Source: Chromobacterium sp. IIBBL 290-4 (lineage in GTDB: Bacteria > Pseudomonadota > Gammaproteobacteria > Burkholderiales > Chromobacteriaceae). From it: 64,000 bases of DNA. The notes under the pieces were generated by a model, which made no database searches, was not told where the DNA came from, and saw only the letters and a program-made list of their open reading frames with translations. The DNA lies in NCBI RefSeq assembly GCF_024207115.1, contig NZ_CP100128.1:806001-870000 (forward strand). Reading direction: 5' to 3'. Positions 1-64,000 of this stretch are shown piece after piece. Numbering within the stretch: position 1 is the first letter of the stretch; every line of letters starts with the position of its first letter. The position numbers were made by a program, and so were the translations under genes.

Positions 1-1
1 C

Positions 2-1522
2 GCCATGGCCGGCTCCGACATCTTCATGGGCCTGTCCGGCCCGCGCCTAGTGTCGCAAGACATGGTCAAATCCATGGCCCGCGATCCGCTGATCCTGGCC
101 ATGGCCAACCCGGAACCGGAAATCCTGCCGCCGCTGGTCAAGGAAGTGCGTCCGGACGCCATCATCGGCACCGGCCGTTCGGACTTCCCGAACCAGGTCA
201 ACAACGTGCTGTGCTTCCCCTTCATCTTCCGCGGCGCGCTGGACGTGGGCGCCACCACCATCAATGAAGAGATGAAGCTGGCCACCGTGCGCGCGATCGC
301 CGACCTGGCGATGGCCGAGCAGAACGACGTGGTCGCCTCCGCCTACGACAATCAGGAACTGTCCTTCGGCCCGGAATACGTGATTCCGAAGCCGTTCGAC
401 CCGCGCCTGATCGTCAAGATCGCCCCGGCCGTGGCCAAGGCCGCCATGGAGTCCGGCGTAGCCACTCGCCCTATCCAGGACTTCGACGCCTACGCCGACC
501 AACTGGCGCAGTTCGTCTACAAGACCAATCTGTTCATGAAGCCGGTGTTCGCCCAGGCCAAGCAAAACCCGAAACGCGTGGTGCTGACCGAAGGCGAAGA
601 CGAGCGCGTGCTGCACGCCACCCAGGAAATCGTCACCCAGGGTCTGGCCAAGCCCATCCTGGTGGGCCGTCCGAGCGTGATCGAGAAGCGCATCGAAAAG
701 CTGGGCCTGAAGCTGCGCGCCGGCGTGGACTTCGAGCTGGTCAACAATGAGTCCGACTCGCGCTTCAACACCTACTGGCAGGACTACTACCAGCTGATGA
801 AGCGCAAGGGCGTGTCGCAAGAGCAGGCTCGCCGCCGCGTGATCGGCAACACCACGCTGATCGGCGCGATGATGGTGCGCCGCGGCGACGCCGACGCGCT
901 GATCTGCGGCACCTACGGCCCGTACCGCCAGCACTTCGACATCCTGGAGAACGTGCTGGGCTACGCCAATGAAGACAAGGTGGCCGGCGCGATGAACGCG
1001 CTGATCCTGCCGACCGGCAACATCTTCATCACCGACACCTACGTCAACGCCGAGCCGAGCGCCGAGCAACTGGCCGCCATCACCAAGATGGCGTCGCAGT
1101 CGATCAAGCGCTTCGGCATCCAGCCCAAGGCCGCGCTGCTGTCCAACTCCAGCTTCGGCGCGCTCAACACCGCGTCCTCGCAGAAAATGCGCGCCGCCTT
1201 CGACCAGATCCGCGAGAACCAGCCGGAACTGGAAATCGACGGCGAAATGCAGGGCGACGCCGCGCTGGTGGAAAGCATCCGCCAGCAAGCGATGCCGGAT
1301 TCGACGCTGAAGGGCTCGGCCAATCTGTTGATCATGCCGAACGTGGAAGCCGCCAACATCAGCTACAACCTGCTGCGCGTATCGGCGTCCGACGGCGTGA
1401 CCATCGGCCCGATCCTGATGGGCATGGCCAAGCCGGCGCACATCCTGACCCCGATCTCGTCGGTGCGCCGCATCGTCAACATGGTGGCGCTGGCCTCGGT
1501 GGACGCCCAGCAACAGGGCTAA
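2..1522 (+). CDS. maeB: NADP-dependent malic enzyme with phosphotransacetylase-like tail, 5' end outside window
   Basis: The reading frame is open to the window edge, so only the C-terminal 506 or so residues are present. The first ~170 residues match the end of the NAD(P)-binding malic enzyme domain ([36 protein letters not shown]). From about residue 185 to the end is a phosphate acetyl/butyryltransferase-like domain ([12 protein letters not shown] start, [14 protein letters not shown] near the end). This fusion is the MaeB layout, where the PTA-like part is a regulatory domain bound by acetyl-CoA rather than an active enzyme. It decarboxylates malate to pyruvate and makes NADPH in the cytoplasm. 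A strong terminator follows the stop. Confidence in the family is high; the true start cannot be seen. Confidence 0.95.
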
Positions 1523-1555
1523 GCCGGACACGCTCCGACATCCAGCGGTATACTG

Positions 1556-1583
1556 AACGGGCAAGCTTGGCTTGCCCGTTTTT
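1556..1583 (+). terminator. Rho-independent terminator after maeB
   Basis: A perfect 10-bp stem (ACGGGCAAGC with its complement, loop TTG) is followed by a run of five T. It sits 34 bp after the maeB stop and 24 bp before the next start, so the downstream small gene probably has its own promoter or depends on read-through. Confidence 0.85.
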
Positions 1584-1606
1584 CATTTCTCACAAGGACA
1601 AGCGCC

Positions 1607-1849
1607 ATGAGCGACCAAGGCCACGATCCGTTCTCGCTGTTCCGCCAGTTCTGGCAACAAGCGACGCCCCCTGGCATGCAGGCTTTTCTGCCGCCGATGA
1701 CGGAGGAGGAAATCGACCGCAAGCTGGCCGAATTGAAAGTGGTGGAAGGCTGGTTGACGATGAACCTGGGCGTGCTGACCATGCAGATCAAGACGCTGGA
1801 GATGCAGAAAACCGCGCTGCATTCGATGCGGCCCAAGGATGCGCCATGA
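1607..1849 (+). CDS. PhaM-like polyhydroxyalkanoate granule regulator
   Basis: An 80-residue acidic protein. Its C-terminal half (residues 37-75, VVEGWLTMNLGVLTMQ and IKTLEMQKTALHSM) resembles the conserved helix of PhaM-family proteins (E-x-WLxMNLxxLxxxIxxLExQ). In Cupriavidus PhaM binds and activates PHA synthase PhaC and links granules to the nucleoid. The Lys/Ala-rich DNA-binding tail of Cupriavidus PhaM is absent here, so only the synthase/granule-binding part seems kept. An AAGGA-type ribosome site lies upstream. Assignment is by motif resemblance and could be wrong in detail. Confidence 0.65.
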   Translation: MSDQGHDPFSLFRQFWQQATPPGMQAFLPPMTEEEIDRKLAELKVVEGWLTMNLGVLTMQIKTLEMQKTALHSMRPKDAP

Positions 1850-2202
1850 TGCCGGAGACTCCAGCCGTGGAGAGCTCCTCTTTCGCCTAAATATGCGGAA
1901 GGGCAAACAGGCCGCGCGGCGGCTGCGCCAGCCCTTGGCCTTGACTCGAATCATTACTGCGCCAGCATTACAGATCCTTGCCGGGAATCGATGTTTTTTG
2001 CGATTTGACTAAGCGTCAGCCTGGCCTAAATGTGCTTGCAAGCCCTGCTCAGAGGCTGGACGCATATTTATTGCAATAAACTGTAAACCTTGGCATGACA
2101 TAAAATTAAAGCGTCACAGACAGTCACACTATCCTACATAACTATTAACAATTTGCCTGACAGGTTTACCGTATCCTTATGTGCTCATAGGTAGAGGTAC
2201 GC
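1850..2202. other. Intergenic region upstream of the VirK/YbjX gene
   Basis: About 350 bp without a convincing gene. It becomes markedly A+T-rich from about 2050 (runs such as ATAAAATTAAAG and CATAACTATTAACAATTTG), unlike the surrounding coding DNA. This is typical of a regulated promoter for the gene starting at 2203. I see no clear -35/-10 pair and no terminator. Confidence 0.5.
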
Positions 2203-3105
2203 ATGACTGTCATTCAATCCATGGATCTGTTCTGGTCGCTGGCCAATGGCTCGTTCTCGCAACGGGACGGCTTCGACGAAGGCAAGAACCGCTTCAAATT
2301 CGCTCTCCGCGGCATGCTGACGCTGCCGTGGACTTTGCGTTGGCTGAATACTTTCCGCTCGCAATCCCTGCTCACCTATCTGAAACGCAATCCCAGGCTG
2401 GCTTGCAAGCTGCATCGTCCCTACCTGTACCGCTCACTGGGCCCTGCAGGCAAACTTGCCGCATTGCAAAACCACTATGCGCTGCAAGAAAGAACTTTCA
2501 ACGCCCAAGCCCTGAAAGTTCTGTTGTCCAATGCGCAGTTGGAGCTTGCGCAAGTCTCGGGCAAAAATGAGGAAAGCCTGCTGGCGCAATTGACGCTGAA
2601 CCACTCCTTCGACAAGGAGGGTGAGTTGTCACTGCAGGTTTGCAATGCGGATCGGGTGCCGCTAGCCACCCTGACCTTCACGCTGACCCGCCGCGAAGAC
2701 CTCTCCGTGCTGGTAGTGGGCGGCCTGCAAGGCCCGCGCAAGCCGCATGGAGCGGAAACCGTGCAAAAAGCCACCAAGGCGGCGCACGGGCTGTTCCCCA
2801 AGCGGCTAGCCATCGAGGCGCTGACCGCGCTGGCCCGCAAGATCGGCGTCGATGAAATCCTGGCCGTAGGCAACCGCGAGCATATCTACAGCTCCTGGCG
2901 CTATCGCCGCGACTTTTTCGCCGATTACGACAGCTTCTGGCAAACGCTGGAAGGCGAGCCGGTGGAGAACGGCCGTTTCTACCGCCTTCCGCTGACGATT
3001 CCGCGCAAGGCCATGGAAGACATCGCCAGCAAAAAGCGCGCCGAATACCAACGCCGCTACACGCTGCTGGACGAGTTGTCCGCCCAAACCGCCCGCGCGG
3101 TTTAA
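2203..3105 (+). CDS. VirK/YbjX family protein (DUF535)
   Basis: 300 residues, the usual length for DUF535 (VirK of Shigella, YbjX/SomA of Enterobacteria). Recognisable parts are LKRNPRLACKLHRPYL near residue 60, the central VVGGLQGPRKPHG, and the C-terminal GNREHIYSSWRYRRDFFADYDSFW. Biochemical function is unsettled; relatives affect outer-membrane or virulence-factor stability and antimicrobial peptide resistance. There is no signal peptide, so it is probably cytoplasmic or membrane-associated. The start is chosen for the AGAGG ribosome site seven bases upstream. The first third is less G+C-rich than neighbouring genes. Confidence 0.85.
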   Translation: MTVIQSMDLFWSLANGSFSQRDGFDEGKNRFKFALRGMLTLPWTLRWLNTFRSQSLLTYLKRNPRLACKLHRPYLYRSLGPAGKLAALQNHYALQERTFNAQALKVLLSNAQLELAQVSGKNEESLLAQLTLNHSFDKEGELSLQVCNADRVPLATLTFTLTRREDLSVLVVGGLQGPRKPHGAETVQKATKAAHGLFPKRLAIEALTALARKIGVDEILAVGNREHIYSSWRYRRDFFADYDSFWQTLEGEPVENGRFYRLPLTIPRKAMEDIASKKRAEYQRRYTLLDELSAQTARAV

Positions 3106-3172
3106 TACCCGCTCACACAAGCCCTCACGCTGCCGCCGCGAACGGACGCTCCTTCGCGGCAGGCAAGACCCG

Positions 3173-3775
3173 TCAGGGCCGGGCCAGGCTGAACGCAGGT
3201 TCGGCCTTGCTATAGCGGTCGCCGCCCAGCTTGCCGATCGCCTGCAGGCCGACGTCGTCGATGGCGCCGTTTTTCCAGACCTGATCCGCCACATAGATAT
3301 GCCGCACTTCGGCCAGCACCAGATTGCCGGCCCCGGTGCCATGTCCGAAAGTCAGGCACTGATGCAGCGTGCACTCCAGACGCACCGGCGCGTCGGCCAC
3401 GCCCGGCGGCTTCACCGTCACGCTCTGCGATTTGGCCAAGCCCGCCAGTTCGAACTCGTCCACATCGGCCGGATAGCTGCCGCAAGTGATATTCATCGCC
3501 TCGGCCAAAGGCTGGCTGACGATATTGACCACCAGCTCGCCGGTCAGACGGATGTTGGCCAGCGTGTCCTTATCCCGCTCCGACGCCTGTTTGAGGATGC
3601 TGAAACCCAGCAAAGGCGGCGTCACGCTCATCACATTGAAGAAAGAAAACGGCGCCAGATTGCAGACGCCCTTCACATCCTGCGTGCTGACCCAGGCGAT
3701 GGGCCGCGGCAACACGCAGCCCACCAGCAGTTGATACAGATTCGTTCGCTCCAATTGCTGCACATTGAACTCCAT
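3173..3775 (-). CDS. Flavin reductase family protein
   Basis: 200 residues, beginning MEFNVQQLERTN. The flavin-reductase-like split-barrel fold is shown by RPIAWVSTQDVKGVCNLAPFSFFNVMSVTPPLLGFS, by RLTGELVVNIV, and by LECTLHQCLTFG. Such proteins bind FMN and reduce it with NAD(P)H, often for a partner monooxygenase, or act alone on quinones; no partner oxygenase is adjacent. It is convergent with the VirK-like gene and divergent from dnaE (117 bp apart). The reading frame continues further upstream into dnaE antisense, but only this ATG gives a family-length protein. Confidence 0.85.
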   Translation of the reverse strand: MEFNVQQLERTNLYQLLVGCVLPRPIAWVSTQDVKGVCNLAPFSFFNVMSVTPPLLGFSILKQASERDKDTLANIRLTGELVVNIVSQPLAEAMNITCGSYPADVDEFELAGLAKSQSVTVKPPGVADAPVRLECTLHQCLTFGHGTGAGNLVLAEVRHIYVADQVWKNGAIDDVGLQAIGKLGGDRYSKAEPAFSLARP

Positions 3776-3892
3776 CGTTTCGCTTCGCCCGAGGTGAATA
3801 TTGCCATGCCAGCATTCTAATGCGGCAAGGCCGCCGAGTGCCAGCCGTGAATTCAACTGGTTCGCCATCCCGCCAGCCGGTAAAATGCCGGG

Positions 3893-6800
3893 ATGAACGC
3901 ACCTCGCTTTGTCCATCTTCGCCTCCACTCGGAGTTTTCCATCACCGACGGCATCGTCCGCCTCGATGACGCGGTCAAACGCGCCGTCAAGGAACAGATG
4001 CCCGCGCTCGGCGTATCCGACCTGATGAACCTGTTCGGCATGGTCAAGTTCTACAAGAGCTGCCGCAACAAGGGCATCAAGCCCATCATTTCCGCCGACA
4101 TCTGGCTGGAGAACGAGGAAGACCGCGACAAGCCCTACCGGCTGATGCTGACGGCGAAGAACCGCGAGGGCTACCGCCGCCTGTGCGAACTGCTGACCGA
4201 GGCCTTCAGCCACAACCAGTACCGCGGCCGCGCCGAGATCAAGCGCGAATGGCTGGAGAGCGGCGACAACAGCAACCTCCTCTGCCTGTCCGGCGCGCAT
4301 CTGGGCGATGTCGGCGTCGCCCTGTCCATGGGCCAGCGCGACGAGGCGCGCCGCCGCGCCGACTACTGGGAAAGACTGTTCCCCGGTGCCTTCTATCTGG
4401 AAATCCAGCGCGTGGACAACCCGCAGGTGGAAAGCGTGGTGCAAGCCACCCTGTGGCTGGCTGGCGAAGCCGAACTGCCCGTCGTCGCCACCCACCCCAT
4501 CCAGTTCATGGATAAGGACGATTTCAAGGCGCACGAAGCGCGGGTGTGCATCGCCGAGGGCTTCACGCTGGGCGACAAGCGCCGGCCGCGCAACTTCAAC
4601 GAATGCCAATACTTCCTCAGCGCTGAGGAGATGGAGACCCGCTTCGCCGATATTCCGGAAGCGCTGGCCAATACCGTTGAAATCGCCAAGCGCTGCAATA
4701 TCTCAGTGGTGCTGGGCAAGAACTACCTGCCGTTGTTCCCGACGCCGGACGGCATGTCGCTGGACGATTTCCTGGTCTACGAAGCCAAGCGCGGCCTGGA
4801 AGAACGGCTGAAGCAGCTCTATCCGGACGAGGCCGAGCGCGAAGCCAAGCGGCCCGATTACGACGCGCGGCTGAAGTTCGAGTGCGACACCATCATCCAG
4901 ATGGGTTTCCCCGGCTACTTCCTGATCGTGGCGGACTTTATCCAGTGGGGCAAAGGCAACGGCTGCCCGGTGGGACCGGGCCGGGGTTCCGGCGCCGGCT
5001 CGCTGGTGGCGTACAGCCTGTCCATTACCGATCTGGACCCGCTGAAATACGCGTTGCTGTTCGAGCGCTTCCTGAACCCGGAACGGGTGTCGATGCCCGA
5101 CTTCGACGTGGACTTCTGCCAGGAAAACCGCTGGCGCGTGATCGAATACACCCGCCGCAAATACGGCGAGGAGGCTGTGAGCCAGATCGTCACCTTCGGC
5201 ACCATGTCGTCCAAGTCGGTGATCCGCGACGTCGGCCGCGTGCTGGACCTGCCCTTCGGCCTGTGCGACCGCCTGTCCAAGCTGATCCCGCTGGAGGCCA
5301 ACAAGCCGCTGAGCCTGGACAAGGCGATGCAGGTGGAGCAGCAGATCGGCGAAATCATAGAGAGCGAGGGCGCGCAGGAGCTGATCGAACTGGCGATGAA
5401 GCTGGAAGACCTGACCCGCGGCCTGGGCATGCACGCCGGCGGCGTGTTGATCGCGCCGGGTAGGCTGACCGACTTCTGTCCGCTGTACATCGCCAGCGGC
5501 GAAGGCGCGTCGCCGGTTTCGCAATTCGACAAGGACGACGTGGAACAGATCGGCCTGGTGAAGTTCGACTTCCTGGGCCTGCGCAACCTCACCATCATCG
5601 AGCTGGCGCAGAAGTACATCAAGGACATCACTGGCGAAGAGGTGGACGTCGCCCACCTGCCGCTGGACGACAAGCCGGCCTACAAGGTGTTCGCCACCGC
5701 CAACACCACCGCCGTGTTCCAGTTCGAGTCCTCCGGCATGAAAAAGATGCTGGTGGAGGCAAAACCCAGCAAGTTCGAGGAAATTATCGCCTTCGTGGCC
5801 CTGTACCGTCCGGGTCCGATGGACCTGATCCCGGACTTCATCCAGCGTATGCACGGCGCCAAGTTCGAGTACCTGCACGCGCTGCTGGAGCCGGTGCTGG
5901 CCCCGACCTACGGCATCATGGTGTACCAGGAACAGGTGATGCAGTCCGCCCAGGTGATCGGCGGCTATAGCTTGGGCGGCGCCGACTTGCTGCGCCGCGC
6001 CATGGGCAAGAAGAAGGTCGAAGAGATGGTGGCCCAGCGCGCGATGTTCGTGCAGGGCGCGGCCAAACAGGACATTCCCGAGTCCAAGGCCAACGAAATC
6101 TTCGACTATATGGAGAAGTTCGCCGGCTACGGCTTCAACAAATCGCACGCCGCCGCCTACGCGCTGGTGGCCTACCACACAGCCTGGCTGAAGGCGCATC
6201 ACTGCGCGGCCTATATGGCGGCGACGATGTCCACTGAATTGGACAACACCGACCAGCTGAAGGTGTTCTACGACGACTGCCAGGACAGCAAAAACGGCAT
6301 CACCTTCCTGCCGCCGGACGTCAACCACAGCTTCTACCGCTTCGTGCCGGTCAGCCGCCAGGAAATCCGCTACGCGCTGGGCGCGATCAAGGGCACCGGC
6401 GAATCGGCGGTCGATCACATCGTCGCCGCGCGCCAAAGCGGCGGACCGTTCACCGATCTGTTCGATTTCTGCAAACGCACCGACAAGAAGCTGGTCAACA
6501 AACGCGTGATCGAGGCGCTGATCCGCGCCGGCGCTTTCGACGCCATCGAGCCCAACCGCGCGCTGCTGTTCGCCAATGTCGGCCTGGCCATGGACGCCGC
6601 CGAGCAAGAGCACGCCAACGCCAACCAGGGCGGTTTGTTCGACATGTTCGGCGACGATGTCGCCCCAGCCGTGGAGATGGTGGCCACTCGGCCATGGAAC
6701 GACGCCGTCAAGCTGGCCGAGGAAAAACTGGCCATCGGCTTTTATCTGTCCAGCCACCCCTTCGCCGCCTATGAGAAAGAAGTGCGCGGCTTCATCAAGA

Positions 6801-7327
6801 CCCGGCTGTCGCGCCTCAGCCCGCGCAAGGAGCCGCAACTGCTGACCGGCTTCGTCACCGGCATCCGCGTCAAAGTGGGCAACCGCGGCAAAATGGCCTT
6901 CGTGCAACTGGACGACGGCTCGGCCAAACTGGAAGTGTGCCTGTTCGCCGAAAGCTTCGAGCTCAACCGCGACAAGCTGAAGGAAGACATCGTGCTGGTG
7001 GTGGAGGGCAAGGTCAGCGAGGACAGCTTCTCCGGCGGCCTGCGCATCGTCGTCGACAAGCTGCACACGCTGGGCGAAGCGCGCAGCCGCTACGCCCGCG
7101 GCCTGGCGCTGCAATTGCCGGCCAAGCCGGACATCGCCCGGCTCAAATCCGAACTGCACCCCTTCAAGAGCCAGGACGCCGGCTGCCTGGTGCGGCTGGC
7201 CTACAACAACGGCCAGGCCAAGGGCGAGCTGATGCTGCCCCAGGAGTGGGGCGTGCGGCTTGACGATGGCCTGCTGTTGGCGCTGGGCGACTGGCTGGGC
7301 GAAGACAAGGTCAAGGTGATGTGGTAA
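3893..7327 (+). CDS. dnaE: DNA polymerase III alpha subunit
   Basis: 1144 residues, the catalytic subunit of the replicative polymerase. The N-terminal PHP domain starts FVHLRLHSEFSITDGIV. The palm catalytic aspartates are visible in MPDFDVDF (D403 and D405) and in VKFDFLG (D559). A QGGLFDMF motif at residues 912-919 fits a beta-clamp-binding site, followed by a C-terminal OB fold (LTGFVTGIRVKVGNRGKMAFVQLDD) and tail. Size and motif order match the DnaE1 of beta- and gamma-proteobacteria. It appears monocistronic. Confidence 0.98.
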   Translation: MNAPRFVHLRLHSEFSITDGIVRLDDAVKRAVKEQMPALGVSDLMNLFGMVKFYKSCRNKGIKPIISADIWLENEEDRDKPYRLMLTAKNREGYRRLCELLTEAFSHNQYRGRAEIKREWLESGDNSNLLCLSGAHLGDVGVALSMGQRDEARRRADYWERLFPGAFYLEIQRVDNPQVESVVQATLWLAGEAELPVVATHPIQFMDKDDFKAHEARVCIAEGFTLGDKRRPRNFNECQYFLSAEEMETRFADIPEALANTVEIAKRCNISVVLGKNYLPLFPTPDGMSLDDFLVYEAKRGLEERLKQLYPDEAEREAKRPDYDARLKFECDTIIQMGFPGYFLIVADFIQWGKGNGCPVGPGRGSGAGSLVAYSLSITDLDPLKYALLFERFLNPERVSMPDFDVDFCQENRWRVIEYTRRKYGEEAVSQIVTFGTMSSKSVIRDVGRVLDLPFGLCDRLSKLIPLEANKPLSLDKAMQVEQQIGEIIESEGAQELIELAMKLEDLTRGLGMHAGGVLIAPGRLTDFCPLYIASGEGASPVSQFDKDDVEQIGLVKFDFLGLRNLTIIELAQKYIKDITGEEVDVAHLPLDDKPAYKVFATANTTAVFQFESSGMKKMLVEAKPSKFEEIIAFVALYRPGPMDLIPDFIQRMHGAKFEYLHALLEPVLAPTYGIMVYQEQVMQSAQVIGGYSLGGADLLRRAMGKKKVEEMVAQRAMFVQGAAKQDIPESKANEIFDYMEKFAGYGFNKSHAAAYALVAYHTAWLKAHHCAAYMAATMSTELDNTDQLKVFYDDCQDSKNGITFLPPDVNHSFYRFVPVSRQEIRYALGAIKGTGESAVDHIVAARQSGGPFTDLFDFCKRTDKKLVNKRVIEALIRAGAFDAIEPNRALLFANVGLAMDAAEQEHANANQGGLFDMFGDDVAPAVEMVATRPWNDAVKLAEEKLAIGFYLSSHPFAAYEKEVRGFIKTRLSRLSPRKEPQLLTGFVTGIRVKVGNRGKMAFVQLDDGSAKLEVCLFAESFELNRDKLKEDIVLVVEGKVSEDSFSGGLRIVVDKLHTLGEARSRYARGLALQLPAKPDIARLKSELHPFKSQDAGCLVRLAYNNGQAKGELMLPQEWGVRLDDGLLLALGDWLGEDKVKVMW

Positions 7328-7357
7328 GCGACGCTTCGCCGGCCGCCTTCAGATGCT

Positions 7358-7384
7358 TTGCGCGGCATTTTCTTTGCCGCGCAA
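7358..7384. other. Perfect 10-bp stem-loop after dnaE
   Basis: TTGCGCGGCA and its exact complement are separated by seven bases (TTTTCTT), 31 bp past the dnaE stop. There is no T tract after the right arm on either strand, so it is not a classical terminator. It may stabilise the 3' end of the dnaE transcript. Confidence 0.5.
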
Positions 7385-7472
7385 GGCTGGGCAGGCTATG
7401 ATGCCAACGTTGCGCGCCGCGATGATAGACTAATCAGCCGCTCGCGCGCGAATTCGCTTATGATGGGCTAAG

Positions 7473-7504
7473 GTGCCAGATCAGCCGATCTGGGCTTTCG
7501 GCAC
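7473..7504 (+). promoter_or_regulatory. Nested hairpin in the cold-shock gene leader
   Basis: An inner stem CAGATC/GATCTG (loop AGCC) sits inside an outer pairing GTGCC/GGCAC, ending 18 bases before the ribosome site GGAG at 7522. Cold-shock genes often have long structured 5' leaders that change fold with temperature. This is seen by eye only. Confidence 0.4.
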
Positions 7505-7533
7505 TGAAAATACCCGTTTCCTGGAGATACCCC

Positions 7534-7746
7534 ATGTCTAATCGCCAAACCGGCACCGTAAAGTGGTTCAACGATGAAAAAGGCTTCGGCTTCATCACCC
7601 CTCAAGGTGGCGGCGACGACCTGTTCGTACATTTCAAAGCAATCGAAAGCGATGGTTTCAAAAGCCTGAAAGAAGGCCAAACTGTCTCCTTCGTGGTTGA
7701 AAAGGGCCAAAAAGGCCTGCAAGCCGTACAAGTTCGCGTCGAGTAA
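7534..7746 (+). CDS. CspA-family cold shock protein
   Basis: 70 residues, a single cold-shock domain. The RNA-binding motifs are intact: [15 protein letters not shown] (RNP1-like KGFGFI) and DLFVHF (RNP2). It is a nucleic-acid chaperone that binds single-stranded RNA/DNA in the cytoplasm. A strong ribosome site (GGAG, 8 bases) and its own terminator show a single-gene unit. Which Csp paralogue, and whether it is cold-induced, cannot be told from sequence. Confidence 0.95.
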
Positions 7747-7760
7747 TCGTCCGAGCAGCG

Positions 7761-7794
7761 AAAAACCCCTGTCGAATCGACAGGGGTTTTTTTA
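7761..7794 (+). terminator. Terminator after the cold-shock gene
   Basis: Stem CCCCTGTCGA / TCGACAGGGG with a two-base AA turn and a T7 tail, preceded by A5. The A and T flanks make it usable in both directions, so it may also end the convergent phospholipase gene. Confidence 0.9.
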
Positions 7795-7811
7795 TTGTCC
7801 AGCCGCCGCGC

Positions 7812-9782
7812 TCAACCGCTTATGCTGGCCGCGCCGTTTTCCACATGGCCCACCAGGCGGCGCACAAAGCTGCTGTCGCCGGTGCAGGTGACGGTGAAGT
7901 CGTACCAGCCGTAGACGCTGGACAGGTTCCAGCTCAACAGCTGGCCGCCGCCCGGCGTCACCGTGACCTGTTGCGGCGCCGAACCGCCATAAGCATTGCC
8001 GCTCACCTGGAAAACCGCCACCTTGCCGCCCTGGTTGTTCAGCTGCAAGGTCAGCTGCGGCACGCCCGCCACGACCGAGACCGCGCTGACCGCCTCCAGC
8101 ACGCCCAACGCGCTCTTCAGATTGCCGGCGAAGCGGCGCAGGAAGCCATTGGGGCCGTAAACGGTCAGATCGTACCAGCCATTGCCGTAAGTCTGGGCAT
8201 GAAAGTAGTCCTTGATCTCCGCGCCCGCCGCCACATCGTACTGCCAGGGGCCGTCGATTCGATATTGGTTGGCGTAGATGGCGTAATGCGCGCCCTGCTT
8301 GCCGCCGTTCTGCATATGCACCCAGAAGATGCCAGACGACAGATCGGTGCTGCCATAGGCATTGCACTGATAAGGCAAGGCCCGCGCCGGCCGGCGGCCG
8401 TTTTCCGGCTGCGGCATCTGCCCCGGCTGCGGCGCGGTGGGCGCGGGCCAGTTCTTGGTCTGCTGGGCCTGGGACAGCAGAGCCGAGGCATCGGGGAAGG
8501 CCGGCACGCTGACATTGCTGCTGCTGAAGTCCAGCGCCGTGGTCAGATCGCCGCAGATCTGCCGCCGCCAGGCTGAGATATTGGGTTCCTGCACCCCGGT
8601 CCAGGTCTCCAGGAAGCGGATCACCGAGGTGTGGTCGAATACCTGGGAGCAGACATTGCCGCCGCGGCTCCAAGGCGACAACACCAGCATAGGCACCCGC
8701 GGCCCCAAACCGATAGGCAGGCCGCCGATGAACTCGTCCGCCGTGCCGGCAGGCGCCACCGGCGGCTGCAGGTGGTCGAACAAGCCATCGTTTTCGTCGT
8801 AATTGAGCAATAGCACCGTCGAGGCCCACACATCGGGATTGGCCGTCAGCGCTTGCAGAACCTGATCCAGCAGATAAGCGCCGGCCGCGGGAGCGGCGCT
8901 GGGGTGCTCGGAGTACTCCTGCGGCGCGACGATCCACGATACCTGCGGCAGCGTGCCGTTCACCGCGTCCTTGCGGATGGCGGCGACCAGGTCCGGCACC
9001 GAGTTGCCGCTGACCTTGGGCACCGAGCTCATGCCGCGATCGAACAGCGGATTGCCGGCCTTGGCATTGCGATATTGGGTGAACCAGGCCAAGGCGTTGT
9101 CGTCGAAATTATCGCCCAGCACCTGATACACCTTCCAGCTGACGCCCGCGTTCTGCAAACGCTCGGGATAGGTGGTCCAGCTATAGCCTTTTTCGCTGTT
9201 GTCGGTCACCGGCCCGCCGTGCTTGCCGGCCGGATCGATCATGCCGCTCCACAAATACAAGCGGTTGGGATTGGTCGGCCCCTGCACCGAACAGAAGTAG
9301 TGGTCGCAAATGGTGAAGGCGTCCGCCAGCGCGTAGTGATAAGGAATGTCGGCGCGGGTGAAGTAACCCATGGTCAGATTGGACTTGGCGGCGATCCAGC
9401 CATCGTACTTGCCTTGATTCCAGGCCGCGTGGGTGCCCGTCCAGGAGTGGTCCAGATCCGTCAGGTACTGGGCGCTGGTGCGGCTGGTATCCAGATGGAA
9501 GGGATATTCGCCGGAGGCCAAAGTCGGCTGACGGAACACGCTGTTGCCGCTGCGCAGCTGCAAAGCGCTGCGGTCGCCAAAGCCGCGCACGCCGCGCAAG
9601 CTGCCGAAATAGTGGTCGAACGACCGGTTTTCCTGCATGAACACCACAACATGCTTGACCGACGACAGGCTGCGGCCCGCCGGCCTCACGCCCATCGCGG
9701 CCGCCAGGCCGGGGGGAATAGCGCCAGCCGCCATCCCGGCGGCGGACAATTTCAAAAACTCGCGACGCGACAATTCGCTCAT
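7812..9782 (-). CDS. Tat-exported phospholipase C, phosphocholine-type family
   Basis: 656 residues. The N-terminus carries a twin-arginine signal (SRREFLKLSAAG, residues 5-16), as in Pseudomonas PlcH/PlcN. The alkaline-phosphatase-like catalytic core begins at VVVFMQENRSFDHYFG (residues 45-60), the family hallmark with the metal-binding Asn52. Two C-terminal beta-sandwich repeats (near residues 455-540 and 560-650, each with YDLTVYGPNGF or YDFTVTCTGDSSF) match the DUF756 pair of this family. It should hydrolyse phospholipid head groups after folded export. The chosen start has GGAG seven bases upstream; a more distal ATG at 9818 lacks one. No lipase chaperone (PlcR-like) is adjacent. Confidence 0.92.
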   Translation of the reverse strand: MSELSRREFLKLSAAGMAAGAIPPGLAAAMGVRPAGRSLSSVKHVVVFMQENRSFDHYFGSLRGVRGFGDRSALQLRSGNSVFRQPTLASGEYPFHLDTSRTSAQYLTDLDHSWTGTHAAWNQGKYDGWIAAKSNLTMGYFTRADIPYHYALADAFTICDHYFCSVQGPTNPNRLYLWSGMIDPAGKHGGPVTDNSEKGYSWTTYPERLQNAGVSWKVYQVLGDNFDDNALAWFTQYRNAKAGNPLFDRGMSSVPKVSGNSVPDLVAAIRKDAVNGTLPQVSWIVAPQEYSEHPSAAPAAGAYLLDQVLQALTANPDVWASTVLLLNYDENDGLFDHLQPPVAPAGTADEFIGGLPIGLGPRVPMLVLSPWSRGGNVCSQVFDHTSVIRFLETWTGVQEPNISAWRRQICGDLTTALDFSSSNVSVPAFPDASALLSQAQQTKNWPAPTAPQPGQMPQPENGRRPARALPYQCNAYGSTDLSSGIFWVHMQNGGKQGAHYAIYANQYRIDGPWQYDVAAGAEIKDYFHAQTYGNGWYDLTVYGPNGFLRRFAGNLKSALGVLEAVSAVSVVAGVPQLTLQLNNQGGKVAVFQVSGNAYGGSAPQQVTVTPGGGQLLSWNLSSVYGWYDFTVTCTGDSSFVRRLVGHVENGAASISG

Positions 9783-9928
9783 GACAACGCTCCAGATAGG
9801 TTCACGATCCATGACCATGGCAATTCTGGCCAGCGCGCAGTGTGCTCAAGCAATATGATTGTTTGATGAAACCGCCGCATGGTTTACTCTTGGCCGGTAC
9901 CAGAACCTCAATCTTCAGCATAGCTCCG

Positions 9929-10369
9929 ATGAAACTCCGCCAGGCCACTCACGCCGATCTCGCCGCCGTCTTCGCCATCGAACAAGCCGTGTTCGGCGAA
10001 CACGTCTACCCCGACTTCTTCTTCCGCCAGGCGCTGGACCTGTGGCCCAGCTGGTTCTGGCTGGCCGTGGACCAGGCGGACCAGCCCGCCGGCTATCTGC
10101 TGGGCGCGCCCAGCCAGGATCCGGCGCACTTATGGGTGCTGTCGCTCGCCCTGCTGCCGGCCTGCCGCGGCCAAGGCGCGGGCAAGGCCTTGCTGCAGGC
10201 GGCCATGCAGGCGATGCAGCCCCGCGCCGCCAGCATCCGGCTGACGGTGGATCCGGCCAATCCGGCCGTCGGCCTGTACCGCCGGCTCGGCTTCGCCGAA
10301 ATCGGCCGCGAGCCCCATTACTTCGGCCCCGGCGAAGCGCGCTTGCTGATGGAGTGGCAGCCGCGCTGA
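9929..10369 (+). CDS. GNAT family N-acetyltransferase
   Basis: 146 residues with the GNAT fold: MKLRQATHADLAAVFAIE at the N-terminus, the acetyl-CoA-binding motif A around residues 70-90 (LSLALLPACRGQGAGKALL), and VDPANPAVGLYRRLGFAEIGREPHYF near the C-terminus. This last part resembles RimI-like enzymes, but the substrate is unknown. Start chosen at MKLRQ because upstream in-frame residues do not fit the fold. Confidence 0.85.
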   Translation: MKLRQATHADLAAVFAIEQAVFGEHVYPDFFFRQALDLWPSWFWLAVDQADQPAGYLLGAPSQDPAHLWVLSLALLPACRGQGAGKALLQAAMQAMQPRAASIRLTVDPANPAVGLYRRLGFAEIGREPHYFGPGEARLLMEWQPR

Positions 10370-10408
10370 CATGCGCTACACTCGATCCTTTGCCCGAGTG
10401 AAGCGCGC

Positions 10409-10594
10409 ATGAAGTTGCTGCTGGTTCTCCTCGCCCTGGCTTCCAGCCTGGGCTATTACCTGATTCTGGCCCTGTGCCCGGCCTGGCTGGCCGGCCATGT
10501 CGCAGGCCTGCCTGCCGCCATTGTCCTGGCGCTGGCCGCCATGCTGGCGCTCTGCCTGATCGCTACGTTTTATGGCCGGGGAACGCAAGAATGA
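10409..10594 (+). CDS. Small membrane subunit, DUF485/YjcH-like
   Basis: 61 residues with two hydrophobic helices (about 3-21 and 33-53) and a short charged tail YGRGTQE. Its stop overlaps the start of the next gene by four bases (ATGA), implying translational coupling. In acetate permease operons a small DUF485 protein (YjcH) precedes ActP. This one resembles only the C-terminal helices of DUF485 and is shorter than usual (about 100), so the link rests mainly on position. Confidence 0.6.
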   Translation: MKLLLVLLALASSLGYYLILALCPAWLAGHVAGLPAAIVLALAAMLALCLIATFYGRGTQE

Positions 10595-12054
10595 GCCTCG
10601 CCCAAATCCTGTTCCTGGCCTTGGTGCTGCTGACGCTGGCGCTGACCGCCGCCGCCCGCAAACGCACCGCCTCCCTCAATGATTTCTATACCGCCGGCGG
10701 CCGCTTGCCCGCCTGGCAAAACGGCCTGGCGCTGGCCGGCGACTATTTGTCCGCCGCGGCCTTTCTCGGCGCGGCCGGCATGTATCTGGGCCAGGGCTAC
10801 GACTCGCTGGCCTACGCGGTGGGCACGCTGGCCGGCTGGCCGCTGCTGCTGCTGTTGCTGGCCGAGCCGCTGCGCAAGCAAGGCCGCTATACCGTGGCCG
10901 GGGTGCTGAGCCAGCGCTTCGACCACGGCGGCGTGCGGCTGGTGGGCATCGCCAGCACGCTGACGGTGACCTTGTGCTATCTGATCGTGCAATTGGTGGG
11001 CGCGGGCAAATTGATCGAGCTACTGTTCGGCCTGCCTTACCTGGCGGCGGTCGGCTTGGTAGGCGCGCTGATGATGGCCTATGTGGCGGCGGGCGGCATG
11101 TTGGCCGCCACCTGGGTGCAGATCGGCAAGGCCAGCCTGCTGTTCGTCTGCGCGCTGCTGCTGGCCATCGGCGTGCTGGGCCGTTTCGACGGCAGCCCGG
11201 CTCGCTTGTTCCAAGCGGTGGAGCAGCTGCGCGGCGGCGCGGTTTTCCTGCCCAGCAAGGGCTTGTCAGACCCCATCGAGGTGCTGTCGCTGGGCCTGGG
11301 GCTGAGCCTGGGCCTGCTGGGCCTGCCGCACGTGCTGATGCGCTTCTTCACCGTCGCCGACGCTCGCGCCGCCTGCCGTTCGGTCAAGCTGGCCACCTGG
11401 CTGGTGGGCGCGTTTTTCGCGCTGAACCTGATCATAGGCTACGGCGCGATGGCGCTGGTCGGCCCCGATCCGCGCTTTCACGGCGCGGACGGCAAGCTCT
11501 TGGGCGGCGTCAATATGGCGGCCCTGCACTTGGCCGAGCTGCTGGGCGGCGATTTCGCCCGCGCCGCCATCGCCGCCATCGCCTTCGCCACCATTCTGGC
11601 AGTGGTGGCCGGCCTGACGCTGGCCGGCGCCAGCGCCATCAGCCACGACTTGTACGCCAGTTGGCTGAAAAAAGGCCGCGCCGACGCCGCGGCCGAACTC
11701 AAAGTCTCGCGCCTGGCCACCTTGGGCCTGGGCCTGGCCGCCATGCTGCTGTCCACGGTGTTTCAGCAGCTGAATATCGCCTTGATGATGGGCCTGGCCT
11801 TCGCCATCGCCGCTTCGGCCAATTTTCCGCTGCTGCTGCTTAGCCTGCGCTGGCGCGGCCTCACCGCCCGCGGCGTGATCTGGGGCGGCGCGGCCGGCAT
11901 AGCCGCCTCGCTGGCGCTGATCGTCTGCGGCCCCTCGGTGTGGGTGGCCGCGCTGGGCCACGCCAAGCCGCTGTTTCCCTATTCCAACCCCGCGCTGTTC
12001 GCCATGCCGCTGGCCTTCGCCGCCGCCTGGCTGGGATCGCGCGGCAAGCGCTAA
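10591..12054 (+). CDS. Sodium:solute symporter, ActP-like
   Basis: 487 residues, about 13 transmembrane helices, SSS family. Diagnostic stretches: DFYTAGGRLPAWQNGLALAGDYLSAA is the TM1-2 region, GLSLGLLGLPHVLMRFFTV is the ActP/PutP family core, and GLTLAGASAISHDLY lies in the sodium-binding helix region. It most resembles monocarboxylate (acetate/pyruvate/lactate) symporters; the exact substrate is not inferable. It is coupled to the small gene before it. Confidence 0.88.
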   Translation: MSLAQILFLALVLLTLALTAAARKRTASLNDFYTAGGRLPAWQNGLALAGDYLSAAAFLGAAGMYLGQGYDSLAYAVGTLAGWPLLLLLLAEPLRKQGRYTVAGVLSQRFDHGGVRLVGIASTLTVTLCYLIVQLVGAGKLIELLFGLPYLAAVGLVGALMMAYVAAGGMLAATWVQIGKASLLFVCALLLAIGVLGRFDGSPARLFQAVEQLRGGAVFLPSKGLSDPIEVLSLGLGLSLGLLGLPHVLMRFFTVADARAACRSVKLATWLVGAFFALNLIIGYGAMALVGPDPRFHGADGKLLGGVNMAALHLAELLGGDFARAAIAAIAFATILAVVAGLTLAGASAISHDLYASWLKKGRADAAAELKVSRLATLGLGLAAMLLSTVFQQLNIALMMGLAFAIAASANFPLLLLSLRWRGLTARGVIWGGAAGIAASLALIVCGPSVWVAALGHAKPLFPYSNPALFAMPLAFAAAWLGSRGKR

Positions 12055-12088
12055 TATGAGTTGATGCGCCTTACCGAAAGCAAGCAAG

Positions 12089-12712
12089 ATGAGCAACCTG
12101 ATCCTCTACGGCAACCATCTCTCCGGCCACAGCTATAAAGTGCGCCTGGCGCTGGTACTGGCTGACATTTCGCACGATTACATCCATATCGACCTGTCCC
12201 TGCCGCGCGGCGAGCGCCCGGAAGATTTCCGCGCCGCCAGCCGCTTCGGCGAAGCGCCAGTGCTGGTGGCCGACGGCGTGCCGCTGTGCCAGTCCAACGC
12301 CATCCTGCAATGGCTGGCCGACAGCTACGGCGCCTTGGGCGGCGCTCTGGGCGAGCGCCAACGGGTGCGCGAATGGCTGAATTGGGAAACCAACCGTCTG
12401 GGCATGTCGCTACCCAATCTGCGTTTCTCCCGGCTGGCGGCCCACTACGAGCCGGCGGTGGAAGCCTGGCTGGAGGCGCGGCTGCGCGAAGACTTGGCCG
12501 TGCTGGAGCAAGAACTGGCCGAGCGCCGCTATCTGGCCGGCGATCAGGTCAGCATCGCCGATGTGTCGCTGTCAGGCTATCTATGGTGGCAGGGCGACGC
12601 CGGCCTCAACATCGCCGACTGGCCGAACATCCAGGCCTGGCTCGCCCGCATCGCCGCCCAGCCGGGCTGGCAGCATCCGGACGAGCTGATGGCGGCGGAC
12701 ATACCCGAATAA
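12089..12712 (+). CDS. Glutathione S-transferase family protein
   Basis: 207 residues. An N-terminal thioredoxin-fold domain (LILYGNHLSGHSYKVRLAL, then APVLVADGVPLCQSNAILQWL with the cis-Pro and the glutathione gamma-glutamyl-binding S) is followed by an all-helical domain (RYLAGDQVSIADVSLSGYLWW). The catalytic residue is probably the Ser/Tyr of GHSYK. It is a cytoplasmic detoxification or isomerase-type enzyme of unknown substrate. It starts a run of closely spaced genes that ends at 15615. Confidence 0.9.
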   Translation: MSNLILYGNHLSGHSYKVRLALVLADISHDYIHIDLSLPRGERPEDFRAASRFGEAPVLVADGVPLCQSNAILQWLADSYGALGGALGERQRVREWLNWETNRLGMSLPNLRFSRLAAHYEPAVEAWLEARLREDLAVLEQELAERRYLAGDQVSIADVSLSGYLWWQGDAGLNIADWPNIQAWLARIAAQPGWQHPDELMAADIPE

Positions 12713-12722
12713 TTCTTTCGTC

Positions 12723-13043
12723 ATGAATAGCCGGCAAGTGATATGGTTGCAGGCGGCCGCGCCAGCCAAACCCGCGCCCGGCCAGCCTTGCAATGGCTGC
12801 GGCGTGTGCTGCGCCGCAGCGCCCTGTCCTTTGTCGCGCCTGCTGCTGGGCCACAAGACCGGCCCCTGTCCGGCCTTGAAATGGGAAACCCCGCATTACC
12901 GCTGCGGTCTGATCATGCATCCCCGCAGCCATCTGCGGCGCCTACCCGCTTGGCTGGAACTCGGCTTCCGGCGGCTGGCGCGGCGTTATCTGGCGATAGG
13001 CGCGGGCTGCGACAGCCTGGCCACTACTGAGGAAGACACATGA
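12723..13043 (+). CDS. Cys-cluster (YkgJ/UPF0153-like) protein
   Basis: 106 residues. The core is CNGCGVCCAAAPCPLSR (residues 23-39) with CPAL and YRCGLI further on, a pattern like the CxxCxxCC zinc/iron-binding family (YkgJ). Seven or so cysteines suggest a bound metal or Fe-S cluster. The function is unknown. It lies ten bases after the GST gene and its stop overlaps the next start (ATGA). Confidence 0.7.
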   Translation: MNSRQVIWLQAAAPAKPAPGQPCNGCGVCCAAAPCPLSRLLLGHKTGPCPALKWETPHYRCGLIMHPRSHLRRLPAWLELGFRRLARRYLAIGAGCDSLATTEEDT

Positions 13044-13552
13044 GCCGTCCCGACTGCATCCAACACTGGCGCGAACTGGAGAATCCGGAAGCCGGCCGCT
13101 ACCCCGGCAGCCAAGAGGAAATGGGCTATGCCGCCCGTTTCGGCCAGCATTTCGGCTTTGCCCGGCTGGGCATCAACCATCTGCGGCTGGAGCCGGGACG
13201 CCGCAGCAGCCTGCCGCATTGCGAAAGCGCCGAGGACGAATTCATCCTGGTGCTGGAGGGCGCGCCCGACGTTTGGCTAGACGGCGAGCTGCACCGGCTG
13301 GCGGAGGGCGACTCGGTCGGTTTCAAGGCCGGCGACGGCCTGTGCCATACCTTCATCAACAATACCAAGCAGACCGTGAGATTGTTGGTCGTCGGCGACA
13401 GCCACCGAGCGGACAACCGCTACCACTATCCGCGCAACCCGGAACGCAACGCCGCCGCCGGCGCGGGACATTGGTTCGACTCTCCGGCCCGCCCGGACGG
13501 CGGCCATGACGGCCTGCCGGACAAGCTGCGCGCCAGCGACGGACCCTTTTGA
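13040..13552 (+). CDS. Cupin domain protein
   Basis: 170 residues with one double-stranded beta-helix: LRLEPGRRSSLPHCESAEDEFILVLEGAPDVWLDGE carries the first cupin motif (H, E) and GDGLCHTFINNTKQTVRLLVVG the second (H). The metal ligands needed for an active mononuclear cupin are present. Similar proteins in COG3837 lack a known reaction. Four-base overlap with the gene before it. Confidence 0.85.
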   Translation: MSRPDCIQHWRELENPEAGRYPGSQEEMGYAARFGQHFGFARLGINHLRLEPGRRSSLPHCESAEDEFILVLEGAPDVWLDGELHRLAEGDSVGFKAGDGLCHTFINNTKQTVRLLVVGDSHRADNRYHYPRNPERNAAAGAGHWFDSPARPDGGHDGLPDKLRASDGPF

Positions 13553-13567
13553 AAGCCGTTTGACACG

Positions 13568-14236
13568 ATGCTGACTTTAGCCGACCCGAGCTTGCTCGAC
13601 ATCGCCATCGCCGGCGGCGACGAGCCTTTTATCGATCTCGCCGCCTATGCCGAATGGGAAACGGACCTGAGCCGCAGCCAGATCTCCAGCCGCAGCCCGC
13701 ACTTTTTGAAAGCCCGCCGCGCAGTGGCCGAACGACTGCGTCTGGCGGCCGGCCTGCTGCCCGATGGCCTGCGCTTCTATGTCAAGGAAGCCTACCGGCC
13801 GCTGGCTCGGCAACGCCGCTCTTACGAAGAGCACCTGGCCAAGCTGCGCGCGCTGCGGCCGGAACTGGATGAAGCTCAGCTGCTGAGCGAGGTTAGCCTT
13901 TACGTCGCGCCGCCGGCGGTGGCCCCGCATCCCACCGGAGCGGCGCTGGACCTGACGCTGATCGATGCCGCCGGCCGCGAGCTGGACATGGGCTGCCCAT
14001 TCAACGCCGACAGCGAGGAATCGGGCGGCGCCTGTTATACCGACGCTCCCGGCCTGCCGGAAGCCGCCCGCGCCAACCGGGCCATGCTGATCCAGGCAAT
14101 GCGAGCCGCTGGTTTCGTCAACTATCCCTCCGAGTGGTGGCACTGGTCCTATGGCGACCGCTACTGGGCAGCCGTCACCGGCGCGCCCGAGGCCTTGTAC
14201 CCTGCCGTGGAAGAACATCTGCTGGAACCCGCATGA
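13568..14236 (+). CDS. D-alanyl-D-alanine dipeptidase, VanX/DdpX-like (M15D)
   Basis: 222 residues. The zinc site of VanX-type peptidases is complete: H121 and D128 in HPTGAALDLTL, catalytic E189 and ligand H192 in SEWWHW, and R77 in the KEAYRPL motif. No signal peptide is seen, so it would act in the cytoplasm on D-Ala-D-Ala, as E. coli DdpX does during peptidoglycan recycling or starvation. No VanHA partners are present, so it is not a glycopeptide resistance cluster. Its stop overlaps the next start (ATGA). Confidence 0.9.
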   Translation: MLTLADPSLLDIAIAGGDEPFIDLAAYAEWETDLSRSQISSRSPHFLKARRAVAERLRLAAGLLPDGLRFYVKEAYRPLARQRRSYEEHLAKLRALRPELDEAQLLSEVSLYVAPPAVAPHPTGAALDLTLIDAAGRELDMGCPFNADSEESGGACYTDAPGLPEAARANRAMLIQAMRAAGFVNYPSEWWHWSYGDRYWAAVTGAPEALYPAVEEHLLEPA

Positions 14237-15615
14237 GCGAATTTTTGCGACAGCTGGCCGCCGTCATCGGCCCCCATCATCTGCTGACCGCCGACAGCGA
14301 CACGGCGCCCTACACCTTGGACTGGCGCCGCCGCTACCAGGGCGCGCCGCTCGCCGTGGCCTTGCCCGGCGCGGTGGAAGAAGTGTCCGCCCTGGTCAAA
14401 CTGTGCCGCGCCCATCAGGTCGCCATCGTGCCGCAAGGCGGCAACACTTCCACCTGCGGCGCAGCCACGCCTGACGCCAGCCGCCGCCAGCTGATCGTGG
14501 CCATGCGCCGGCTGAAGAGCGTCCGCAGGGTGGATACCGACAACAACGCGCTGACGGTGGAAGCCGGCGTCACGCTGCTGGAGGCGCAACAGGCCGCCGA
14601 AGCGGCCGAGCGGCTGTTCCCGCTGGCGCTGGCCTCGCAAGGGACCTGCCAGATCGGCGGCAATCTCTCCACCAACGCCGGCGGCGTGGCGGTGCTGCGT
14701 TACGGCACCATGCGCGAGCTGACGCTGGGGCTGGAGGTGGTGCTGCCGGACGGACGGGTGCTGGATCAATTGCAAGGCCTGCGCAAGGACACCACCGGCC
14801 TGGATCTGAAACAGCTGTTCATCGGCGCGGAAGGCCAGCTCGGTCTGATCACCGCCGCCACGCTCAAGCTGTTTCCGCTGCCGCTCGCTCACGCCACCGC
14901 CATGGTCGGCGTAGCCGACATCGAGACAGCGATCGCTTGGCTTAACCGGCTGCGCGCCCGCTTCGGCGATCGGCTTACCGCCTTCGAGGTGATAGACGCC
15001 AACTGCCAGCAAGTGCTGCAGCGCCACCATCCCAGCCTGATGCCGTTCACCGCGCCCTGGCTGATCTTGATCGAGCTGTCCGACGGCGGCGATGCCGCCC
15101 AGTTGAACGACGCGCTGGTGGAGTGGCTGGCCACGCAGGAGATGGCGGACGGCGTGGTCGCGCAGAACGAAAGCGATAGACGCAAGCTGTGGACGCTGCG
15201 CGAGGAAATATCGGAAAGCCAGCGCAAGGACGGCCCCAGCATCAAACACGACATCGCGGTGCCCACCTCCGCTCTGCCGCAATTGGTGCGCGACTGCGCG
15301 GCCGATCTGCAGCGCGCCTTCCCCGGCGTCCGCATCGTCGCCTTCGGCCATGCCGGCGACGGCAATCTGCACTACAACGTCAGTTTCACCCGGCCCGGCA
15401 ATATCGATCTGTTTGACGACGAAGCGGCGGTCAACGCCATCGTCTACGACCATGTCTACCGGCTGGGCGGCACTCTGGCGGCCGAACACGGCGTCGGCCA
15501 ATTGAAAAAGGATTGGCTGGTCCGCTACAAAGACCCGCTGGCGCTGGAGCTGATGCGCAACATCAAGAGGACGCTGGACCCGGATGGTTTGATGAACCCT
15601 GGGAAGTGGCTGTAA
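14233..15615 (+). CDS. FAD-binding oxidoreductase, GlcD/D-2-hydroxyacid dehydrogenase family
   Basis: 460 residues. The N-terminal PCMH-type FAD-binding domain is visible in VAIVPQGGNTSTCGAATP and in SQGTCQIGGNLSTNAGGVAVLRYG (covalent-free, VAO superfamily). The C-terminal FAD-oxidase domain ends with FGHAGDGNLHYNVSFTRPG and AEHGVGQLKKDWL, which carry the conserved metal/substrate His of D-lactate and D-2-hydroxyglutarate dehydrogenases. It likely oxidises a D-2-hydroxy acid and passes electrons to an ETF or quinone. Last gene of the overlapping run. Confidence 0.9.
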   Translation: MSEFLRQLAAVIGPHHLLTADSDTAPYTLDWRRRYQGAPLAVALPGAVEEVSALVKLCRAHQVAIVPQGGNTSTCGAATPDASRRQLIVAMRRLKSVRRVDTDNNALTVEAGVTLLEAQQAAEAAERLFPLALASQGTCQIGGNLSTNAGGVAVLRYGTMRELTLGLEVVLPDGRVLDQLQGLRKDTTGLDLKQLFIGAEGQLGLITAATLKLFPLPLAHATAMVGVADIETAIAWLNRLRARFGDRLTAFEVIDANCQQVLQRHHPSLMPFTAPWLILIELSDGGDAAQLNDALVEWLATQEMADGVVAQNESDRRKLWTLREEISESQRKDGPSIKHDIAVPTSALPQLVRDCAADLQRAFPGVRIVAFGHAGDGNLHYNVSFTRPGNIDLFDDEAAVNAIVYDHVYRLGGTLAAEHGVGQLKKDWLVRYKDPLALELMRNIKRTLDPDGLMNPGKWL

Positions 15616-16211
15616 CGCCCCGTTTCTGGTACTCATCAGCCAATGCCCCCCCTCTCCCTCTCCCCCGCCCCCTCTCCCGCAAGGGGAGAGGGGAGGCACG
15701 GAGAGACTTGGCTGCAAGCCACAGAGTTCAAACATTCCCGGATAGGCAGGACCGAATCCACTCATCAAACCCTTCTCCCTCAAGGAGAGAGGATGAGGCA
15801 CGGGGAGACTTGGCTGCAAGCCGCAGAGTTCAAACATTCCCGGATAGGCAAGACCAAATCCACTCCTCAAGCCCATTCCCGCAAGGAGAGAGGGTGAGGC
15901 ACGAGGAGACTTGGCTGCAAGCCGCAGAGTTCCAACATTTCCGGATAGGCAAGACCGAATCCACCCTTCAAGCCCACCTCTCGCAAGGGGAGAGGGGAGG
16001 CACGGAGGGACTTGGCTGCAAGCCACAGAGTTCAAACATTCCTGGGTAGACAAGACCGAATCCACTCCTCAAGCTCATTCCCGACCAGGGGAAGGGAGTG
16101 GCGCGGACAAAGATGAGGCCATTCACTCCGACGATAGGGAACGGCACCGCCAAACAATCCTGACTGCCGTCTGTAGAACTCAAACCTTCCCGTCAGCCAA
16201 AACAAGATCGC
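15616..16211. repeat. Tandem array of 101-102 bp repeats with GC palindromes
   Basis: Four clear copies of a 101-102 bp unit, recognisable by GACTTGGCTGCAAGCC at 15705, 15807, 15908 and 16009, plus a decayed fifth near 16162. Each unit holds a conserved part ending in CCGGATAGGCAAGACCGAAT and a hairpin of the type CCCTCTCCCGCAAGGGGAG. No gene is credible here; open frames are by-products of the repeat. The same palindrome recurs at 16221-16246 and at 58229-58253, so the unit is built on a dispersed REP-like element. It lies between two convergent genes. Confidence 0.85.
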
Positions 16212-18098
16212 CTAGGCAAGCCCCTCTCCCCTCGCGGGAGAGAGGTTGGGGAGAGGGGGCGGCTCAAGCCATCCTCTCGCCATCGCCGCCTCCCACGCCT
16301 CGCCATGCCGCTGGCGGATCAACCGCATCGAGGGATACCACGACGTCGCCTCTCCGTCCCGTCCCCAGCGCCAATCAACATGCTCAGACGCCAACAACAG
16401 ACGACACGGCAAGCCTAAGGCCCCTGCTAAATGCGCCATCGCCGTATCCACCGTCACTATCCCGTCCAGCTCAGACAACAAGGCAGCGCTATCGGCGAAA
16501 TCGCCCAATTTGGAGCCCAGATCCAATACGCCGTGTCGCGCCAGCCATGCAATCTCCTCCGGCGTCGGCTCCGGCTGCAGAGACAGCCAAAGCGTGGACG
16601 CATCCGCTAGCAAAGGCTCCAGCAAGGCCGGGCTTGGCAGCGAGCGGCAATGATCGAAGGGATGCTCGAAACGGCCGCGCCAGACCAGGCCTATCGTCCT
16701 CCGTCCAAGTGCCAACGCCAGCCTTTCGCGCCAACCTTCGCGCAATAAAGGATCGGCCCTCAGATCAGGCGGAAAGGCCCATGGCTCGGGCGCCAGCAGC
16801 AGGGGCAGGCTCATCGAGAACACATGGCTATCGTGAGCGGGGAATGCCGCTGGATAGGCATCCCCCATAGCCTGCCACGACACTTGCGGCCATTGGCTGG
16901 AGAACAAACGCAGCAACGGTTTCCGGCACAACGCGGCTACCCTCCCCTCGGCCCTCTCCAACAGGGCGGGAAGATAGCGGCTGAACTGGATGGCGTCGCC
17001 ATAGCCTTGCTCGAATATCAGCAACAGCTGCCGCCCATTCAACGCTTCTCCCTGCCAGCGGGGCGAATCCGGTTTAGGGTAGATGGCAGCCGCCAAGCGC
17101 GCCTCATGCAAGGCCCAGCCTTCCCGCCACTGGCCGCGCGATAGCTGCAAATAGCCGAGATTCTGCCGCAGCCGCAGGTGATCCGGCGCCGCCTGCAGGC
17201 CTTGCCCCCAGGCCTGCTCCGCCTCATCGCTCCTGCCTTGCTGCTCCAAGGCCACGCCCAGCGCGCACAGCCAATCCGCATCGCCAGGCTTCGCCGCAGC
17301 GGCTTGGCGCAGCACCGCCTCCGCCTCTGGGGCCCGGCCGGTCGCGGTCAGCAAAGCCGCCAGATTGGCCGCCACCGCCGCGGGCGACTGTTGGAAAGCT
17401 TGCCGCAGCAAGCGCTCCGCCTCTTCCCAACGGCGCAGTCCGGTCAACAACAAGCCTAGATTGTTCAAAGCGGCGAGGTGGCCGGAATCGAGAGCCAGCG
17501 CCCGGCGCAAACAAAGTTCCGCCTGCTCCGCTTGTCCCAATTCCGCCGACAGCTGCCCCAATAATTGCAGGGCCTCGGCATCGTCCGGCTGCCGCGCCAA
17601 GGACTGGCGGAAGCTCTCCGCCGCTTCGTCCAAACGGCCCAGTCGCCGCTGCAGTCGGCCTAAGTTGAAATGAGGATTCGCCGCCTCAGGCTGGGCATCC
17701 ATCTGCCTGCGGTAGCAGCCCTCCGCCTCCTCCAGGCGGCCATCGTTCTGCAAAAGATTGCCCAGATTGCCCAGGCTGGCGGCATGGGACGCATCGCGCG
17801 CCAATTCCGCCCGATAGCAAGCTTCGGCCAGAGCCGGCTCGTTTTGCTCTTCCCGCAAACAGCCCAGATTGAACTGCGCGTCCGGCGTGGCCGCATCCAG
17901 CGCCAAGGCTTGACCCCAGCATTGCTCGGCCAGTCCGCTCTGCCCCAGCCTGGCGGCGCAGACGCCCAGCAGATTCCACACCGGCGCATTGTCGGGCTCC
18001 GCCAGCAACACCCGCTGCGCCCATTGCAGGGCCTCGCCGATTTTGCCTTCGCCCAGCAAACGGCCTGCCGTCAAAGCATCGGTGGATAAGGCATGCAT
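16212..18098 (-). CDS. TPR-repeat protein with glycosyltransferase-like C-terminal region
   Basis: 628 residues. Residues ~1-330 are about nine tetratricopeptide repeats (for example WNLLGVCAARLGQSGLAEQCW, LGNLGNLLQNDGRLEEAEGCY, LNNLGLLLTGLRRWEEAERLL). The C-terminal ~270 residues (RQLLLIFEQGYGDAIQFSRYLPALL, ... GIVTVDTAMAHLAGALGLPCRLLLA ... WRWGRDGEATSWYPSMRLIRQ) match the glycosyltransferase-like half of many TPR/GT41-GT9-type bacterial proteins. A role in protein or surface glycosylation is plausible but unproven. The last 12 or so residues (PNLSPARGEGLA) are translated from the dispersed GC palindrome, so the gene appears to have been extended or truncated by it. Confidence 0.8.
   Translation of the reverse strand: MHALSTDALTAGRLLGEGKIGEALQWAQRVLLAEPDNAPVWNLLGVCAARLGQSGLAEQCWGQALALDAATPDAQFNLGCLREEQNEPALAEACYRAELARDASHAASLGNLGNLLQNDGRLEEAEGCYRRQMDAQPEAANPHFNLGRLQRRLGRLDEAAESFRQSLARQPDDAEALQLLGQLSAELGQAEQAELCLRRALALDSGHLAALNNLGLLLTGLRRWEEAERLLRQAFQQSPAAVAANLAALLTATGRAPEAEAVLRQAAAAKPGDADWLCALGVALEQQGRSDEAEQAWGQGLQAAPDHLRLRQNLGYLQLSRGQWREGWALHEARLAAAIYPKPDSPRWQGEALNGRQLLLIFEQGYGDAIQFSRYLPALLERAEGRVAALCRKPLLRLFSSQWPQVSWQAMGDAYPAAFPAHDSHVFSMSLPLLLAPEPWAFPPDLRADPLLREGWRERLALALGRRTIGLVWRGRFEHPFDHCRSLPSPALLEPLLADASTLWLSLQPEPTPEEIAWLARHGVLDLGSKLGDFADSAALLSELDGIVTVDTAMAHLAGALGLPCRLLLASEHVDWRWGRDGEATSWYPSMRLIRQRHGEAWEAAMARGWLEPPPLPNLSPARGEGLA
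16221..16246. repeat. REP-like palindrome inside the 3' end of the TPR gene
   Basis: CCCCTCTCCC and GGGAGAGAGG flank a CTCGC loop, the same hairpin family as the adjacent tandem array and as 58229-58253. Read on the minus strand it encodes the final residues and precedes the stop of the TPR gene. Confidence 0.8.
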
Positions 18099-18308
18099 AG
18101 CGGCTCCGGCGGAATTCGTTGTTCAGAATCTTCCAAGCAAAACGGGCGCCTGACAAGACGCTGCCGCTATCAGGAGAAAAACGGGAGCTAGGGGAGAAGA
18201 AGCATGGACGGAAATGAGGACTTCCGGATCAGAAAGCGGCGGAGCGCTCCCGCCCGCGCGAAGCGGCCGTTCAATCACAAGCAGCGGGGAAAGCGCGCGG
18301 GCCGCCCA

Positions 18309-18506
18309 TCATCTGCCGGCGAGGTGCGCTCTTTTCATCAATTGCAAACCCACCCAGCCGACCAGCAGCGACCACAGCACAATCGCCAGGCAGAATCCTC
18401 GCGGCGACAATGTGCGCAGCGCGACGAGCAATAAGAGCGAGCCGATGGCAATAGCTAGAACTTGAAAACCGAAGTAATGTTGGTAGCGCTTTAAATAAGC
18501 AATCAT
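18309..18506 (-). CDS. Small two-helix membrane protein
   Basis: 65 residues: a basic N-terminus (MIAYLKRYQHYF), two hydrophobic helices (about 14-32 and 37-56) with SPRG between, and a basic tail. I do not recognise a family. Support for it being real is a good ribosome site (AAAGG, 7 bases before ATG), membrane-protein-like composition, and no competing frame. It lies downstream of, and in the same direction as, the chemoreceptor. Confidence 0.5.
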   Translation of the reverse strand: MIAYLKRYQHYFGFQVLAIAIGSLLLLVALRTLSPRGFCLAIVLWSLLVGWVGLQLMKRAHLAGR

Positions 18507-18528
18507 GGCGTTGCCTTTAGGTTGTCGG

Positions 18529-18550
18529 GCGGGGGACTGCCATCCCCCGC
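18529..18550. other. GC-rich stem-loop between chemoreceptor and small membrane gene
   Basis: GCGGGGGA and TCCCCCGC form a perfect 8-bp stem with a six-base loop. It lies 48 bp beyond the chemoreceptor stop. There is no T tract, so it is only a possible mRNA 3' end or processing signal. Confidence 0.4.
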
Positions 18551-18597
18551 TATTGCCAACATAACCTCAAGACATCGTCATTGCAAGAGAATGACCG

Positions 18598-20475
18598 TCA
18601 AAGCCTGAACTTGTTGAACTCCGAATCCATCTTGCCCGCATTGCCGGCCAGTCCTTGCAAGGTGCTGCTGACGTTCTGCAGCACGTCGTCGTTCTCCAGC
18701 ACGTGGCCGTTGATCGCTTCCGAGCTTTGCGCGATCAGCGTGGTGGCTTTGTGCTGCTCCTGGGTGGAGTTGGAGATTTCGCTCATCTTGGCCACCACTT
18801 CCAGCATCGATTCGCGGATGGCGGCGATATTGTCCACCGCCTCGCGGGTCAGGCCCACGCCTTCGTCCACCGCCTCCACCGTGCTGTGGACATCGCCCAC
18901 CGCGCGGCTGGTTTCCTCGCGGATGGCGCCGACCATATTGGAGATTTCCAGCGTGGCTTGCGCGGTGCGCTCGGCCAGCTTGCGCACCTCATCCGCCACC
19001 ACCGCGAAGCCGCGGCCCTGCTCGCCCGCGCGCGCCGCTTCGATGGCGGCGTTGAGCGCCAGCAGATTGGTTTGGTCGGCGATGTCGCGGATCACATTGG
19101 TGATGCCGGAAATCTCCTGCGAGCGCTTGTCCAAGGCCGCCAACATTTCCTCCAGCCCCCTTACCGACTGCACCGTGCTTTCCATGCCGCTGGACAAGCG
19201 TTGCATATTGTCGGCGCTGGCGGCCAGATTCTGGCCGGTGGCGCTGGCCAGATCGTCGGCCTGGCGGGCGCTGTCGGCGATATGGGAGATGGAGACGGTG
19301 ATCTGCTCCAGCGTCGCCGCGTTGGAGGAGGACACGTCGGAGATATGGCGCGAGCTTTGCGCCACATTGGCCACCAGCTGGCTGGCGTCCTGCACGCCGC
19401 CCACCACGCCCTGAGCGTCCACTTTCAAGCCGCGGAACAGGTTGCCCAATTGCGCGATGAAGGTGTTGAAGGCGCGCGCGGTGGCGGCGATTTCATCCTG
19501 GCCGTCGTCTTTCAAGCGCAGCGTCAGATCGCCCTGGCCGCGGGCGATGTCTTCCATCGCCGCCTTCAAGCGCACCAGACCGGCCAGCATCTTGCCGATG
19601 ATCAGGCTGGAGAACGGGATCATCAGCGCGAACACCAGCAGCGTCAGCCCTCCTATGGTGTACAGCAGCTTGTGCAAGGGCGCGAGGATTTCGTCCCTGT
19701 CGGCCACCAGCGCCAGAATCCAGTTGGTGCCGGGTATGGTTTGCGCCGAGATCAGCATCGATTTGCCGCCGATTTGCGCCTCAGAGGCCTGATCGTTCTG
19801 GACCAATTGGGCGAAACGGTCGGCAGTCAGCTCCGGCACCAGCGTCGTCAGCGGTTTCAGCGTCAGGTCCGCCTGCGGATGCGCGATCACCGTGCCCTTT
19901 TTGTCGACAAGGAAGGCGTAGCCATTGCCGCGCACCTTCACCGCCAGCACCGATTTGACCAGGGTATCCACCATCACGTCGCCGCCGACCACGCCGGCGA
20001 AAGCGCCGTTATGGCTGAACGGCGCGGCGATGGTGACGGTCAGCTTCTTGGTCGCCTCGTCCACATAGGGCTCGGTGACGATGGGCTGGCCGGCGTCCTT
20101 GGCCATTTTGTACCAGTCGCGATCGGCCACTTTGTAGTCGGCCGGCGCGACCCAGTCGTCGGAAAACAGCGAATGGCCGTCGGAGAAACCGGCGTAATTG
20201 ACATTGAAACCACCGGCCTTGGTGCCCACTTTGAGGAAACGCAGCGCGTCGGCTTCGTTCGCCGCGCTGGCCTGGGCGGCGATCTGCTGTTTCTTTTCAC
20301 CTAGCCAAGTGCTCACCACCGCGCTTTGCCCTTTCAGGCTGGCGGAAAATTCATTATCCAAGCCCTCCAGGATTTCTGAGCGCATCTGCATGAAGACGAT
20401 GCTGACCAGCACCAGGCCGAACAAGGCCATCAGCAGCGCGTTAAGCGCGATCAGGCGGCTGCGGAGTGATTTCAT
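18598..20475 (-). CDS. Methyl-accepting chemotaxis protein with dCache sensor domain
   Basis: 625 residues. TM1 is at residues 10-30, followed by a periplasmic dCache_1-type domain (to about 275) with the ligand-pocket-like motif [26 protein letters not shown] and [14 protein letters not shown]2 is near 280-300, then HAMP ([26 protein letters not shown]). The signalling domain has an intact hairpin tip [47 protein letters not shown]. The dCache motif resembles amino-acid sensors, but the ligand is unknown. No C-terminal CheR-binding pentapeptide. Confidence 0.93.
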
Positions 20476-20852
20476 GTTTTCCCTTTCCTACTCTGTAAGG
20501 CCCACGCAGATTCTGCTTCCCCGGGCTGCATTTATAATATTTTGTTAGATGCCGGCAGAATAATCTAAATCAAATTGCCTAAACTCAGCTTGATCAAACT
20601 CATGCCGCTTCAAATTATGATAGGTGGTAGCCAGACAGGCGTCGATGTGAAAAACACTGCCGATTGGACAAAAAAACACCCCTGCGGCAACGCGGCAGGG
20701 GTCAACACGAGGAAGAAACATCGGACCGGCCTTTGCCAGCCTGATATTTCGAGGGGCTAACACCTCAAAACCTCACGGTTCTCAGTGCAGCCGGCATTCT
20801 AACGTAATTGCTCTATGAAAATCCAGCGCTTTTAGAGCAATTCATCCAAATT
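20476..20852. other. Intergenic region between chemoreceptor and acyl-CoA ligase
   Basis: 377 bp containing the chemoreceptor promoter region (A+T-rich, 20530-20660) and the terminator of the upstream ligase gene. Open frames here are short and overlap the terminator; I see no gene. Confidence 0.5.
20668..20702 (-). terminator. Terminator after the acyl-CoA ligase gene
   Basis: On the minus strand a CCCCTGC / GCAGGGG stem is followed by T7 (A7 on the plus strand at 20669-20675). It lies between the ligase stop at 20853 and the chemoreceptor start, so the two are separate transcripts. Confidence 0.8.
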
Positions 20853-22484
<1,632 letters not shown>

Positions 22485-22605
22485 CTCGCATCTCCCCATT
22501 ATTGGTATGGAAATAGCACGTTACGACGCCATGGAGCATTCGCTCCAATCATATTTTCTGATGGCCGGCCCTTGTTCGATTTATATATCCGTCATTCCCT
22601 TTGAC

Positions 22606-23130
22606 TTAGCTTTTCACCGGCTTTTTGGCCAGCATCCGCTGCAAAGTGCGTCTATGCATGTTCAGCGCCCGCGCGGTGGCGGAAATATTGCCGTCATGCT
22701 CGGCCAGCACCCTTTGCAGATGCTCCCAGGTGACGCGGCGCAAGGACATGGGCTGCGGCGCCACCGGCAATTCCGGATTGGCCGACTGCTGCGCGAAAGC
22801 GGCCAGGATTTCATCCACATTGGCCGGCTTGGCCAGATACTGCACCGCGCCCAGCTTGGTGGCCTCCACCGCGGTGGCGATGCTGGCGTAGCCGGTCAGC
22901 ACCACGATGGCGCTGGCCGGGCTGATTTCGCGCAAGGCCGGCAGCAGCCGCAGGCCGCTGTCGCCGTCCAGATTCAGGTCCAGCAAAATACGCGCCGGTT
23001 CTTCGGCGGCCATCGTCAGCGCTTCCGCGGCATCGCGCGCGCGCGCCACCTCCTGGCCGCGCCGGCCAAGCGAGCGCGCCAGCACCATGGCGAACGCGTC
23101 GTCGTCGTCGATCAGCAAGAAATCGCTCAT
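22606..23130 (-). CDS. RegA/PrrA-type response regulator
   Basis: 174 residues. Receiver domain with acidic pocket LLIDDDDAF and phospho-acceptor in ILLDLNLDGDSG, switch T in VVLTGYAS, K in YLAKPANVDEIL. A short linker leads to a Fis-type helix-turn-helix (HDGNISATARALNMHRRTLQRMLAKK). This is the compact RegA/ActR/PrrA layout that controls redox-responsive genes. Its start overlaps the kinase stop by four bases. Confidence 0.92.
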   Translation of the reverse strand: MSDFLLIDDDDAFAMVLARSLGRRGQEVARARDAAEALTMAAEEPARILLDLNLDGDSGLRLLPALREISPASAIVVLTGYASIATAVEATKLGAVQYLAKPANVDEILAAFAQQSANPELPVAPQPMSLRRVTWEHLQRVLAEHDGNISATARALNMHRRTLQRMLAKKPVKS

Positions 23131-24389
23131 CTGCTTTCCTCGATTCGCAAAGGCAGCCGAATGCGGGCATGCACGCCGCCCTCGGCCCGATTGTCCAGGC
23201 TCAGTTCGCCGCCCAGCCGCGCCAGCGTGGCGTGGCTCAGCAGCATGCCCAGCCCCATGCCCGCCGGTTTGGCCGACTCCAAGGGCGTCAGACCGGCGCG
23301 CATCAATTGCGCCTCGCTCAAGCAGCCTTGCCGGTTGACGATGTCCAGCACCAGTTGCTGCCGCCGCAACTGCGCCTCTACCTGCACCTCGCCGCCGCCG
23401 GCCTCCGCCGCGTTGTTGACCAGATTGAACAGCGCCGGCCAGAAGGCGGCATCCAGGCTCACCAGCGGATCATCGCCTTCGGGAGCCCGCCATTGCAGCT
23501 TCACATCCGGCCGCAAGCTGCGCCAGCCTTCCAGCTTTTCGTTCAAAGCCGCGAACAAAGGCAGCGGGCCAGGCGCCGGCTCGGAGCCGTGCTTGAGCCG
23601 GGCCAGCGTGCCGCGGCAACTGGCCAGCTGCGCCTGCATCAGCAATAAATCCTGTTTGAGCGGCTCGTCATCCTGTCTTTCGCTCAGCAACTCATCCACC
23701 AGCAGCGTCAAGGTATTCAGCGGGGTGGACAAGGAATGGGCCGCGCCCGCCGCCTGCATGCCCACCGCCAGCAATTGCTCGTCGCGCAGCTGGGTTTCGC
23801 GCGCCTGCGCCAAGGCATCTCCCTGATGCCGGAGCTGGCGCGCCAGCCAGGAAACGAAACCGGCGATCAGCAAGGCCGACAGCGCGAAAGTCAGCCACAT
23901 GCCCGACAAATGCAAGGTGAAGGCATAGGCGGCGTTGCCGCCGTTCAGCGGCCAGTCCAGATGCCACTGAAACAGCAAGCCGTAGCACAAGATGCTGAGC
24001 CCGGCCAGCAGCCAGGCGAACCAGCCCGGCGACAGCAACGCGGCGAACAATACCGGCGGCAGATAGAGCGAGGCCAAGGGATTGGCCGCGCCGCCGCTGA
24101 AGGCCAGCAGCTCGGTCAGCACCAGCAAATCGGCCAGCAGTCCCAAGCGCAAAGCCGCTTCCGGCGTGCCGACCCAGGCCGGCCATGCCGCCAGCAGCCA
24201 ATTGGCCAAGGCCAGCGTGGCCAAAGCCTGCCCCACCAGCAGCCAAGGCAGCTCCACGCCTTGCCAAGCGCAGCCGGCCAGGATGGCCAGCCCCAAGCCC
24301 AGCATCAGCCAGCGCAGCCGCCGCACCCGCAGGCCTGTCCGCAGCGCCTCGCTTTCCGGCTCCGGCGTCCATATCGCATTCCATTTCAT
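23127..24389 (-). CDS. RegB/PrrB-type redox sensor histidine kinase
   Basis: 420 residues with six N-terminal membrane helices. GGAANP (residues 99-104) matches the quinone-sensing GGXXNP signature of RegB. The H-box is GAAHSLSTPLN with His218, and a cysteine (C258, in ASCRGTLARL) sits where RegB has its redox-active cysteine in the dimerisation region. The ATP-binding domain has NLVNNAAEAG (N-box) and GMGLGMLLSHATLARLGG (G2). The H-box lacks the usual HELGTPL acidic residue after His (S instead of E), which is unusual. It forms an operon with the regulator. Confidence 0.88.
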   Translation of the reverse strand: MKWNAIWTPEPESEALRTGLRVRRLRWLMLGLGLAILAGCAWQGVELPWLLVGQALATLALANWLLAAWPAWVGTPEAALRLGLLADLLVLTELLAFSGGAANPLASLYLPPVLFAALLSPGWFAWLLAGLSILCYGLLFQWHLDWPLNGGNAAYAFTLHLSGMWLTFALSALLIAGFVSWLARQLRHQGDALAQARETQLRDEQLLAVGMQAAGAAHSLSTPLNTLTLLVDELLSERQDDEPLKQDLLLMQAQLASCRGTLARLKHGSEPAPGPLPLFAALNEKLEGWRSLRPDVKLQWRAPEGDDPLVSLDAAFWPALFNLVNNAAEAGGGEVQVEAQLRRQQLVLDIVNRQGCLSEAQLMRAGLTPLESAKPAGMGLGMLLSHATLARLGGELSLDNRAEGGVHARIRLPLRIEESR

Positions 24390-24502
24390 GCCGCCACTTT
24401 ACCACCAAGCCCCTGCCGCCGACGCTGCGACAATATGCCGCATTCCGTCCTATATAAGGTTTGCACTAGCATCGCCGCAAAATTCAAAACAGATTCACTA
24501 CC

Positions 24503-26449
24503 GTGATGCTCATCAATAAAATTCTGCTTCCCGTGCCTTTGGCGCTGGCGGTCGGCCACGCTTTTGCCGCCGAAACGCCTGTTTACCAACTCGAACCGGT
24601 CGTCGTCACCGGCGTGCAAACCGATCAGCCCCTGACTATCAGCACCGATCCGCGCGCGCCGCGCCAACCGGTGCCGGCCGGCGATGGCGCCGACCTGCTG
24701 AAAACCATCCCCGGCTTCAGCGTGGTGCGCAAGGGCGGCAGCTCCGGCGATCCGCTGTTGCGCGGCTTGGGCGGCTCCCGCCTCAACATCCTGGCCAATG
24801 GCGGCTTCGTCTACGGCGGCTGCCCCGGCCGGATGGACCCGCCCACCGCCTATCTTTTCCCCGACGCTTACGACAAGGTGGTGGTGATCAAAGGCCCGCA
24901 ATCAGTGAAGTACGGCGGGGCGCTGATCAGCGGCGCGGTCAGTTTTGAACGCAAGACCAAGCCTTTCGACGAACCCGGCCTGCGTTTCGACGGCAGCCTG
25001 CTGGCCGGCAGCGCCAAGCGCCAGGACGCCTATGCCGATCTGACCGTCGGCAGCAAACTCGGCTATCTGCGGCTAATCGACTCGCACAACCAGGCCGACG
25101 ACTACCGCGACGGCGATGGCCAGAAAGTCCACTCCGCCTATCGACGCGACAGCCAGAGCGTGATCGCCGGCTTCACGCCCGGCCGCGACACCACGCTGGA
25201 GCTGTCCGGCGACGTCAGCAACGGCCGCGCAGCTTATGCCGACCGCAGCATGGATGGCAGCCAGTTCGACCGCCGAGCCTGGGGCTTCAAGGCGGAACAG
25301 CGCAATCTGGCAGCCTGGCTGGACGCCGTCCGGCTGGCGGCCAACCACAGCTACGCCGACCACGTGATGGACAACTACACGCTCCGCCCGCTGCAAGCAG
25401 GCAGGCAGCCGATGGCCAGCAATCCCGACCGAAGCACCGACGCCGCCAAACTGGAAGCGGATCTGGCGCTGGCCGACATCGAGCTGACCACCGGCGTGGA
25501 TTGGCAGCGCGACCGCCACACCGCTCGCGGCGGCGCGAATTACGCCAGCAAACTACGCGTGCCGGACCAGCATATCGAACGCGCCGGCCTGTATCTGGAA
25601 GGCAGCAAGCCGCTGCTGGACGGCAAAGTCATCGCCGGCTGGCGGCACGACCGCGTCCGCGCCTTCTACGACGCCACGCTCAGCCAGGGTGAACAGCTGC
25701 AGGATTACCGCCTGTACAGCGGCTTCGCCCGTTACGAATACAAGCTCGGCAATTGGACGCCCTATCTGGGCATAGGCCATGCCGAGCGCGCGCCGGACTA
25801 CTGGGAACGCTCCAAGGTCAGCGGCAACCGCAATGTGTTGCAGCCTGAGCGCAATAATCAGCTGGACGTCGGCGCGCTGTACCGCGGCGACAAGGTCAAG
25901 GGCTCCATCTCCGGCTATCTGAGCCGCATCGACGACTTCATTCTGATCGATAGCAAAGCCAGCCAGCAGACGCGCAATATCCAGGCCTATCGCTACGGCT
26001 TCGAGGCCGACGCCTCCTGGCAATTCGCGCCCGCCTGGCAACTGTCCGGCACCGCCGCCTACAGCTGGGCCGCCAATGCCGACGACGACAAACCGCTGGG
26101 CCAGACGCCGCCGCTCACCGCCAGCCTGACTCTGGGCTGGGACAAGCAGACCTGGGCCGCCGCCGCCGTCTGGCGCGTGGCTGCCGCGCAGACCCGCTAC
26201 GCCATCGGCCAGGGCAATATCGCCGGCCAGGACCTCGGCCCCACGCCGGGTTACGCCACGCTGTCCTTGAACGGCGGCTGGCGCGTCAGCAAAGCCATCA
26301 AGCTCACCGCGGGCATCGACAACCTGTTCAACCGGACCTACGCCGAGCACGTCAGCCGCGGCGGAGCCGACATCTCCGGCTATGAGCAAACCCTGCGCGT
26401 CAACGAGCCAGGCCGCACTGCGTGGCTGAAGCTGCAAGCACATTGGTAA
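24503..26449 (+). CDS. TonB-dependent copper receptor, OprC-like
   Basis: 648 residues. Signal peptide ends near FAA|E (22-23); a TonB box EPVVVTG follows (31-37), then the plug and a 22-strand barrel ending LKLQAHW. The plug holds CPGRM (C107, M111) and the barrel HVM (H287, M289). These reproduce the CxxxM...HxM copper site reported for Pseudomonas OprC, and MDPPTAYLFPDAYDKVVVIKGPQ is typical of that family. It probably imports copper or a copper complex across the outer membrane. It leads the MbnP/MbnH genes. Confidence 0.9.
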   Translation: MMLINKILLPVPLALAVGHAFAAETPVYQLEPVVVTGVQTDQPLTISTDPRAPRQPVPAGDGADLLKTIPGFSVVRKGGSSGDPLLRGLGGSRLNILANGGFVYGGCPGRMDPPTAYLFPDAYDKVVVIKGPQSVKYGGALISGAVSFERKTKPFDEPGLRFDGSLLAGSAKRQDAYADLTVGSKLGYLRLIDSHNQADDYRDGDGQKVHSAYRRDSQSVIAGFTPGRDTTLELSGDVSNGRAAYADRSMDGSQFDRRAWGFKAEQRNLAAWLDAVRLAANHSYADHVMDNYTLRPLQAGRQPMASNPDRSTDAAKLEADLALADIELTTGVDWQRDRHTARGGANYASKLRVPDQHIERAGLYLEGSKPLLDGKVIAGWRHDRVRAFYDATLSQGEQLQDYRLYSGFARYEYKLGNWTPYLGIGHAERAPDYWERSKVSGNRNVLQPERNNQLDVGALYRGDKVKGSISGYLSRIDDFILIDSKASQQTRNIQAYRYGFEADASWQFAPAWQLSGTAAYSWAANADDDKPLGQTPPLTASLTLGWDKQTWAAAAVWRVAAAQTRYAIGQGNIAGQDLGPTPGYATLSLNGGWRVSKAIKLTAGIDNLFNRTYAEHVSRGGADISGYEQTLRVNEPGRTAWLKLQAHW

Positions 26450-26456
26450 GCCAGCC

Positions 26457-26616
26457 GTAGGGCGGAAGCCCAGCTTCGCTGGGCGTTCCGCCTCACCCTG
26501 CGCGCCGTCGCAACGCTGCAAGAAAAATGACCGATCGCGCCGCGCGCGGTACAGCCGAGGCCACCGTGATCGGAGCCAAAAGGCGGATCGCCCCGCTTGC
26601 GGGGCATCCGCCCTAC
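26457..26616. repeat. 160-bp palindromic element with terminal inverted repeats
   Basis: It begins GTAGGGCGG and ends CCGCCCTAC, exact inverted repeats. Inside each end is a longer hairpin: GGCGGAAGCCCAGC... at 26461-26492 and GGCGGATCGCCCCGC... at 26582-26612. The core (26493-26581) carries no gene. It resembles a BIME or MITE-like repeat pair and sits between the receptor and mbnP. Confidence 0.65.
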
Positions 26617-26653
26617 ACAAGATCAATTTCATAACAACAAATGGAGAACCGTG

Positions 26654-27730
26654 ATGAAACCCTATTGGATGCTCGCGCCCGCGCTATGCCTCAGCCTGGC
26701 CGGCTGTTTGGGTGGCGGCGTGAAAAGCAGCGAAGACCCGACCCCGAATCAGAATGCGCAAACCCAACAGCCCGCCGCGCCGAGCCAGCCCGCCGCGCCG
26801 AGCCAGCCGGCCAGCAGCCCTGCGGCGCAGCAACCCGCCTACCCAGGCGGCGCCACCACCGTGCATTTCGCGCTGAAATCCGGCAACCAGCCGGTCGCCT
26901 GCGGCAGCAAGCTCACCAGCATCGGAACCAGCCTTGCCAACGCGCAGCTGACCGAAGGCATGATCTATGTGCACGATGTAGCGCTGATCAATGATCAGGG
27001 CCAAGAGGTGCCGCTTCAGCTTGATCAGAAAAACCAGTGGCAATTTCTGAACCTGGCCCTGCTGGACTTTGCCGGCGGCAGCTGCAAACAGCCCAATGTA
27101 GACGACAACCAGCCGCTGGATGGCAGCAATAGCGACGTAGTCGGCAGCGCACCGGCCGGCCGTTATACCGGCCTCAGCTTCAAGGTAGGCGTGCCGATCT
27201 CGGCCAAGAACGCGCAGGGCAAGGAAATCGGCCTCAATCATCAACCGGCGCACAGCCCGCCGCACCCGATACTCGGCGTCTATTGGCTGATGTGGGAATG
27301 GCAATCCGGCCACCGCTTCATGCGGGTGGACCTTGCGCCGGATGGCGGCGTCAAACGCCAGGATGGCAAGAGCGATCCGAAATGGGCCTTCCATCTGGGC
27401 TCCACTGATTGCAAGCCGGACCGCGACATCGTCGGCGGCTACCGCTGCGGCAAGCCCAACCGCTTCAAAGTGTTGTTCGACCGCTTCAACCCGCAGTCCG
27501 ACCGCGTGGTGCTGGATATCCAGTCCTTGTTCAGCGGCAATGACATCACCCGCGACGACAGCGCCGATTTCGGCTGCAAGTCCAATGTCACCGACGCCGA
27601 ATGCCAGCCCATCTTCGACCGGCTCGGCCTGCGCCTGAACGAAAGCCAGCCCGGCGCCAATGATGGCGGCCAGCCCTTGAACGATGGCCGCAACGCCCGC
27701 GTGTTCCGCCTGGAGAAAATCGCGTCATGA
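26654..27730 (+). CDS. mbnP: MbnP-family copper-binding lipoprotein
   Basis: 358 residues. Lipoprotein signal with lipobox LAGC (Cys18), then a Pro/Ala/Gln linker containing a PAAPSQ direct repeat (residues 40-53). The conserved domain has the features of the 'metallo-mystery pair' MbnP family: paired cysteines (C83, C144, C253, C265, C308, C317), His196/200/204 in HQPAHSPPH, and a Trp-rich WLMWEW (W211, W214, W216). In Methylosinus, MbnP binds copper after a Trp is converted to kynurenine by MbnH. Start supported by GGAG seven bases upstream; stop overlaps mbnH (ATGA). Confidence 0.88.
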   Translation: MKPYWMLAPALCLSLAGCLGGGVKSSEDPTPNQNAQTQQPAAPSQPAAPSQPASSPAAQQPAYPGGATTVHFALKSGNQPVACGSKLTSIGTSLANAQLTEGMIYVHDVALINDQGQEVPLQLDQKNQWQFLNLALLDFAGGSCKQPNVDDNQPLDGSNSDVVGSAPAGRYTGLSFKVGVPISAKNAQGKEIGLNHQPAHSPPHPILGVYWLMWEWQSGHRFMRVDLAPDGGVKRQDGKSDPKWAFHLGSTDCKPDRDIVGGYRCGKPNRFKVLFDRFNPQSDRVVLDIQSLFSGNDITRDDSADFGCKSNVTDAECQPIFDRLGLRLNESQPGANDGGQPLNDGRNARVFRLEKIAS

Positions 27731-28851
27731 ACCTCGCGCGCGCGCTGGCCGTCGCGGCCATGGGGCTGATCGGCCTGACCGCCTGTCAGCCGGACTCCCC
27801 AGCCCAGCCAGCCGCGCGCGGCGACTGGCGATGGAGGCTACCGCCCGGCGTGAGGCCGCCGCCGGTGCCGGCTGACAATCCTATGACCCAAGCCAAGTTC
27901 GAACTGGGCCGGCGGCTGTTCTACGACAAGCGCCTGTCCGGCAACGGCAGCATCAGTTGCGCCAGCTGCCATCCGCAAGCCAAGGCCTTCAGCGACAGCG
28001 TGCCCTTGTCCTTGGGCAGCGCCGGGGAGCGCACCTTGCGCAACGCCCAGCCTTTGGCCAATGCCGCCTGGCATCAAAGCTATACCTGGGCCAACAACAC
28101 GCTGACGACGCTGGAGCGGCAGATGGACGGGCCGCTGTTTCGCACCGATCCGGTGGAAATGGGCATCAACGATCTGACCCAGCCCAAGGTGCTGGCGCGG
28201 CTCCAGGCCGATCCCGTCTATGTTCGCGGCTTTGCCCAAGCTTTTCCGGCGGAAAGCGGGCCCTTGAACATGGCCAACATCGTCAAGGCCATCGCCACTT
28301 TCGAGCGCGGCATCGTGTCGTTCGACTCGCGCTATGACCGCTATCAAGCCGGCAAGGCCCAGCTGTCCGCGGCGGAGCTGCGCGGCCTCAAGCTGTTCCG
28401 CTCCGAGCAAGGACAGTGTTTCCGCTGCCACGGCAGCGCCAACTTCGACGATCAGATGGCGGGGGAAAGCGGCGGCCTGCCCTTCCACAATATCGGCCTC
28501 TACAATCTGGACGGCAAAGGCGGCTATCCCTTCCCCAACCGCGGCATGTTGGAGCTAAGCGGCGCGCAGGCCGACATGGGCCGCTTCCGCAGCCCCAGCC
28601 TGCGCAATGTGGCCCTGACCGGACCGTATATGCACGACGGCAGCGTGGAGACGCTGGAGGAGGCGATACGGGTTCATGCCGAGCATGGCCGCGGCGCCGG
28701 CAAATCCAATCCCTGGAAAGACGCAAGCTTGGACCGGATACGCCTCAGCCGGCAGGAGCAAGCGGATCTGGCGGCGTTTTTGAAAACGCTGAGCGACGAC
28801 ACGCTGACGCATGACCCGGCGCTGTCCGACCCATTCGCCGCCAAACCATGA
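27727..28851 (+). CDS. mbnH: MbnH-family di-heme enzyme
   Basis: 374 residues. Lipoprotein signal (LTAC, Cys20) and two c-type heme motifs, CASCH (78-82) and CFRCH (231-235), in a cytochrome c peroxidase/MauG-like fold (FELGRRLFYDKRLSGNGSISC; FRSPSLRNVALTGPYMHDGSVETLEEAI). Its tight coupling to mbnP identifies it as MbnH, which forms a bis-Fe(IV) state and modifies tryptophan in MbnP. It should act at the outer-membrane or periplasmic face. No methanobactin precursor or MbnBC genes are visible nearby. Confidence 0.9.
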   Translation: MNLARALAVAAMGLIGLTACQPDSPAQPAARGDWRWRLPPGVRPPPVPADNPMTQAKFELGRRLFYDKRLSGNGSISCASCHPQAKAFSDSVPLSLGSAGERTLRNAQPLANAAWHQSYTWANNTLTTLERQMDGPLFRTDPVEMGINDLTQPKVLARLQADPVYVRGFAQAFPAESGPLNMANIVKAIATFERGIVSFDSRYDRYQAGKAQLSAAELRGLKLFRSEQGQCFRCHGSANFDDQMAGESGGLPFHNIGLYNLDGKGGYPFPNRGMLELSGAQADMGRFRSPSLRNVALTGPYMHDGSVETLEEAIRVHAEHGRGAGKSNPWKDASLDRIRLSRQEQADLAAFLKTLSDDTLTHDPALSDPFAAKP

Positions 28852-28916
28852 CAACGGCACTCGTCGGCAAGCGGCCAGTCTGATACGCTGGGGGACTTTC
28901 GTCGCCCGACCACCGC

Positions 28917-29312
28917 ATGAAAACACCCTATTTCAAAATTCTGGCCTGCGGGCTGATCCTGTTCATCCTGCTCGGCCCCTTGGTCGGGCTGCTGGCCAGC
29001 GGCGTGGTGCCGATGATGGCCTACCTGCTGGGCGCGGTGCCGGCCTTGATCGTCGGGCTTTTGCTCAGCCTGCTGCGCATCAGCCTGGCCGGCAATATCC
29101 AGCGCTGGCAAGCGCAATGGCCGGCGTGGCTGTTGCTGGTCGTGGCTTTCGCGCCCGGCGCGATCAGCGGCAGCACCATCACCCTGCTTTACGCCCGCGT
29201 GGCGGAGCCGCTGCTGTACAACGACTGGATGACGATCTACCTGGGCGCGATGGCCGGCGGGGTGTGCAACGCGCTGTTCTGGCGCATGCGTTTTGGCGGC
29301 ACGCCCGCCTGA
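28917..29312 (+). CDS. Membrane protein of unknown function
   Basis: 131 residues with about four hydrophobic helices (10-30, 33-52, 66-85, 102-118). I do not recognise a family. Glycine-rich helix contacts (GPLVGLLASG, GAMAGG) are visible. It starts 65 bp after mbnH and is followed 27 bp later by the isomerase; it may be co-transcribed with either, but nothing ties it to copper. Confidence 0.65.
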   Translation: MKTPYFKILACGLILFILLGPLVGLLASGVVPMMAYLLGAVPALIVGLLLSLLRISLAGNIQRWQAQWPAWLLLVVAFAPGAISGSTITLLYARVAEPLLYNDWMTIYLGAMAGGVCNALFWRMRFGGTPA

Positions 29313-29339
29313 AACCCCATTTAGATTCTGAGAAAGCTC

Positions 29340-29675
29340 ATGCCGCATTGCATCATCGAATGTTCCGAAGACCTGGCTCAGCAAGCCGCCGCGCCGCGCC
29401 TGCTGCAAACCGTGCATCAAGCCGCTTTTGACAGCGGGCTGTTCCAGGCCGGCGACATCAAATGCCGCCTGGTTCCGCTGCGGCACTATCTGGTGGGCGG
29501 CCAAGCCGCCTCTTTCATCCACATCGCCTGCCATATCATGGCCGGCCGCAACGCCGAGCAGAGGAGCCAGCTGGCCAAGCGCCTGGTGGCTGCGACGCAG
29601 GCGCTTCACCCGGAAATCGCCGCCGTCAGTTGCGAAATCCACGAAATGCTGGCTGAGAACTACAGCAAGCGCTAA
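29340..29675 (+). CDS. 5-carboxymethyl-2-hydroxymuconate isomerase-like protein
   Basis: 111 residues of the tautomerase superfamily. It begins MPHCIIECSEDL, so Pro2 becomes the catalytic N-terminal proline after Met removal. The middle (RLVPLRHYLVGGQAASFIHIACHIMAGRNAEQ) and the end match CHMI (HpaF). No other homoprotocatechuate genes are adjacent, so its natural substrate here is uncertain. Confidence 0.88.
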   Translation: MPHCIIECSEDLAQQAAAPRLLQTVHQAAFDSGLFQAGDIKCRLVPLRHYLVGGQAASFIHIACHIMAGRNAEQRSQLAKRLVAATQALHPEIAAVSCEIHEMLAENYSKR

Positions 29676-29686
29676 GGCCTGCAGAT

Positions 29687-29827
29687 AAAAAAATGCCCGC
29701 CAGGTCTGGGCGGGCATGCAACCTTTGTCTGCCCGATGCCGTTACGACCGGACAGCTGAAGCATAATCCGCTTTTCCTTGCGGCGGGATGCGGCCGATTG
29801 TCGCAGCCGCCTTCATCCCCCTGTCAA
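29687..29827 (-). ncRNA. Candidate small RNA
   Basis: On the minus strand a TTGACA hexamer (29822-29827) and a GACAAT hexamer (29797-29802, spacing 19) precede a stretch ending in a strong hairpin plus T7 (29687-29717). The predicted transcript is about 100 nt and contains another possible stem (GCATCCCGCCGC with GCGGATTATGC). No minus-strand gene precedes this terminator, which is why an RNA is proposed. The spacing is longer than ideal. Sequence by eye only; no family recognised. Confidence 0.4.
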
Positions 29828-29894
29828 CAAAACCTCATCCGCCTGTCACTTGCGCGTTGCAGCATGCCCTCATCGACCTCTCCCTGATGACGCC

Positions 29895-30734
29895 ATGCAC
29901 GCCGACTCCGCTCCCGAGCCCGAAGCCAGCCGCAAACTGCGCAGCATCTGGATTTCCGATGTGCACCTGGGCACGGCCGGTTGCCGCGCCGATCATCTGC
30001 TGGACTTCCTGCGCGAGCATGAGTCCGACTATCTCTACCTGGTCGGCGACATCGTCGACGGCTGGCAACTGCGAAAATCCTGGTACTGGAAGCAAAGCCA
30101 CAACGATGTGGTGCAAAAGCTGCTGCGCAAGGCGCGCAAGGGCTGCCAGGTGATCTACATCCCCGGCAACCACGACGAGGCGGCACGGCAATATTGCGGG
30201 CTGGATTTCGGCGGCATCGCCATCCGCCAGGAGGCCGAGCATCTCACCGCCGACGGCAAGCGTCTCTTGGTGCTGCACGGCGACGAGTTCGACGGCGTGA
30301 TCCAGTACGCCAAGTGGCTGGCCTATGTCGGCGACAATCTGTACACGCTGATTCTGCAACTGAACCGCGGCTTCAACTGGCTGCGCCACCGCATGGGCCT
30401 GCCTTATTGGTCGCTGTCGCAGTATCTGAAACACAAGGTCAAGAACGCGGTGAACTTCATCACCCAGTTCGAAACCATTCTGGCCGGCGAAGCGCGGCGG
30501 CGCGGTTTCGACGGCGTGATCTGCGGCCACATCCACAAGCCGGAAGTGCGGATGATAGACGGCATCCTCTACGGCAACAGCGGCGACTGGGTGGAAAGCC
30601 TGTCCGCGCTGGTGGAGCACCCCGATGGCCGGCTGCAGGTGCTGCACTGGACGGCGCTGGCCGCCGCGCAGGCCGCCGATCCGGCTTCGATCCCCTCTTC
30701 CACGAGCTCCGAGGAGTCCACATGCGCATCATGA
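29895..30734 (+). CDS. UDP-2,3-diacylglucosamine diphosphatase-like metallophosphoesterase
   Basis: 279 residues of the calcineurin-like fold. Metal-ligand blocks are intact: SDVHLG, LVGDIVDGW, PGNHDE, LHGDEFD, and CGHIHKPEVRM near the C-terminus. It is close to COG2908 (LpxH family) but longer than LpxH (about 240) and lies apart from lipid A genes. It overlaps the following glycosyltransferase by 13 bp, so the two likely act in one envelope lipid pathway. Start at MHADS; the frame runs further upstream without a ribosome site. Confidence 0.85.
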   Translation: MHADSAPEPEASRKLRSIWISDVHLGTAGCRADHLLDFLREHESDYLYLVGDIVDGWQLRKSWYWKQSHNDVVQKLLRKARKGCQVIYIPGNHDEAARQYCGLDFGGIAIRQEAEHLTADGKRLLVLHGDEFDGVIQYAKWLAYVGDNLYTLILQLNRGFNWLRHRMGLPYWSLSQYLKHKVKNAVNFITQFETILAGEARRRGFDGVICGHIHKPEVRMIDGILYGNSGDWVESLSALVEHPDGRLQVLHWTALAAAQAADPASIPSSTSSEESTCAS

Positions 30735-31756
30735 TCGTCACCGACGCCTGGAAACCGCAAGTCAACGGCGTGGTTCGCTCGCTGACGGAAACCATGCGCG
30801 AGCTGGATGGTTTCGGCCATCAGGTCAATATGATCACGCCGTTGGAATTCCGGACCCTGCCCTGCCCCACCTATCCGGACATCCGGCTGTCGCTGTTTCC
30901 CTACCGCCAGGTGGCGCAGCGTATCGCCGGCTTCGCGCCGGACGCGGTGCACATCGCCACAGAAGGGCCGCTGGGCTTGGCCGCGCGGCGCTATTGCCTG
31001 CGCCATGGCTTGAGCTTCACCACCGCTTATCACACCCGCTTCCCGGAATACATCCATGCCCGCTGCCGGCTGCCGCTCAAGGTCAGCTATGCCTGGATGC
31101 GGCGTTTTCACAACGCTTCGCGCGCGGTGATGGTGCCCACCCGCTCCATCGCCCGCGATCTGGAAAACCGCGGCTTCAACAATATCCAGCTGTGGAGCCG
31201 CGGCGTCGATACCGCCATGTTCACGCCCGGCGAAAGGCAAAGGCTGGACGAGTCGGATCCGCCCCGCTTCGTCTATATCGGCCGGGTGGCGGTGGAAAAG
31301 AACATCGAGGCGTTTTTGCAGCTGGACTTGCCCGGCAGCAAATGGGTCGTCGGCGATGGCCCGCTGCTGCCCAAGCTGAAACAGCAATATCCCGAAGTGT
31401 ATTTCGCCGGCGTGTTTCCGCAGAATGAGCTGGCCCGTTTCTATCGCGCCGCCGATGTATTCGTCTTTCCCAGCCTGACCGACACCTTCGGCCTGGTGCT
31501 GCTGGAAGCGATGGCCTGCGGCACGCCGGTGGCCGCCTTCCCGGTGGCGGGTCCGCTGGACGTGGTCGGCGGCACCGGCGCCGGCGCGCTGGACTGGGAT
31601 TTGAAAGCCGCTTGCCTCAAGGCCTTGGATATCGACCGCGATCATGTGCGCAAAGTCGCGGAAACCTATTCCTGGCAAACCGCCAGCCGCCAATTTGAAT
31701 CCCATTTGCGGCCCAACCCGCCCATGGCTGCGGCGATAGCGGGTCAATTAGATTAA
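30722..31756 (+). CDS. GT4-family glycosyltransferase
   Basis: 344 residues, GT-B fold. N-terminal acceptor domain starts MRIMIVTDAWKPQVNGVVRSL; the donor domain has the GT4 signature ADVFVFPSLTDTFGLVLLEAMACGTPVAAF with the ExxxxxxxE pair. Related proteins of this paired arrangement are annotated as 1,2-diacylglycerol or alpha-mannosyl-type transferases; the acceptor is unknown. Overlaps the phosphoesterase gene. Confidence 0.9.
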   Translation: MRIMIVTDAWKPQVNGVVRSLTETMRELDGFGHQVNMITPLEFRTLPCPTYPDIRLSLFPYRQVAQRIAGFAPDAVHIATEGPLGLAARRYCLRHGLSFTTAYHTRFPEYIHARCRLPLKVSYAWMRRFHNASRAVMVPTRSIARDLENRGFNNIQLWSRGVDTAMFTPGERQRLDESDPPRFVYIGRVAVEKNIEAFLQLDLPGSKWVVGDGPLLPKLKQQYPEVYFAGVFPQNELARFYRAADVFVFPSLTDTFGLVLLEAMACGTPVAAFPVAGPLDVVGGTGAGALDWDLKAACLKALDIDRDHVRKVAETYSWQTASRQFESHLRPNPPMAAAIAGQLD

Positions 31757-31763
31757 CTCTTTC

Positions 31764-31791
31764 TTGCTTTATCAGCGGCAGGCTCTATATT
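31764..31791 (+). promoter_or_regulatory. Possible promoter of the 31.8-32.3 kb RNA locus
   Basis: TTGCTT and TATATT are separated by 16 bp. The -10 matches consensus at five of six positions, the -35 at three. It fits a start near 31798, just before a TGTTG/CAACA hairpin. Confidence 0.4.
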
Positions 31792-31797
31792 GCAAAT

Positions 31798-32275
31798 GTT
31801 GAAGCAACAGGGAGGATGCGGAATGCGTCAAGCCTCTCTAGCCGGCAGCCCGATGTTTGAAATGGCATTGTGACCGCGCCAAGACCACGCGCAGCGGTCG
31901 GTTCCGTAGGGAGCCCTCAATGCCCGAGACAGCATCCAGGACGGATGCAAGGCACAGCCAAGCGACAGCCGGCCAGCCAGACATGACTAGTTGTTTTCAT
32001 GACCTGCGAAGTTGAAGTGCGCGAACAGGGAATAGACTGTCCCCACATTCGGCCCTTAAAGGGCGAAAGACTAAGCGCCGGAATTTAAAGATAGCGGTAC
32101 CGGCCAATGTTTCCCGAGCTTCGACGCGGCCAGTCGAATCGACTGTGCCAGTATTGAGTTGGTAATGAGCAGTCAGATTCGGATCCACGCATAGATAGCG
32201 CGCCTATCCGGATAGTCAGCATGATTCAGGCAGTTATCCAGAGGGCATCCCACCACCGGGGTGCCCTCTTTCATT
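31798..32275 (+). ncRNA. Probable structured RNA or multi-sORF leader, unknown family
   Basis: No long gene fits here. The interval runs from a promoter-like site to a strong terminator and is rich in hairpins. One is GCATCC-AGGAC-GGATGC at 31932-31948, whose loop carries a GGA like a CsrA/RsmA site. Three tiny frames are present: 31823-31873 (MRQASLAGSPMFEMAL, GGAGG upstream), 31920-32015 (31 residues, GGGAG upstream) and 31999-32088 (29 residues, overlapping the second). It could be a regulatory RNA, a dual-function RNA, or an orphaned leader; I cannot assign a family. Confidence 0.45.
32241..32275 (+). terminator. Terminator ending the 31.8-32.3 kb RNA locus
   Basis: GAGGGCATCCC pairs with GGGGTGCCCTC around a six-base loop, with one G-T wobble, followed by TTTCATT. 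It is 330 bp before the next gene, so the transcript it ends is not simply the 5' end of fpr. Confidence 0.8.
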
Positions 32276-32599
32276 ATGGCTAATCAGAACGATATCGCGT
32301 ATCGTTAATAACAGTCAGTGCTAAAAAAATCAGAAAACAATCTTCCTGCCATCCAACACTGTCGGTTACCATGCGATAATAAACGCTTTCGCCAGACGGA
32401 ATCATCCACTTGGCGATCACTCACGATGCGCCCCGCCCACTCGGCCCGGCGTTATCCCAAGCACAACGCCGACGCGGCTGAATGCCGCGCCGCCGCATAA
32501 TGCCCGGCGCCGCGCGATCAAGCAGGGGGCTGGCAAACGGGCTAAAGTTATCGCATTGCAACATTTTTCCGATCTTTAATTGAGTGAGCCGCACGAGAT
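32276..32599 (+). other. Upstream region of the ferredoxin-NADP reductase gene
   Basis: About 320 bp, A+T-rich at 32281-32400. The interrupted palindrome CGATATCGCGTATCG at 32290-32304 is a possible regulator site. No credible gene is seen; a 60-residue frame at 32318 lacks a ribosome site and codon character. Confidence 0.4.
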
Positions 32600-33382
32600 A
32601 TGTCTTCTCCCAATCTGACCGCTGAAAAAGTCCTGTCCGTCCATCACTGGAACGACACGCTGTTCAGCTTCACCTGCACCCGCGACGCCGGTCTGCGCTT
32701 CATCAACGGCCAATTCGTGATGATAGGCCTGGAAGTGAACGGCAAGCCGCTGATGCGCGCCTACTCCATTGTCAGCTCCAATTACGAAGAGCACCTGGAG
32801 TTCTACAGCATCAAGGTGCAGGATGGCCCGCTGACCTCCAAGCTGCAACACTTGCAAGTCGGCGATACCGTACTGATCAGCAAGAAGCCGACCGGCACCC
32901 TGGTGCAGGACAACCTGCTGCCGGGCAAGAATCTGTATCTGCTGTCCACCGGCACCGGCCTCGCCCCCTTCATGTCCATCATCAAGGACCCGGAGGTGTA
33001 CGAGCGCTACGACAAGGTCATTCTGACCCACGGCGTGCGTTGGGTCAGCGAGCTGGGCTACCACGACTACATCACCAAGGAACTGCCGGAAAACGAATTC
33101 TTCGGCGACGTGGTGAAGGAAAAGCTGATCTACTACCCGACCGTTACCCGCGAGCCGTTCCGCAATCAAGGCCGTCTGACCGACCTGATCACCAACGGCA
33201 AGCTGTGCGCCGACATCGGCCTGCCGCAGCTGAATCCGGAACACGACCGCGTGCTGATCTGCGGCAGCCCGAGCATGCTGCATGACCTGTGCGAAATCCT
33301 GAACGGCATGGGCTTCAAGGAATCGCCGCGCATGGGCGAGCCGGCCGACTACGCGATCGAACGCGCCTTCGTCGAAAAATAA
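32600..33382 (+). CDS. fpr: Ferredoxin/flavodoxin-NADP reductase
   Basis: 260 residues. The FAD-binding barrel contains RAYSIVSS (residues 53-60), the NADP domain GTGLAPFMSIIKDP and LICGSPSMLHDL, and the C-terminus ends AIERAFVEK, as in bacterial FPR of the plant-type superfamily. It moves electrons between NADPH and ferredoxin or flavodoxin, often during oxidative stress. Monocistronic, with its own terminator. Confidence 0.95.
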   Translation: MSSPNLTAEKVLSVHHWNDTLFSFTCTRDAGLRFINGQFVMIGLEVNGKPLMRAYSIVSSNYEEHLEFYSIKVQDGPLTSKLQHLQVGDTVLISKKPTGTLVQDNLLPGKNLYLLSTGTGLAPFMSIIKDPEVYERYDKVILTHGVRWVSELGYHDYITKELPENEFFGDVVKEKLIYYPTVTREPFRNQGRLTDLITNGKLCADIGLPQLNPEHDRVLICGSPSMLHDLCEILNGMGFKESPRMGEPADYAIERAFVEK

Positions 33383-33411
33383 GCGCCTCGCTTCCGCTCC
33401 TGCGGAATGAG

Positions 33412-33446
33412 AAAAGCCCCGCGGCCGATGCCTGCGGGGCTTTTTT
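33412..33446 (+). terminator. Terminator after fpr
   Basis: AAAAGCCCCGC and GCGGGGCTTTTTT form a long stem with an 11-base loop and a T6 tail, about 30 bp after the fpr stop. Confidence 0.9.
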
Positions 33447-33499
33447 ATCGCGCCTGTCGCCGGGCCGGTTTACCCGGGCCATCAGCGATGGATAAACAA

Positions 33500-33528
33500 A
33501 AGGGAGGCCGAAGCCTCCCTCATTTTTT
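33500..33528. terminator. Bidirectional terminator between fpr and the Asr-like gene
   Basis: AGGGAGGC-CGAA-GCCTCCCT is a perfect stem with a UUCG-class tetraloop. Plus strand gives CATTTTTT after it and minus strand TTTGTTT, so it can end the convergent Asr-like transcript. Confidence 0.85.
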
Positions 33529-33556
33529 GTGCGAGCCAGATTGCGATCTGGTTTGA

Positions 33557-34510
33557 TTACTTGGCGGCCGAAGCGGCAGCCTTGTGAGCCTTCTTGGCGT
33601 GGTGCTTGTGAGCCTTCTTGGCTACCGGAGCGGAAGCGTCGGCCTTGGCAGCTTGGGCCTTGGAGGCAACAGCCTTCTTGGCGGCGTGCTTGTGAGCCTT
33701 CTTGGCTACCGGAGCGGAAGCGTCAGCCTTGGCAGCTTGGGCCTTGGAAGCTTCAGCCTTCTTGGCGGCGTGCTTCTTGGCGTGGTGCTTGTGAGCCTTC
33801 TTGGCTACCGGGGCGGAAGCGTCGGCCTTGGCGGCTTGAGCCTTGGAAGCTTCAGCCTTCTTGGCCGCGTGCTTCTTGGCGTGGTGCTTGTGGGCCTTCT
33901 TGGCTACCGGGGCGGATGCGTCGGCCTTGGCGGCTTGAGCCTTGGAGGCAACAGCCTTCTTGGCGGCGTGCTTATGAGCCTTCTTGGCTACCGGAGCGGA
34001 AGCGTCGGCCTTGGCGGCTTGAGCCTTGGAAGCCTCAGCCTTCTTGGCGGCGTGCTTCTTGGCGTGGTGCTTGTGAGCCTTCTTGGCTACCGGGGCGGAA
34101 GCGTCGGCCTTGGCGGCTTGAGCCTTGGAGGCTTCGGCTTTCTTGGCGGCGTGCTTCTTGGCAACGTGCTTGTGAGCCTTCTTGGCTACCGGAGCGGAAG
34201 CGTCAGCCTTGGCGGCTTGAGCCTTGGAAGCTGCGGCCTTCTTGGCGGCATGCTTCTTCACGCCGACTTTCTTGGCCGGAGCGGAAGCGTCGGCCTTTGC
34301 GGCTTGAGTCTTTTGCGCGGCGGAGGCGGTTACTTTTTCAGCCTTTTTGGCATGATGGATCTTGGCCGGGGCTTTTTTCTCGGCTTTTTTGGCGGCCGGG
34401 GCAACCTTGGCGGCCGGAGCGGAAGCCGGGGTGGCGGCTTCAGCGGCGAAGCCGGCGGCGGAACTCAGACCAAATACAACGGACAGGGCAAGAAGGCTCA
34501 GCTTTTTCAT
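33557..34510 (-). CDS. Expanded Asr-like acid-shock basic repeat protein, secreted
   Basis: 317 residues. The signal peptide (MKKLSLLALSVVFGLSSAAG, cleavage near FAA|E) closely resembles that of E. coli acid-shock protein Asr. The mature part is almost only Ala, Lys, His, Ser and Val. From about residue 94 it has seven repeats starting SKAQAAKADASAPVAKKAHKH, of 33, 33, 28, 33, 33 and 28 residues plus a last partial, so a 94-residue super-unit is duplicated. Asr is a periplasmic, intrinsically disordered basic protein induced by acid; E. coli Asr is about 100 residues, so this is a threefold expansion. Ribosome site GGAG, 8 bases. Confidence 0.8.
   Translation of the reverse strand: MKKLSLLALSVVFGLSSAAGFAAEAATPASAPAAKVAPAAKKAEKKAPAKIHHAKKAEKVTASAAQKTQAAKADASAPAKKVGVKKHAAKKAAASKAQAAKADASAPVAKKAHKHVAKKHAAKKAEASKAQAAKADASAPVAKKAHKHHAKKHAAKKAEASKAQAAKADASAPVAKKAHKHAAKKAVASKAQAAKADASAPVAKKAHKHHAKKHAAKKAEASKAQAAKADASAPVAKKAHKHHAKKHAAKKAEASKAQAAKADASAPVAKKAHKHAAKKAVASKAQAAKADASAPVAKKAHKHHAKKAHKAAASAAK
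33560..34230. repeat. Nested coding tandem repeats in the Asr-like gene
   Basis: DNA units of 99, 99 and 84 bp are themselves duplicated as a 282-bp super-repeat. Units differ mainly at synonymous sites (GGAGCGGAAGC against GGGGCGGAAGC), which suggests duplication followed by drift or gene conversion. Copy number is likely to vary between strains. Confidence 0.8.
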
Positions 34511-34582
34511 GATTCGTCTCCAGATTCGGTTGCGGAGGGAATCTCTCCGCCAGGCACCGTGTTTGGTGTTTCCTTGAGACGT

Positions 34583-34635
34583 ATCCTAGTCCTGCCCCTT
34601 CTTGCCGTCTGTTAGCGCCTTGTAAGGCCGTGTAA
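34583..34635 (-). promoter_or_regulatory. Candidate RstA-type box and -10 element for the Asr-like gene
   Basis: On the minus strand TACACGGCCTTACA (within 34621-34635) gives two TACA half-sites ten bases apart, the core of the RstA consensus TACATNTNGTTACA (the flanking positions match poorly). A TAGGAT hexamer follows at 34583-34588, with no good -35, as expected for an activator-dependent promoter. The match is by eye and no rstA gene is in view. Confidence 0.4.
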
Positions 34636-34648
34636 CGCGACGTACAAC

Positions 34649-35356
34649 TCAGTCGCGCCGCTTTGCCCTGACGATCTGGTATACGCCGCCGAACACGGTG
34701 CGCTTGCTCCACTCAAACTGAGCCGCCTCCGTGGCGTAAGCGGATATCTCCTTGCGCCACAAGGCTTCCGCGAACGGCTCCAGCGCGCGGTTCACCCATT
34801 TGAGCAGCCAGCCTATCGGCTGCCACGGACGCGGGCCGTGGTAGTCGACAAACATCGCGCGCCCTCCCGGCGCCACCTGGGCCAGCATATTGTCGACGAT
34901 GGCGTGCTTCATCTCCTCCGGCACCTCGTGCAGCAAAAAGAAGCTGCACACCAAATCCTGCTTCTCTTCGGCCTGATAAGTCGCCGCGTTGGCGCGCACC
35001 ACGCGCGCCTGCGGCAACGACGCCAGCTTGCCTTCGGCCAGCTCGACCTGGATGGGGGTCACGTCGGTCAAGGTGAACTGGCCTTTCGCGCCCGTCCGCT
35101 GCGCGGCGCGCTGCACCAGGTCGCCGTAGACATGGGCTAGCTGCCAGACCTTCTCGCCCTCGCGGATTTCATCCAGATACGCTCGCATCAGCCGCTGGTC
35201 GTTGCCGAACAAGAGCGTGCGCACCACCAGCTTGTGGTCCAGCAACCGGGCCTTGCGCGGATTGACATAAGCCCAGTCGTACACTTCGGTCATATACTGG
35301 GGCACGTCGCGGTAATAAGGGTCCGGCTGGATCGTAGTCGTTTTCAATGTGGTCAT
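34649..35356 (-). CDS. rquA: Rhodoquinone biosynthesis protein RquA
   Basis: 235 residues, a class I SAM-methyltransferase fold. The N-terminal PQYMTEVYDWAYVNPRKARL and LLFGNDQRLMRAYLDEI are the hallmark of RquA rather than generic methyltransferases. A SAM-binding region VWQLAHVYGDLVQRAAQ and a VDYHGP after the central strands follow. RquA swaps the methoxy group of ubiquinone for an amino group taken from SAM, making rhodoquinone, which supports fumarate reduction at low oxygen. It is a single gene, divergent from nothing nearby. Confidence 0.8.
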   Translation of the reverse strand: MTTLKTTTIQPDPYYRDVPQYMTEVYDWAYVNPRKARLLDHKLVVRTLLFGNDQRLMRAYLDEIREGEKVWQLAHVYGDLVQRAAQRTGAKGQFTLTDVTPIQVELAEGKLASLPQARVVRANAATYQAEEKQDLVCSFFLLHEVPEEMKHAIVDNMLAQVAPGGRAMFVDYHGPRPWQPIGWLLKWVNRALEPFAEALWRKEISAYATEAAQFEWSKRTVFGGVYQIVRAKRRD

Positions 35357-35523
35357 GGTCGCTACCGGAAGTCATGTGTGTGGAAACAGCTTAGCAAGAG
35401 CCGCCTTCTCCCGGCTTGAGCCAGGCCAAACGATGATGGACCGACGGCCGAATAGGCGATAAACCATGCTCGGCAATGCTTACGCCGGGGCGCGGGCGCC
35501 CCGGGATGGAGGCGCGGCCGGGA

Positions 35524-36639
35524 CTAACCGCCCATATGCTCGACTTCGGCGTCGGCGTAAGCGATGGCGATTTCCCGAAAAGACTGCTGCACCGCGATAA
35601 AAGCATCGACGACATCGGGATCGAAATGCCTGCCGCTGCCCGCCAAGATGATGTCCCGGGCTTGTTCGTGGGTCATCGGCGGCTTGTACACCCGCTTGTT
35701 GATCAAGGCGTCGTAAACATCGGCCAAGGCCATCAGCCGTCCCGCCACGGGAATCTCATCGCCCTTCAAGCCGAACGGGTAGCCGCTGCCATCCCATTTC
35801 TCGTGATGCGAGCAAGCGATTTCCTTGGTGAAATGCAGAAACTCCACCTCCAGGCCCAGCTGGCATTCCGCCGCCACAATGGCGTCCCGGCCTAATACCG
35901 CGTGCTGCTTCATGATGGCGAACTCGTCGTCCGTCAGCTTGCCAGCCTTGAGCAAGATATGGTCGGGAATGCCCACTTTGCCGATATCGTGAAGCGGCGC
36001 CGACTTGCAGATCATATCGATGTTGCGATCACTCAGACACTGGTCGAAGCGCGGATGCGCGCGCAGATGCTCCGCCAGCGCCTGGACGTAAAACTGGGTG
36101 CGCTTCAAGTGTTTGCCGGTTTCGTTGTCGCGCGTCTCCGCCAGCGAGGCCAGCGCCCAGATCGCCACGTTCTGCACCATTTCGGTTTCGCGGGTGCGCC
36201 GCTGCACTTCCCGCTCCAGATAATCGTTCTGGTTTTTCAGGAAATCGCGGGCGGCTTTGACATCCAGCTGGTTGCGCACCCGCGCCAGCACGATGGGCGG
36301 GCTGATGGGCTTATGGATATAGTCCATGGCGCCCAGATCCAAACCCGTGGTCTCATCCTCCACCTCATGCTTGGCGGTCAGGAACAGCACCGGGATGTCG
36401 AAATCGGGCCGAGTCGCGCGCAAGCGCCGCATCACCTCGTAGCCGTCCATGTCCGGCATCATCACATCCAGCAAGATCAGGTCAGGCGGACTGCTTTCCA
36501 CTATCTGCAAGGCCCGCGGACCATTGGGCGCGACCTTGACGCGATACGACTCCCGCAACAAGCCGCTCATCAGGGACAGGTTGTCCGGCGTGTCGTCCAC
36601 CACCAGGATGGTGGGACGGTTGTCGGCTGCATGCTCCAT
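35524..36639 (-). CDS. Response regulator with HD-GYP c-di-GMP phosphodiesterase output
   Basis: 371 residues. Receiver domain (residues 10-125): VVDDTPDN, phospho-acceptor D58 in LILLDVMMPDMDG, T in FLTAK, K in YIHKPISP. A coiled linker (residues 130-155) leads to an HD-GYP domain with the H217-D218 pair in LHDIGKVGIPD and the HHEKWDGSGYP motif (278-288). It should cleave cyclic di-GMP when phosphorylated. Last gene of the stressosome operon, 11 bp after the hybrid kinase, and so its likely output. Confidence 0.93.
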   Translation of the reverse strand: MEHAADNRPTILVVDDTPDNLSLMSGLLRESYRVKVAPNGPRALQIVESSPPDLILLDVMMPDMDGYEVMRRLRATRPDFDIPVLFLTAKHEVEDETTGLDLGAMDYIHKPISPPIVLARVRNQLDVKAARDFLKNQNDYLEREVQRRTRETEMVQNVAIWALASLAETRDNETGKHLKRTQFYVQALAEHLRAHPRFDQCLSDRNIDMICKSAPLHDIGKVGIPDHILLKAGKLTDDEFAIMKQHAVLGRDAIVAAECQLGLEVEFLHFTKEIACSHHEKWDGSGYPFGLKGDEIPVAGRLMALADVYDALINKRVYKPPMTHEQARDIILAGSGRHFDPDVVDAFIAVQQSFREIAIAYADAEVEHMGG

Positions 36640-36650
36640 GCTTGCTCCCG

Positions 36651-39600
36651 CTATTTCGCCGCAGGGCCTGCCCGCGCTTCGCGCAGAGAGGTCAGCGCCT
36701 CGTCAAACCGATACTGCAGCAAGGCCTGCTCGATTCCCGCCGCCGCCGGCCCCAGCGCCGTTCGCAAGATGCCTGCCGACGCGCTGAACACCTCCACCGC
36801 GTCGGCATCGTCATCCTTCAACAATTGCTCCAACTGATCGAACAAAGGCTGCAAGGCCTGCCAATCAACCGGCTGGGACGGTTTGGCGTCCGGCTCCGAA
36901 GGCAAAGCCTGCTTCAGAGATTCAATCAACCTGTCCAGCTCTCGCTGCGTCTCCGCCAGCCCCGCCTCCAAGTCGGCCAGCTCAGACCCCGCGTTCAGCG
37001 TCTTCTCCAGCTTGGCCGCCATTTCCTGCAGTTCGTTGGCGCCTATCGTGCCCGCCACGCCTTTGAGCGTATGCGCGGCGCGCGTGGCCGCCACACGGTC
37101 ATCGCGCCCCATCTCCCGCCTGACGTCATCCAGGGCGCCCGCCTGCCCCGAGACGAAGCGGCGCAGCAGATTTTCGTACGAGGCCCGCTTCCCCAGCACC
37201 CGGCGCAAGGCGTTGGCGACATCCAGGCCTGGAATGCTGCTCAGGGGGTCATTGTCCGCCAGCGCGCCCGCTTGATCCGGCCCGGCGGGCGGCGCGGCGG
37301 GGCCCTGCTTGGATCTGGACTTGGCCTTTCCCTTGCCTTCCGGCTTGCCTTGCCGGCGCGGATCCCACTGCCTCAAGGTGGCGAACAGCTGAACGGGATC
37401 GATAGGCTTGGCGATGTGATCGTTCATTCCGGCATCGACGCAGCGCTCGCGGTCGCCCGTCATCGCATTGGCGGTCATCGCCAGGATGGGCATGTCCTGG
37501 AACGCCTCCAGCTGACGCAAACGGCGCGTCGCCTCCAAACCGTCCATCACCGGCATCTGCATATCCATCAGCACCAAATCGAAGGGCTGCCGCTGCGCCA
37601 AACTCAGCGCTTCTTCACCATTATTGGCGATAAGCACCTGAATTTCCGCGGATTGCAACAGTTCGGTCGCCACTTGCTGGTTCAGCTCGTTGTCTTCGAC
37701 CAGCAAAATCTTCATGCCCTTGAGCGGCTCCAGCCCTGGCAATGCGTCATCCGGCCGATTGTCCGGCGCTTCGCCCGCCAGCCTCTCGCTGCCGAACAGG
37801 CGTATCGTCGCGTCGAATAGCACCGACGAGCAAACCGGCTTGACCAAGGTCATTTCGATGCCCACGCTTTCCGCCTCGCGGAAAACCTCCTCGCGCCCAT
37901 AACCGGTCACCATCACGCGGTGGGGGCGGACTTTCTCGTCGCGCAGCATCAGCCGCCTCGCCACCTCGATGCCGTCTATCCGCGGCATCCGCCAGTCGAA
38001 GAACACCACTTCGTATGACGCATCCTCCCGCTCGGCCTCCTCCACCATTTCCAGGGCTTTCAAGCCATCTCCGGCCTCATCGACCCGGAATGTCATGCTG
38101 CGCAACTGCTCGGCCAGGATGGTGCGGGCGGTCTTGCTGTCGTCCACCACCAGCACCCGGCGATTCCGCAAATCCACGCTGGGCAGCCGTTCAGGATGCT
38201 TCATGCCCTTGCCCAGCCGCGCGGTGAACCAGAAGGTGCTGCCTTTGCCGACCTCGCTCTCAACGCCGACCTCGCCCTGCATCAAGCCGGCCAGTTTCTT
38301 GGAAATGGCCAGCCCCAGGCCGGTGCCGCCGTACTTGCGCGAAGTGGAGGTATCGGCCTGCTGAAAAGACTGGAACAGCTTGGCCTTCTGCCCTGGCGTC
38401 ATGCCTATGCCGGTATCGACCACTTCAAAATACAACAGCATGTCTTGGGCGTTATCCTCGCGGCAGCGCACCCGCACCGTCACTTCGCCCTTGTCGGTGA
38501 ACTTCACCGCGTTGTTGGCGTAGTTGATCAGGATCTGCCCCAGGCGCAAGGGGTCGCCGATCAGGGACAGATTCAGATGCGGATCGACATCGAAGATCAA
38601 CTCCAGCCCCTTGGCTTCGGTCTTCTCGCCCAGCAGCGTCGCCAGATTGTCCAGCACCCGCTCCAGATCGAACTCGATGTTTTCCAGATCCAGCTTGCCG
38701 GCCTCTATCTTGGAAAAATCCAGGATGTCGTTGATGATGCCCAGCAGATGCTTGCCGGAGCTGTGGATCTTCTGCACATAGTCGCGCTGCTTGGGGTCGA
38801 GGTCGGTGCTTTGCGCCAAGTGGGCCATGCCGATGATGGCATTCATCGGGGTGCGGATTTCGTGGCTCATATTCGCCAGGAAATCGCTTTTGGCGCGGGT
38901 CGCGCTTTCGGCGTCCTCCATCGCCTGCGTCAAGCGCGCCTCGGCCTGCTTGCGGCTGGAGATATCGCGGATGAACAAGGTGCCGGTGCGCGCGCCGGCC
39001 ATGTCCACTACCGTCAAGCCGGCTTCCACCTGCGTCGAGGACCCATCCTGGCGGCGCAGCAACAGCTCCCAGAACTCTCCGTTCAGTCCGCTCAAACTGG
39101 CGGAGGCCAAATCCTGCGCCAGGATGCCTGGCAGCGGACCCTCGCCCTCCAGTTTAAGCAGCTCGCCGAGGCGGCCGGACAAGGCGACCGCGGCCTCGAC
39201 GCCGAAGATGCTCAAAGCGGTGCGATTGATGTCCTTGATTTCGCCCCGGCCATCCATCACCACCACGCCGACCGGCGCGCCGGCGATGATGGACTGCGAG
39301 AGTTTTTCGCTTTGCCTGAGCGCGTCGGTGCGGCGGACGATTTCCTCCTCCAGCCCCGCCTGATATCGCGACAAAGCCTTATTGCTGGCCACCAGCTCGC
39401 TCAGCAGTTCTTCGCGGCTTTTCTCATCCAGGATGCTGCGGATCAGCTCCGGGTCGGACTCCCCCATGCCGGGCGCGTCTATCACCACGCAATTGCGGCC
39501 CTCGCGCCTCTCCAGCCGCCATTGCGGATCGGCCAGCCGGATGTCGACGCGGCGGGCATCCTCCACGCCGATGAACAAGGTGTCCCAATCCACTTCAAGC

Positions 39601-39776
39601 TCGATGGACTCATAGCCGAGCTCCTGCAAATGCCGCAGCAGGCTGAACAAGGTCACGGCATGCCGCTCCAGCGCGCCGCCGCCCAGCCAGGACAGCTCCA
39701 TCAAACGCAAAATCTTGTGCCTGGCGCGATAGAGACTCGCCTCTCCCACCAAAGACAGGTTGACCTGTTCGCTCAT
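36651..39776 (-). CDS. Hybrid sensor histidine kinase with PAS, two receivers and Hpt
   Basis: 1041 residues. Residues 1-115 are an unassigned N-terminal part (a coupling segment), then a coiled region (120-155), PAS (about 158-275), HisKA with H305 in [13 protein letters not shown], HATPase (N-box, [12 protein letters not shown] at 484-495), receiver 1 (D594 in FFDWRMP), receiver 2 (D738 in LMDMQMP) and an Hpt domain with H902 in [11 protein letters not shown] basic Lys/Pro/Gly linker (806-830) separates the last two. No membrane helix is seen, so it is cytoplasmic. Its start overlaps the phosphatase stop by four bases. Confidence 0.93.
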
Positions 39777-40375
39777 GGATCCCATCTCGCAACAACGCAG
39801 GTGGCGTCGTCATGCCACTTGGCGTGATCATTCATCAGCAGATTGCTGACCCGGCTGGCCGGCAGTTTCAGCCAACTTTCCAATAGCTCGACAGGCAAGT
39901 GCTCCTGCACGCCATCGGTGGTCAACAGCAACAAGGCGCCGGCCCTCAAGCGCAGCTGGCGCTCCACAATCACAGGCACCGCCTGGCCTATCGTGCCCGG
40001 CTGCCCGGGCAGCAACACCAGCTCAGGCTGCAGCACGCGCAGCAAGGCATTGCCGATATTGGCGCATGTCAGCATGCCGTCCGCCGCCACCCGGACCAGG
40101 CAAACCGCCGCGCCGCGAGTACCCTCAAAGGACCGGTGCATTTCCCGCAGCAGCTCGCTGACCGGCTTCCGCTCCGCCTGTTCCAGCCAGCGCTCCATCT
40201 GCCGCGCCAGGCCGTGCGCCTCCGCGCCGTGCCCCAGCACATCCAGGATGGCCAGCAGCGCGCCATCGGCCTCGCTTCGCACCACCAGCCCGTCGCCGCT
40301 GACGGTCTCGCCGAAAAATGGCCGGCCGCCCACCGACACTTCGCTCAGCGCCGGCGGCCAGGCATGGTCTGTCAT
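39773..40375 (-). CDS. PPM-type phosphatase, RsbX-like
   Basis: 200 residues with PP2C/SpoIIE motifs: [13 protein letters not shown] (D28), DVLGHG (D45), an [17 protein letters not shown] core, [13 protein letters not shown] and a terminal [17 protein letters not shown]. In stressosomes RsbX resets the complex by removing phosphates from RsbS/RsbR. The start overlaps the RsbT-like stop as TGATG; an ATG nine bases earlier is possible. Confidence 0.85.
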
Positions 40376-40821
40376 CACTTCCATTTTCGGACGCATACCC
40401 GAGTGCCCTTGCGTGGCTCGCTGTCTATCCAAAACTCGTCCATCAGCCGACGGGTGCCGGGCAAGCCCAGCCCCAGGGTCCCCTTGCTGCTGTAATGCTC
40501 TTCCAGCGCCTTGGCAAGATCGGGAATGCCCGGGCCTTTATCCCGAGCCTGCAACTCCATCCCTTGCCGCAGCCCCTGCTGCACCGTGTGCCAGCGCACT
40601 TCTCCCTCTCCGGCGTACTTGAGGATATTCATCGCCAGCTCCGAGGCGCCGGTGGCCAGCTGGGTGGCGCCGACCGCGGTGAAACCCAAGCTGGCGGCAT
40701 AGGCTTGAACCTGGAACACCATCATCCGGACATCGGTTTCGCTACGTATGGCCAGCGATCCGCCCATGCCCATTCGCTGCGCGGCCGTCAATGGCACCAG
40801 CTCCAGCGGCCGCGCGCTCAT
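40375..40821 (-). CDS. rsbT: RsbT-like serine/threonine kinase
   Basis: 148 residues, GHKL ATPase. The N-box is E61-x-x-x-N65 in SELAMNILKYAG, the G1 box DKGPGIPD (D94) and the G2 box GLGLPGTRRLMDEF. This is the RsbT/RsbW-type kinase that phosphorylates RsbS and RsbR and then leaves the stressosome to act on a downstream partner, probably the hybrid kinase's N-terminal region here (inference). It overlaps its neighbours by four (ATGA) and three bases. Confidence 0.9.
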   Translation of the reverse strand: MSARPLELVPLTAAQRMGMGGSLAIRSETDVRMMVFQVQAYAASLGFTAVGATQLATGASELAMNILKYAGEGEVRWHTVQQGLRQGMELQARDKGPGIPDLAKALEEHYSSKGTLGLGLPGTRRLMDEFWIDSEPRKGTRVCVRKWK

Positions 40822-41180
40822 AGCTTCAAAGCCAGCGCCTGCTCCAGCGAGATGGCCCCGCGGAAGGCGCCCAGGTCGGCGCCGACTTGGGACAGGCCCT
40901 GGATCACGCCTGGGCGCAAGCCCACCAGCACGGTGGCGGCCCCCATCAGCGAAATGGTTCGCTTCATGTCGATCAAGGCCTGGTAGGACTCCAGATCCAT
41001 GAACCGCACTTCGGACAGGTCCAGCATCACCTTGCGCACCGCTCGGCCGCTGATGCGCTCTAGCAATCGGCTCTGCATCTGCCTCACCACCGAAGGCCGC
41101 AATTCGGCCTGCACGCAAGCCAGCATGGCATCGCCGATTTGCGACAGCGTGATCCTGGCTTCGGATGCTTCGTCTGACAT
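40818..41180 (-). CDS. rsbS: RsbS-like STAS protein
   Basis: 120 residues, one STAS domain (MLDLSEVRFMDLESYQALIDMKR, then GAATVLVGLRPGVIQGL). The position after the conserved Asp (D62), where RsbS carries its phosphorylated serine (Ser59 in Bacillus), is Leu63; S65 is two residues on. So either the phosphosite is shifted or the alignment differs. Context (RsbR before, RsbT after) makes the role clear. It starts 10 bp after the RsbR-like stop. Confidence 0.88.
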   Translation of the reverse strand: MSDEASEARITLSQIGDAMLACVQAELRPSVVRQMQSRLLERISGRAVRKVMLDLSEVRFMDLESYQALIDMKRTISLMGAATVLVGLRPGVIQGLSQVGADLGAFRGAISLEQALALKL

Positions 41181-41190
41181 GTCGGCGCTC

Positions 41191-42078
41191 CTAGCTCAGT
41201 TGGCGGATCGCCAGCCCGCAGATGCGAAACGCCGCCTCCAGCGCGTCCCGCAAGGTGGAGAAAGTGGAAATCTGTTCGGTATCGATGCCCAGGTGGACGA
41301 TGGTCTGGGCAATGGCCGGCGACAAGCCGGACACCAGGCTCTCGCAGCCCATCAACTGAGTGGCCTTGGTGATCTTGACCAGATGGTTGGCCACCGCGGA
41401 ATCCACCACCGCCACGCCGGAGATGTCCATGATGAACACCCGCGAGCGCGTCGAGGAGATCTTGTTCAGAATCCCCTCCATGATGCTCTGCGAACGCTGG
41501 GAATCGATGATGCCGACAATCGGCAGCAGCAGGATGTCTTGCCAGATCATGGTGACCGGCGTCGACATCTCCATCATCGCCCGGCCTTGCTCCATGACCC
41601 GCTCTTGCAGCAGGCGGCTGTAAGTCTCCACCACCAGCGCGGTGTCCAGGTGCAGCAGCTTGCTGGCCGATTGCGACAGCTGCGACACCGTGTCGCGATC
41701 GCCGCTTGTCAAATAGCCGCTGAACAGATGGAAAGCGTAATTGACGCCGGCAAAATAGGTGCTGAGCGGCAGGCCGATCCGGGCATGGGTTTCGCCCGCG
41801 CACACCCGCTCCGCCAGATAGGCTTCGTCTATCACGCCGCGGAAAAAGCTGCGCCAGTAGGCCTCTTGCGCGACTTGGGCGTTACGCAGGGTAGAGGGAC
41901 GGGAGAATAAGGCTTCATATTCGGGCAGGCTGGGCAGCCATTCGTAGAAATGCAGCATGGCCTCGCCCAAATGCGGCAAGACCGCCTCTCCCATGGCCTG
42001 CACCCGTTGCAGATCGTCGTCCTGAATGGCGAACCGCTGCAGGCATTCCCTCGCGTCCGCAAGACTGCTCGGATCCAT
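41191..42078 (-). CDS. rsbR: Globin-domain RsbR stressosome scaffold/sensor
   Basis: 295 residues. N-terminal protoglobin-type sensor (about 10-150) with the globin-coupled-sensor motif AGETHARIGLPLSTYFAGVNYAF, in which H98 is the likely heme ligand. The STAS domain (about 175-290) has IIDSQRSQ (S193) and VVDSAVANH (S227), where Bacillus RsbR has phosphorylated Thr171 and Thr205. The region VDSAVANHLVKITKATQLMGCES and GLSPAIAQTIVHLGID are classic RsbR. Start chosen for the GGGGGAACGG just before the ATG. Confidence 0.88.
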   Translation of the reverse strand: MDPSSLADARECLQRFAIQDDDLQRVQAMGEAVLPHLGEAMLHFYEWLPSLPEYEALFSRPSTLRNAQVAQEAYWRSFFRGVIDEAYLAERVCAGETHARIGLPLSTYFAGVNYAFHLFSGYLTSGDRDTVSQLSQSASKLLHLDTALVVETYSRLLQERVMEQGRAMMEMSTPVTMIWQDILLLPIVGIIDSQRSQSIMEGILNKISSTRSRVFIMDISGVAVVDSAVANHLVKITKATQLMGCESLVSGLSPAIAQTIVHLGIDTEQISTFSTLRDALEAAFRICGLAIRQLS

Positions 42079-42183
42079 CCGTTCCCCCCCCGCTAGCCGC
42101 AATTGCATGTTATGGATTGCTGTATGCCTATTGCTATCTATAGGCCATATAGCCATAGAATTTCCATCACGCGGCAGCGCGCA

Positions 42184-42214
42184 AAACAAAGGCCCGGCGC
42201 ATGCGCCAGGCCTT
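42184..42214 (-). terminator. Terminator after xthA
   Basis: Dyad AAGGCC-CGGCGCATGCGCCA-GGCCTT with a T-rich minus-strand tail (TTTGTTTTGC), 22 bp below the xthA stop. It isolates xthA from the stressosome operon promoter. Confidence 0.7.
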
Positions 42215-42235
42215 GCAGGGGACGAACCGGGACGC

Positions 42236-43009
42236 TTAGTCCGCCAGCGTCAGCACTACCGGCGTGTGATCGGAGGGGCGCTCCCACTTGCGCGGGGCCT
42301 TGTCGATCTCGCAGGACTGCGCGCGCGGCTTGAGCGCGTCGCTGACCAGGATATGGTCGATGCGCACGCCCTTGTTGCGGCGGAACATCATCTGGCGGTA
42401 ATCCCACCAGCTGTACTGTTTTTCTTCCTGATTGAACAGGCGGAAACTGTCTGACAGGCCCAGGCCGATCAGGCGGCGGAAGGCGTCGCGCTCCGGCGTG
42501 CTGCACAGCACCTGTTCATGCCAGCCCTCCGGGTCGTACACATCGCGGTCTTCCGGCGCGATATTGTAGTCGCCCAGCAAAAGCAGGTTGGGATGCGCGG
42601 CCAGCTCGGCGGCGACATGGCCCTCCAGCTTGGACAGCCACTCCAGCTTATACGGGTATTTGGCCGAATCCACCGCCTCGCCGTTGACGAAATAAGCGCA
42701 GATGGCGCGCACGCCGGCGATGGTGGCGGTGATGACGCGGCGTTGCTCGTCGCCGTAGCCGGGAATGCCGGACACCACGTCCTCGATCTCCAGCGGCGCC
42801 TTGGCCAGGATGGCCACGCCGTTATAGGTTTTCTGCCCGAACCAGACCGCGCGGTAGCCTGCGGCCTCTATGTCCGCCAGCGGGAAAGCGTCCTGGTCCA
42901 TCTTCAGTTCTTGCAGGCACAACACTTCGACGCCGGTCTCGGCCAGCCATTGCAAGACTTGCGGCAAGCGGACTTTCAGGGAATTGACGTTCCAGGTGGC
43001 AAAACGCAT
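42236..43009 (-). CDS. xthA: Exodeoxyribonuclease III (AP endonuclease)
   Basis: 257 residues, EEP fold. Catalytic blocks visible: ATWNVNSLKVRL, LQELKMD (Glu), NGVAILAK, LLLLGDYNIAPEDRDV (Asp/Asn), YSWWDYRQMMFRRNKGVRIDHIL and the terminal SDHTPVVLTL (Asp-His). It repairs abasic sites and 3'-blocked ends. Length is typical. Confidence 0.95.
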   Translation of the reverse strand: MRFATWNVNSLKVRLPQVLQWLAETGVEVLCLQELKMDQDAFPLADIEAAGYRAVWFGQKTYNGVAILAKAPLEIEDVVSGIPGYGDEQRRVITATIAGVRAICAYFVNGEAVDSAKYPYKLEWLSKLEGHVAAELAAHPNLLLLGDYNIAPEDRDVYDPEGWHEQVLCSTPERDAFRRLIGLGLSDSFRLFNQEEKQYSWWDYRQMMFRRNKGVRIDHILVSDALKPRAQSCEIDKAPRKWERPSDHTPVVLTLAD

Positions 43010-43107
43010 CGAAGGGGCTCCTGAGCAAAGAATACGATAAGCCCGACACCATACCAGCCGGCGGCCGGACTGTTGAGCGCTTTTTCACGCGCCGCCGCGC
43101 GTCGGCC

Positions 43108-43139
43108 AAAAAAAAGCGCCCCCGCGATTGGCGGAGGCG
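43108..43139 (-). terminator. Terminator after prlC
   Basis: On the minus strand GACGCCTCCGC...GCGGGGGCGC is followed by T8. It lies 120 bp beyond the prlC stop and before xthA. Confidence 0.8.
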
Positions 43140-43260
43140 TCAATAGACACAATATCACTACCCCTGATACGCGTCTGGCTCGCTTGCTGCTCCGGAAAAC
43201 CCTGAGCAAATGATTAGAGCGAAACGCTTACAGCGGAGTTCCGGAAAGTTTCACATTTTT

Positions 43261-45297
43261 TTACGCGGCGGTTTCCACCATGCCGGAGTGGCGCAGCAGC
43301 GCGTCGATTTGCGGATCGCGGCCGCGGAAGGCGCGGAACGACTCCAGCGCCGGACGGCTGCCGCCAACCGCCAGAATCTCGTTCCAGAAGCGCTTGCCGG
43401 TGTCCGGATTCGCGCCGCCCACTTCTTCGAAAGCGGCGTAGGCGTCGGCCGACAGCACCTCGGCCCACTTGTAGCTGTAATAGCCTGCCGCGTAGCCGCC
43501 GGCGAAGATGTGGCTGAAGCCATTGGGGAAGCGGTTGTAGGCCGGCGGGAAGTTCACCGCCACCTCGCGGCGCACCTCATCCAGCAAGGCTTGCCAGTCG
43601 CCGGATGCCGGATCGAGCTGGCTGTAAGCCAGCAGGTCGAACAGCGCGAACTCCAGCTGGCGCACCGTGCCCATGCCGCTCTGGAAGTTCTTGGCCGCCT
43701 CCATCTTGTCGTACAGCGCGCGCGGCAAAACCTCGCCGCTGTCCACATGGGCGGTCATGCCTTGCAGCACATCCCATTCCCAGGCGAAGTTTTCCAGGAA
43801 CTGGCTGGGCAGCTCCACCGCATCCCATTCCACGCCGTTGATGCCGGACACGCCCAGTTCGTCGACGCGGGTCAGCATATGGTGCAGGCCATGGCCGAAC
43901 TCGTGGAACAGCGTAATGACTTCGTCGTGGGTGAACAACGCCGGCTTGTCGCCGACCGCGCGGGTGAAATTGCAGGTGAGATAGGCCACCGGCGTTTGCA
44001 CGGTTTCGCCCTTCTTGCGGCGGCCGCGCGCGTCGTCCATCCAGGCGCCGGAGCGCTTGCCGTCGCGGGCGTACAGGTCGAAGTAGAAACTGCCGAGCAG
44101 CTCGCCATCCTTCAGAATTTCATAGTAACGGACATCCGGATGCCACACCGGCGCGGCGCTGTCGCGCACTTCCACGCCGAACAGCTTGTTCACCACGCCG
44201 AACAGACCTTGCACCACCTTGGGCTCCTGGAAGTACTGTTTCACTTCCAGCTCGGAGAAGGCATAGCGCGCCACGCGCAGCTTTTCCGCCGCGTAGGCCA
44301 AGTCCCAGGCCTGCAGTTCGGCGATGCCCAGCTCTGCCTTGGCGAAGGCTTCCAGCTCCTGGCGATCCTTCGCCGCGAACGGTTTGGCCTTGGCGGCCAG
44401 ATCGCGCAGGAAGGCGATGACCTGCTCCGGGCTTTCCGCCATCTTGGTGAACAGCGACAGCTCGGCGAAGTTGGCGAAGCCCAGCAATTGCGACTCTTCG
44501 CGCGCCAGTTGCAGCTTTTCGCGGATGATGGGGCTGTTGTCGCGCTCGGCCGGGCCGAACTCGGACGCGCGCTGCACATAGGCCTGGTACAGCTTCTCGC
44601 GCAGGGCGCGGTTGTCGGCGTATTGCAACACCGGGAAATAGAAAGGGAATTGCAGCGTGATCTTATAGCCGGCCTTGCCATCGCCTTCCGCCGCCGCGGC
44701 GAACAGCGCCAGCGAGTCCTCAGGCACGCCGGCCAGCTCGGCCTGGTCTTCGATGATCAGGCTGAAGGCGTCGGTGGCGTCCAGCACATTCTGCTCGAAC
44801 TTGGCCGACAGCTCCGCCAGGCGCATCTGGATGGCGGCGAAACGCTCCTTGGCCGCGGCTTCCAGCTCGGCGCCGGACAGGCGGAAGTCGCGCAGATCGT
44901 TTTCGATGATCTTCTTGCGCGCCGCGCCGTAGGCGGCATGCTCGGCGCTGGCCGCCAGCGCTTTGAAGCGGGCGAACAAGGCCAGGTTCTGCCCCATTTC
45001 GGTCCAGAATTCTGACACCCGCGGGATATTGGAATTGTAAGCCTCGCGCAATTCCGGCGTATTCACCACCGCGTTCAGGTGCGTCACCACGCCCCAGGCG
45101 CGCGACAGCCGCTCGGTGGCGTCGGTCAAGGGGCTGACGAAATCGTCCCAGCTCGGCTCGCCGGTTTCCGCGGTCAGCCGAGCCACGGCGGCGCGCGCCT
45201 CTTCCAGCAGCGCATCCAGCGCCGGATTGATGTGTTCCGGGCGGATTTCGGCGAAACGGGGCAGACCGGATAAATCGAGAAGGGGATTCTGGCTCAT
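43261..45297 (-). CDS. prlC: Oligopeptidase A (M3 metallopeptidase)
   Basis: 678 residues, like E. coli OpdA/PrlC. The zinc motif HEFGH is at residues 465-469 within TLFHEFGHGLHHML. The N-terminal helical domain starts PLLDLSGLPRFAEIRPEHINPALDALL. It degrades cleaved signal peptides and other cytoplasmic oligopeptides and takes part in heat-shock proteolysis. Downstream of its own promoter region, divergent from the gamma carbonic anhydrase gene. Confidence 0.97.
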   Translation of the reverse strand: MSQNPLLDLSGLPRFAEIRPEHINPALDALLEEARAAVARLTAETGEPSWDDFVSPLTDATERLSRAWGVVTHLNAVVNTPELREAYNSNIPRVSEFWTEMGQNLALFARFKALAASAEHAAYGAARKKIIENDLRDFRLSGAELEAAAKERFAAIQMRLAELSAKFEQNVLDATDAFSLIIEDQAELAGVPEDSLALFAAAAEGDGKAGYKITLQFPFYFPVLQYADNRALREKLYQAYVQRASEFGPAERDNSPIIREKLQLAREESQLLGFANFAELSLFTKMAESPEQVIAFLRDLAAKAKPFAAKDRQELEAFAKAELGIAELQAWDLAYAAEKLRVARYAFSELEVKQYFQEPKVVQGLFGVVNKLFGVEVRDSAAPVWHPDVRYYEILKDGELLGSFYFDLYARDGKRSGAWMDDARGRRKKGETVQTPVAYLTCNFTRAVGDKPALFTHDEVITLFHEFGHGLHHMLTRVDELGVSGINGVEWDAVELPSQFLENFAWEWDVLQGMTAHVDSGEVLPRALYDKMEAAKNFQSGMGTVRQLEFALFDLLAYSQLDPASGDWQALLDEVRREVAVNFPPAYNRFPNGFSHIFAGGYAAGYYSYKWAEVLSADAYAAFEEVGGANPDTGKRFWNEILAVGGSRPALESFRAFRGRDPQIDALLRHSGMVETAA

Positions 45298-45398
45298 GGC
45301 TTCAGCGTCCTGTTACATGGAACGGATATGATAAGGGAATTTGCATGCCGCCGCGCGCGGCCTGCACAATGCATTATTCCTGAGATAAGGACGAAACG

Positions 45399-45944
45399 AT
45401 GAAAAGCAATATCCGCCCCTACGACGGCCATCACCCGGTCATCGCCGACGATTGTTACATCGACCCCGCCGCCGTGGTGATAGGCGAAGTCGAGCTCGCG
45501 GCCGGCGCCTCGGTGTGGCCTTGCGCGGTGATCCGCGGCGACGTGAACCATATCCGCATCGGCAAGAACAGCAATGTGCAGGATTTCGCCATGCTGCACG
45601 TCAGCCACAAGACCGAGGCCGACCCGCAAGGCGCGCCGCTGATCATAGGCGAGCACGTCACCATCGGCCACCACGTGACGCTGCATGGCTGCACCATAGG
45701 CGACGAGGTGCTGATCGGCATCGGCAGCATCGTGCTGGACCGCGTGGTGATCGAGGACAAGGTGTTGATCGGCGCCGGCAGCCTGGTGCCGCCGGGCAAG
45801 CGGCTGGAATCCGGCTTCCTGTATCTGGGCAATCCGGTCAAGCAAGCCCGGCCGCTGAGCGACAAAGAACTGGCGTATTTCAAATATTCGGCCGAGCACT
45901 ACACCCGCGTCGCGGACAAGCACAAAGCCAATCTGGAAGGGTAA
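45399..45944 (+). CDS. Gamma-class carbonic anhydrase-like protein (YrdA family)
   Basis: 181 residues of left-handed beta-helix repeats (hexapeptides such as VVIGEVELAAGASVWPCAVIRGDV). Metal-site histidines are seen in AMLHVSHK (H67) and in IGHHVTLHGCTI (H91/H96). Members bind zinc; carbonic anhydrase activity has been shown only for some. It begins a two-gene unit, three bases before the RDD gene. Confidence 0.88.
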   Translation: MKSNIRPYDGHHPVIADDCYIDPAAVVIGEVELAAGASVWPCAVIRGDVNHIRIGKNSNVQDFAMLHVSHKTEADPQGAPLIIGEHVTIGHHVTLHGCTIGDEVLIGIGSIVLDRVVIEDKVLIGAGSLVPPGKRLESGFLYLGNPVKQARPLSDKELAYFKYSAEHYTRVADKHKANLEG

Positions 45945-45947
45945 GCG

Positions 45948-46436
45948 ATGATAGACAGCGACGATGAGCTGGAATATGTCGGTTTCTGGGCCAGGGTGGC
46001 CGCCTGCCTGGTGGATACCGTGCTGCTGGTCGTGGTATCCGCGCCGCTGCTGTGGCTGCTGACCGACGGCGGCGCCAGCAGCTTCGACAACTGGACCGAA
46101 ATCGCCCTCGGCAACAGCAAAACCGACCATATCGCCGACTTCATGATCAACTATGTGTTGCCGGCGGTGGCGGTGATCCTGTTCTGGATCTACAAAAGCG
46201 CCACGCCGGGCAAGATGATGCTGGGCGCGATAGTGGTGGATGCCGACAGCGGCGGCCCGCTGACGCCGGGCCAGGCCGTGCTGCGCTACCTGGGCTATTA
46301 CCTTTCCCTCATTCCCTTTGCCCTGGGACTAATCTGGGTGGGCCTGGACGCGCGCAAGCAGGGCTGGCACGACAAGCTGGCCCGCACCGTGGTGGTGCGG
46401 CGCAAGCCGGCGGCGGTGGCCTTCCGCCGCCGCTAA
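45948..46436 (+). CDS. RDD family membrane protein
   Basis: 162 residues, RDD domain: GFWARVAACLVDTVLLVVV (Arg and Asp in the first helix), a central helix VLPAVAVILFWIYKSATPGKMMLG and a third around LRYLGYYLSLIPFALGLIW. Such proteins are inner-membrane and some act as sodium/proton antiporters, but the function here is unknown. Confidence 0.88.
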   Translation: MIDSDDELEYVGFWARVAACLVDTVLLVVVSAPLLWLLTDGGASSFDNWTEIALGNSKTDHIADFMINYVLPAVAVILFWIYKSATPGKMMLGAIVVDADSGGPLTPGQAVLRYLGYYLSLIPFALGLIWVGLDARKQGWHDKLARTVVVRRKPAAVAFRRR

Positions 46437-46438
46437 GC

Positions 46439-48082
46439 TCAAACCGCGGCCAGCGCGCGCGCTTGCGTCCGCCCTTGGCCGGTCGCCGCCGGACGCTCGC
46501 CCGCCGGCAGCCGGAACCACGCCAGCGCGCCCCCCAGACCGCTGGCCGAATTCGCCAATTGCAGCATCAGCGGTTCGGCCTCTTCCATCTGGCTTTCGAT
46601 GTCCACCGCCAGGCTGGCCAGTTCGTGGCCGTGCTGGCGGATGCTGCCGCCGGCTCGGGCCTGCAGCTCTCGGGCCGCGCCGATGTCGTCCATCAAATCG
46701 CCCAAGCCGCCCAGCGCCTCGTCCACCAAGCCCAGGGCCTGGGCCAGAGACTGCTGTGAAGACAGGCTCTCGCCGCTGGCCGCGCCCGCCGCCAGCAAGG
46801 CTTCGCCCAGTGCGCCCTTAGCCCGCTCCATCTTTTGCAGGCTGCCGAAAATCGCGCCGGTCGCCTTGGCCGTGCTTTCCGCCAGCTTGCGCACCTCGTC
46901 CGCCACCACGGCGAAACCGCGGCCGGACTCGCCGGCCCGCGCCGCCTCGATGGCGGCGTTGAGCGCCAATAGATTGGTCTGCTCCGCCACGTCGCGGATC
47001 AGCGAGCTGCTCTGCGCGATGTCGCCCACCGCCTGGCTCAGCTCGCGCATCTCGCGCGTGGCCAGCTCTATTCTTTCCGCCAGCAAGCGCATGGCTTCGG
47101 CGTGGTATTCCCCCAAGGCCCTGGCCTGCCCCGTCGCCACGCCCGCGCCGCGCGAATGGTCCAGCGCCGCCTCGATGTGCAGCGCCATCTGCTCGGCATG
47201 ATTGGCGATTTCGCCGGCGGCGTCGTTGCACAGCCGGCTCTTGCCGATTTGCTGCTGGCTGGCGTCGGCGCTTTGCCGCGTCAACAGCTGCAAGCGCTGG
47301 CTGTCGCGCAGATTGTCGCCGGCATGCAGCCGCACTTCGTCCAGCAAGCCGGCCAGCCTTTCCAGGAAACGGTTGATGCGCGAGGAGGCATGCGCCAGCT
47401 CATCGCCGCCGCCATCCGGCAGCCTCACCTCCAGATTGCCTTCGCTCAAGGCGTCCGCCGCCAGCGCCATCGCCGACAGGTGGCGCTTCAAGCGCCGCGC
47501 CAGCGTCAGCTGGATCAGCACCACCAGCACGCTGGCCAGCGCCATCGGCCCCAGGATCAAGGGCGCCAGCCAGGTCAAGGAGCGGGCCAGCTCGGCCTTC
47601 TCTTGCGCCAGCTCGCCTTCGCGTTTCGCCAGCTGCCTGTCTATCTCCAGGGTCAGCGGCACCAGTTCGTTCTGATAAGCCTGCTCCGGAATGGACAACG
47701 CGTCCTGCGGCGCCGTTTCGGCGATATGCAGGGCGCTTTCCAGATTGCGGGCGTAACTCAGCCAATGTTGGCTCATCGCCTGGCTGAATAGCTGGCGATC
47801 GCCGCCAGGCAGCACCGCCTCGATGTCGCGCTGCAAGGCCGCGGCGCGGCTTTGGGCCTCGGCCAATCGCTTGCCGGTATCCGGCAGCAGCGGGTCGGCG
47901 CGGGCAAACGACAAGGCCACCGCCTTGAGCTGCTGCAAATTGGCCGACAACTGCTGCGCGCTGCTGTAGCGATCGACATGATGGGTGAAGGAGTACAACT
48001 GCTGGCTGGTGACTGCCATCACCAGCGCCAGACTGGCCAAAGTAAACAGAATGGTCAGCCACAGGCGTTTGATCAGAGACAT
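46439..48082 (-). CDS. Methyl-accepting chemotaxis protein
   Basis: 547 residues. TM1 (about 8-27), a helical periplasmic four-helix-type sensor (28-180), TM2 (about 185-205), a HAMP-like segment ([24 protein letters not shown]), and a signalling domain with an intact tip ([44 protein letters not shown]). The periplasmic domain has no motif I recognise. It ends 3 bp from the RDD gene stop, so the two are convergent with no terminator between. Confidence 0.9.
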
Positions 48083-48433
48083 GATTTTAAGACGAGGTAG
48101 AACGATGCAGACGGCCCACTGTAGCGCCGAAACATGACAAAAAGATTGCATTGCGGTAATCCGCAATAGCAACATTTTCTAATATTAGGTTACAATCCGC
48201 CGCCCTTGCAGGTGCAAACTGCGCCCGGCGCCCTCGGCGCATTCCGCCAGTTTTCCCTCGGCGCGGGCCGTTTTCCGGCTCCGCCGCCATCAGGCATGGT
48301 TCTCCATCGAGTGCCGCATTCTAGAAGACCGGGCCCACCCGGCCTAGTGGGCAGACATCCGTCCGGATTTGGCGCGAGCGCGCTAAACGGCGGCGTCTGG
48401 CCCGTCATCGTTCAAATGACAGGAGATACGCCC
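48083..48433. other. Divergent promoter region of chemoreceptor and permease
   Basis: 350 bp. It holds the dyad ATTGCGG-TAAT-CCGCAAT (48150-48167), the palindrome CTAATATTAG (48179-48188) and a leader hairpin GCCCAC/GTGGGC (48333-48352). These are candidates for regulator binding and leader folding. An in-frame extension of the permease gene through here is spurious. Confidence 0.45.
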
Positions 48434-50068
48434 TTGCAACATCAACATTCCCGCCACATCGGCCCCATCGCGCTGATGCTGACCGGACTGGGTTCCATCA
48501 TCGGATCCGGCTGGCTGTTCGGCGCCGCCCACGCCGCGCAGATCGCCGGCCCGGCCGCCATCGTCGCCTGGATCGTCGGCATGGTGATCATTCTTTCCAT
48601 CGCCCTGAGCTACGCCGAATTGGGCGCCATGTTCCCGGAATCCGGCGGCATGGTGCGCTACGCCCGCTACTCGCACGGCTCTTTGCTTGGTTTCATCGCC
48701 GCCTGGGCCAACTGGATCGCCATCGTGTCGGTGATTCCGATCGAGGCCGAAGCCTCGGTGCAGTACATGAGCACCTGGCCCTACGCCTGGGCGCATGATC
48801 TGTACCACAACGGCGAACTGAGCACTGTCGGCCTGTCGCTGTCCGCCGTGCTGGTGGTCGTTTACTTCCTGCTTAACTACTGGGGCGTCAAGCTGTTCGC
48901 CAAGGCCAACAGCGCCATCACCGTGTTCAAGGTGATCGTGCCCGCGGTGACGGTGGGCGCGCTGGTTTACAGCGGCTTCCATTCGGAAAACCTGAACAAC
49001 GCGGCCCTCGGCGGCTTCGCGCCCTATGGCTGGGCCAGCGTGATGACGGCGGTGGCCACCAGCGGCATCGTATTCAGCTTCAACGGCTTCCAGAGCCCGA
49101 TCAACCTGGCCGGCGAGGCCCGCAATCCGGGCAAGAGCGTGCCCTTCGGCGTGGTCGGCTCCATCCTGCTGGCGGCGGTGATCTATGTCGCGCTGCAAGT
49201 GGCCTTCCTCGGCGCGCTGTCGCCCAGCGATCTGGCCCACGGCTGGAAAGGCATCGATTTCAGCTCGCCCTTCGCCCAGCTGGCCATGGCTCTGGGCCTG
49301 AACTGGCTGATGATGACCCTGTACTTCGACGCCTTCGTCAGCCCCAGCGGCACCGGCGCCACTTACATGGCCACCACCTCGCGGATGATTTACGGCATGC
49401 AGCGCAACGGCACCATGCCGGAGATGTTCGGCCGCATCCACCCGCTATACCGCATTCCGCGTCCGGCCATGTGGTTCAACCTGGCGGTGTCCTTCGTGTT
49501 CCTGTTCTTCTTCCGCGGCTGGGGCACCCTGGCGGCTGTGATCTCGGTCGCCACGGTCATCTCCTACCTGACCGGCCCGATCAGCGTGGCCGCGCTGCGC
49601 CGCTGCGCGCCTGACCTGCCGCGCCCGCTGCGCCTGGCCGGCCTGTCGGTGATCGCGCCGTTCGCCTTCGTCTGCGCCTCGCTGGTGCTGTACTGGGCGC
49701 GCTGGCCGCTGACCGGCGAGATCATCTTCCTGATCGTCGCCGCGCTGCCGGTGTACTTCTGGTATCAGGCCAAGGCCGGCTGGCCGGACTTCAACCGCGA
49801 GCTCAAAGGCTCGCTGTGGATGGTGCTCTACCTACCCACCATGGCCTTGCTGTCCTGGATCGGCAGCACCGACTTCGGCGGCATCGGCATCCTGCCTTAC
49901 GGCATCGACATGGCCGTGGTGGCCGCCGCTGCGCTGGGCTTCTACTTCTGGGGCGTGAACAGCGGCTGGTACACCCGCTACCTGCGCGACGAGCACGACC
50001 CGGCCATGGTGGAAGCGATGCAGCAGGACGGCGAGCCGTCCGGCAAACTGGCTGCCGAACGCGGCTAA
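48434..50068 (+). CDS. APC-superfamily amino-acid permease, aspartate/proton symporter-like
   Basis: 544 residues with about 12-13 membrane helices. The first helix carries TGLGSIIGSGWLFGAAHAA (the GSG substrate-binding break), then AELGAMFPESGGMVRYARYSHGS and FNGFQSPINLAGEARNPGKSVP, typical of the APC family; closest in feel to the YveA/AspP aspartate transporters. The start is a TTG at 48434 with GGAG eight bases upstream, better than the in-frame ATG at 48416, which has no ribosome site. Confidence 0.85.
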   Translation: MQHQHSRHIGPIALMLTGLGSIIGSGWLFGAAHAAQIAGPAAIVAWIVGMVIILSIALSYAELGAMFPESGGMVRYARYSHGSLLGFIAAWANWIAIVSVIPIEAEASVQYMSTWPYAWAHDLYHNGELSTVGLSLSAVLVVVYFLLNYWGVKLFAKANSAITVFKVIVPAVTVGALVYSGFHSENLNNAALGGFAPYGWASVMTAVATSGIVFSFNGFQSPINLAGEARNPGKSVPFGVVGSILLAAVIYVALQVAFLGALSPSDLAHGWKGIDFSSPFAQLAMALGLNWLMMTLYFDAFVSPSGTGATYMATTSRMIYGMQRNGTMPEMFGRIHPLYRIPRPAMWFNLAVSFVFLFFFRGWGTLAAVISVATVISYLTGPISVAALRRCAPDLPRPLRLAGLSVIAPFAFVCASLVLYWARWPLTGEIIFLIVAALPVYFWYQAKAGWPDFNRELKGSLWMVLYLPTMALLSWIGSTDFGGIGILPYGIDMAVVAAAALGFYFWGVNSGWYTRYLRDEHDPAMVEAMQQDGEPSGKLAAERG

Positions 50069-50092
50069 GCGCCGCCAGCCTTCGCTCAAAAA

Positions 50093-50124
50093 CAAAGCCG
50101 ACCCGCGATGGGTCGGCTTTTTCT
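50093..50124. terminator. Bidirectional terminator between permease and tpx
   Basis: AAAGCCGACCC-GCGAT-GGGTCGGCTTT with T-rich ends on both strands, between convergent genes. Confidence 0.9.
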
Positions 50125-50142
50125 TTGCCTGCTGCCGGTGGA

Positions 50143-50640
50143 TTACAGCGCGGCCAGGGCGGCGGCGTAGTCCGGCTCGTCGGCGATCTCGCCTACCAGC
50201 TGGCTATGCAGCACCTTGTCGTTGGCGTCCAGCACCACCACGGCGCGGGCGGTCAGGCCGGCCAGCGGGCCGGAAGCCAGCTTGACGCCGTAAGCCTCGG
50301 CGAAAGCCGGGTTACGGAAGGTGGACAGGGTGGCCACGTTTTCGATGCCTTCGGCGCCGCAGAAACGCTTCTGCGCGAACGGCAGGTCGGCGGACACGCA
50401 CAGCACCACGGTATCGGCCAGGCCGGCGGCCTTTTCGTTGAACTTGCGCACCGAGGTGGCGCAAGTCGGGGTATCCACGCTCGGGAAGATATTGAGGATC
50501 TTGCGCTTGCCGGCGTAGTTGGCCAGCGTCACTTCGGCCAGGTCGCCGCCGGTCAGTTGCAGCGCCGGCGCTTGTTCGCCTTGGGCCGGCAGCTTGCCCG
50601 CCACTTCAACAGCATTGCCGCGCAGGGTTACGGTTGCCAT
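50143..50640 (-). CDS. tpx: Thiol peroxidase
   Basis: 165 residues of the atypical 2-Cys peroxiredoxin class. Peroxidatic C60 lies in [16 protein letters not shown] and resolving C94 in [12 protein letters not shown]. It reduces lipid or organic hydroperoxides with thioredoxin. Start chosen for GAGGA eight bases upstream; an ATG 45 bases earlier has no such site. Confidence 0.96.
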
Positions 50641-50918
50641 GTCTTGAGTCCTCGTCGGGGTTGAGATGGCGATAGTGTGAGGCAAAGCCGCGAGATTTCA
50701 ACCCCATGCCTGGCATGGTTGCCATCCGGACCAACCCCTTTCTTATCGTCGCCACACGCATCAAATTCCAAACAAGCCTAAAGGACAGTGTATTTAGTTT
50801 TATTTTGGAATAAGAATAAGCGCCGTGGCTACCGCTACCACGGAGCCACGAGCAAGCCATACGGGATGTCCGCTTACCGGCGGCATCGACTGTCATCCGA
50901 TATACAAGGAGCCACGCA

Positions 50919-51398
50919 ATGGCAAACCATTTGGATCGCGATCAGAAGTCCGGCCTGTTCCTCGTCCGCTACGACGTGTTCAAACCCGGCATCGTCGGCG
51001 GCTATCATCTGCAACTCAACCTGACCGTCTATCCGCCCAAGCGCCATGTCGGCGGCGAAGCCGTCATCACCCAGGCCACGGCTCAGCCGCTGGTTCTGCG
51101 CACCGCCGTGCATGGCCACTACGAGCAGAACGGCAGCAGCGTGACCAGCGACATCGATCTGTTCCTGACCGGCCGCAACCTGTTGCCCATCCCGCAGCAG
51201 CAGCAACAGCCGCACATCCTGCCGCTGGGCGAGGATTTCATCTTCGACGGCCTGCTCAAGGGCGGCTGGAGGGCGACACCGGGCTCCACCGCTCGCTACC
51301 TGTTCCTGCATAACGGCCGCTGGATCGAAGAAGTCGGCCAGGACATCCAACTGGAACACGAGCTGCAAAACGCCCATAAGGCGCTGAACCTGGCCTAA
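50919..51398 (+). CDS. DUF1842-like protein
   Basis: 159 residues, predominantly beta strand (LNLTVYPPKRHVGGEAVITQATAQPLVLRTAVHG; IDLFLTGRNLLPIP) with a short PQQQQQP insert and a helical C-terminus. It resembles DUF1842 proteins, whose function is unknown. No signal peptide. AAGGAG lies upstream of the ATG. Divergent from tpx. Confidence 0.6.
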   Translation: MANHLDRDQKSGLFLVRYDVFKPGIVGGYHLQLNLTVYPPKRHVGGEAVITQATAQPLVLRTAVHGHYEQNGSSVTSDIDLFLTGRNLLPIPQQQQQPHILPLGEDFIFDGLLKGGWRATPGSTARYLFLHNGRWIEEVGQDIQLEHELQNAHKALNLA

Positions 51399-51416
51399 AC
51401 CGGCCCCCCGCCTTCG

Positions 51417-51447
51417 AAACCGCCAGCGCTCCGGCCTGGCGGTTTTG
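51417..51447. terminator. Stem-loop terminator after the DUF1842-like gene
   Basis: AAACCGCCAG and CTGGCGGTTTT pair around CGCTCCGGC; about 20 bp past the stop. Short T tail, so moderate strength. Confidence 0.7.
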
Positions 51448-51581
51448 CGCGTTTGACACACCCGGAGACCGCGCGGCATGACTACAGCAAGTTTCCGCCG
51501 CGCTCGCCAAGCAGCCGGATTATGATTCGACCAACGGCCCCCGCGGCCGCATTCCGGCCCCACCCATCCAGGAGCTGTCCC

Positions 51582-52307
51582 ATGCCGCTCAATACGCCTG
51601 ACTCCGTCTCCCCGCACCCCGAACTGAACCGCCGCGGCTTCCTGTTGGCGGCCGCCGGCTCGCTGGCCGCGCTGGCGCTGCCTGCGCTTTCACCGTCCGC
51701 CCTGGCTTCATCGGCCCATACCCTGCCGCCGCTGCCCTATGCCGACAACGCGCTGGAGCCGGTGATCTCCGCCCGCACCATAGGCTTCCATTACGGCAAG
51801 CATCACAAAGCCTATCTGGACAACCTGAGCAAACTGACCGCCGGCCGCGACTACGCCGACCTGTCGCTGGAGGATGTCATCACGCGCTCAGCCAAGCAGG
51901 CCGGCGACGCCGCCATCTTCAACAACGCCGCCCAACTGTGGAACCACACCTTCTACTGGAACAGCATGCGGCCGAAAGGCGGCGGCACCCCGCCGCAAAA
52001 ACTGCGCGAAATGATAGAAGCGTCGTTCGGCAGCGTGGACGCCTGTAAGCAGCAACTGGCCGGCGCGGCGATTTCGCAATTCGGCAGCGGCTGGGCCTGG
52101 TTAGTGCAGGATGGCGACAAGCTGCGGGTGGTGAAAACCGGCAACGCCGACAATCCGATCACCGCCGGCCTGACGCCGCTGATCAATGTGGACGTGTGGG
52201 AGCACGCCTACTACCTGGACTACCAGAACCGCCGCGCCGACTACGTCAACGCGGTGCTGGACAAGCTGATCAACTGGGATTTCGCGCAACAGAACCTGAA
52301 AGTGTAA
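51582..52307 (+). CDS. Exported Fe-type superoxide dismutase
   Basis: 241 residues, 45 more than cytoplasmic SodB because of an N-terminal signal ([27 protein letters not shown]), with a twin-Arg suggesting Tat export. Metal ligands are complete: H70, H122, D204 and H208 ([22 protein letters not shown]). Gln118 in FNNAAQLW marks the Fe type. It removes superoxide in the periplasm. The ribosome site AGGAG precedes this ATG. The HAD hydrolase follows 13 bp later. Confidence 0.92.
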
Positions 52308-52320
52308 ACAAGAGGCGACC

Positions 52321-53040
52321 ATGCGGACGGGACCGGTAGACGCGCTGGTTTTCGATGTATTCGGAACCGTGGTGGACTGGCGCGAAGGCGTGGCCCGCGA
52401 CGCGGCCGCCTTCCTCTCCCGCCGCGGCCTGCCGGCAGACGGCCATGCCTTCGCCGACGCCTGGCGCGCCCGCTATTCGCCGGCGATGGAGGCAGTGCGC
52501 AGCGGCAGCCGGCCATTTGCCCGGCTGGACCAATTGCACCTCGAAAACCTGCGGGCCATCCTGCCGGATTTCGACATTGATCCGGCCTCGGCGCCGGAGG
52601 ACGAGCTGCAATGGCTGAACCGCGCCTGGCACCGGCTGGAGCCGTGGCCGGACAGCTTGGCAGGGTTAAGTCAACTGAAGCGGCGCTACATCATCGCGCC
52701 GCTGTCCAACGGCAATTTCAGCCTGTTGCTGAACCTGGCCAAATACGCGGGCCTGCCGTGGGACGCCATCATGGGCGCGGAACTGGCCCAGGCCTATAAA
52801 CCGACCCCGCAGGCTTATCAGCGCACGGCGGCGCTGCTGGACCTGCCGCCGGAGCGCGTCTGCCTGGTGGCGGCGCACAACGGCGACCTGGCCGCCGCGC
52901 GCCGCAGCGGCTACAAAACCGCCTTCATCCACCGGCCACGCGAGCATGGCCCGGATCAGAAAAGCGATCTTGTCCCAGAGCAGGATTGGGATTGGGTGGC
53001 GGGGGATTTGGTGGGGCTGGCCGGCATGCTTGGGGCCTGA
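52321..53040 (+). CDS. L-2-haloacid dehalogenase-like HAD hydrolase
   Basis: 239 residues. Nucleophile D12 in VFDVFGTVVDWR, a cap domain, S/N in APLSNGNFSLLL, K in AQAYKPTPQAYQ, and AHNGDLAAARRSGYKTAFI with Asp. This is the type II haloacid dehalogenase layout, although many such genes act on other phosphorylated or halogenated compounds. Probably co-transcribed with the superoxide dismutase. Confidence 0.88.
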   Translation: MRTGPVDALVFDVFGTVVDWREGVARDAAAFLSRRGLPADGHAFADAWRARYSPAMEAVRSGSRPFARLDQLHLENLRAILPDFDIDPASAPEDELQWLNRAWHRLEPWPDSLAGLSQLKRRYIIAPLSNGNFSLLLNLAKYAGLPWDAIMGAELAQAYKPTPQAYQRTAALLDLPPERVCLVAAHNGDLAAARRSGYKTAFIHRPREHGPDQKSDLVPEQDWDWVAGDLVGLAGMLGA

Positions 53041-53102
53041 AATCAAAGTGGACAAACGAACTAGCTTGCCCACATAAAACACACATTGATCCCTACGCCC
53101 AA

Positions 53103-54335
53103 CTATTCAAGAAACAGAATCTCCTGCTCCAACTTGTGCCCGGTTCTCTCCATCGCCTCAAGCAAGTTACGCAATTCATCAGGCAACGACTGTTTGAGCA
53201 AGCTCTGAATATGGCGTCTATCGAGGGCCTCCAGTGGCCAGTTACACTCCATCAGCTTGTCGTCATCGGCCTGCATACGCCATGGCTGCCATGAACGGCC
53301 TTGCTTCTCGACTAACAGCCCGACCTGCAAGGCAATAGCGACACCAGCCGGGTCCAAATCGCATGCGACATAGACTGGCGCATCGCACAAGCTGACTAAA
53401 TGGGAAAACGCATTGCGCCAGCGGCTGTGCGGCTGCCCTGGCACCCAGACTACAACGGCATCAGACACACCGGAGGCAACCTGCTGGGTCAATGTTTGGA
53501 ACACGCTGAAATTTTCTACAACCCGTACTTCTCGGACGAGACCCGCTACTCGCTTGATATCCAACACAGTCTCCGCAGGCAAAGCATTGCCTTGCCGCAG
53601 CAGGCTGGAACGGAGCAGCAAGCCTACTTCGTCATAGCAATCCAGATTGGCCGCCAGGAAAAAGTAAGGCGTATGCGGGGAGATGCCGCAGGCGTCCAGA
53701 TTCAAGCCAGATTCGGCCAACCATTCTTTATCGGCTTTTGCCAATGCCTTCGTATGCTGGAAAACCACTTGCGAGAACTGGCGCTCGGTTCCGAAGCGCT
53801 CCTCGCCAAGCCAATCATCCAGCCCCTGCAGCAAACGCAACCGTCGTCGCGACGTATCTACTTGCATCGATGCCTTGCGACAGAGGGCTGCGATATCCTT
53901 CAACCAAGGATGGCGGGGCTGCCACTGCGACCACTGTTCTTGCAAAGCCTCTTTCTCGGGCTGATTGGACCAACCCAATGCGCGCCGTAACCCCTCCTTA
54001 TCCCGCCAAACCACTTTGTAAGGAAGGTAGTGGTTCTGAGCAGCGCCCTTTCCGGCATAGCGAATCAACTCGCACCACCCTGCCTGCAGCAGGCGGCATA
54101 ACAGGCTCTCGCAATGCAGCCACGCCTTCTCTGCCTTCTCTTGGCTGTTCTCGATCATCCATGCCCATTTGGAAGACGTGCCGGCCGGCTTGAGCCAAGC
54201 TCGTAAAGTCTGCCACTGCAGTTCCTCCAACCCCAATAATGGCATTTCGCCCGGAAGCAGGCGCGGCACCAACTGGTCCCGCCCCTTGCTTTCCTCGCGC
54301 ACAAAAGCGCCCATGTCGAGATCAGATAACAGCAT
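53103..54335 (-). CDS. mksG: MksG/JetD Toprim nuclease of a Wadjet-type system
   Basis: 410 residues. The C-terminal Toprim-like part has E274 in VVENFSVFQ and D326-x-D328 in VYVACDLDPAGVAIAL, the metal site of JetD/MksG (DUF2220). The N-terminal part (WQTLRAWLKPAG, IRYAGKGAAQNHYLPYKVVW) is a winged-helix type region. It cuts closed circular plasmid DNA after loop extrusion by the MksBEF complex. The ATG overlaps the mksB stop (TAATG). Its DNA is visibly less G+C-rich than mksB/E/F, which suggests separate origin or different selection. Confidence 0.88.
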   Translation of the reverse strand: MLLSDLDMGAFVREESKGRDQLVPRLLPGEMPLLGLEELQWQTLRAWLKPAGTSSKWAWMIENSQEKAEKAWLHCESLLCRLLQAGWCELIRYAGKGAAQNHYLPYKVVWRDKEGLRRALGWSNQPEKEALQEQWSQWQPRHPWLKDIAALCRKASMQVDTSRRRLRLLQGLDDWLGEERFGTERQFSQVVFQHTKALAKADKEWLAESGLNLDACGISPHTPYFFLAANLDCYDEVGLLLRSSLLRQGNALPAETVLDIKRVAGLVREVRVVENFSVFQTLTQQVASGVSDAVVVWVPGQPHSRWRNAFSHLVSLCDAPVYVACDLDPAGVAIALQVGLLVEKQGRSWQPWRMQADDDKLMECNWPLEALDRRHIQSLLKQSLPDELRNLLEAMERTGHKLEQEILFLE

Positions 54336-57136
54336 TAGAGCCCTTCCACCCGCCGCCGCGTCTGCAGGATGGGCGGCGCCCAGGTTTCGCCGGGACGCTT
54401 CTTGCGCGTGGCCAGCGTCAGTTCGGACGGGGCGAAGATGTTGATGTTGTGGGTGTTCGGCGTGGTGATCAAATACTGCGCCTCGGTGGCCTTGAGGAAG
54501 CCGGCGACGCGGTCGATGTTGAAGATGTCGAGGTGGGCGAACGGTTCGTCGATGAAGACGAAGCCGGACGGATTGGACTCGTCCATCATCAAGCCGATCA
54601 GCAGGATCAGCGACTTCATCACCTGCTGGCCGCCGGAGGCCTCGCCGTCGTTCATGCCCATCATGCCCTTCTGGTCGAAGTTGAATTTCAACACCAGCCC
54701 GGCCTGGGCCAACACCGCGTCGTCGTTCTCCAGCTTGGGCAGCTCCACTTCCACCTGGATGCCGGCCAGCTCGCCCAGCCGCTTCACATTCTGGCCGTAG
54801 GCGCGCACGGTGGCGCGCAGCTTGCCGATATAGGCGGCGCGCGCTTCGTCGGTCAGCTCGCGCGAGCGGTCCACCTCGCCCTGGCGGCGCTGCCGTTCCT
54901 TATCCAGCGACGTCAGGTCTTCCACCAGCTTGTCCTTCAGCGCCAGCACCGAATCGTCCTGCTCCCAGTCGCCGCTTTGCAGCTTCTCTTCCAGATAATT
55001 CAGCTGGTGCTTGGCGTCGGCGGCGGTATCGAACTCGTCCTCCAGCTGCGCCACATGCTCCGGCGCCAGCGCCGCGTCCGGCAAACGCTCCGCCCACTCC
55101 CGCAGCTCGGCAATCAGCCGCCGCAATTGGCGGCGCGCCTGCTCCACGTCCTGCAGCTTCTGATTGTATTTGCCCAGGCTTTCCATCTCGCGCTGGCAGA
55201 CGCGGTCGTGCGCCAGGCGCGCGTCGCCATAACGCTGGTCGGCGGCATCCTTCTCGCCGCTGGCCTCGGCCAGGGCCGCGCCCTGGCGGGCGATCTCGGC
55301 TTCCAGTTCCGCCTTGCGCGATTCCAGCGCGGCGAATTCGTCGGCGCGGCTGTCCAGCTGGCGGATCGCGTCCATGCCGCCCAGATACTCGGCCAAGCCG
55401 GCCGCCTCGCGGGTGGCGGCCACCAGCCGCTCCTCATCGGCCAGGATGCGCACATTAAGTTGCTTCAGCTCATCGCGCACCGCCAGCAGGCGCGATTGCC
55501 GCGCCGCTTCGCCGAAGGCGTATTCATGCATGGGCACGCCGATGTGGCGCGCGCCGCGGCGCTCGCGGAAATAGCCGTCGCGGGTGATCCAGTCGCCGTC
55601 GGCATTCGCGCCCTCGCTCGCGTTCTCCACGCGAGTCACACTGTTCATCTGCCGGTACAGCCACTCCGGCGCGTCGGCGGAGAAGCGCACCACTTCCAGC
55701 AGGCTGCCCTTTTCGGCGCGCGGCGGCTTGCTGCGCTCCGGCACCACGAAATGGCGGTAGCGCAGCTTCTCGCCTATCTTCCAGGCCTCGCGGCGGTCCG
55801 ACTCCTTGTCCAGCAACACCACGTGGCGATAGCCGCGCAGCAGCGCTTCCACTGCGGCCTGCCAATTGGAATCCATCACCTCGACGATGTCGGACAGCAT
55901 GGCATGGCCTATGCCGGCCTCGTCCAGCGCCGCCTTGAACTGGCGCACGTCTTCCGGCGAACGGCCGCGGCCGATCTCCAGCGCCTCCAGATGCTGCTGG
56001 CTGTCCTGGCGCTGCTTTTTCAGCTCGCGCAGGCCGTCTTTCAATTGATCCGCTTCGGCGCGCAAGGCCGCCAGCTTGTCGGCCAGTTGCGCGGCATCGG
56101 CGCCGTATTCCTTGCCGGCCAGAGCCTGCAAGCGGTCGCGCTCCTTCAATTGGCCGGCCACGCCGGCATGCTCGCCCTTGGCCTTCATAAAGGCTTCCTG
56201 CACCGCCTGGCGCACCGTTTCCGCCGCGCCGCGCGCCTCGGCAGCGCTCACTTCCGCCGCCTTCAGCTTGGCCACCAGATCCAGCGTGTCGGCATGTTCG
56301 GCGCGCGCCTGGTTCAGCACATGGTAGCCGGCGCGGTAGTCGTTCCACTGCTTGCCGAAGGAGGCCTTGCCGTCCAGATAAGCCAGCACCGGCAGCGCCT
56401 CTTCGCGCAGCCGCTTGATGCCGGTTTGCAGCTGCTTCCATTCCAGGTAGCGGTTGGCGCGGTTCTTCATCGCTTCCACCCGCACCTGCAGCGCCTCTTC
56501 CTGGCGGCTCAGCGCCTCCAGCTCCAGCTCGGTGGCGCGCTGCTCGTCGCGCGCGCGCTGGTAGTTGTCCAGCACATCCTTGTCGCCGAAGACCTGGAAC
56601 ACCAGGTCCAAGAGCTGGCGAGGGCTGTATTCGGTCAGCTTGTCGGTGTCGCCCTGCTCCAGCGCCAGCACCTCGCCCACCGCGGCGGTCAGGCCGGCGG
56701 CCTCCAGGCGGCGGCGGTATTCCTGCACGCCCAGCCATTGCGCCTGGCCTTCGGCATGCTCCAGCGCGATATCGCCATCCAGGATGGCGTAGTGGCGCAC
56801 CCAGTCGCCGCCCTGCTTCTTGATGCGGCACAACAGGGTGACGGACTCGGAGACGATGGGGAAGAACGGCGTCGGATACAGGCCGCCGCCGACGCGGCGC
56901 GGGTTGTCCACCACGCCGCGCAGATAGGCGAAGGCCTCCTTGTTGTTGCGCACATAGCGCTTGTAGTCGCGCTTGCCGGAGCATTTGATCGCCAGCAAGG
57001 TGCGCAGCGCGTCCAGCAAGGTGGTCTTGCCGGAGCCATTGGGGCCGATGATGGTGACGATCTGCGCGTCCAGCGGCACGGTCAGCCGCTGCCAGAAGTC
57101 CCAGTGCACCATTTCCACCGATTTCATCTGGAACAT
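54335..57136 (-). CDS. mksB: MksB SMC-type ATPase
   Basis: 933 residues, about the size of Pseudomonas MksB. Walker A GPNGSGKTT at residues 31-39, signature SGGQQ at 834-838 and Walker B FIDEPFAHLD (861-870), with long coiled coils on each side of a central hinge-like region near residues 440-590. Like JetC, it is the motor that loops DNA with MksE and MksF. The start overlaps the mksE stop as TGATG. Confidence 0.92.
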   Translation of the reverse strand: MFQMKSVEMVHWDFWQRLTVPLDAQIVTIIGPNGSGKTTLLDALRTLLAIKCSGKRDYKRYVRNNKEAFAYLRGVVDNPRRVGGGLYPTPFFPIVSESVTLLCRIKKQGGDWVRHYAILDGDIALEHAEGQAQWLGVQEYRRRLEAAGLTAAVGEVLALEQGDTDKLTEYSPRQLLDLVFQVFGDKDVLDNYQRARDEQRATELELEALSRQEEALQVRVEAMKNRANRYLEWKQLQTGIKRLREEALPVLAYLDGKASFGKQWNDYRAGYHVLNQARAEHADTLDLVAKLKAAEVSAAEARGAAETVRQAVQEAFMKAKGEHAGVAGQLKERDRLQALAGKEYGADAAQLADKLAALRAEADQLKDGLRELKKQRQDSQQHLEALEIGRGRSPEDVRQFKAALDEAGIGHAMLSDIVEVMDSNWQAAVEALLRGYRHVVLLDKESDRREAWKIGEKLRYRHFVVPERSKPPRAEKGSLLEVVRFSADAPEWLYRQMNSVTRVENASEGANADGDWITRDGYFRERRGARHIGVPMHEYAFGEAARQSRLLAVRDELKQLNVRILADEERLVAATREAAGLAEYLGGMDAIRQLDSRADEFAALESRKAELEAEIARQGAALAEASGEKDAADQRYGDARLAHDRVCQREMESLGKYNQKLQDVEQARRQLRRLIAELREWAERLPDAALAPEHVAQLEDEFDTAADAKHQLNYLEEKLQSGDWEQDDSVLALKDKLVEDLTSLDKERQRRQGEVDRSRELTDEARAAYIGKLRATVRAYGQNVKRLGELAGIQVEVELPKLENDDAVLAQAGLVLKFNFDQKGMMGMNDGEASGGQQVMKSLILLIGLMMDESNPSGFVFIDEPFAHLDIFNIDRVAGFLKATEAQYLITTPNTHNINIFAPSELTLATRKKRPGETWAPPILQTRRRVEGL

Positions 57137-57894
57137 CAGCGCACCTCCCCATCCGCCGCGTCTTCCGCCGGCAGCTCAAACAGCGGACCGGCCGACTCAA
57201 TGTCGTCCGCCGCATTTTCTTCTTCGATATCTTCCGGCGCGCGCTTGTCGGCCAGCGCCTCGCGGCCTTCGCGCCGCAGCAGCACATCGGCCAGTGCGCC
57301 TTCGATGATGCGCGGCGCCAGTTGGGCGTAATCTATCATCAGGTCCAGCATCGGCCCCTCGTCCAGCCAGCGGTTGCGGCGGACGATGAAGCCCAGGTTG
57401 ACCAGCCGGCCCAGGTTGGCGTTGAAGCGGGTGCGGCCGCCCAGGGCCTTGCCGAAATCGGCGTACAGCGCGTCCTCGGAAATGCCGGTGGACACCGCCT
57501 CGCCGGTTTCCAGCGGCTTTTGCGCGCCGAACATATCGCTCTGGTTCTCCTTGCCGGCCTCGACGCGGGCGATCTGCCGCTCGCGCTTGGGCAGGATGAT
57601 CAGCGCCCACAAGATCACCAGCAGCGCCACGCCGTCGCGCGGCAGGCCCAGGTTGTTGTTGAGCCAGGCGTCGCCCGAGCCGAACACCGGCTCGGTCATT
57701 TCCGGCAGCAGCGCCGCGGCGATGTGCTCGGCATAGGGGTTCTCCACCAGCCGCAGGCCGACCGCGGCCAGGCTCTTGTCCAACTCGGCGCGGAAGATGT
57801 CGTCCAGCAGCGCCTTGCGCGCCAGCGCGTCGCCACGGGGCACCACGCGGTGCGCCAGCAGGCGGGCGGTGAGGGTTTTGATTTCGTGTTCCAT
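57136..57894 (-). CDS. mksE: MksE/JetB winged-helix subunit
   Basis: 252 residues, like Pseudomonas MksE (about 240). N-terminal and C-terminal winged-helix regions (for example EALLPEMTEPVFGSGDAWLNNNLG-like segment, then LGRLVNLGFIVRRNRWLDEGP) and an acidic tail (residues ~225-250). It binds MksF and the SMC heads as a Kite-type subunit. One base separates it from the 72-residue gene upstream. Confidence 0.88.
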   Translation of the reverse strand: MEHEIKTLTARLLAHRVVPRGDALARKALLDDIFRAELDKSLAAVGLRLVENPYAEHIAAALLPEMTEPVFGSGDAWLNNNLGLPRDGVALLVILWALIILPKRERQIARVEAGKENQSDMFGAQKPLETGEAVSTGISEDALYADFGKALGGRTRFNANLGRLVNLGFIVRRNRWLDEGPMLDLMIDYAQLAPRIIEGALADVLLRREGREALADKRAPEDIEEENAADDIESAGPLFELPAEDAADGEVR

Positions 57895-57895
57895 A

Positions 57896-58114
57896 TTATT
57901 TCTTGGCTTGCGCCACGCTCTGGATCAGCATCAGCGCGGCGGAGGCCGCCAGCGCGGCATCGCGCGGGTCGGCCAGATCCTGGTTGAAGCGCGGCAGCAA
58001 TTGCCGGTAATGCGCCAGCAAGGCTTGCACTTCGGTATTCACATCGCCGCCGAGGCGGGTTTCCATCCTGGCTACCGTCTCGGCCAGTTCTTGCCGGGTA
58101 ATCGTCGGTTTCAT
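57896..58114 (-). CDS. Small helical protein of unknown function in the mks operon
   Basis: 72 residues (begins MKPTITRQELAETVARMETRLGG, ends LMLIQSVAQAKK), predicted mostly alpha-helical with no membrane segment. GGGAG precedes the ATG and the gene ends one base before mksE, so it is very probably translated with the operon. I do not recognise a family. MksFEBG operons I know of go straight from mksF to mksE, so it may be an accessory or regulatory subunit. It could instead be a Chromobacterium-lineage passenger. Confidence 0.6.
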   Translation of the reverse strand: MKPTITRQELAETVARMETRLGGDVNTEVQALLAHYRQLLPRFNQDLADPRDAALAASAALMLIQSVAQAKK

Positions 58115-58303
58115 TTCACACGCTCCCGCAGTGGGTGGTGAGGCAGGCATCCCCGCCAGGGGGAGGAGCTTTGGGCGGCTATCGATAGGCCACGCGCCGC
58201 AATACTTATGCGCATAAGCGTCGAGTCTCCCCTCTCCCCTCGCGGGAGAGGGGCCGGGGGTGAGGGGGTCGAATGCGAGCGTGGCAATCCCGCGCGCATC
58301 CAT
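58115..58303. other. Palindrome-rich spacer between mksF and the small gene
   Basis: About 190 bp. It contains the perfect palindrome CTTATGCGCATAAG (58205-58218) and a REP-like hairpin CCCCTCTCCC-CTCGC-GGGAGAGGGG (58229-58253), of the same type as at 15.66-16.25 kb. No T tract follows, so it does not clearly end transcription. It splits an otherwise gapless operon. Confidence 0.65.
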
Positions 58304-59569
58304 TCAGCGCTTTCCCATCGCCACCAACTTGGCGTCGGACAGCGTCGCCACCTCCGGGTGGTCCGGCACTATCACGCCATCGCCGCCCTGCAGGCTGAAC
58401 GGCAGCTTGGCCAGCGCGGCGACGATGCTCTGGTCGTTGCTGGTTTCCGGATCGCCGATCAAGGACAACAGGGACAGGCGATAAGCGGTTTCGTTGTAGC
58501 TGTCGGCCAGCACCGCCTGGCTGATATGGGCGTCGGCCGCGCCGCTCATGCCCAGCGTGAGCAGCGCGTCGTACATGTCCTCGGCCTCCAGCAGCCGCTC
58601 CATCTCCGGCGCGTCGGCCATAGGCGCGGCTTCGCTGCCCGGCAACACATGCTCGCCGGCCTTGGCGCGCTCGCGGGCCAATAATTCGAATTCGGCCACA
58701 TCGGCCAATTCCGGCGTGGACAGGAAGGCCGGCTCCAGGCAGATGGACAGCCCGTCCGCCAGCTTGCCGGCCAGCGTGGCCGAGCCCTGGCGGCGCAGCC
58801 AATCGGCGATGTCGGTGGAGGTGAGGCCGGAATTGCCCAGGTGCACGCGCTGCGCGGCCAGCTGCGCCAGACGGCGCTCAAAGGTGCCGGCCAGCGCCAG
58901 CATGCGGCTTTGCGCCAGCGCGATGGCCTGCGCCTGGTTCAGCACCAGCAGGCTCAAGCTTTCGTCCTGGGTCAGGCCTTTCACCACCTCGGTGGATTTC
59001 GCCACCCAGCGCCATACCGCTTCCAGCCTATGCTGGGCGGCGCGGATGCGGAATTCGGACTGCGACTCCAGCGCCTCTTCGAACTCCGCGTACAGCTCGT
59101 TCAGCCGCGCCAGCAAGTGCTTGAGCGCCTCGTCCGACACCTGCCCCACCGCCTGGCCGGCGGCGACCTGGCTGGTCAGATAACCCAGCTCCACGTCGTC
59201 GCCGACGAAATCTATCATCGTCGCCAAGGCCGCCAGCGCCACTCGCGCGCCCTCGGACAACTGGTAAACGCCGCCGTCGCTGTCGTAAACCAGCAAATCG
59301 CCTTCGCGCAAACGCCCCAGAATGGTGGCCAGTTTGGTATCGTTAAGATAAGAGAAGCGCTGGGCGATTTCCTGCGGCGTCCATTGCGGCGCTTCGGCGC
59401 GGCCGCCCAGCTCATGCAGCACCAGGAGGCGCATCAGCACTTCCTCGTCGCCGCCGCGGAACAGCGTGACGAAAACGGACAAATAGCCCCAGGCGCCTTG
59501 CAGCCGCGACACGGCCTGCAAAGAGCCGGGCTCAATGCCGGGCTGGAAGAAATCGGACAAGGAATCCAA
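58304..59569 (-). CDS. mksF: MksF/JetA kleisin subunit
   Basis: 421 residues, close to the ~430 of Pseudomonas MksF. N-terminal winged helix (WTPQEIAQRFSYLNDTKLATILGRL), central coiled-coil region and C-terminal wing-like part. The only good start is a TTG at 59569 with GGAG five bases upstream; the frame lacks an upstream ATG that fits. It bridges the MksB heads. It begins the operon and is divergent from the aspartoacylase gene. Confidence 0.85.
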   Translation of the reverse strand: MDSLSDFFQPGIEPGSLQAVSRLQGAWGYLSVFVTLFRGGDEEVLMRLLVLHELGGRAEAPQWTPQEIAQRFSYLNDTKLATILGRLREGDLLVYDSDGGVYQLSEGARVALAALATMIDFVGDDVELGYLTSQVAAGQAVGQVSDEALKHLLARLNELYAEFEEALESQSEFRIRAAQHRLEAVWRWVAKSTEVVKGLTQDESLSLLVLNQAQAIALAQSRMLALAGTFERRLAQLAAQRVHLGNSGLTSTDIADWLRRQGSATLAGKLADGLSICLEPAFLSTPELADVAEFELLARERAKAGEHVLPGSEAAPMADAPEMERLLEAEDMYDALLTLGMSGAADAHISQAVLADSYNETAYRLSLLSLIGDPETSNDQSIVAALAKLPFSLQGGDGVIVPDHPEVATLSDAKLVAMGKR

Positions 59570-59689
59570 ACGCGCTCCACAATGGGAATCAAAGCGCAGA
59601 TTGTCCCGGCCGGCCGGCGCTTCGTCAACGCGGCGGCGCGCTTTATGCAAACAGCAATATACAATAGAGAACACCGAGAAGGAGCCATC

Positions 59690-60817
59690 ATGCATGTCCG
59701 CCACCATCCGCTGCTGTCGCCCAGCCTGGGCACCCAGCGCGCGCTTACCAGTTTCCACTTCGGCCAGAGCGGACAAGGCGAAAAAGTGCACATCCAGGCC
59801 AGCCTGCACGCCGACGAATTGCCCGGCATGCTGGTGGCCTGGCATTTGAAGCAGCGGCTGCGGCTGCTGGAAGACGAAGGCGCGATCCGCGGCGAAATCA
59901 CCGTGCTGCCGGTGGCCAACCCGATAGGCCTGAACCAGAACCAGAACGGCCGCCTGCTGGGCCGCTTCGAGCTTTTGTCCGGCCAGAACTTCAATCGCCA
60001 TTACCTGCCGATGGCCGAGCCGGTGTTCGCCGCCGTGCGCGGCCAGCTGGGCCCCGACGCCAGCGCCAACACCCGGCTGATCCGCGAGGCCATGCGCAAT
60101 GTGCTGCTGCAGCACCGGCCGCAAACCGAGCTGCAATCGCTGCGCCACACCTTGCACTCCCTGGCCTTCGACGCCGACATCATGCTGGACCTGCACTGCG
60201 ACAGCCGCGCCGATCTGCATCTCTACACCGGCACGCCGCTGTGGGATCAATGCGAGCCGCTGTCGCGCTACCTGGGCGCCTGCGCCAGCCTGCTGGCGGA
60301 AGATTCCGGCGATCAGCCCTTCGACGAAGCCTGCAGCCAGCCCTGGTGGCAGCTGCGCGATCTGGCGGCTCAGTCCGGCCTGTCCGTGCCCATAGAAATG
60401 GCCTGTCTGGCGGTGACGGTGGAGCTGCGCGGCGAATGGGACGTCAACCATGAATACGCCGCCCGCGACGCCGAGGGCATCATCCACTTCCTGCAGCACC
60501 GCGGCGTGATCGCCGGCGACGCGCCGGAGCTGCCGCCGCTGCGCCACCCCGCTACCCCGCTGGCCGGCTCGGAAGACCTGTTGGCGCCCCACGCCGGCGT
60601 GGTGGTGTACCGGGCCGAACCGGGCAGCCTGCTCAGTCCGGGCGATCTGGTGGCCGACGTGATCGACCCGGAACACGACGTGGTCAGCCAGGTGTGCACC
60701 CAGCGCGGCGGCGTGTTGTACGCCACCAGCGACCGGCCCTACGCCACCGCAGGGCTGGGCATCGCCCGCGTGGCCGGCGACACCGCTTTCAAGAGCGGCA
60801 AACTGCTGACGGCCTGA
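59690..60817 (+). CDS. Succinylglutamate desuccinylase/aspartoacylase family protein
   Basis: 375 residues, M14-like zinc hydrolase. Zinc ligands H40 and E43 in SLHADELPG and a His in IMLDLHCD; LHLYTGTPLW and ACLAVTVELRGEWDVN follow, with a C-terminal beta-barrel-like part. This subgroup probably removes an acyl group from an N-acyl amino acid or related compound; the substrate is unknown. AAGGAG six bases before the ATG. Confidence 0.88.
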   Translation: MHVRHHPLLSPSLGTQRALTSFHFGQSGQGEKVHIQASLHADELPGMLVAWHLKQRLRLLEDEGAIRGEITVLPVANPIGLNQNQNGRLLGRFELLSGQNFNRHYLPMAEPVFAAVRGQLGPDASANTRLIREAMRNVLLQHRPQTELQSLRHTLHSLAFDADIMLDLHCDSRADLHLYTGTPLWDQCEPLSRYLGACASLLAEDSGDQPFDEACSQPWWQLRDLAAQSGLSVPIEMACLAVTVELRGEWDVNHEYAARDAEGIIHFLQHRGVIAGDAPELPPLRHPATPLAGSEDLLAPHAGVVVYRAEPGSLLSPGDLVADVIDPEHDVVSQVCTQRGGVLYATSDRPYATAGLGIARVAGDTAFKSGKLLTA

Positions 60818-60836
60818 CGGAATTTTCCCTCCGCGC

Positions 60837-60861
60837 GCGGATCAAACCGCCTTTGATCCGC
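60837..60861. other. Perfect hairpin upstream of ivy
   Basis: GCGGATCAAA-CCGCC-TTTGATCCGC is an exact 10-bp stem, in the 61 bp between the aspartoacylase stop and the ivy start. There is no T tract, so it may be an mRNA-stability element or operator. Confidence 0.5.
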
Positions 60862-60878
60862 CCGGATGGAGCCGAAAC

Positions 60879-61337
60879 ATGAAAATCCTACCCTCGCTCG
60901 CGCTTGCCATCGCCCTTGGCGCCGCCCTGCCGTCCATGGCGGAAGACGCCCAGGCCGTAGCGGTGTTCGCCGAACTGCCGGCCAAGCCGGACTATCATGC
61001 CGCCTGGCTCAAAATGCTGAGCGGCGAGAAATCCGTGCCGCGCTGGCTGCGCGCCGCCCGCGCCACCAGCTCGCCTTATCAAGCCGTAACGATAGACGGC
61101 AAGAAGTACCTGGCCGGCGATATGTGCAAGCCGCACGACTGCTTCAATCATCGCTTCCTGGGCCTGTTCAGCGCCGACAAGCAGCGCGCCTGGGGCTTGC
61201 TGGTCACCGTCGCCGATACGCCGGGCGCGATGGAGCAACCGGCGAAACACGCCAGATTGCGCTGGTTCGGCAACCCGGATCCAGCGCAAAGAGACTATCT
61301 CAACGGCCAATTGCAGGCCGACCCTAACTGGAAATAA
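60879..61337 (+). CDS. ivy: Ivy-family C-type lysozyme inhibitor
   Basis: 152 residues with a signal peptide (cleavage near SMA|EDA, residue 21). The hallmark loop CKPHDC (C83-C88) that plugs the lysozyme active site is present, followed by NHRFLGLFSADKQRAWGLLV. It is periplasmic and protects peptidoglycan against host or competitor lysozyme. Followed directly by the DUF333 lipoprotein. Confidence 0.93.
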   Translation: MKILPSLALAIALGAALPSMAEDAQAVAVFAELPAKPDYHAAWLKMLSGEKSVPRWLRAARATSSPYQAVTIDGKKYLAGDMCKPHDCFNHRFLGLFSADKQRAWGLLVTVADTPGAMEQPAKHARLRWFGNPDPAQRDYLNGQLQADPNWK

Positions 61338-61579
61338 TGATGAAAACCACCCTCTTCCACGCCCTGGCGCTTGCCGCCCTGCTGGCCGGCTGCGCCCAAG
61401 ACCAGCCGCAAGCGCCGCTGATCGGCATGGCCAACCCGGCCTCGGTGTTCTGCAAGGAGCAAGCCGGCAAGCTGGAAATGCGCAAGGACGCCAGCGGCAA
61501 CGAATACGGCATGTGCCACCTGCCGGATGGCCGCGTGGTAGATGAATGGGCGTTTTACCGGGAAAAGCATCCCCAATGA
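61337..61579 (+). CDS. DUF333 lipoprotein
   Basis: 80 residues. Lipobox LAGC (Cys19) and a DUF333 domain: MANPASVFCKEQAGKLEMRKDASGNEYGMCHLPDGRVVDEWAFYRE. Its relatives are annotated as hemolysin-type or putative lysozyme-linked small lipoproteins, with unclear function. The first ATG (61337) overlaps the ivy stop; a second ATG three bases on is equally possible. Confidence 0.88.
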   Translation: MMKTTLFHALALAALLAGCAQDQPQAPLIGMANPASVFCKEQAGKLEMRKDASGNEYGMCHLPDGRVVDEWAFYREKHPQ

Positions 61580-61606
61580 ATCAGGCCTGGGGATGACATA
61601 ACCATT

Positions 61607-61644
61607 TTATCCACAGCCATGGACATTTCCCAGACTTGTCCACA
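61607..61644 (+). promoter_or_regulatory. Two DnaA-box-like sites
   Basis: TTATCCACA (61607-61615) is a perfect 9-mer DnaA box. TTGTCCACA (61636-61644) differs at one position and lies 29 bp further on in the same orientation. They are in the spacer between the DUF333 gene and the ABC operon terminator. Whether DnaA binds is unknown. Confidence 0.45.
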
Positions 61645-61647
61645 GCA

Positions 61648-61687
61648 TAAAAAAAGCCCGCCGGCAAACTACGCCGACGGGCTTTTT
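61648..61687. terminator. Bidirectional terminator between the DUF333 gene and the ABC operon
   Basis: AAAAAGCCCGCCGGC and GCCGACGGGCTTTTT form a long stem with A- and T-runs, between the convergent genes, so it can end both transcripts. Confidence 0.92.
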
Positions 61688-61710
61688 CCTACCCCCTTGG
61701 CAGGGAAATT

Positions 61711-62478
<768 letters not shown>

Positions 62479-62497
62479 CTATGAATCCCCGTATTTC

Positions 62498-63211
62498 TCA
62501 GCTCTTGGTCGGGCGCAGATAAGCCATCCAGCGCGTTTCGGCCTTGCGGAACAAGCCGACCAGAATAAAGGTGATGCTCAAGTACAGCAGCGCGGCCAGG
62601 CCGAAGGCATTGAAGGAATCGTAAGTGGCGGCGTTGACGTCGCGCGCGACCTTCAAAATGTCCGGCACCGTGGCGGTAAAGGCCACCGTGGTGGCGTGCA
62701 GCATCAGGATCACTTCGTTGCTGTACGCCGGCAGCGCGCGGCGCAGGGCCGACGGGATGATGACCCGGCGGTACAGCGTGAAGTCGCTCATGCCGTATGC
62801 GCGGCCCGCCTCGATCTCGCCATACGGCGTAGCCTTGATGGCGCCGGCGAAGATCTCGGTGGTGTAGGCGCAGGTATTGAGCGCGAACGCCAGGATGGTG
62901 CAGTTGTAGCCTTCGCGGAAGAAGTGGTTCAAAAAGCCCACCTCGCGCACCGCGTCCAGGCTGTACATGCCGGTGTAGAAGAACAGCAGCTGCACATACA
63001 GCGGCGTGCCGCGGAACACATAGGTGTACAGCCACACCGGACGCGCCAGCCACTTGATCTTGGATACCCGCGCCACCGCCAACGGAATCGACACCACGAA
63101 GCCGAAAGCTATCGACAGCACCAAAAGCCACATGGTAACAGCCAGGCCGGACAGGTGGTAGCCATCGCTCCACAGAAATGCCTTCCAGTATTGCTGGATG
63201 ATGTCGATCAT
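62498..63211 (-). CDS. Polar amino-acid ABC permease, HisM-like
   Basis: 237 residues, five membrane helices and the EAA loop EAGRAYGMSDFTLYRRVIIPSALRRALP. Most like HisM (lysine/arginine/ornithine/histidine uptake). Its ATG overlaps the stop of the upstream permease gene (ATGA) and the ATPase gene is 20 bp downstream. Confidence 0.92.
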   Translation of the reverse strand: MIDIIQQYWKAFLWSDGYHLSGLAVTMWLLVLSIAFGFVVSIPLAVARVSKIKWLARPVWLYTYVFRGTPLYVQLLFFYTGMYSLDAVREVGFLNHFFREGYNCTILAFALNTCAYTTEIFAGAIKATPYGEIEAGRAYGMSDFTLYRRVIIPSALRRALPAYSNEVILMLHATTVAFTATVPDILKVARDVNAATYDSFNAFGLAALLYLSITFILVGLFRKAETRWMAYLRPTKS

Positions 63212-63900
63212 AGCTCGGCCTCCCTCACACCCATCGAATAGCGGCGCTCCAGCCACATCAACACGAAATTGGACAGCGTGGTCAGCAGAAGGTAGATCGC
63301 CCCCGCCACCAGCGTGAAGAAGAACACCTTGTAAGTGCTCTTGCCGGCGTCGATGGACGCCTTCACCACATCGGCCAGGCCGATGATGGACACCAGCGCG
63401 GTGGCTTTCAGCATCACCTGCCAGTTATTGGAAATGCCGGGCAGCGCGAAACGCATCATCTGCGGAAACTGCACCCGGTGGAAAACCTGCCAAGACGTCA
63501 TGCCGTAAGCGATGCCGGCCTCGATCTGCCCCTTGGGCACGGACAGGAAAGCGCCGCGCAGCGTCTCGGTGAAATAAGCGCCGTAAATGAAACCCAGCGT
63601 GACGATGCCGGACACGAACGGGTCGAGGTTGATCTGATCCACGCCCAACGACTCGGTGATCTTGTTCATGCCGATCTGCAAGCTGTAGAAGATCAGCAGC
63701 ATCAGCACCAGATCGGGCACGCCGCGCACCAAAGTGGTGTAGACGGTGGAAATCCCGCCCAGCACGGGGTTATGCGACAACTTGGCGCCCGCGCCAAACA
63801 GGCCAATGACGAAAGCCAAGAGCAGCGACAGCACCGACAGCTCCAGCGTCACCAGGGTCCCCTGCCAGATAATGGGACCGAATCCATCCAGAAACATCAT
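63208..63900 (-). CDS. Polar amino-acid ABC permease, HisQ-like
   Basis: 230 residues, five membrane helices and the EAA loop EAGIAYGMTSWQVFHRVQFPQMMRFALP. Start at 63900 with GGGG upstream; a second Met follows at 63897. The binding-protein gene that normally completes this set is not within the window and may lie just upstream. Confidence 0.92.
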   Translation of the reverse strand: MMFLDGFGPIIWQGTLVTLELSVLSLLLAFVIGLFGAGAKLSHNPVLGGISTVYTTLVRGVPDLVLMLLIFYSLQIGMNKITESLGVDQINLDPFVSGIVTLGFIYGAYFTETLRGAFLSVPKGQIEAGIAYGMTSWQVFHRVQFPQMMRFALPGISNNWQVMLKATALVSIIGLADVVKASIDAGKSTYKVFFFTLVAGAIYLLLTTLSNFVLMWLERRYSMGVREAEL

Positions 63901-64000
63901 GTGTTCCCCTTGTCGAGAAGCCTGCCCATTCAGCTTATACCGCCGACTTGCGGCAGGCTCTCCAGATTAATACGCCCCGGCCAGGCGGGGCGCATCGCAA

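Follow-up and report, generated by a model that had tools for sequence, protein, structure and literature searches.

A Wadjet-type mksFEBG operon of Chromobacterium with an additional small gene and a distinct, probably acquired mksG

The stretch of DNA analysed here (the window; 64,000 nt, positions 806,001 to 870,000 of contig NZ_CP100128.1 of Chromobacterium sp. IIBBL 290-4) is part of a 5.12 Mb one-contig genome (G000) whose closest named relatives are Chromobacterium species. Its minus strand carries mksF, a 72-codon gene, mksE, mksB and mksG, all co-directional (Table 1), so that the F-E-B-G order of Wadjet and MksBEFG operons is present with the small gene interrupting it. A preliminary description of the region had proposed an Mks (Wadjet-type) operon with an extra small gene, and all five genes are confirmed, including an intact-looking Toprim nuclease. 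It had also described TGATG and TAATG couplings along the operon; these are found at the mksE/mksB (TGATG) and mksB/mksG (TAATG) junctions, where start and stop codons overlap, but mksF and the small gene are uncoupled and 189 nt apart. A promoter-like site (59628-59600) lies just upstream of mksF and a terminator-like 10-pair stem (53073-53048) directly behind mksG; both kinds of site occur at about the level of shuffled sequence (promoter-like 1 vs 0.7, terminator-like 7 vs 5.7).

Table 1. Features of the operon, with positions numbered from the first base of the window
Feature	Position	Strand	Description
mksF	58304..59569	-	421 aa, TTG start (uncertain); kleisin-like by operon position and conservation
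Gap between mksF and the small gene	58115..58303	-	contains a REP-like element (core 58229-58250); apparent secondary insertion, also in G008 and G017
Extra 72-aa gene	57896..58114	-	GGAG before ATG; TAATATG junction to mksE (1 base between stop and start)
mksE	57136..57894	-	KITE-like subunit, 252 aa
mksB	54335..57136	-	933-aa SMC-type ATPase with Walker A, signature and Walker B
mksG	53103..54335	-	410-aa Toprim nuclease; E274, D326 and D328 intact

The gap between mksF and the small gene contains a dispersed REP-like element, present in the genome as 15 exact copies and 38 at ≤3 mismatches (reversed-pattern control, 0). In G015 and G013 mksF runs straight into the small gene, and from this comparison the gap looks like a later insertion. 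Copies of the element (core CTCTCCCGCGAGGGGAGAGGGG) lie within the window at 15650-16250 and 58229-58250, and in G008 part of it is present three times in the corresponding gap.

MksF of the window matches only JukB (E 0.0015) and not JetA1, a PADLOC profile reached by two of the 17 MksF proteins scanned (best E 0.0023). MksE has no Pfam match and reaches JetB1 at E 0.022; eight of 18 MksE proteins scanned contain DUF4194 (best E 6.7e-4), that of the window not among them, and comparison of MksE and MksF with the PDB gave nothing relevant. MksB has the motifs GPNGSGKT at 31, SGGQQ at 834 and FVFIDEPFAHLD at 859, and matches JetC1 (E 2e-24) and, by sequence, JetC 8dk1 (E 2.8e-5). MksG matches DUF2399 and TOP6A-Spo11_Toprim over the Pfam cut-off and JetD1 at E 5.5e-19, and its intact E274, D326 and D328 lie in the motif region that aligns with topo VI-A. 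A profile search of the PDB with MksG finds topo VI-A (2zbk, E 2.8e-4) and, far less well, Spo11 (E 0.63) and 1d3y (E 0.96); a single-sequence search of the PDB found nothing relevant.

The small gene looks translated, since five genomes preserve an open frame of 69-75 aa. Its dN is lower than dS in ten of ten genome pairs, weakly so in the closest pair (0.016 vs 0.02), in a comparison of 56 codons that omits codons 1-16 of the window gene and excises an in-frame 18-nt duplication in G013 for alignment. This excess of dS and the existence of database relatives mark it as more than a random reading frame. The protein has ten database relatives, nine of them Chromobacterium proteins of 69-72 aa, and its last 26 residues are identical in eight of these nine, with a single difference in the ninth; a metagenome protein of 61-64% identity keeps them in part. 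In the G015 protein a Ser of the conserved C-terminal part is replaced by Gly, and the G013 protein has a 6-residue duplication. The early view that this protein falls outside known systems agrees with the searches, which gave only sub-cut-off hits in Pfam, none in PADLOC or NCBIfam, a best PHROGs match of E 0.024 and one weak match by sequence in the PDB (E 0.061). Its structure model consists of three helices (mean pLDDT 78), and a fold search with it gave no match at E up to 0.001 in the PDB or a viral library. A class-wide profile search (369 genomes) returned only the window and one match of E 7e-4 inside a longer frame, and a search of open-licence papers on Wadjet, MksE and a small protein found none.

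Of the 18 genomes of the genus that have mksE, five contain the small gene (G000, G008, G017, G015 and G013; the GTDB genus also has as a member G012, filed as Xenophilus sp.), and across the family Chromobacteriaceae it is found in five of 61 genomes, every holder belonging to this genus. The preliminary description held that absence from related mks operons would count against the gene, and this is partly what we see: 13 of the 18 same-genus operons lack it and five keep it. In a MksB tree of 39 rows (G035, with a partial mksB, omitted and 15 further mksE-bearing family genomes not included) the holders occupy three branches of one 11-genome clade (SH-aLRT 100), a pattern that fits either one gain with several losses or several gains.

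One earlier suggestion was that the small protein controls the MksG nuclease or serves in self-protection against it. The two genes do share an operon in the window, but only this one of the five holders has a full mksG, one (G017) has a broken remnant and three have none; conversely, G006 has an mksG whose product is 84% identical to that of the window and lacks the small gene, as do eight Aquitalea genomes with linked mksG. We consider a role centred on MksG very improbable. Judged by sequence and distribution, this gene of the violaceum clade does encode a protein and goes with the MksFEB core rather than with MksG, and its product may have a role with that core.

The 3' end of the small gene is unusual in its synonymous sites. 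Across five species its last 28 codons, a block picked after the alignment had been seen, contain no purely synonymous variable codon where about 11 are expected; three codons show amino-acid differences, and the Ile/Val one among them differs at two bases, a change scored pairwise as one synonymous step. The same count per 28 codons averages 11.2 in mksF, 10.9 in mksE and 10.6 in mksB, with a minimum of 2 in 1472 sliding windows, and the preceding 28 codons of the small gene have 13 (pairwise dS up to 1.03). RNA folding of the block has a z-score of -2.46 against dinucleotide shuffles, but only -0.95 to -1.50 against synonymous resampling (175 and 67 of 1000 as low), and RNA structure is not convincing as the cause. 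The silence could possibly stem from a DNA or RNA signal, or from short-tract recombination. That the block is unconstrained and was recently spread across species by such recombination is a tenable reading, though we would not put it at even chances: it accounts for a divergent 5' part beside an almost invariant 3' part, yet dS is ordinary (0.17-0.33) in the first 30 mksE codons just beyond the block, and in the MksB tree the holders are spread over three separate branches. No second copy that could act as a gene-conversion source was found in the genus beyond the five loci among the matches listed; the best other listed match is 86% over 42 nt (G016, E 4.3e-7), with about 40 candidates scored per genome.

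The junction that holds the small gene is variable. Among the 18 same-genus operons mksF and mksE overlap in five and are separated by the small gene in five, by a 160-aa ORF in one, by inverted-repeat-like spacers (judged by eye) in four and by 49-52-nt spacers in three. The 160-aa ORF, in G006 (L039:8774-9256, minus strand), has 52% GC, is weakly DUF6998-like and matches phrog_24787 (E 9.5e-41), of unknown function. In a set of 80 named loci, 74 with mksF found, mksF and mksE are separated in ten by a conserved 216-aa gene (L145, L146, L148, L151, L156, L163, L164, L165, L166 and L169; from Silvimonas, Chitinolyticbacter, Andreprevotia, Chitinilyticum, Iodobacter and a MAG filed as Janthinobacterium), and in one by a gene that by eye is HAD-like; one 216-aa protein run against Pfam gave no match. 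Unrelated-looking genes, by eye encoding 368-aa methyltransferase-like and 243-244-aa racemase-like proteins, are present at the mksE/mksB junction of L175, L178, L183 and of L176 and L184. An mksG profile match is found in at least 17 of the 80 loci, many of which end early; in Methyloversatilis thermotolerans an mksG-like frame (L180:19083-20399) lies about 5.4 kb downstream of mksB.

Since its junctions admit extra genes, the operon offers weaker grounds for inference from position, and position leaves teamwork of the small protein with the complex unproven. The gene could be a passenger, or a translational spacer that keeps ribosomes running into mksE, at a junction that tolerates insertions, as the five kinds of content in the genus, the insertions elsewhere and the G013 and G015 changes would allow. 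We regard this as rather unlikely, given the near-identity of the last 26 residues among the Chromobacterium relatives, their partial retention in the metagenome protein, and the synonymous silence of the 3' part.

The mksG of the window differs from its neighbours in composition (GC 56.4% and GC3 65.9%, against 66.6% and 88.5% in mksB), and native copies of mksG have 64-74% GC. Its product has 39-45% identity (about 41%) to native MksG from Aquitalea, Pseudogulbenkiania and a Chromobacterium group (clade B), proteins that share 58-66% with one another, and 35% identity to that of Crenobacter; these pairwise values use longest-frame starts and so include N-terminal extensions of some relatives. 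Between G000 and G006 dS is 0.74 in mksG and 0.25 in mksB. A C. amazonense protein is 92% identical to MksG of the window, and G003, taken to be C. amazonense DSM 26508, shows no mksG. The end of mksB also varies: MksB terminates in RRRVEGL in G000, G006 and G017, where mksB overlaps mksG or its remnant, whereas six of ten mksG-less genomes of the genus end in RRRVDGGEQA and the other four differently again. No recombination breakpoint in mksB was seen in sliding identities.

From the low GC, the approximately 41% identity to the native lineage, the intact residues and the altered mksB end, the mksG of the window was probably acquired onto a long-standing MksBEF core. No donor was found among the scored candidates, the closest outside the family being 30-36% identical, and this leaves room for a native, vertically inherited and fast-evolving copy that relatives have simply lost. 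Such a copy would sit, as observed, in the same place behind mksB as in Aquitalea, and the G017 remnant shows that loss occurs, but we consider it improbable in view of the low identity to a lineage whose own similarity spans three genera, the GC difference, the deep mksG divergence between two close genomes and the changed mksB end. G000, G008, G017 and G006 group together in the MksB tree (SH-aLRT 99), and a single gain, followed by loss in G008 and by decay in G017, is possible; so are several gains.

Across the family the nuclease gene is far less regular than mksE, which is present in 51 of 61 genomes. Sequence and profile searches agree on 22 of the 61 genomes as having an mksG match. 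For the 51 mksE-bearing genomes mksG is linked and full-length in 14 (G000, G006, eight Aquitalea, two Pseudogulbenkiania and two Crenobacter), unlinked in five (clade B: G001, G002, G005, G014 and G018), a remnant in one (G017) and not found in 31, a number in which draft genomes can hide genes and in which G035 (84% complete) is unsure, its contig ending inside mksB. In clade B mksF, mksE and mksB are all absent within 6-7 kb of mksG. Two further genomes, G023 (L104) and G027 (L105), have mksG-like genes and no mksE match; the G023 product keeps the Glu and neither Asp, and in G027 the Glu is gone and the frame contains internal stops. Class-wide searches (369 genomes each) found mksE in two genomes and an mksG-profile match in five, and so added little on linkage; a search of open-licence papers on Chromobacterium and Wadjet found none.

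The active-site residues vary among these copies. The Glu and both Asp are intact in G000, G006, database proteins P0133 and P0134 and all eight Aquitalea copies; both Pseudogulbenkiania copies have Glu to Gln, both Crenobacter copies Glu to Gln and the second Asp to Ser, and four of five clade-B copies the second Asp to Ala, that of G002 being intact. The dN/dS values of mksG (clade B 0.05-0.24, Crenobacter 0.22, Pseudogulbenkiania 0.29, Aquitalea 0.05-0.11) indicate that selection still acts on the altered copies, perhaps with less stringency. At the sequence level, the native mksG lineage is missing, elsewhere in the genome or changed at its active site in many branches. The mksFEB core is conserved, and the sequence comparisons show purifying selection on mksB with or without mksG, as among G008, G013 and G015, which have no mksG (mutual dS 0.24-0.35, dN 0.023-0.031).

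The explanation that we favour, with more confidence than doubt, is a long-kept and mostly nuclease-less MksBEF core that in the window is joined by a distinct, probably acquired MksG, the small gene being tied to the core. By analogy with function data from other organisms, MksBEF would extrude loops of DNA, and together with MksG it would cut small circular DNA in the manner of Wadjet. The small protein, presumably made together with MksE by translational coupling, would most likely be a helical partner of the MksFEB core, with its conserved C-terminal helix as the putative contact. Against this explanation stand the weak profile support for MksF and MksE and, for the acquisition, the missing donor and the lack of a visible breakpoint in mksB. 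A related account, which we hold possible but short of probable, takes MksBEF as a housekeeping condensin with an exchangeable nuclease and the small protein as a clade-specific condensin partner, the 3' end of its gene doubling as a DNA or RNA control element; the nuclease module would then have been lost, moved, putatively inactivated yet kept under selection, or replaced by a foreign one via a new mksB-mksG junction.

On one conserved core the Chromobacteriaceae thus display a nuclease that is linked and intact, linked and altered, unlinked, broken, absent or apparently replaced. Some of these states occur among close species, so the switch between organising the chromosome and cutting plasmids can be tested in closely related strains. 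Since unlinked and active-site-altered copies of MksG remain under selection, their sequences suggest a second MksG role.

Among known systems, the operon most resembles Wadjet type I (MksBEFG, JetABCD) in its gene order, its SMC-type ATPase and its Toprim nuclease with E and DxD residues, and the predicted fold of MksG matches both the C. glutamicum nuclease (8b7f) and JetD (7til). Unlike Wadjet type I it has an extra 72-aa gene, its MksE and MksF score only marginally against the PADLOC Jet profiles, and most Chromobacteriaceae show no nuclease gene. Lamassu (LmuA-LmuC-LmuB), as described in PMC10586767, likewise has a small gene in the middle of an SMC-like defence operon, but its core is different. 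The MksBEF condensin of Pseudomonas aeruginosa, for which PMC7485682 reports a role in chromosome organisation, is comparable as an SMC-like complex beside the canonical Smc, and in Chromobacteriaceae the complex is often nuclease-less; the window differs in having mksG. PMC10586767, a 2023 review, proposes that the P. aeruginosa condensin arose from Wadjet via nuclease loss, and the Chromobacteriaceae are a good place to test such an origin of MksBEF.
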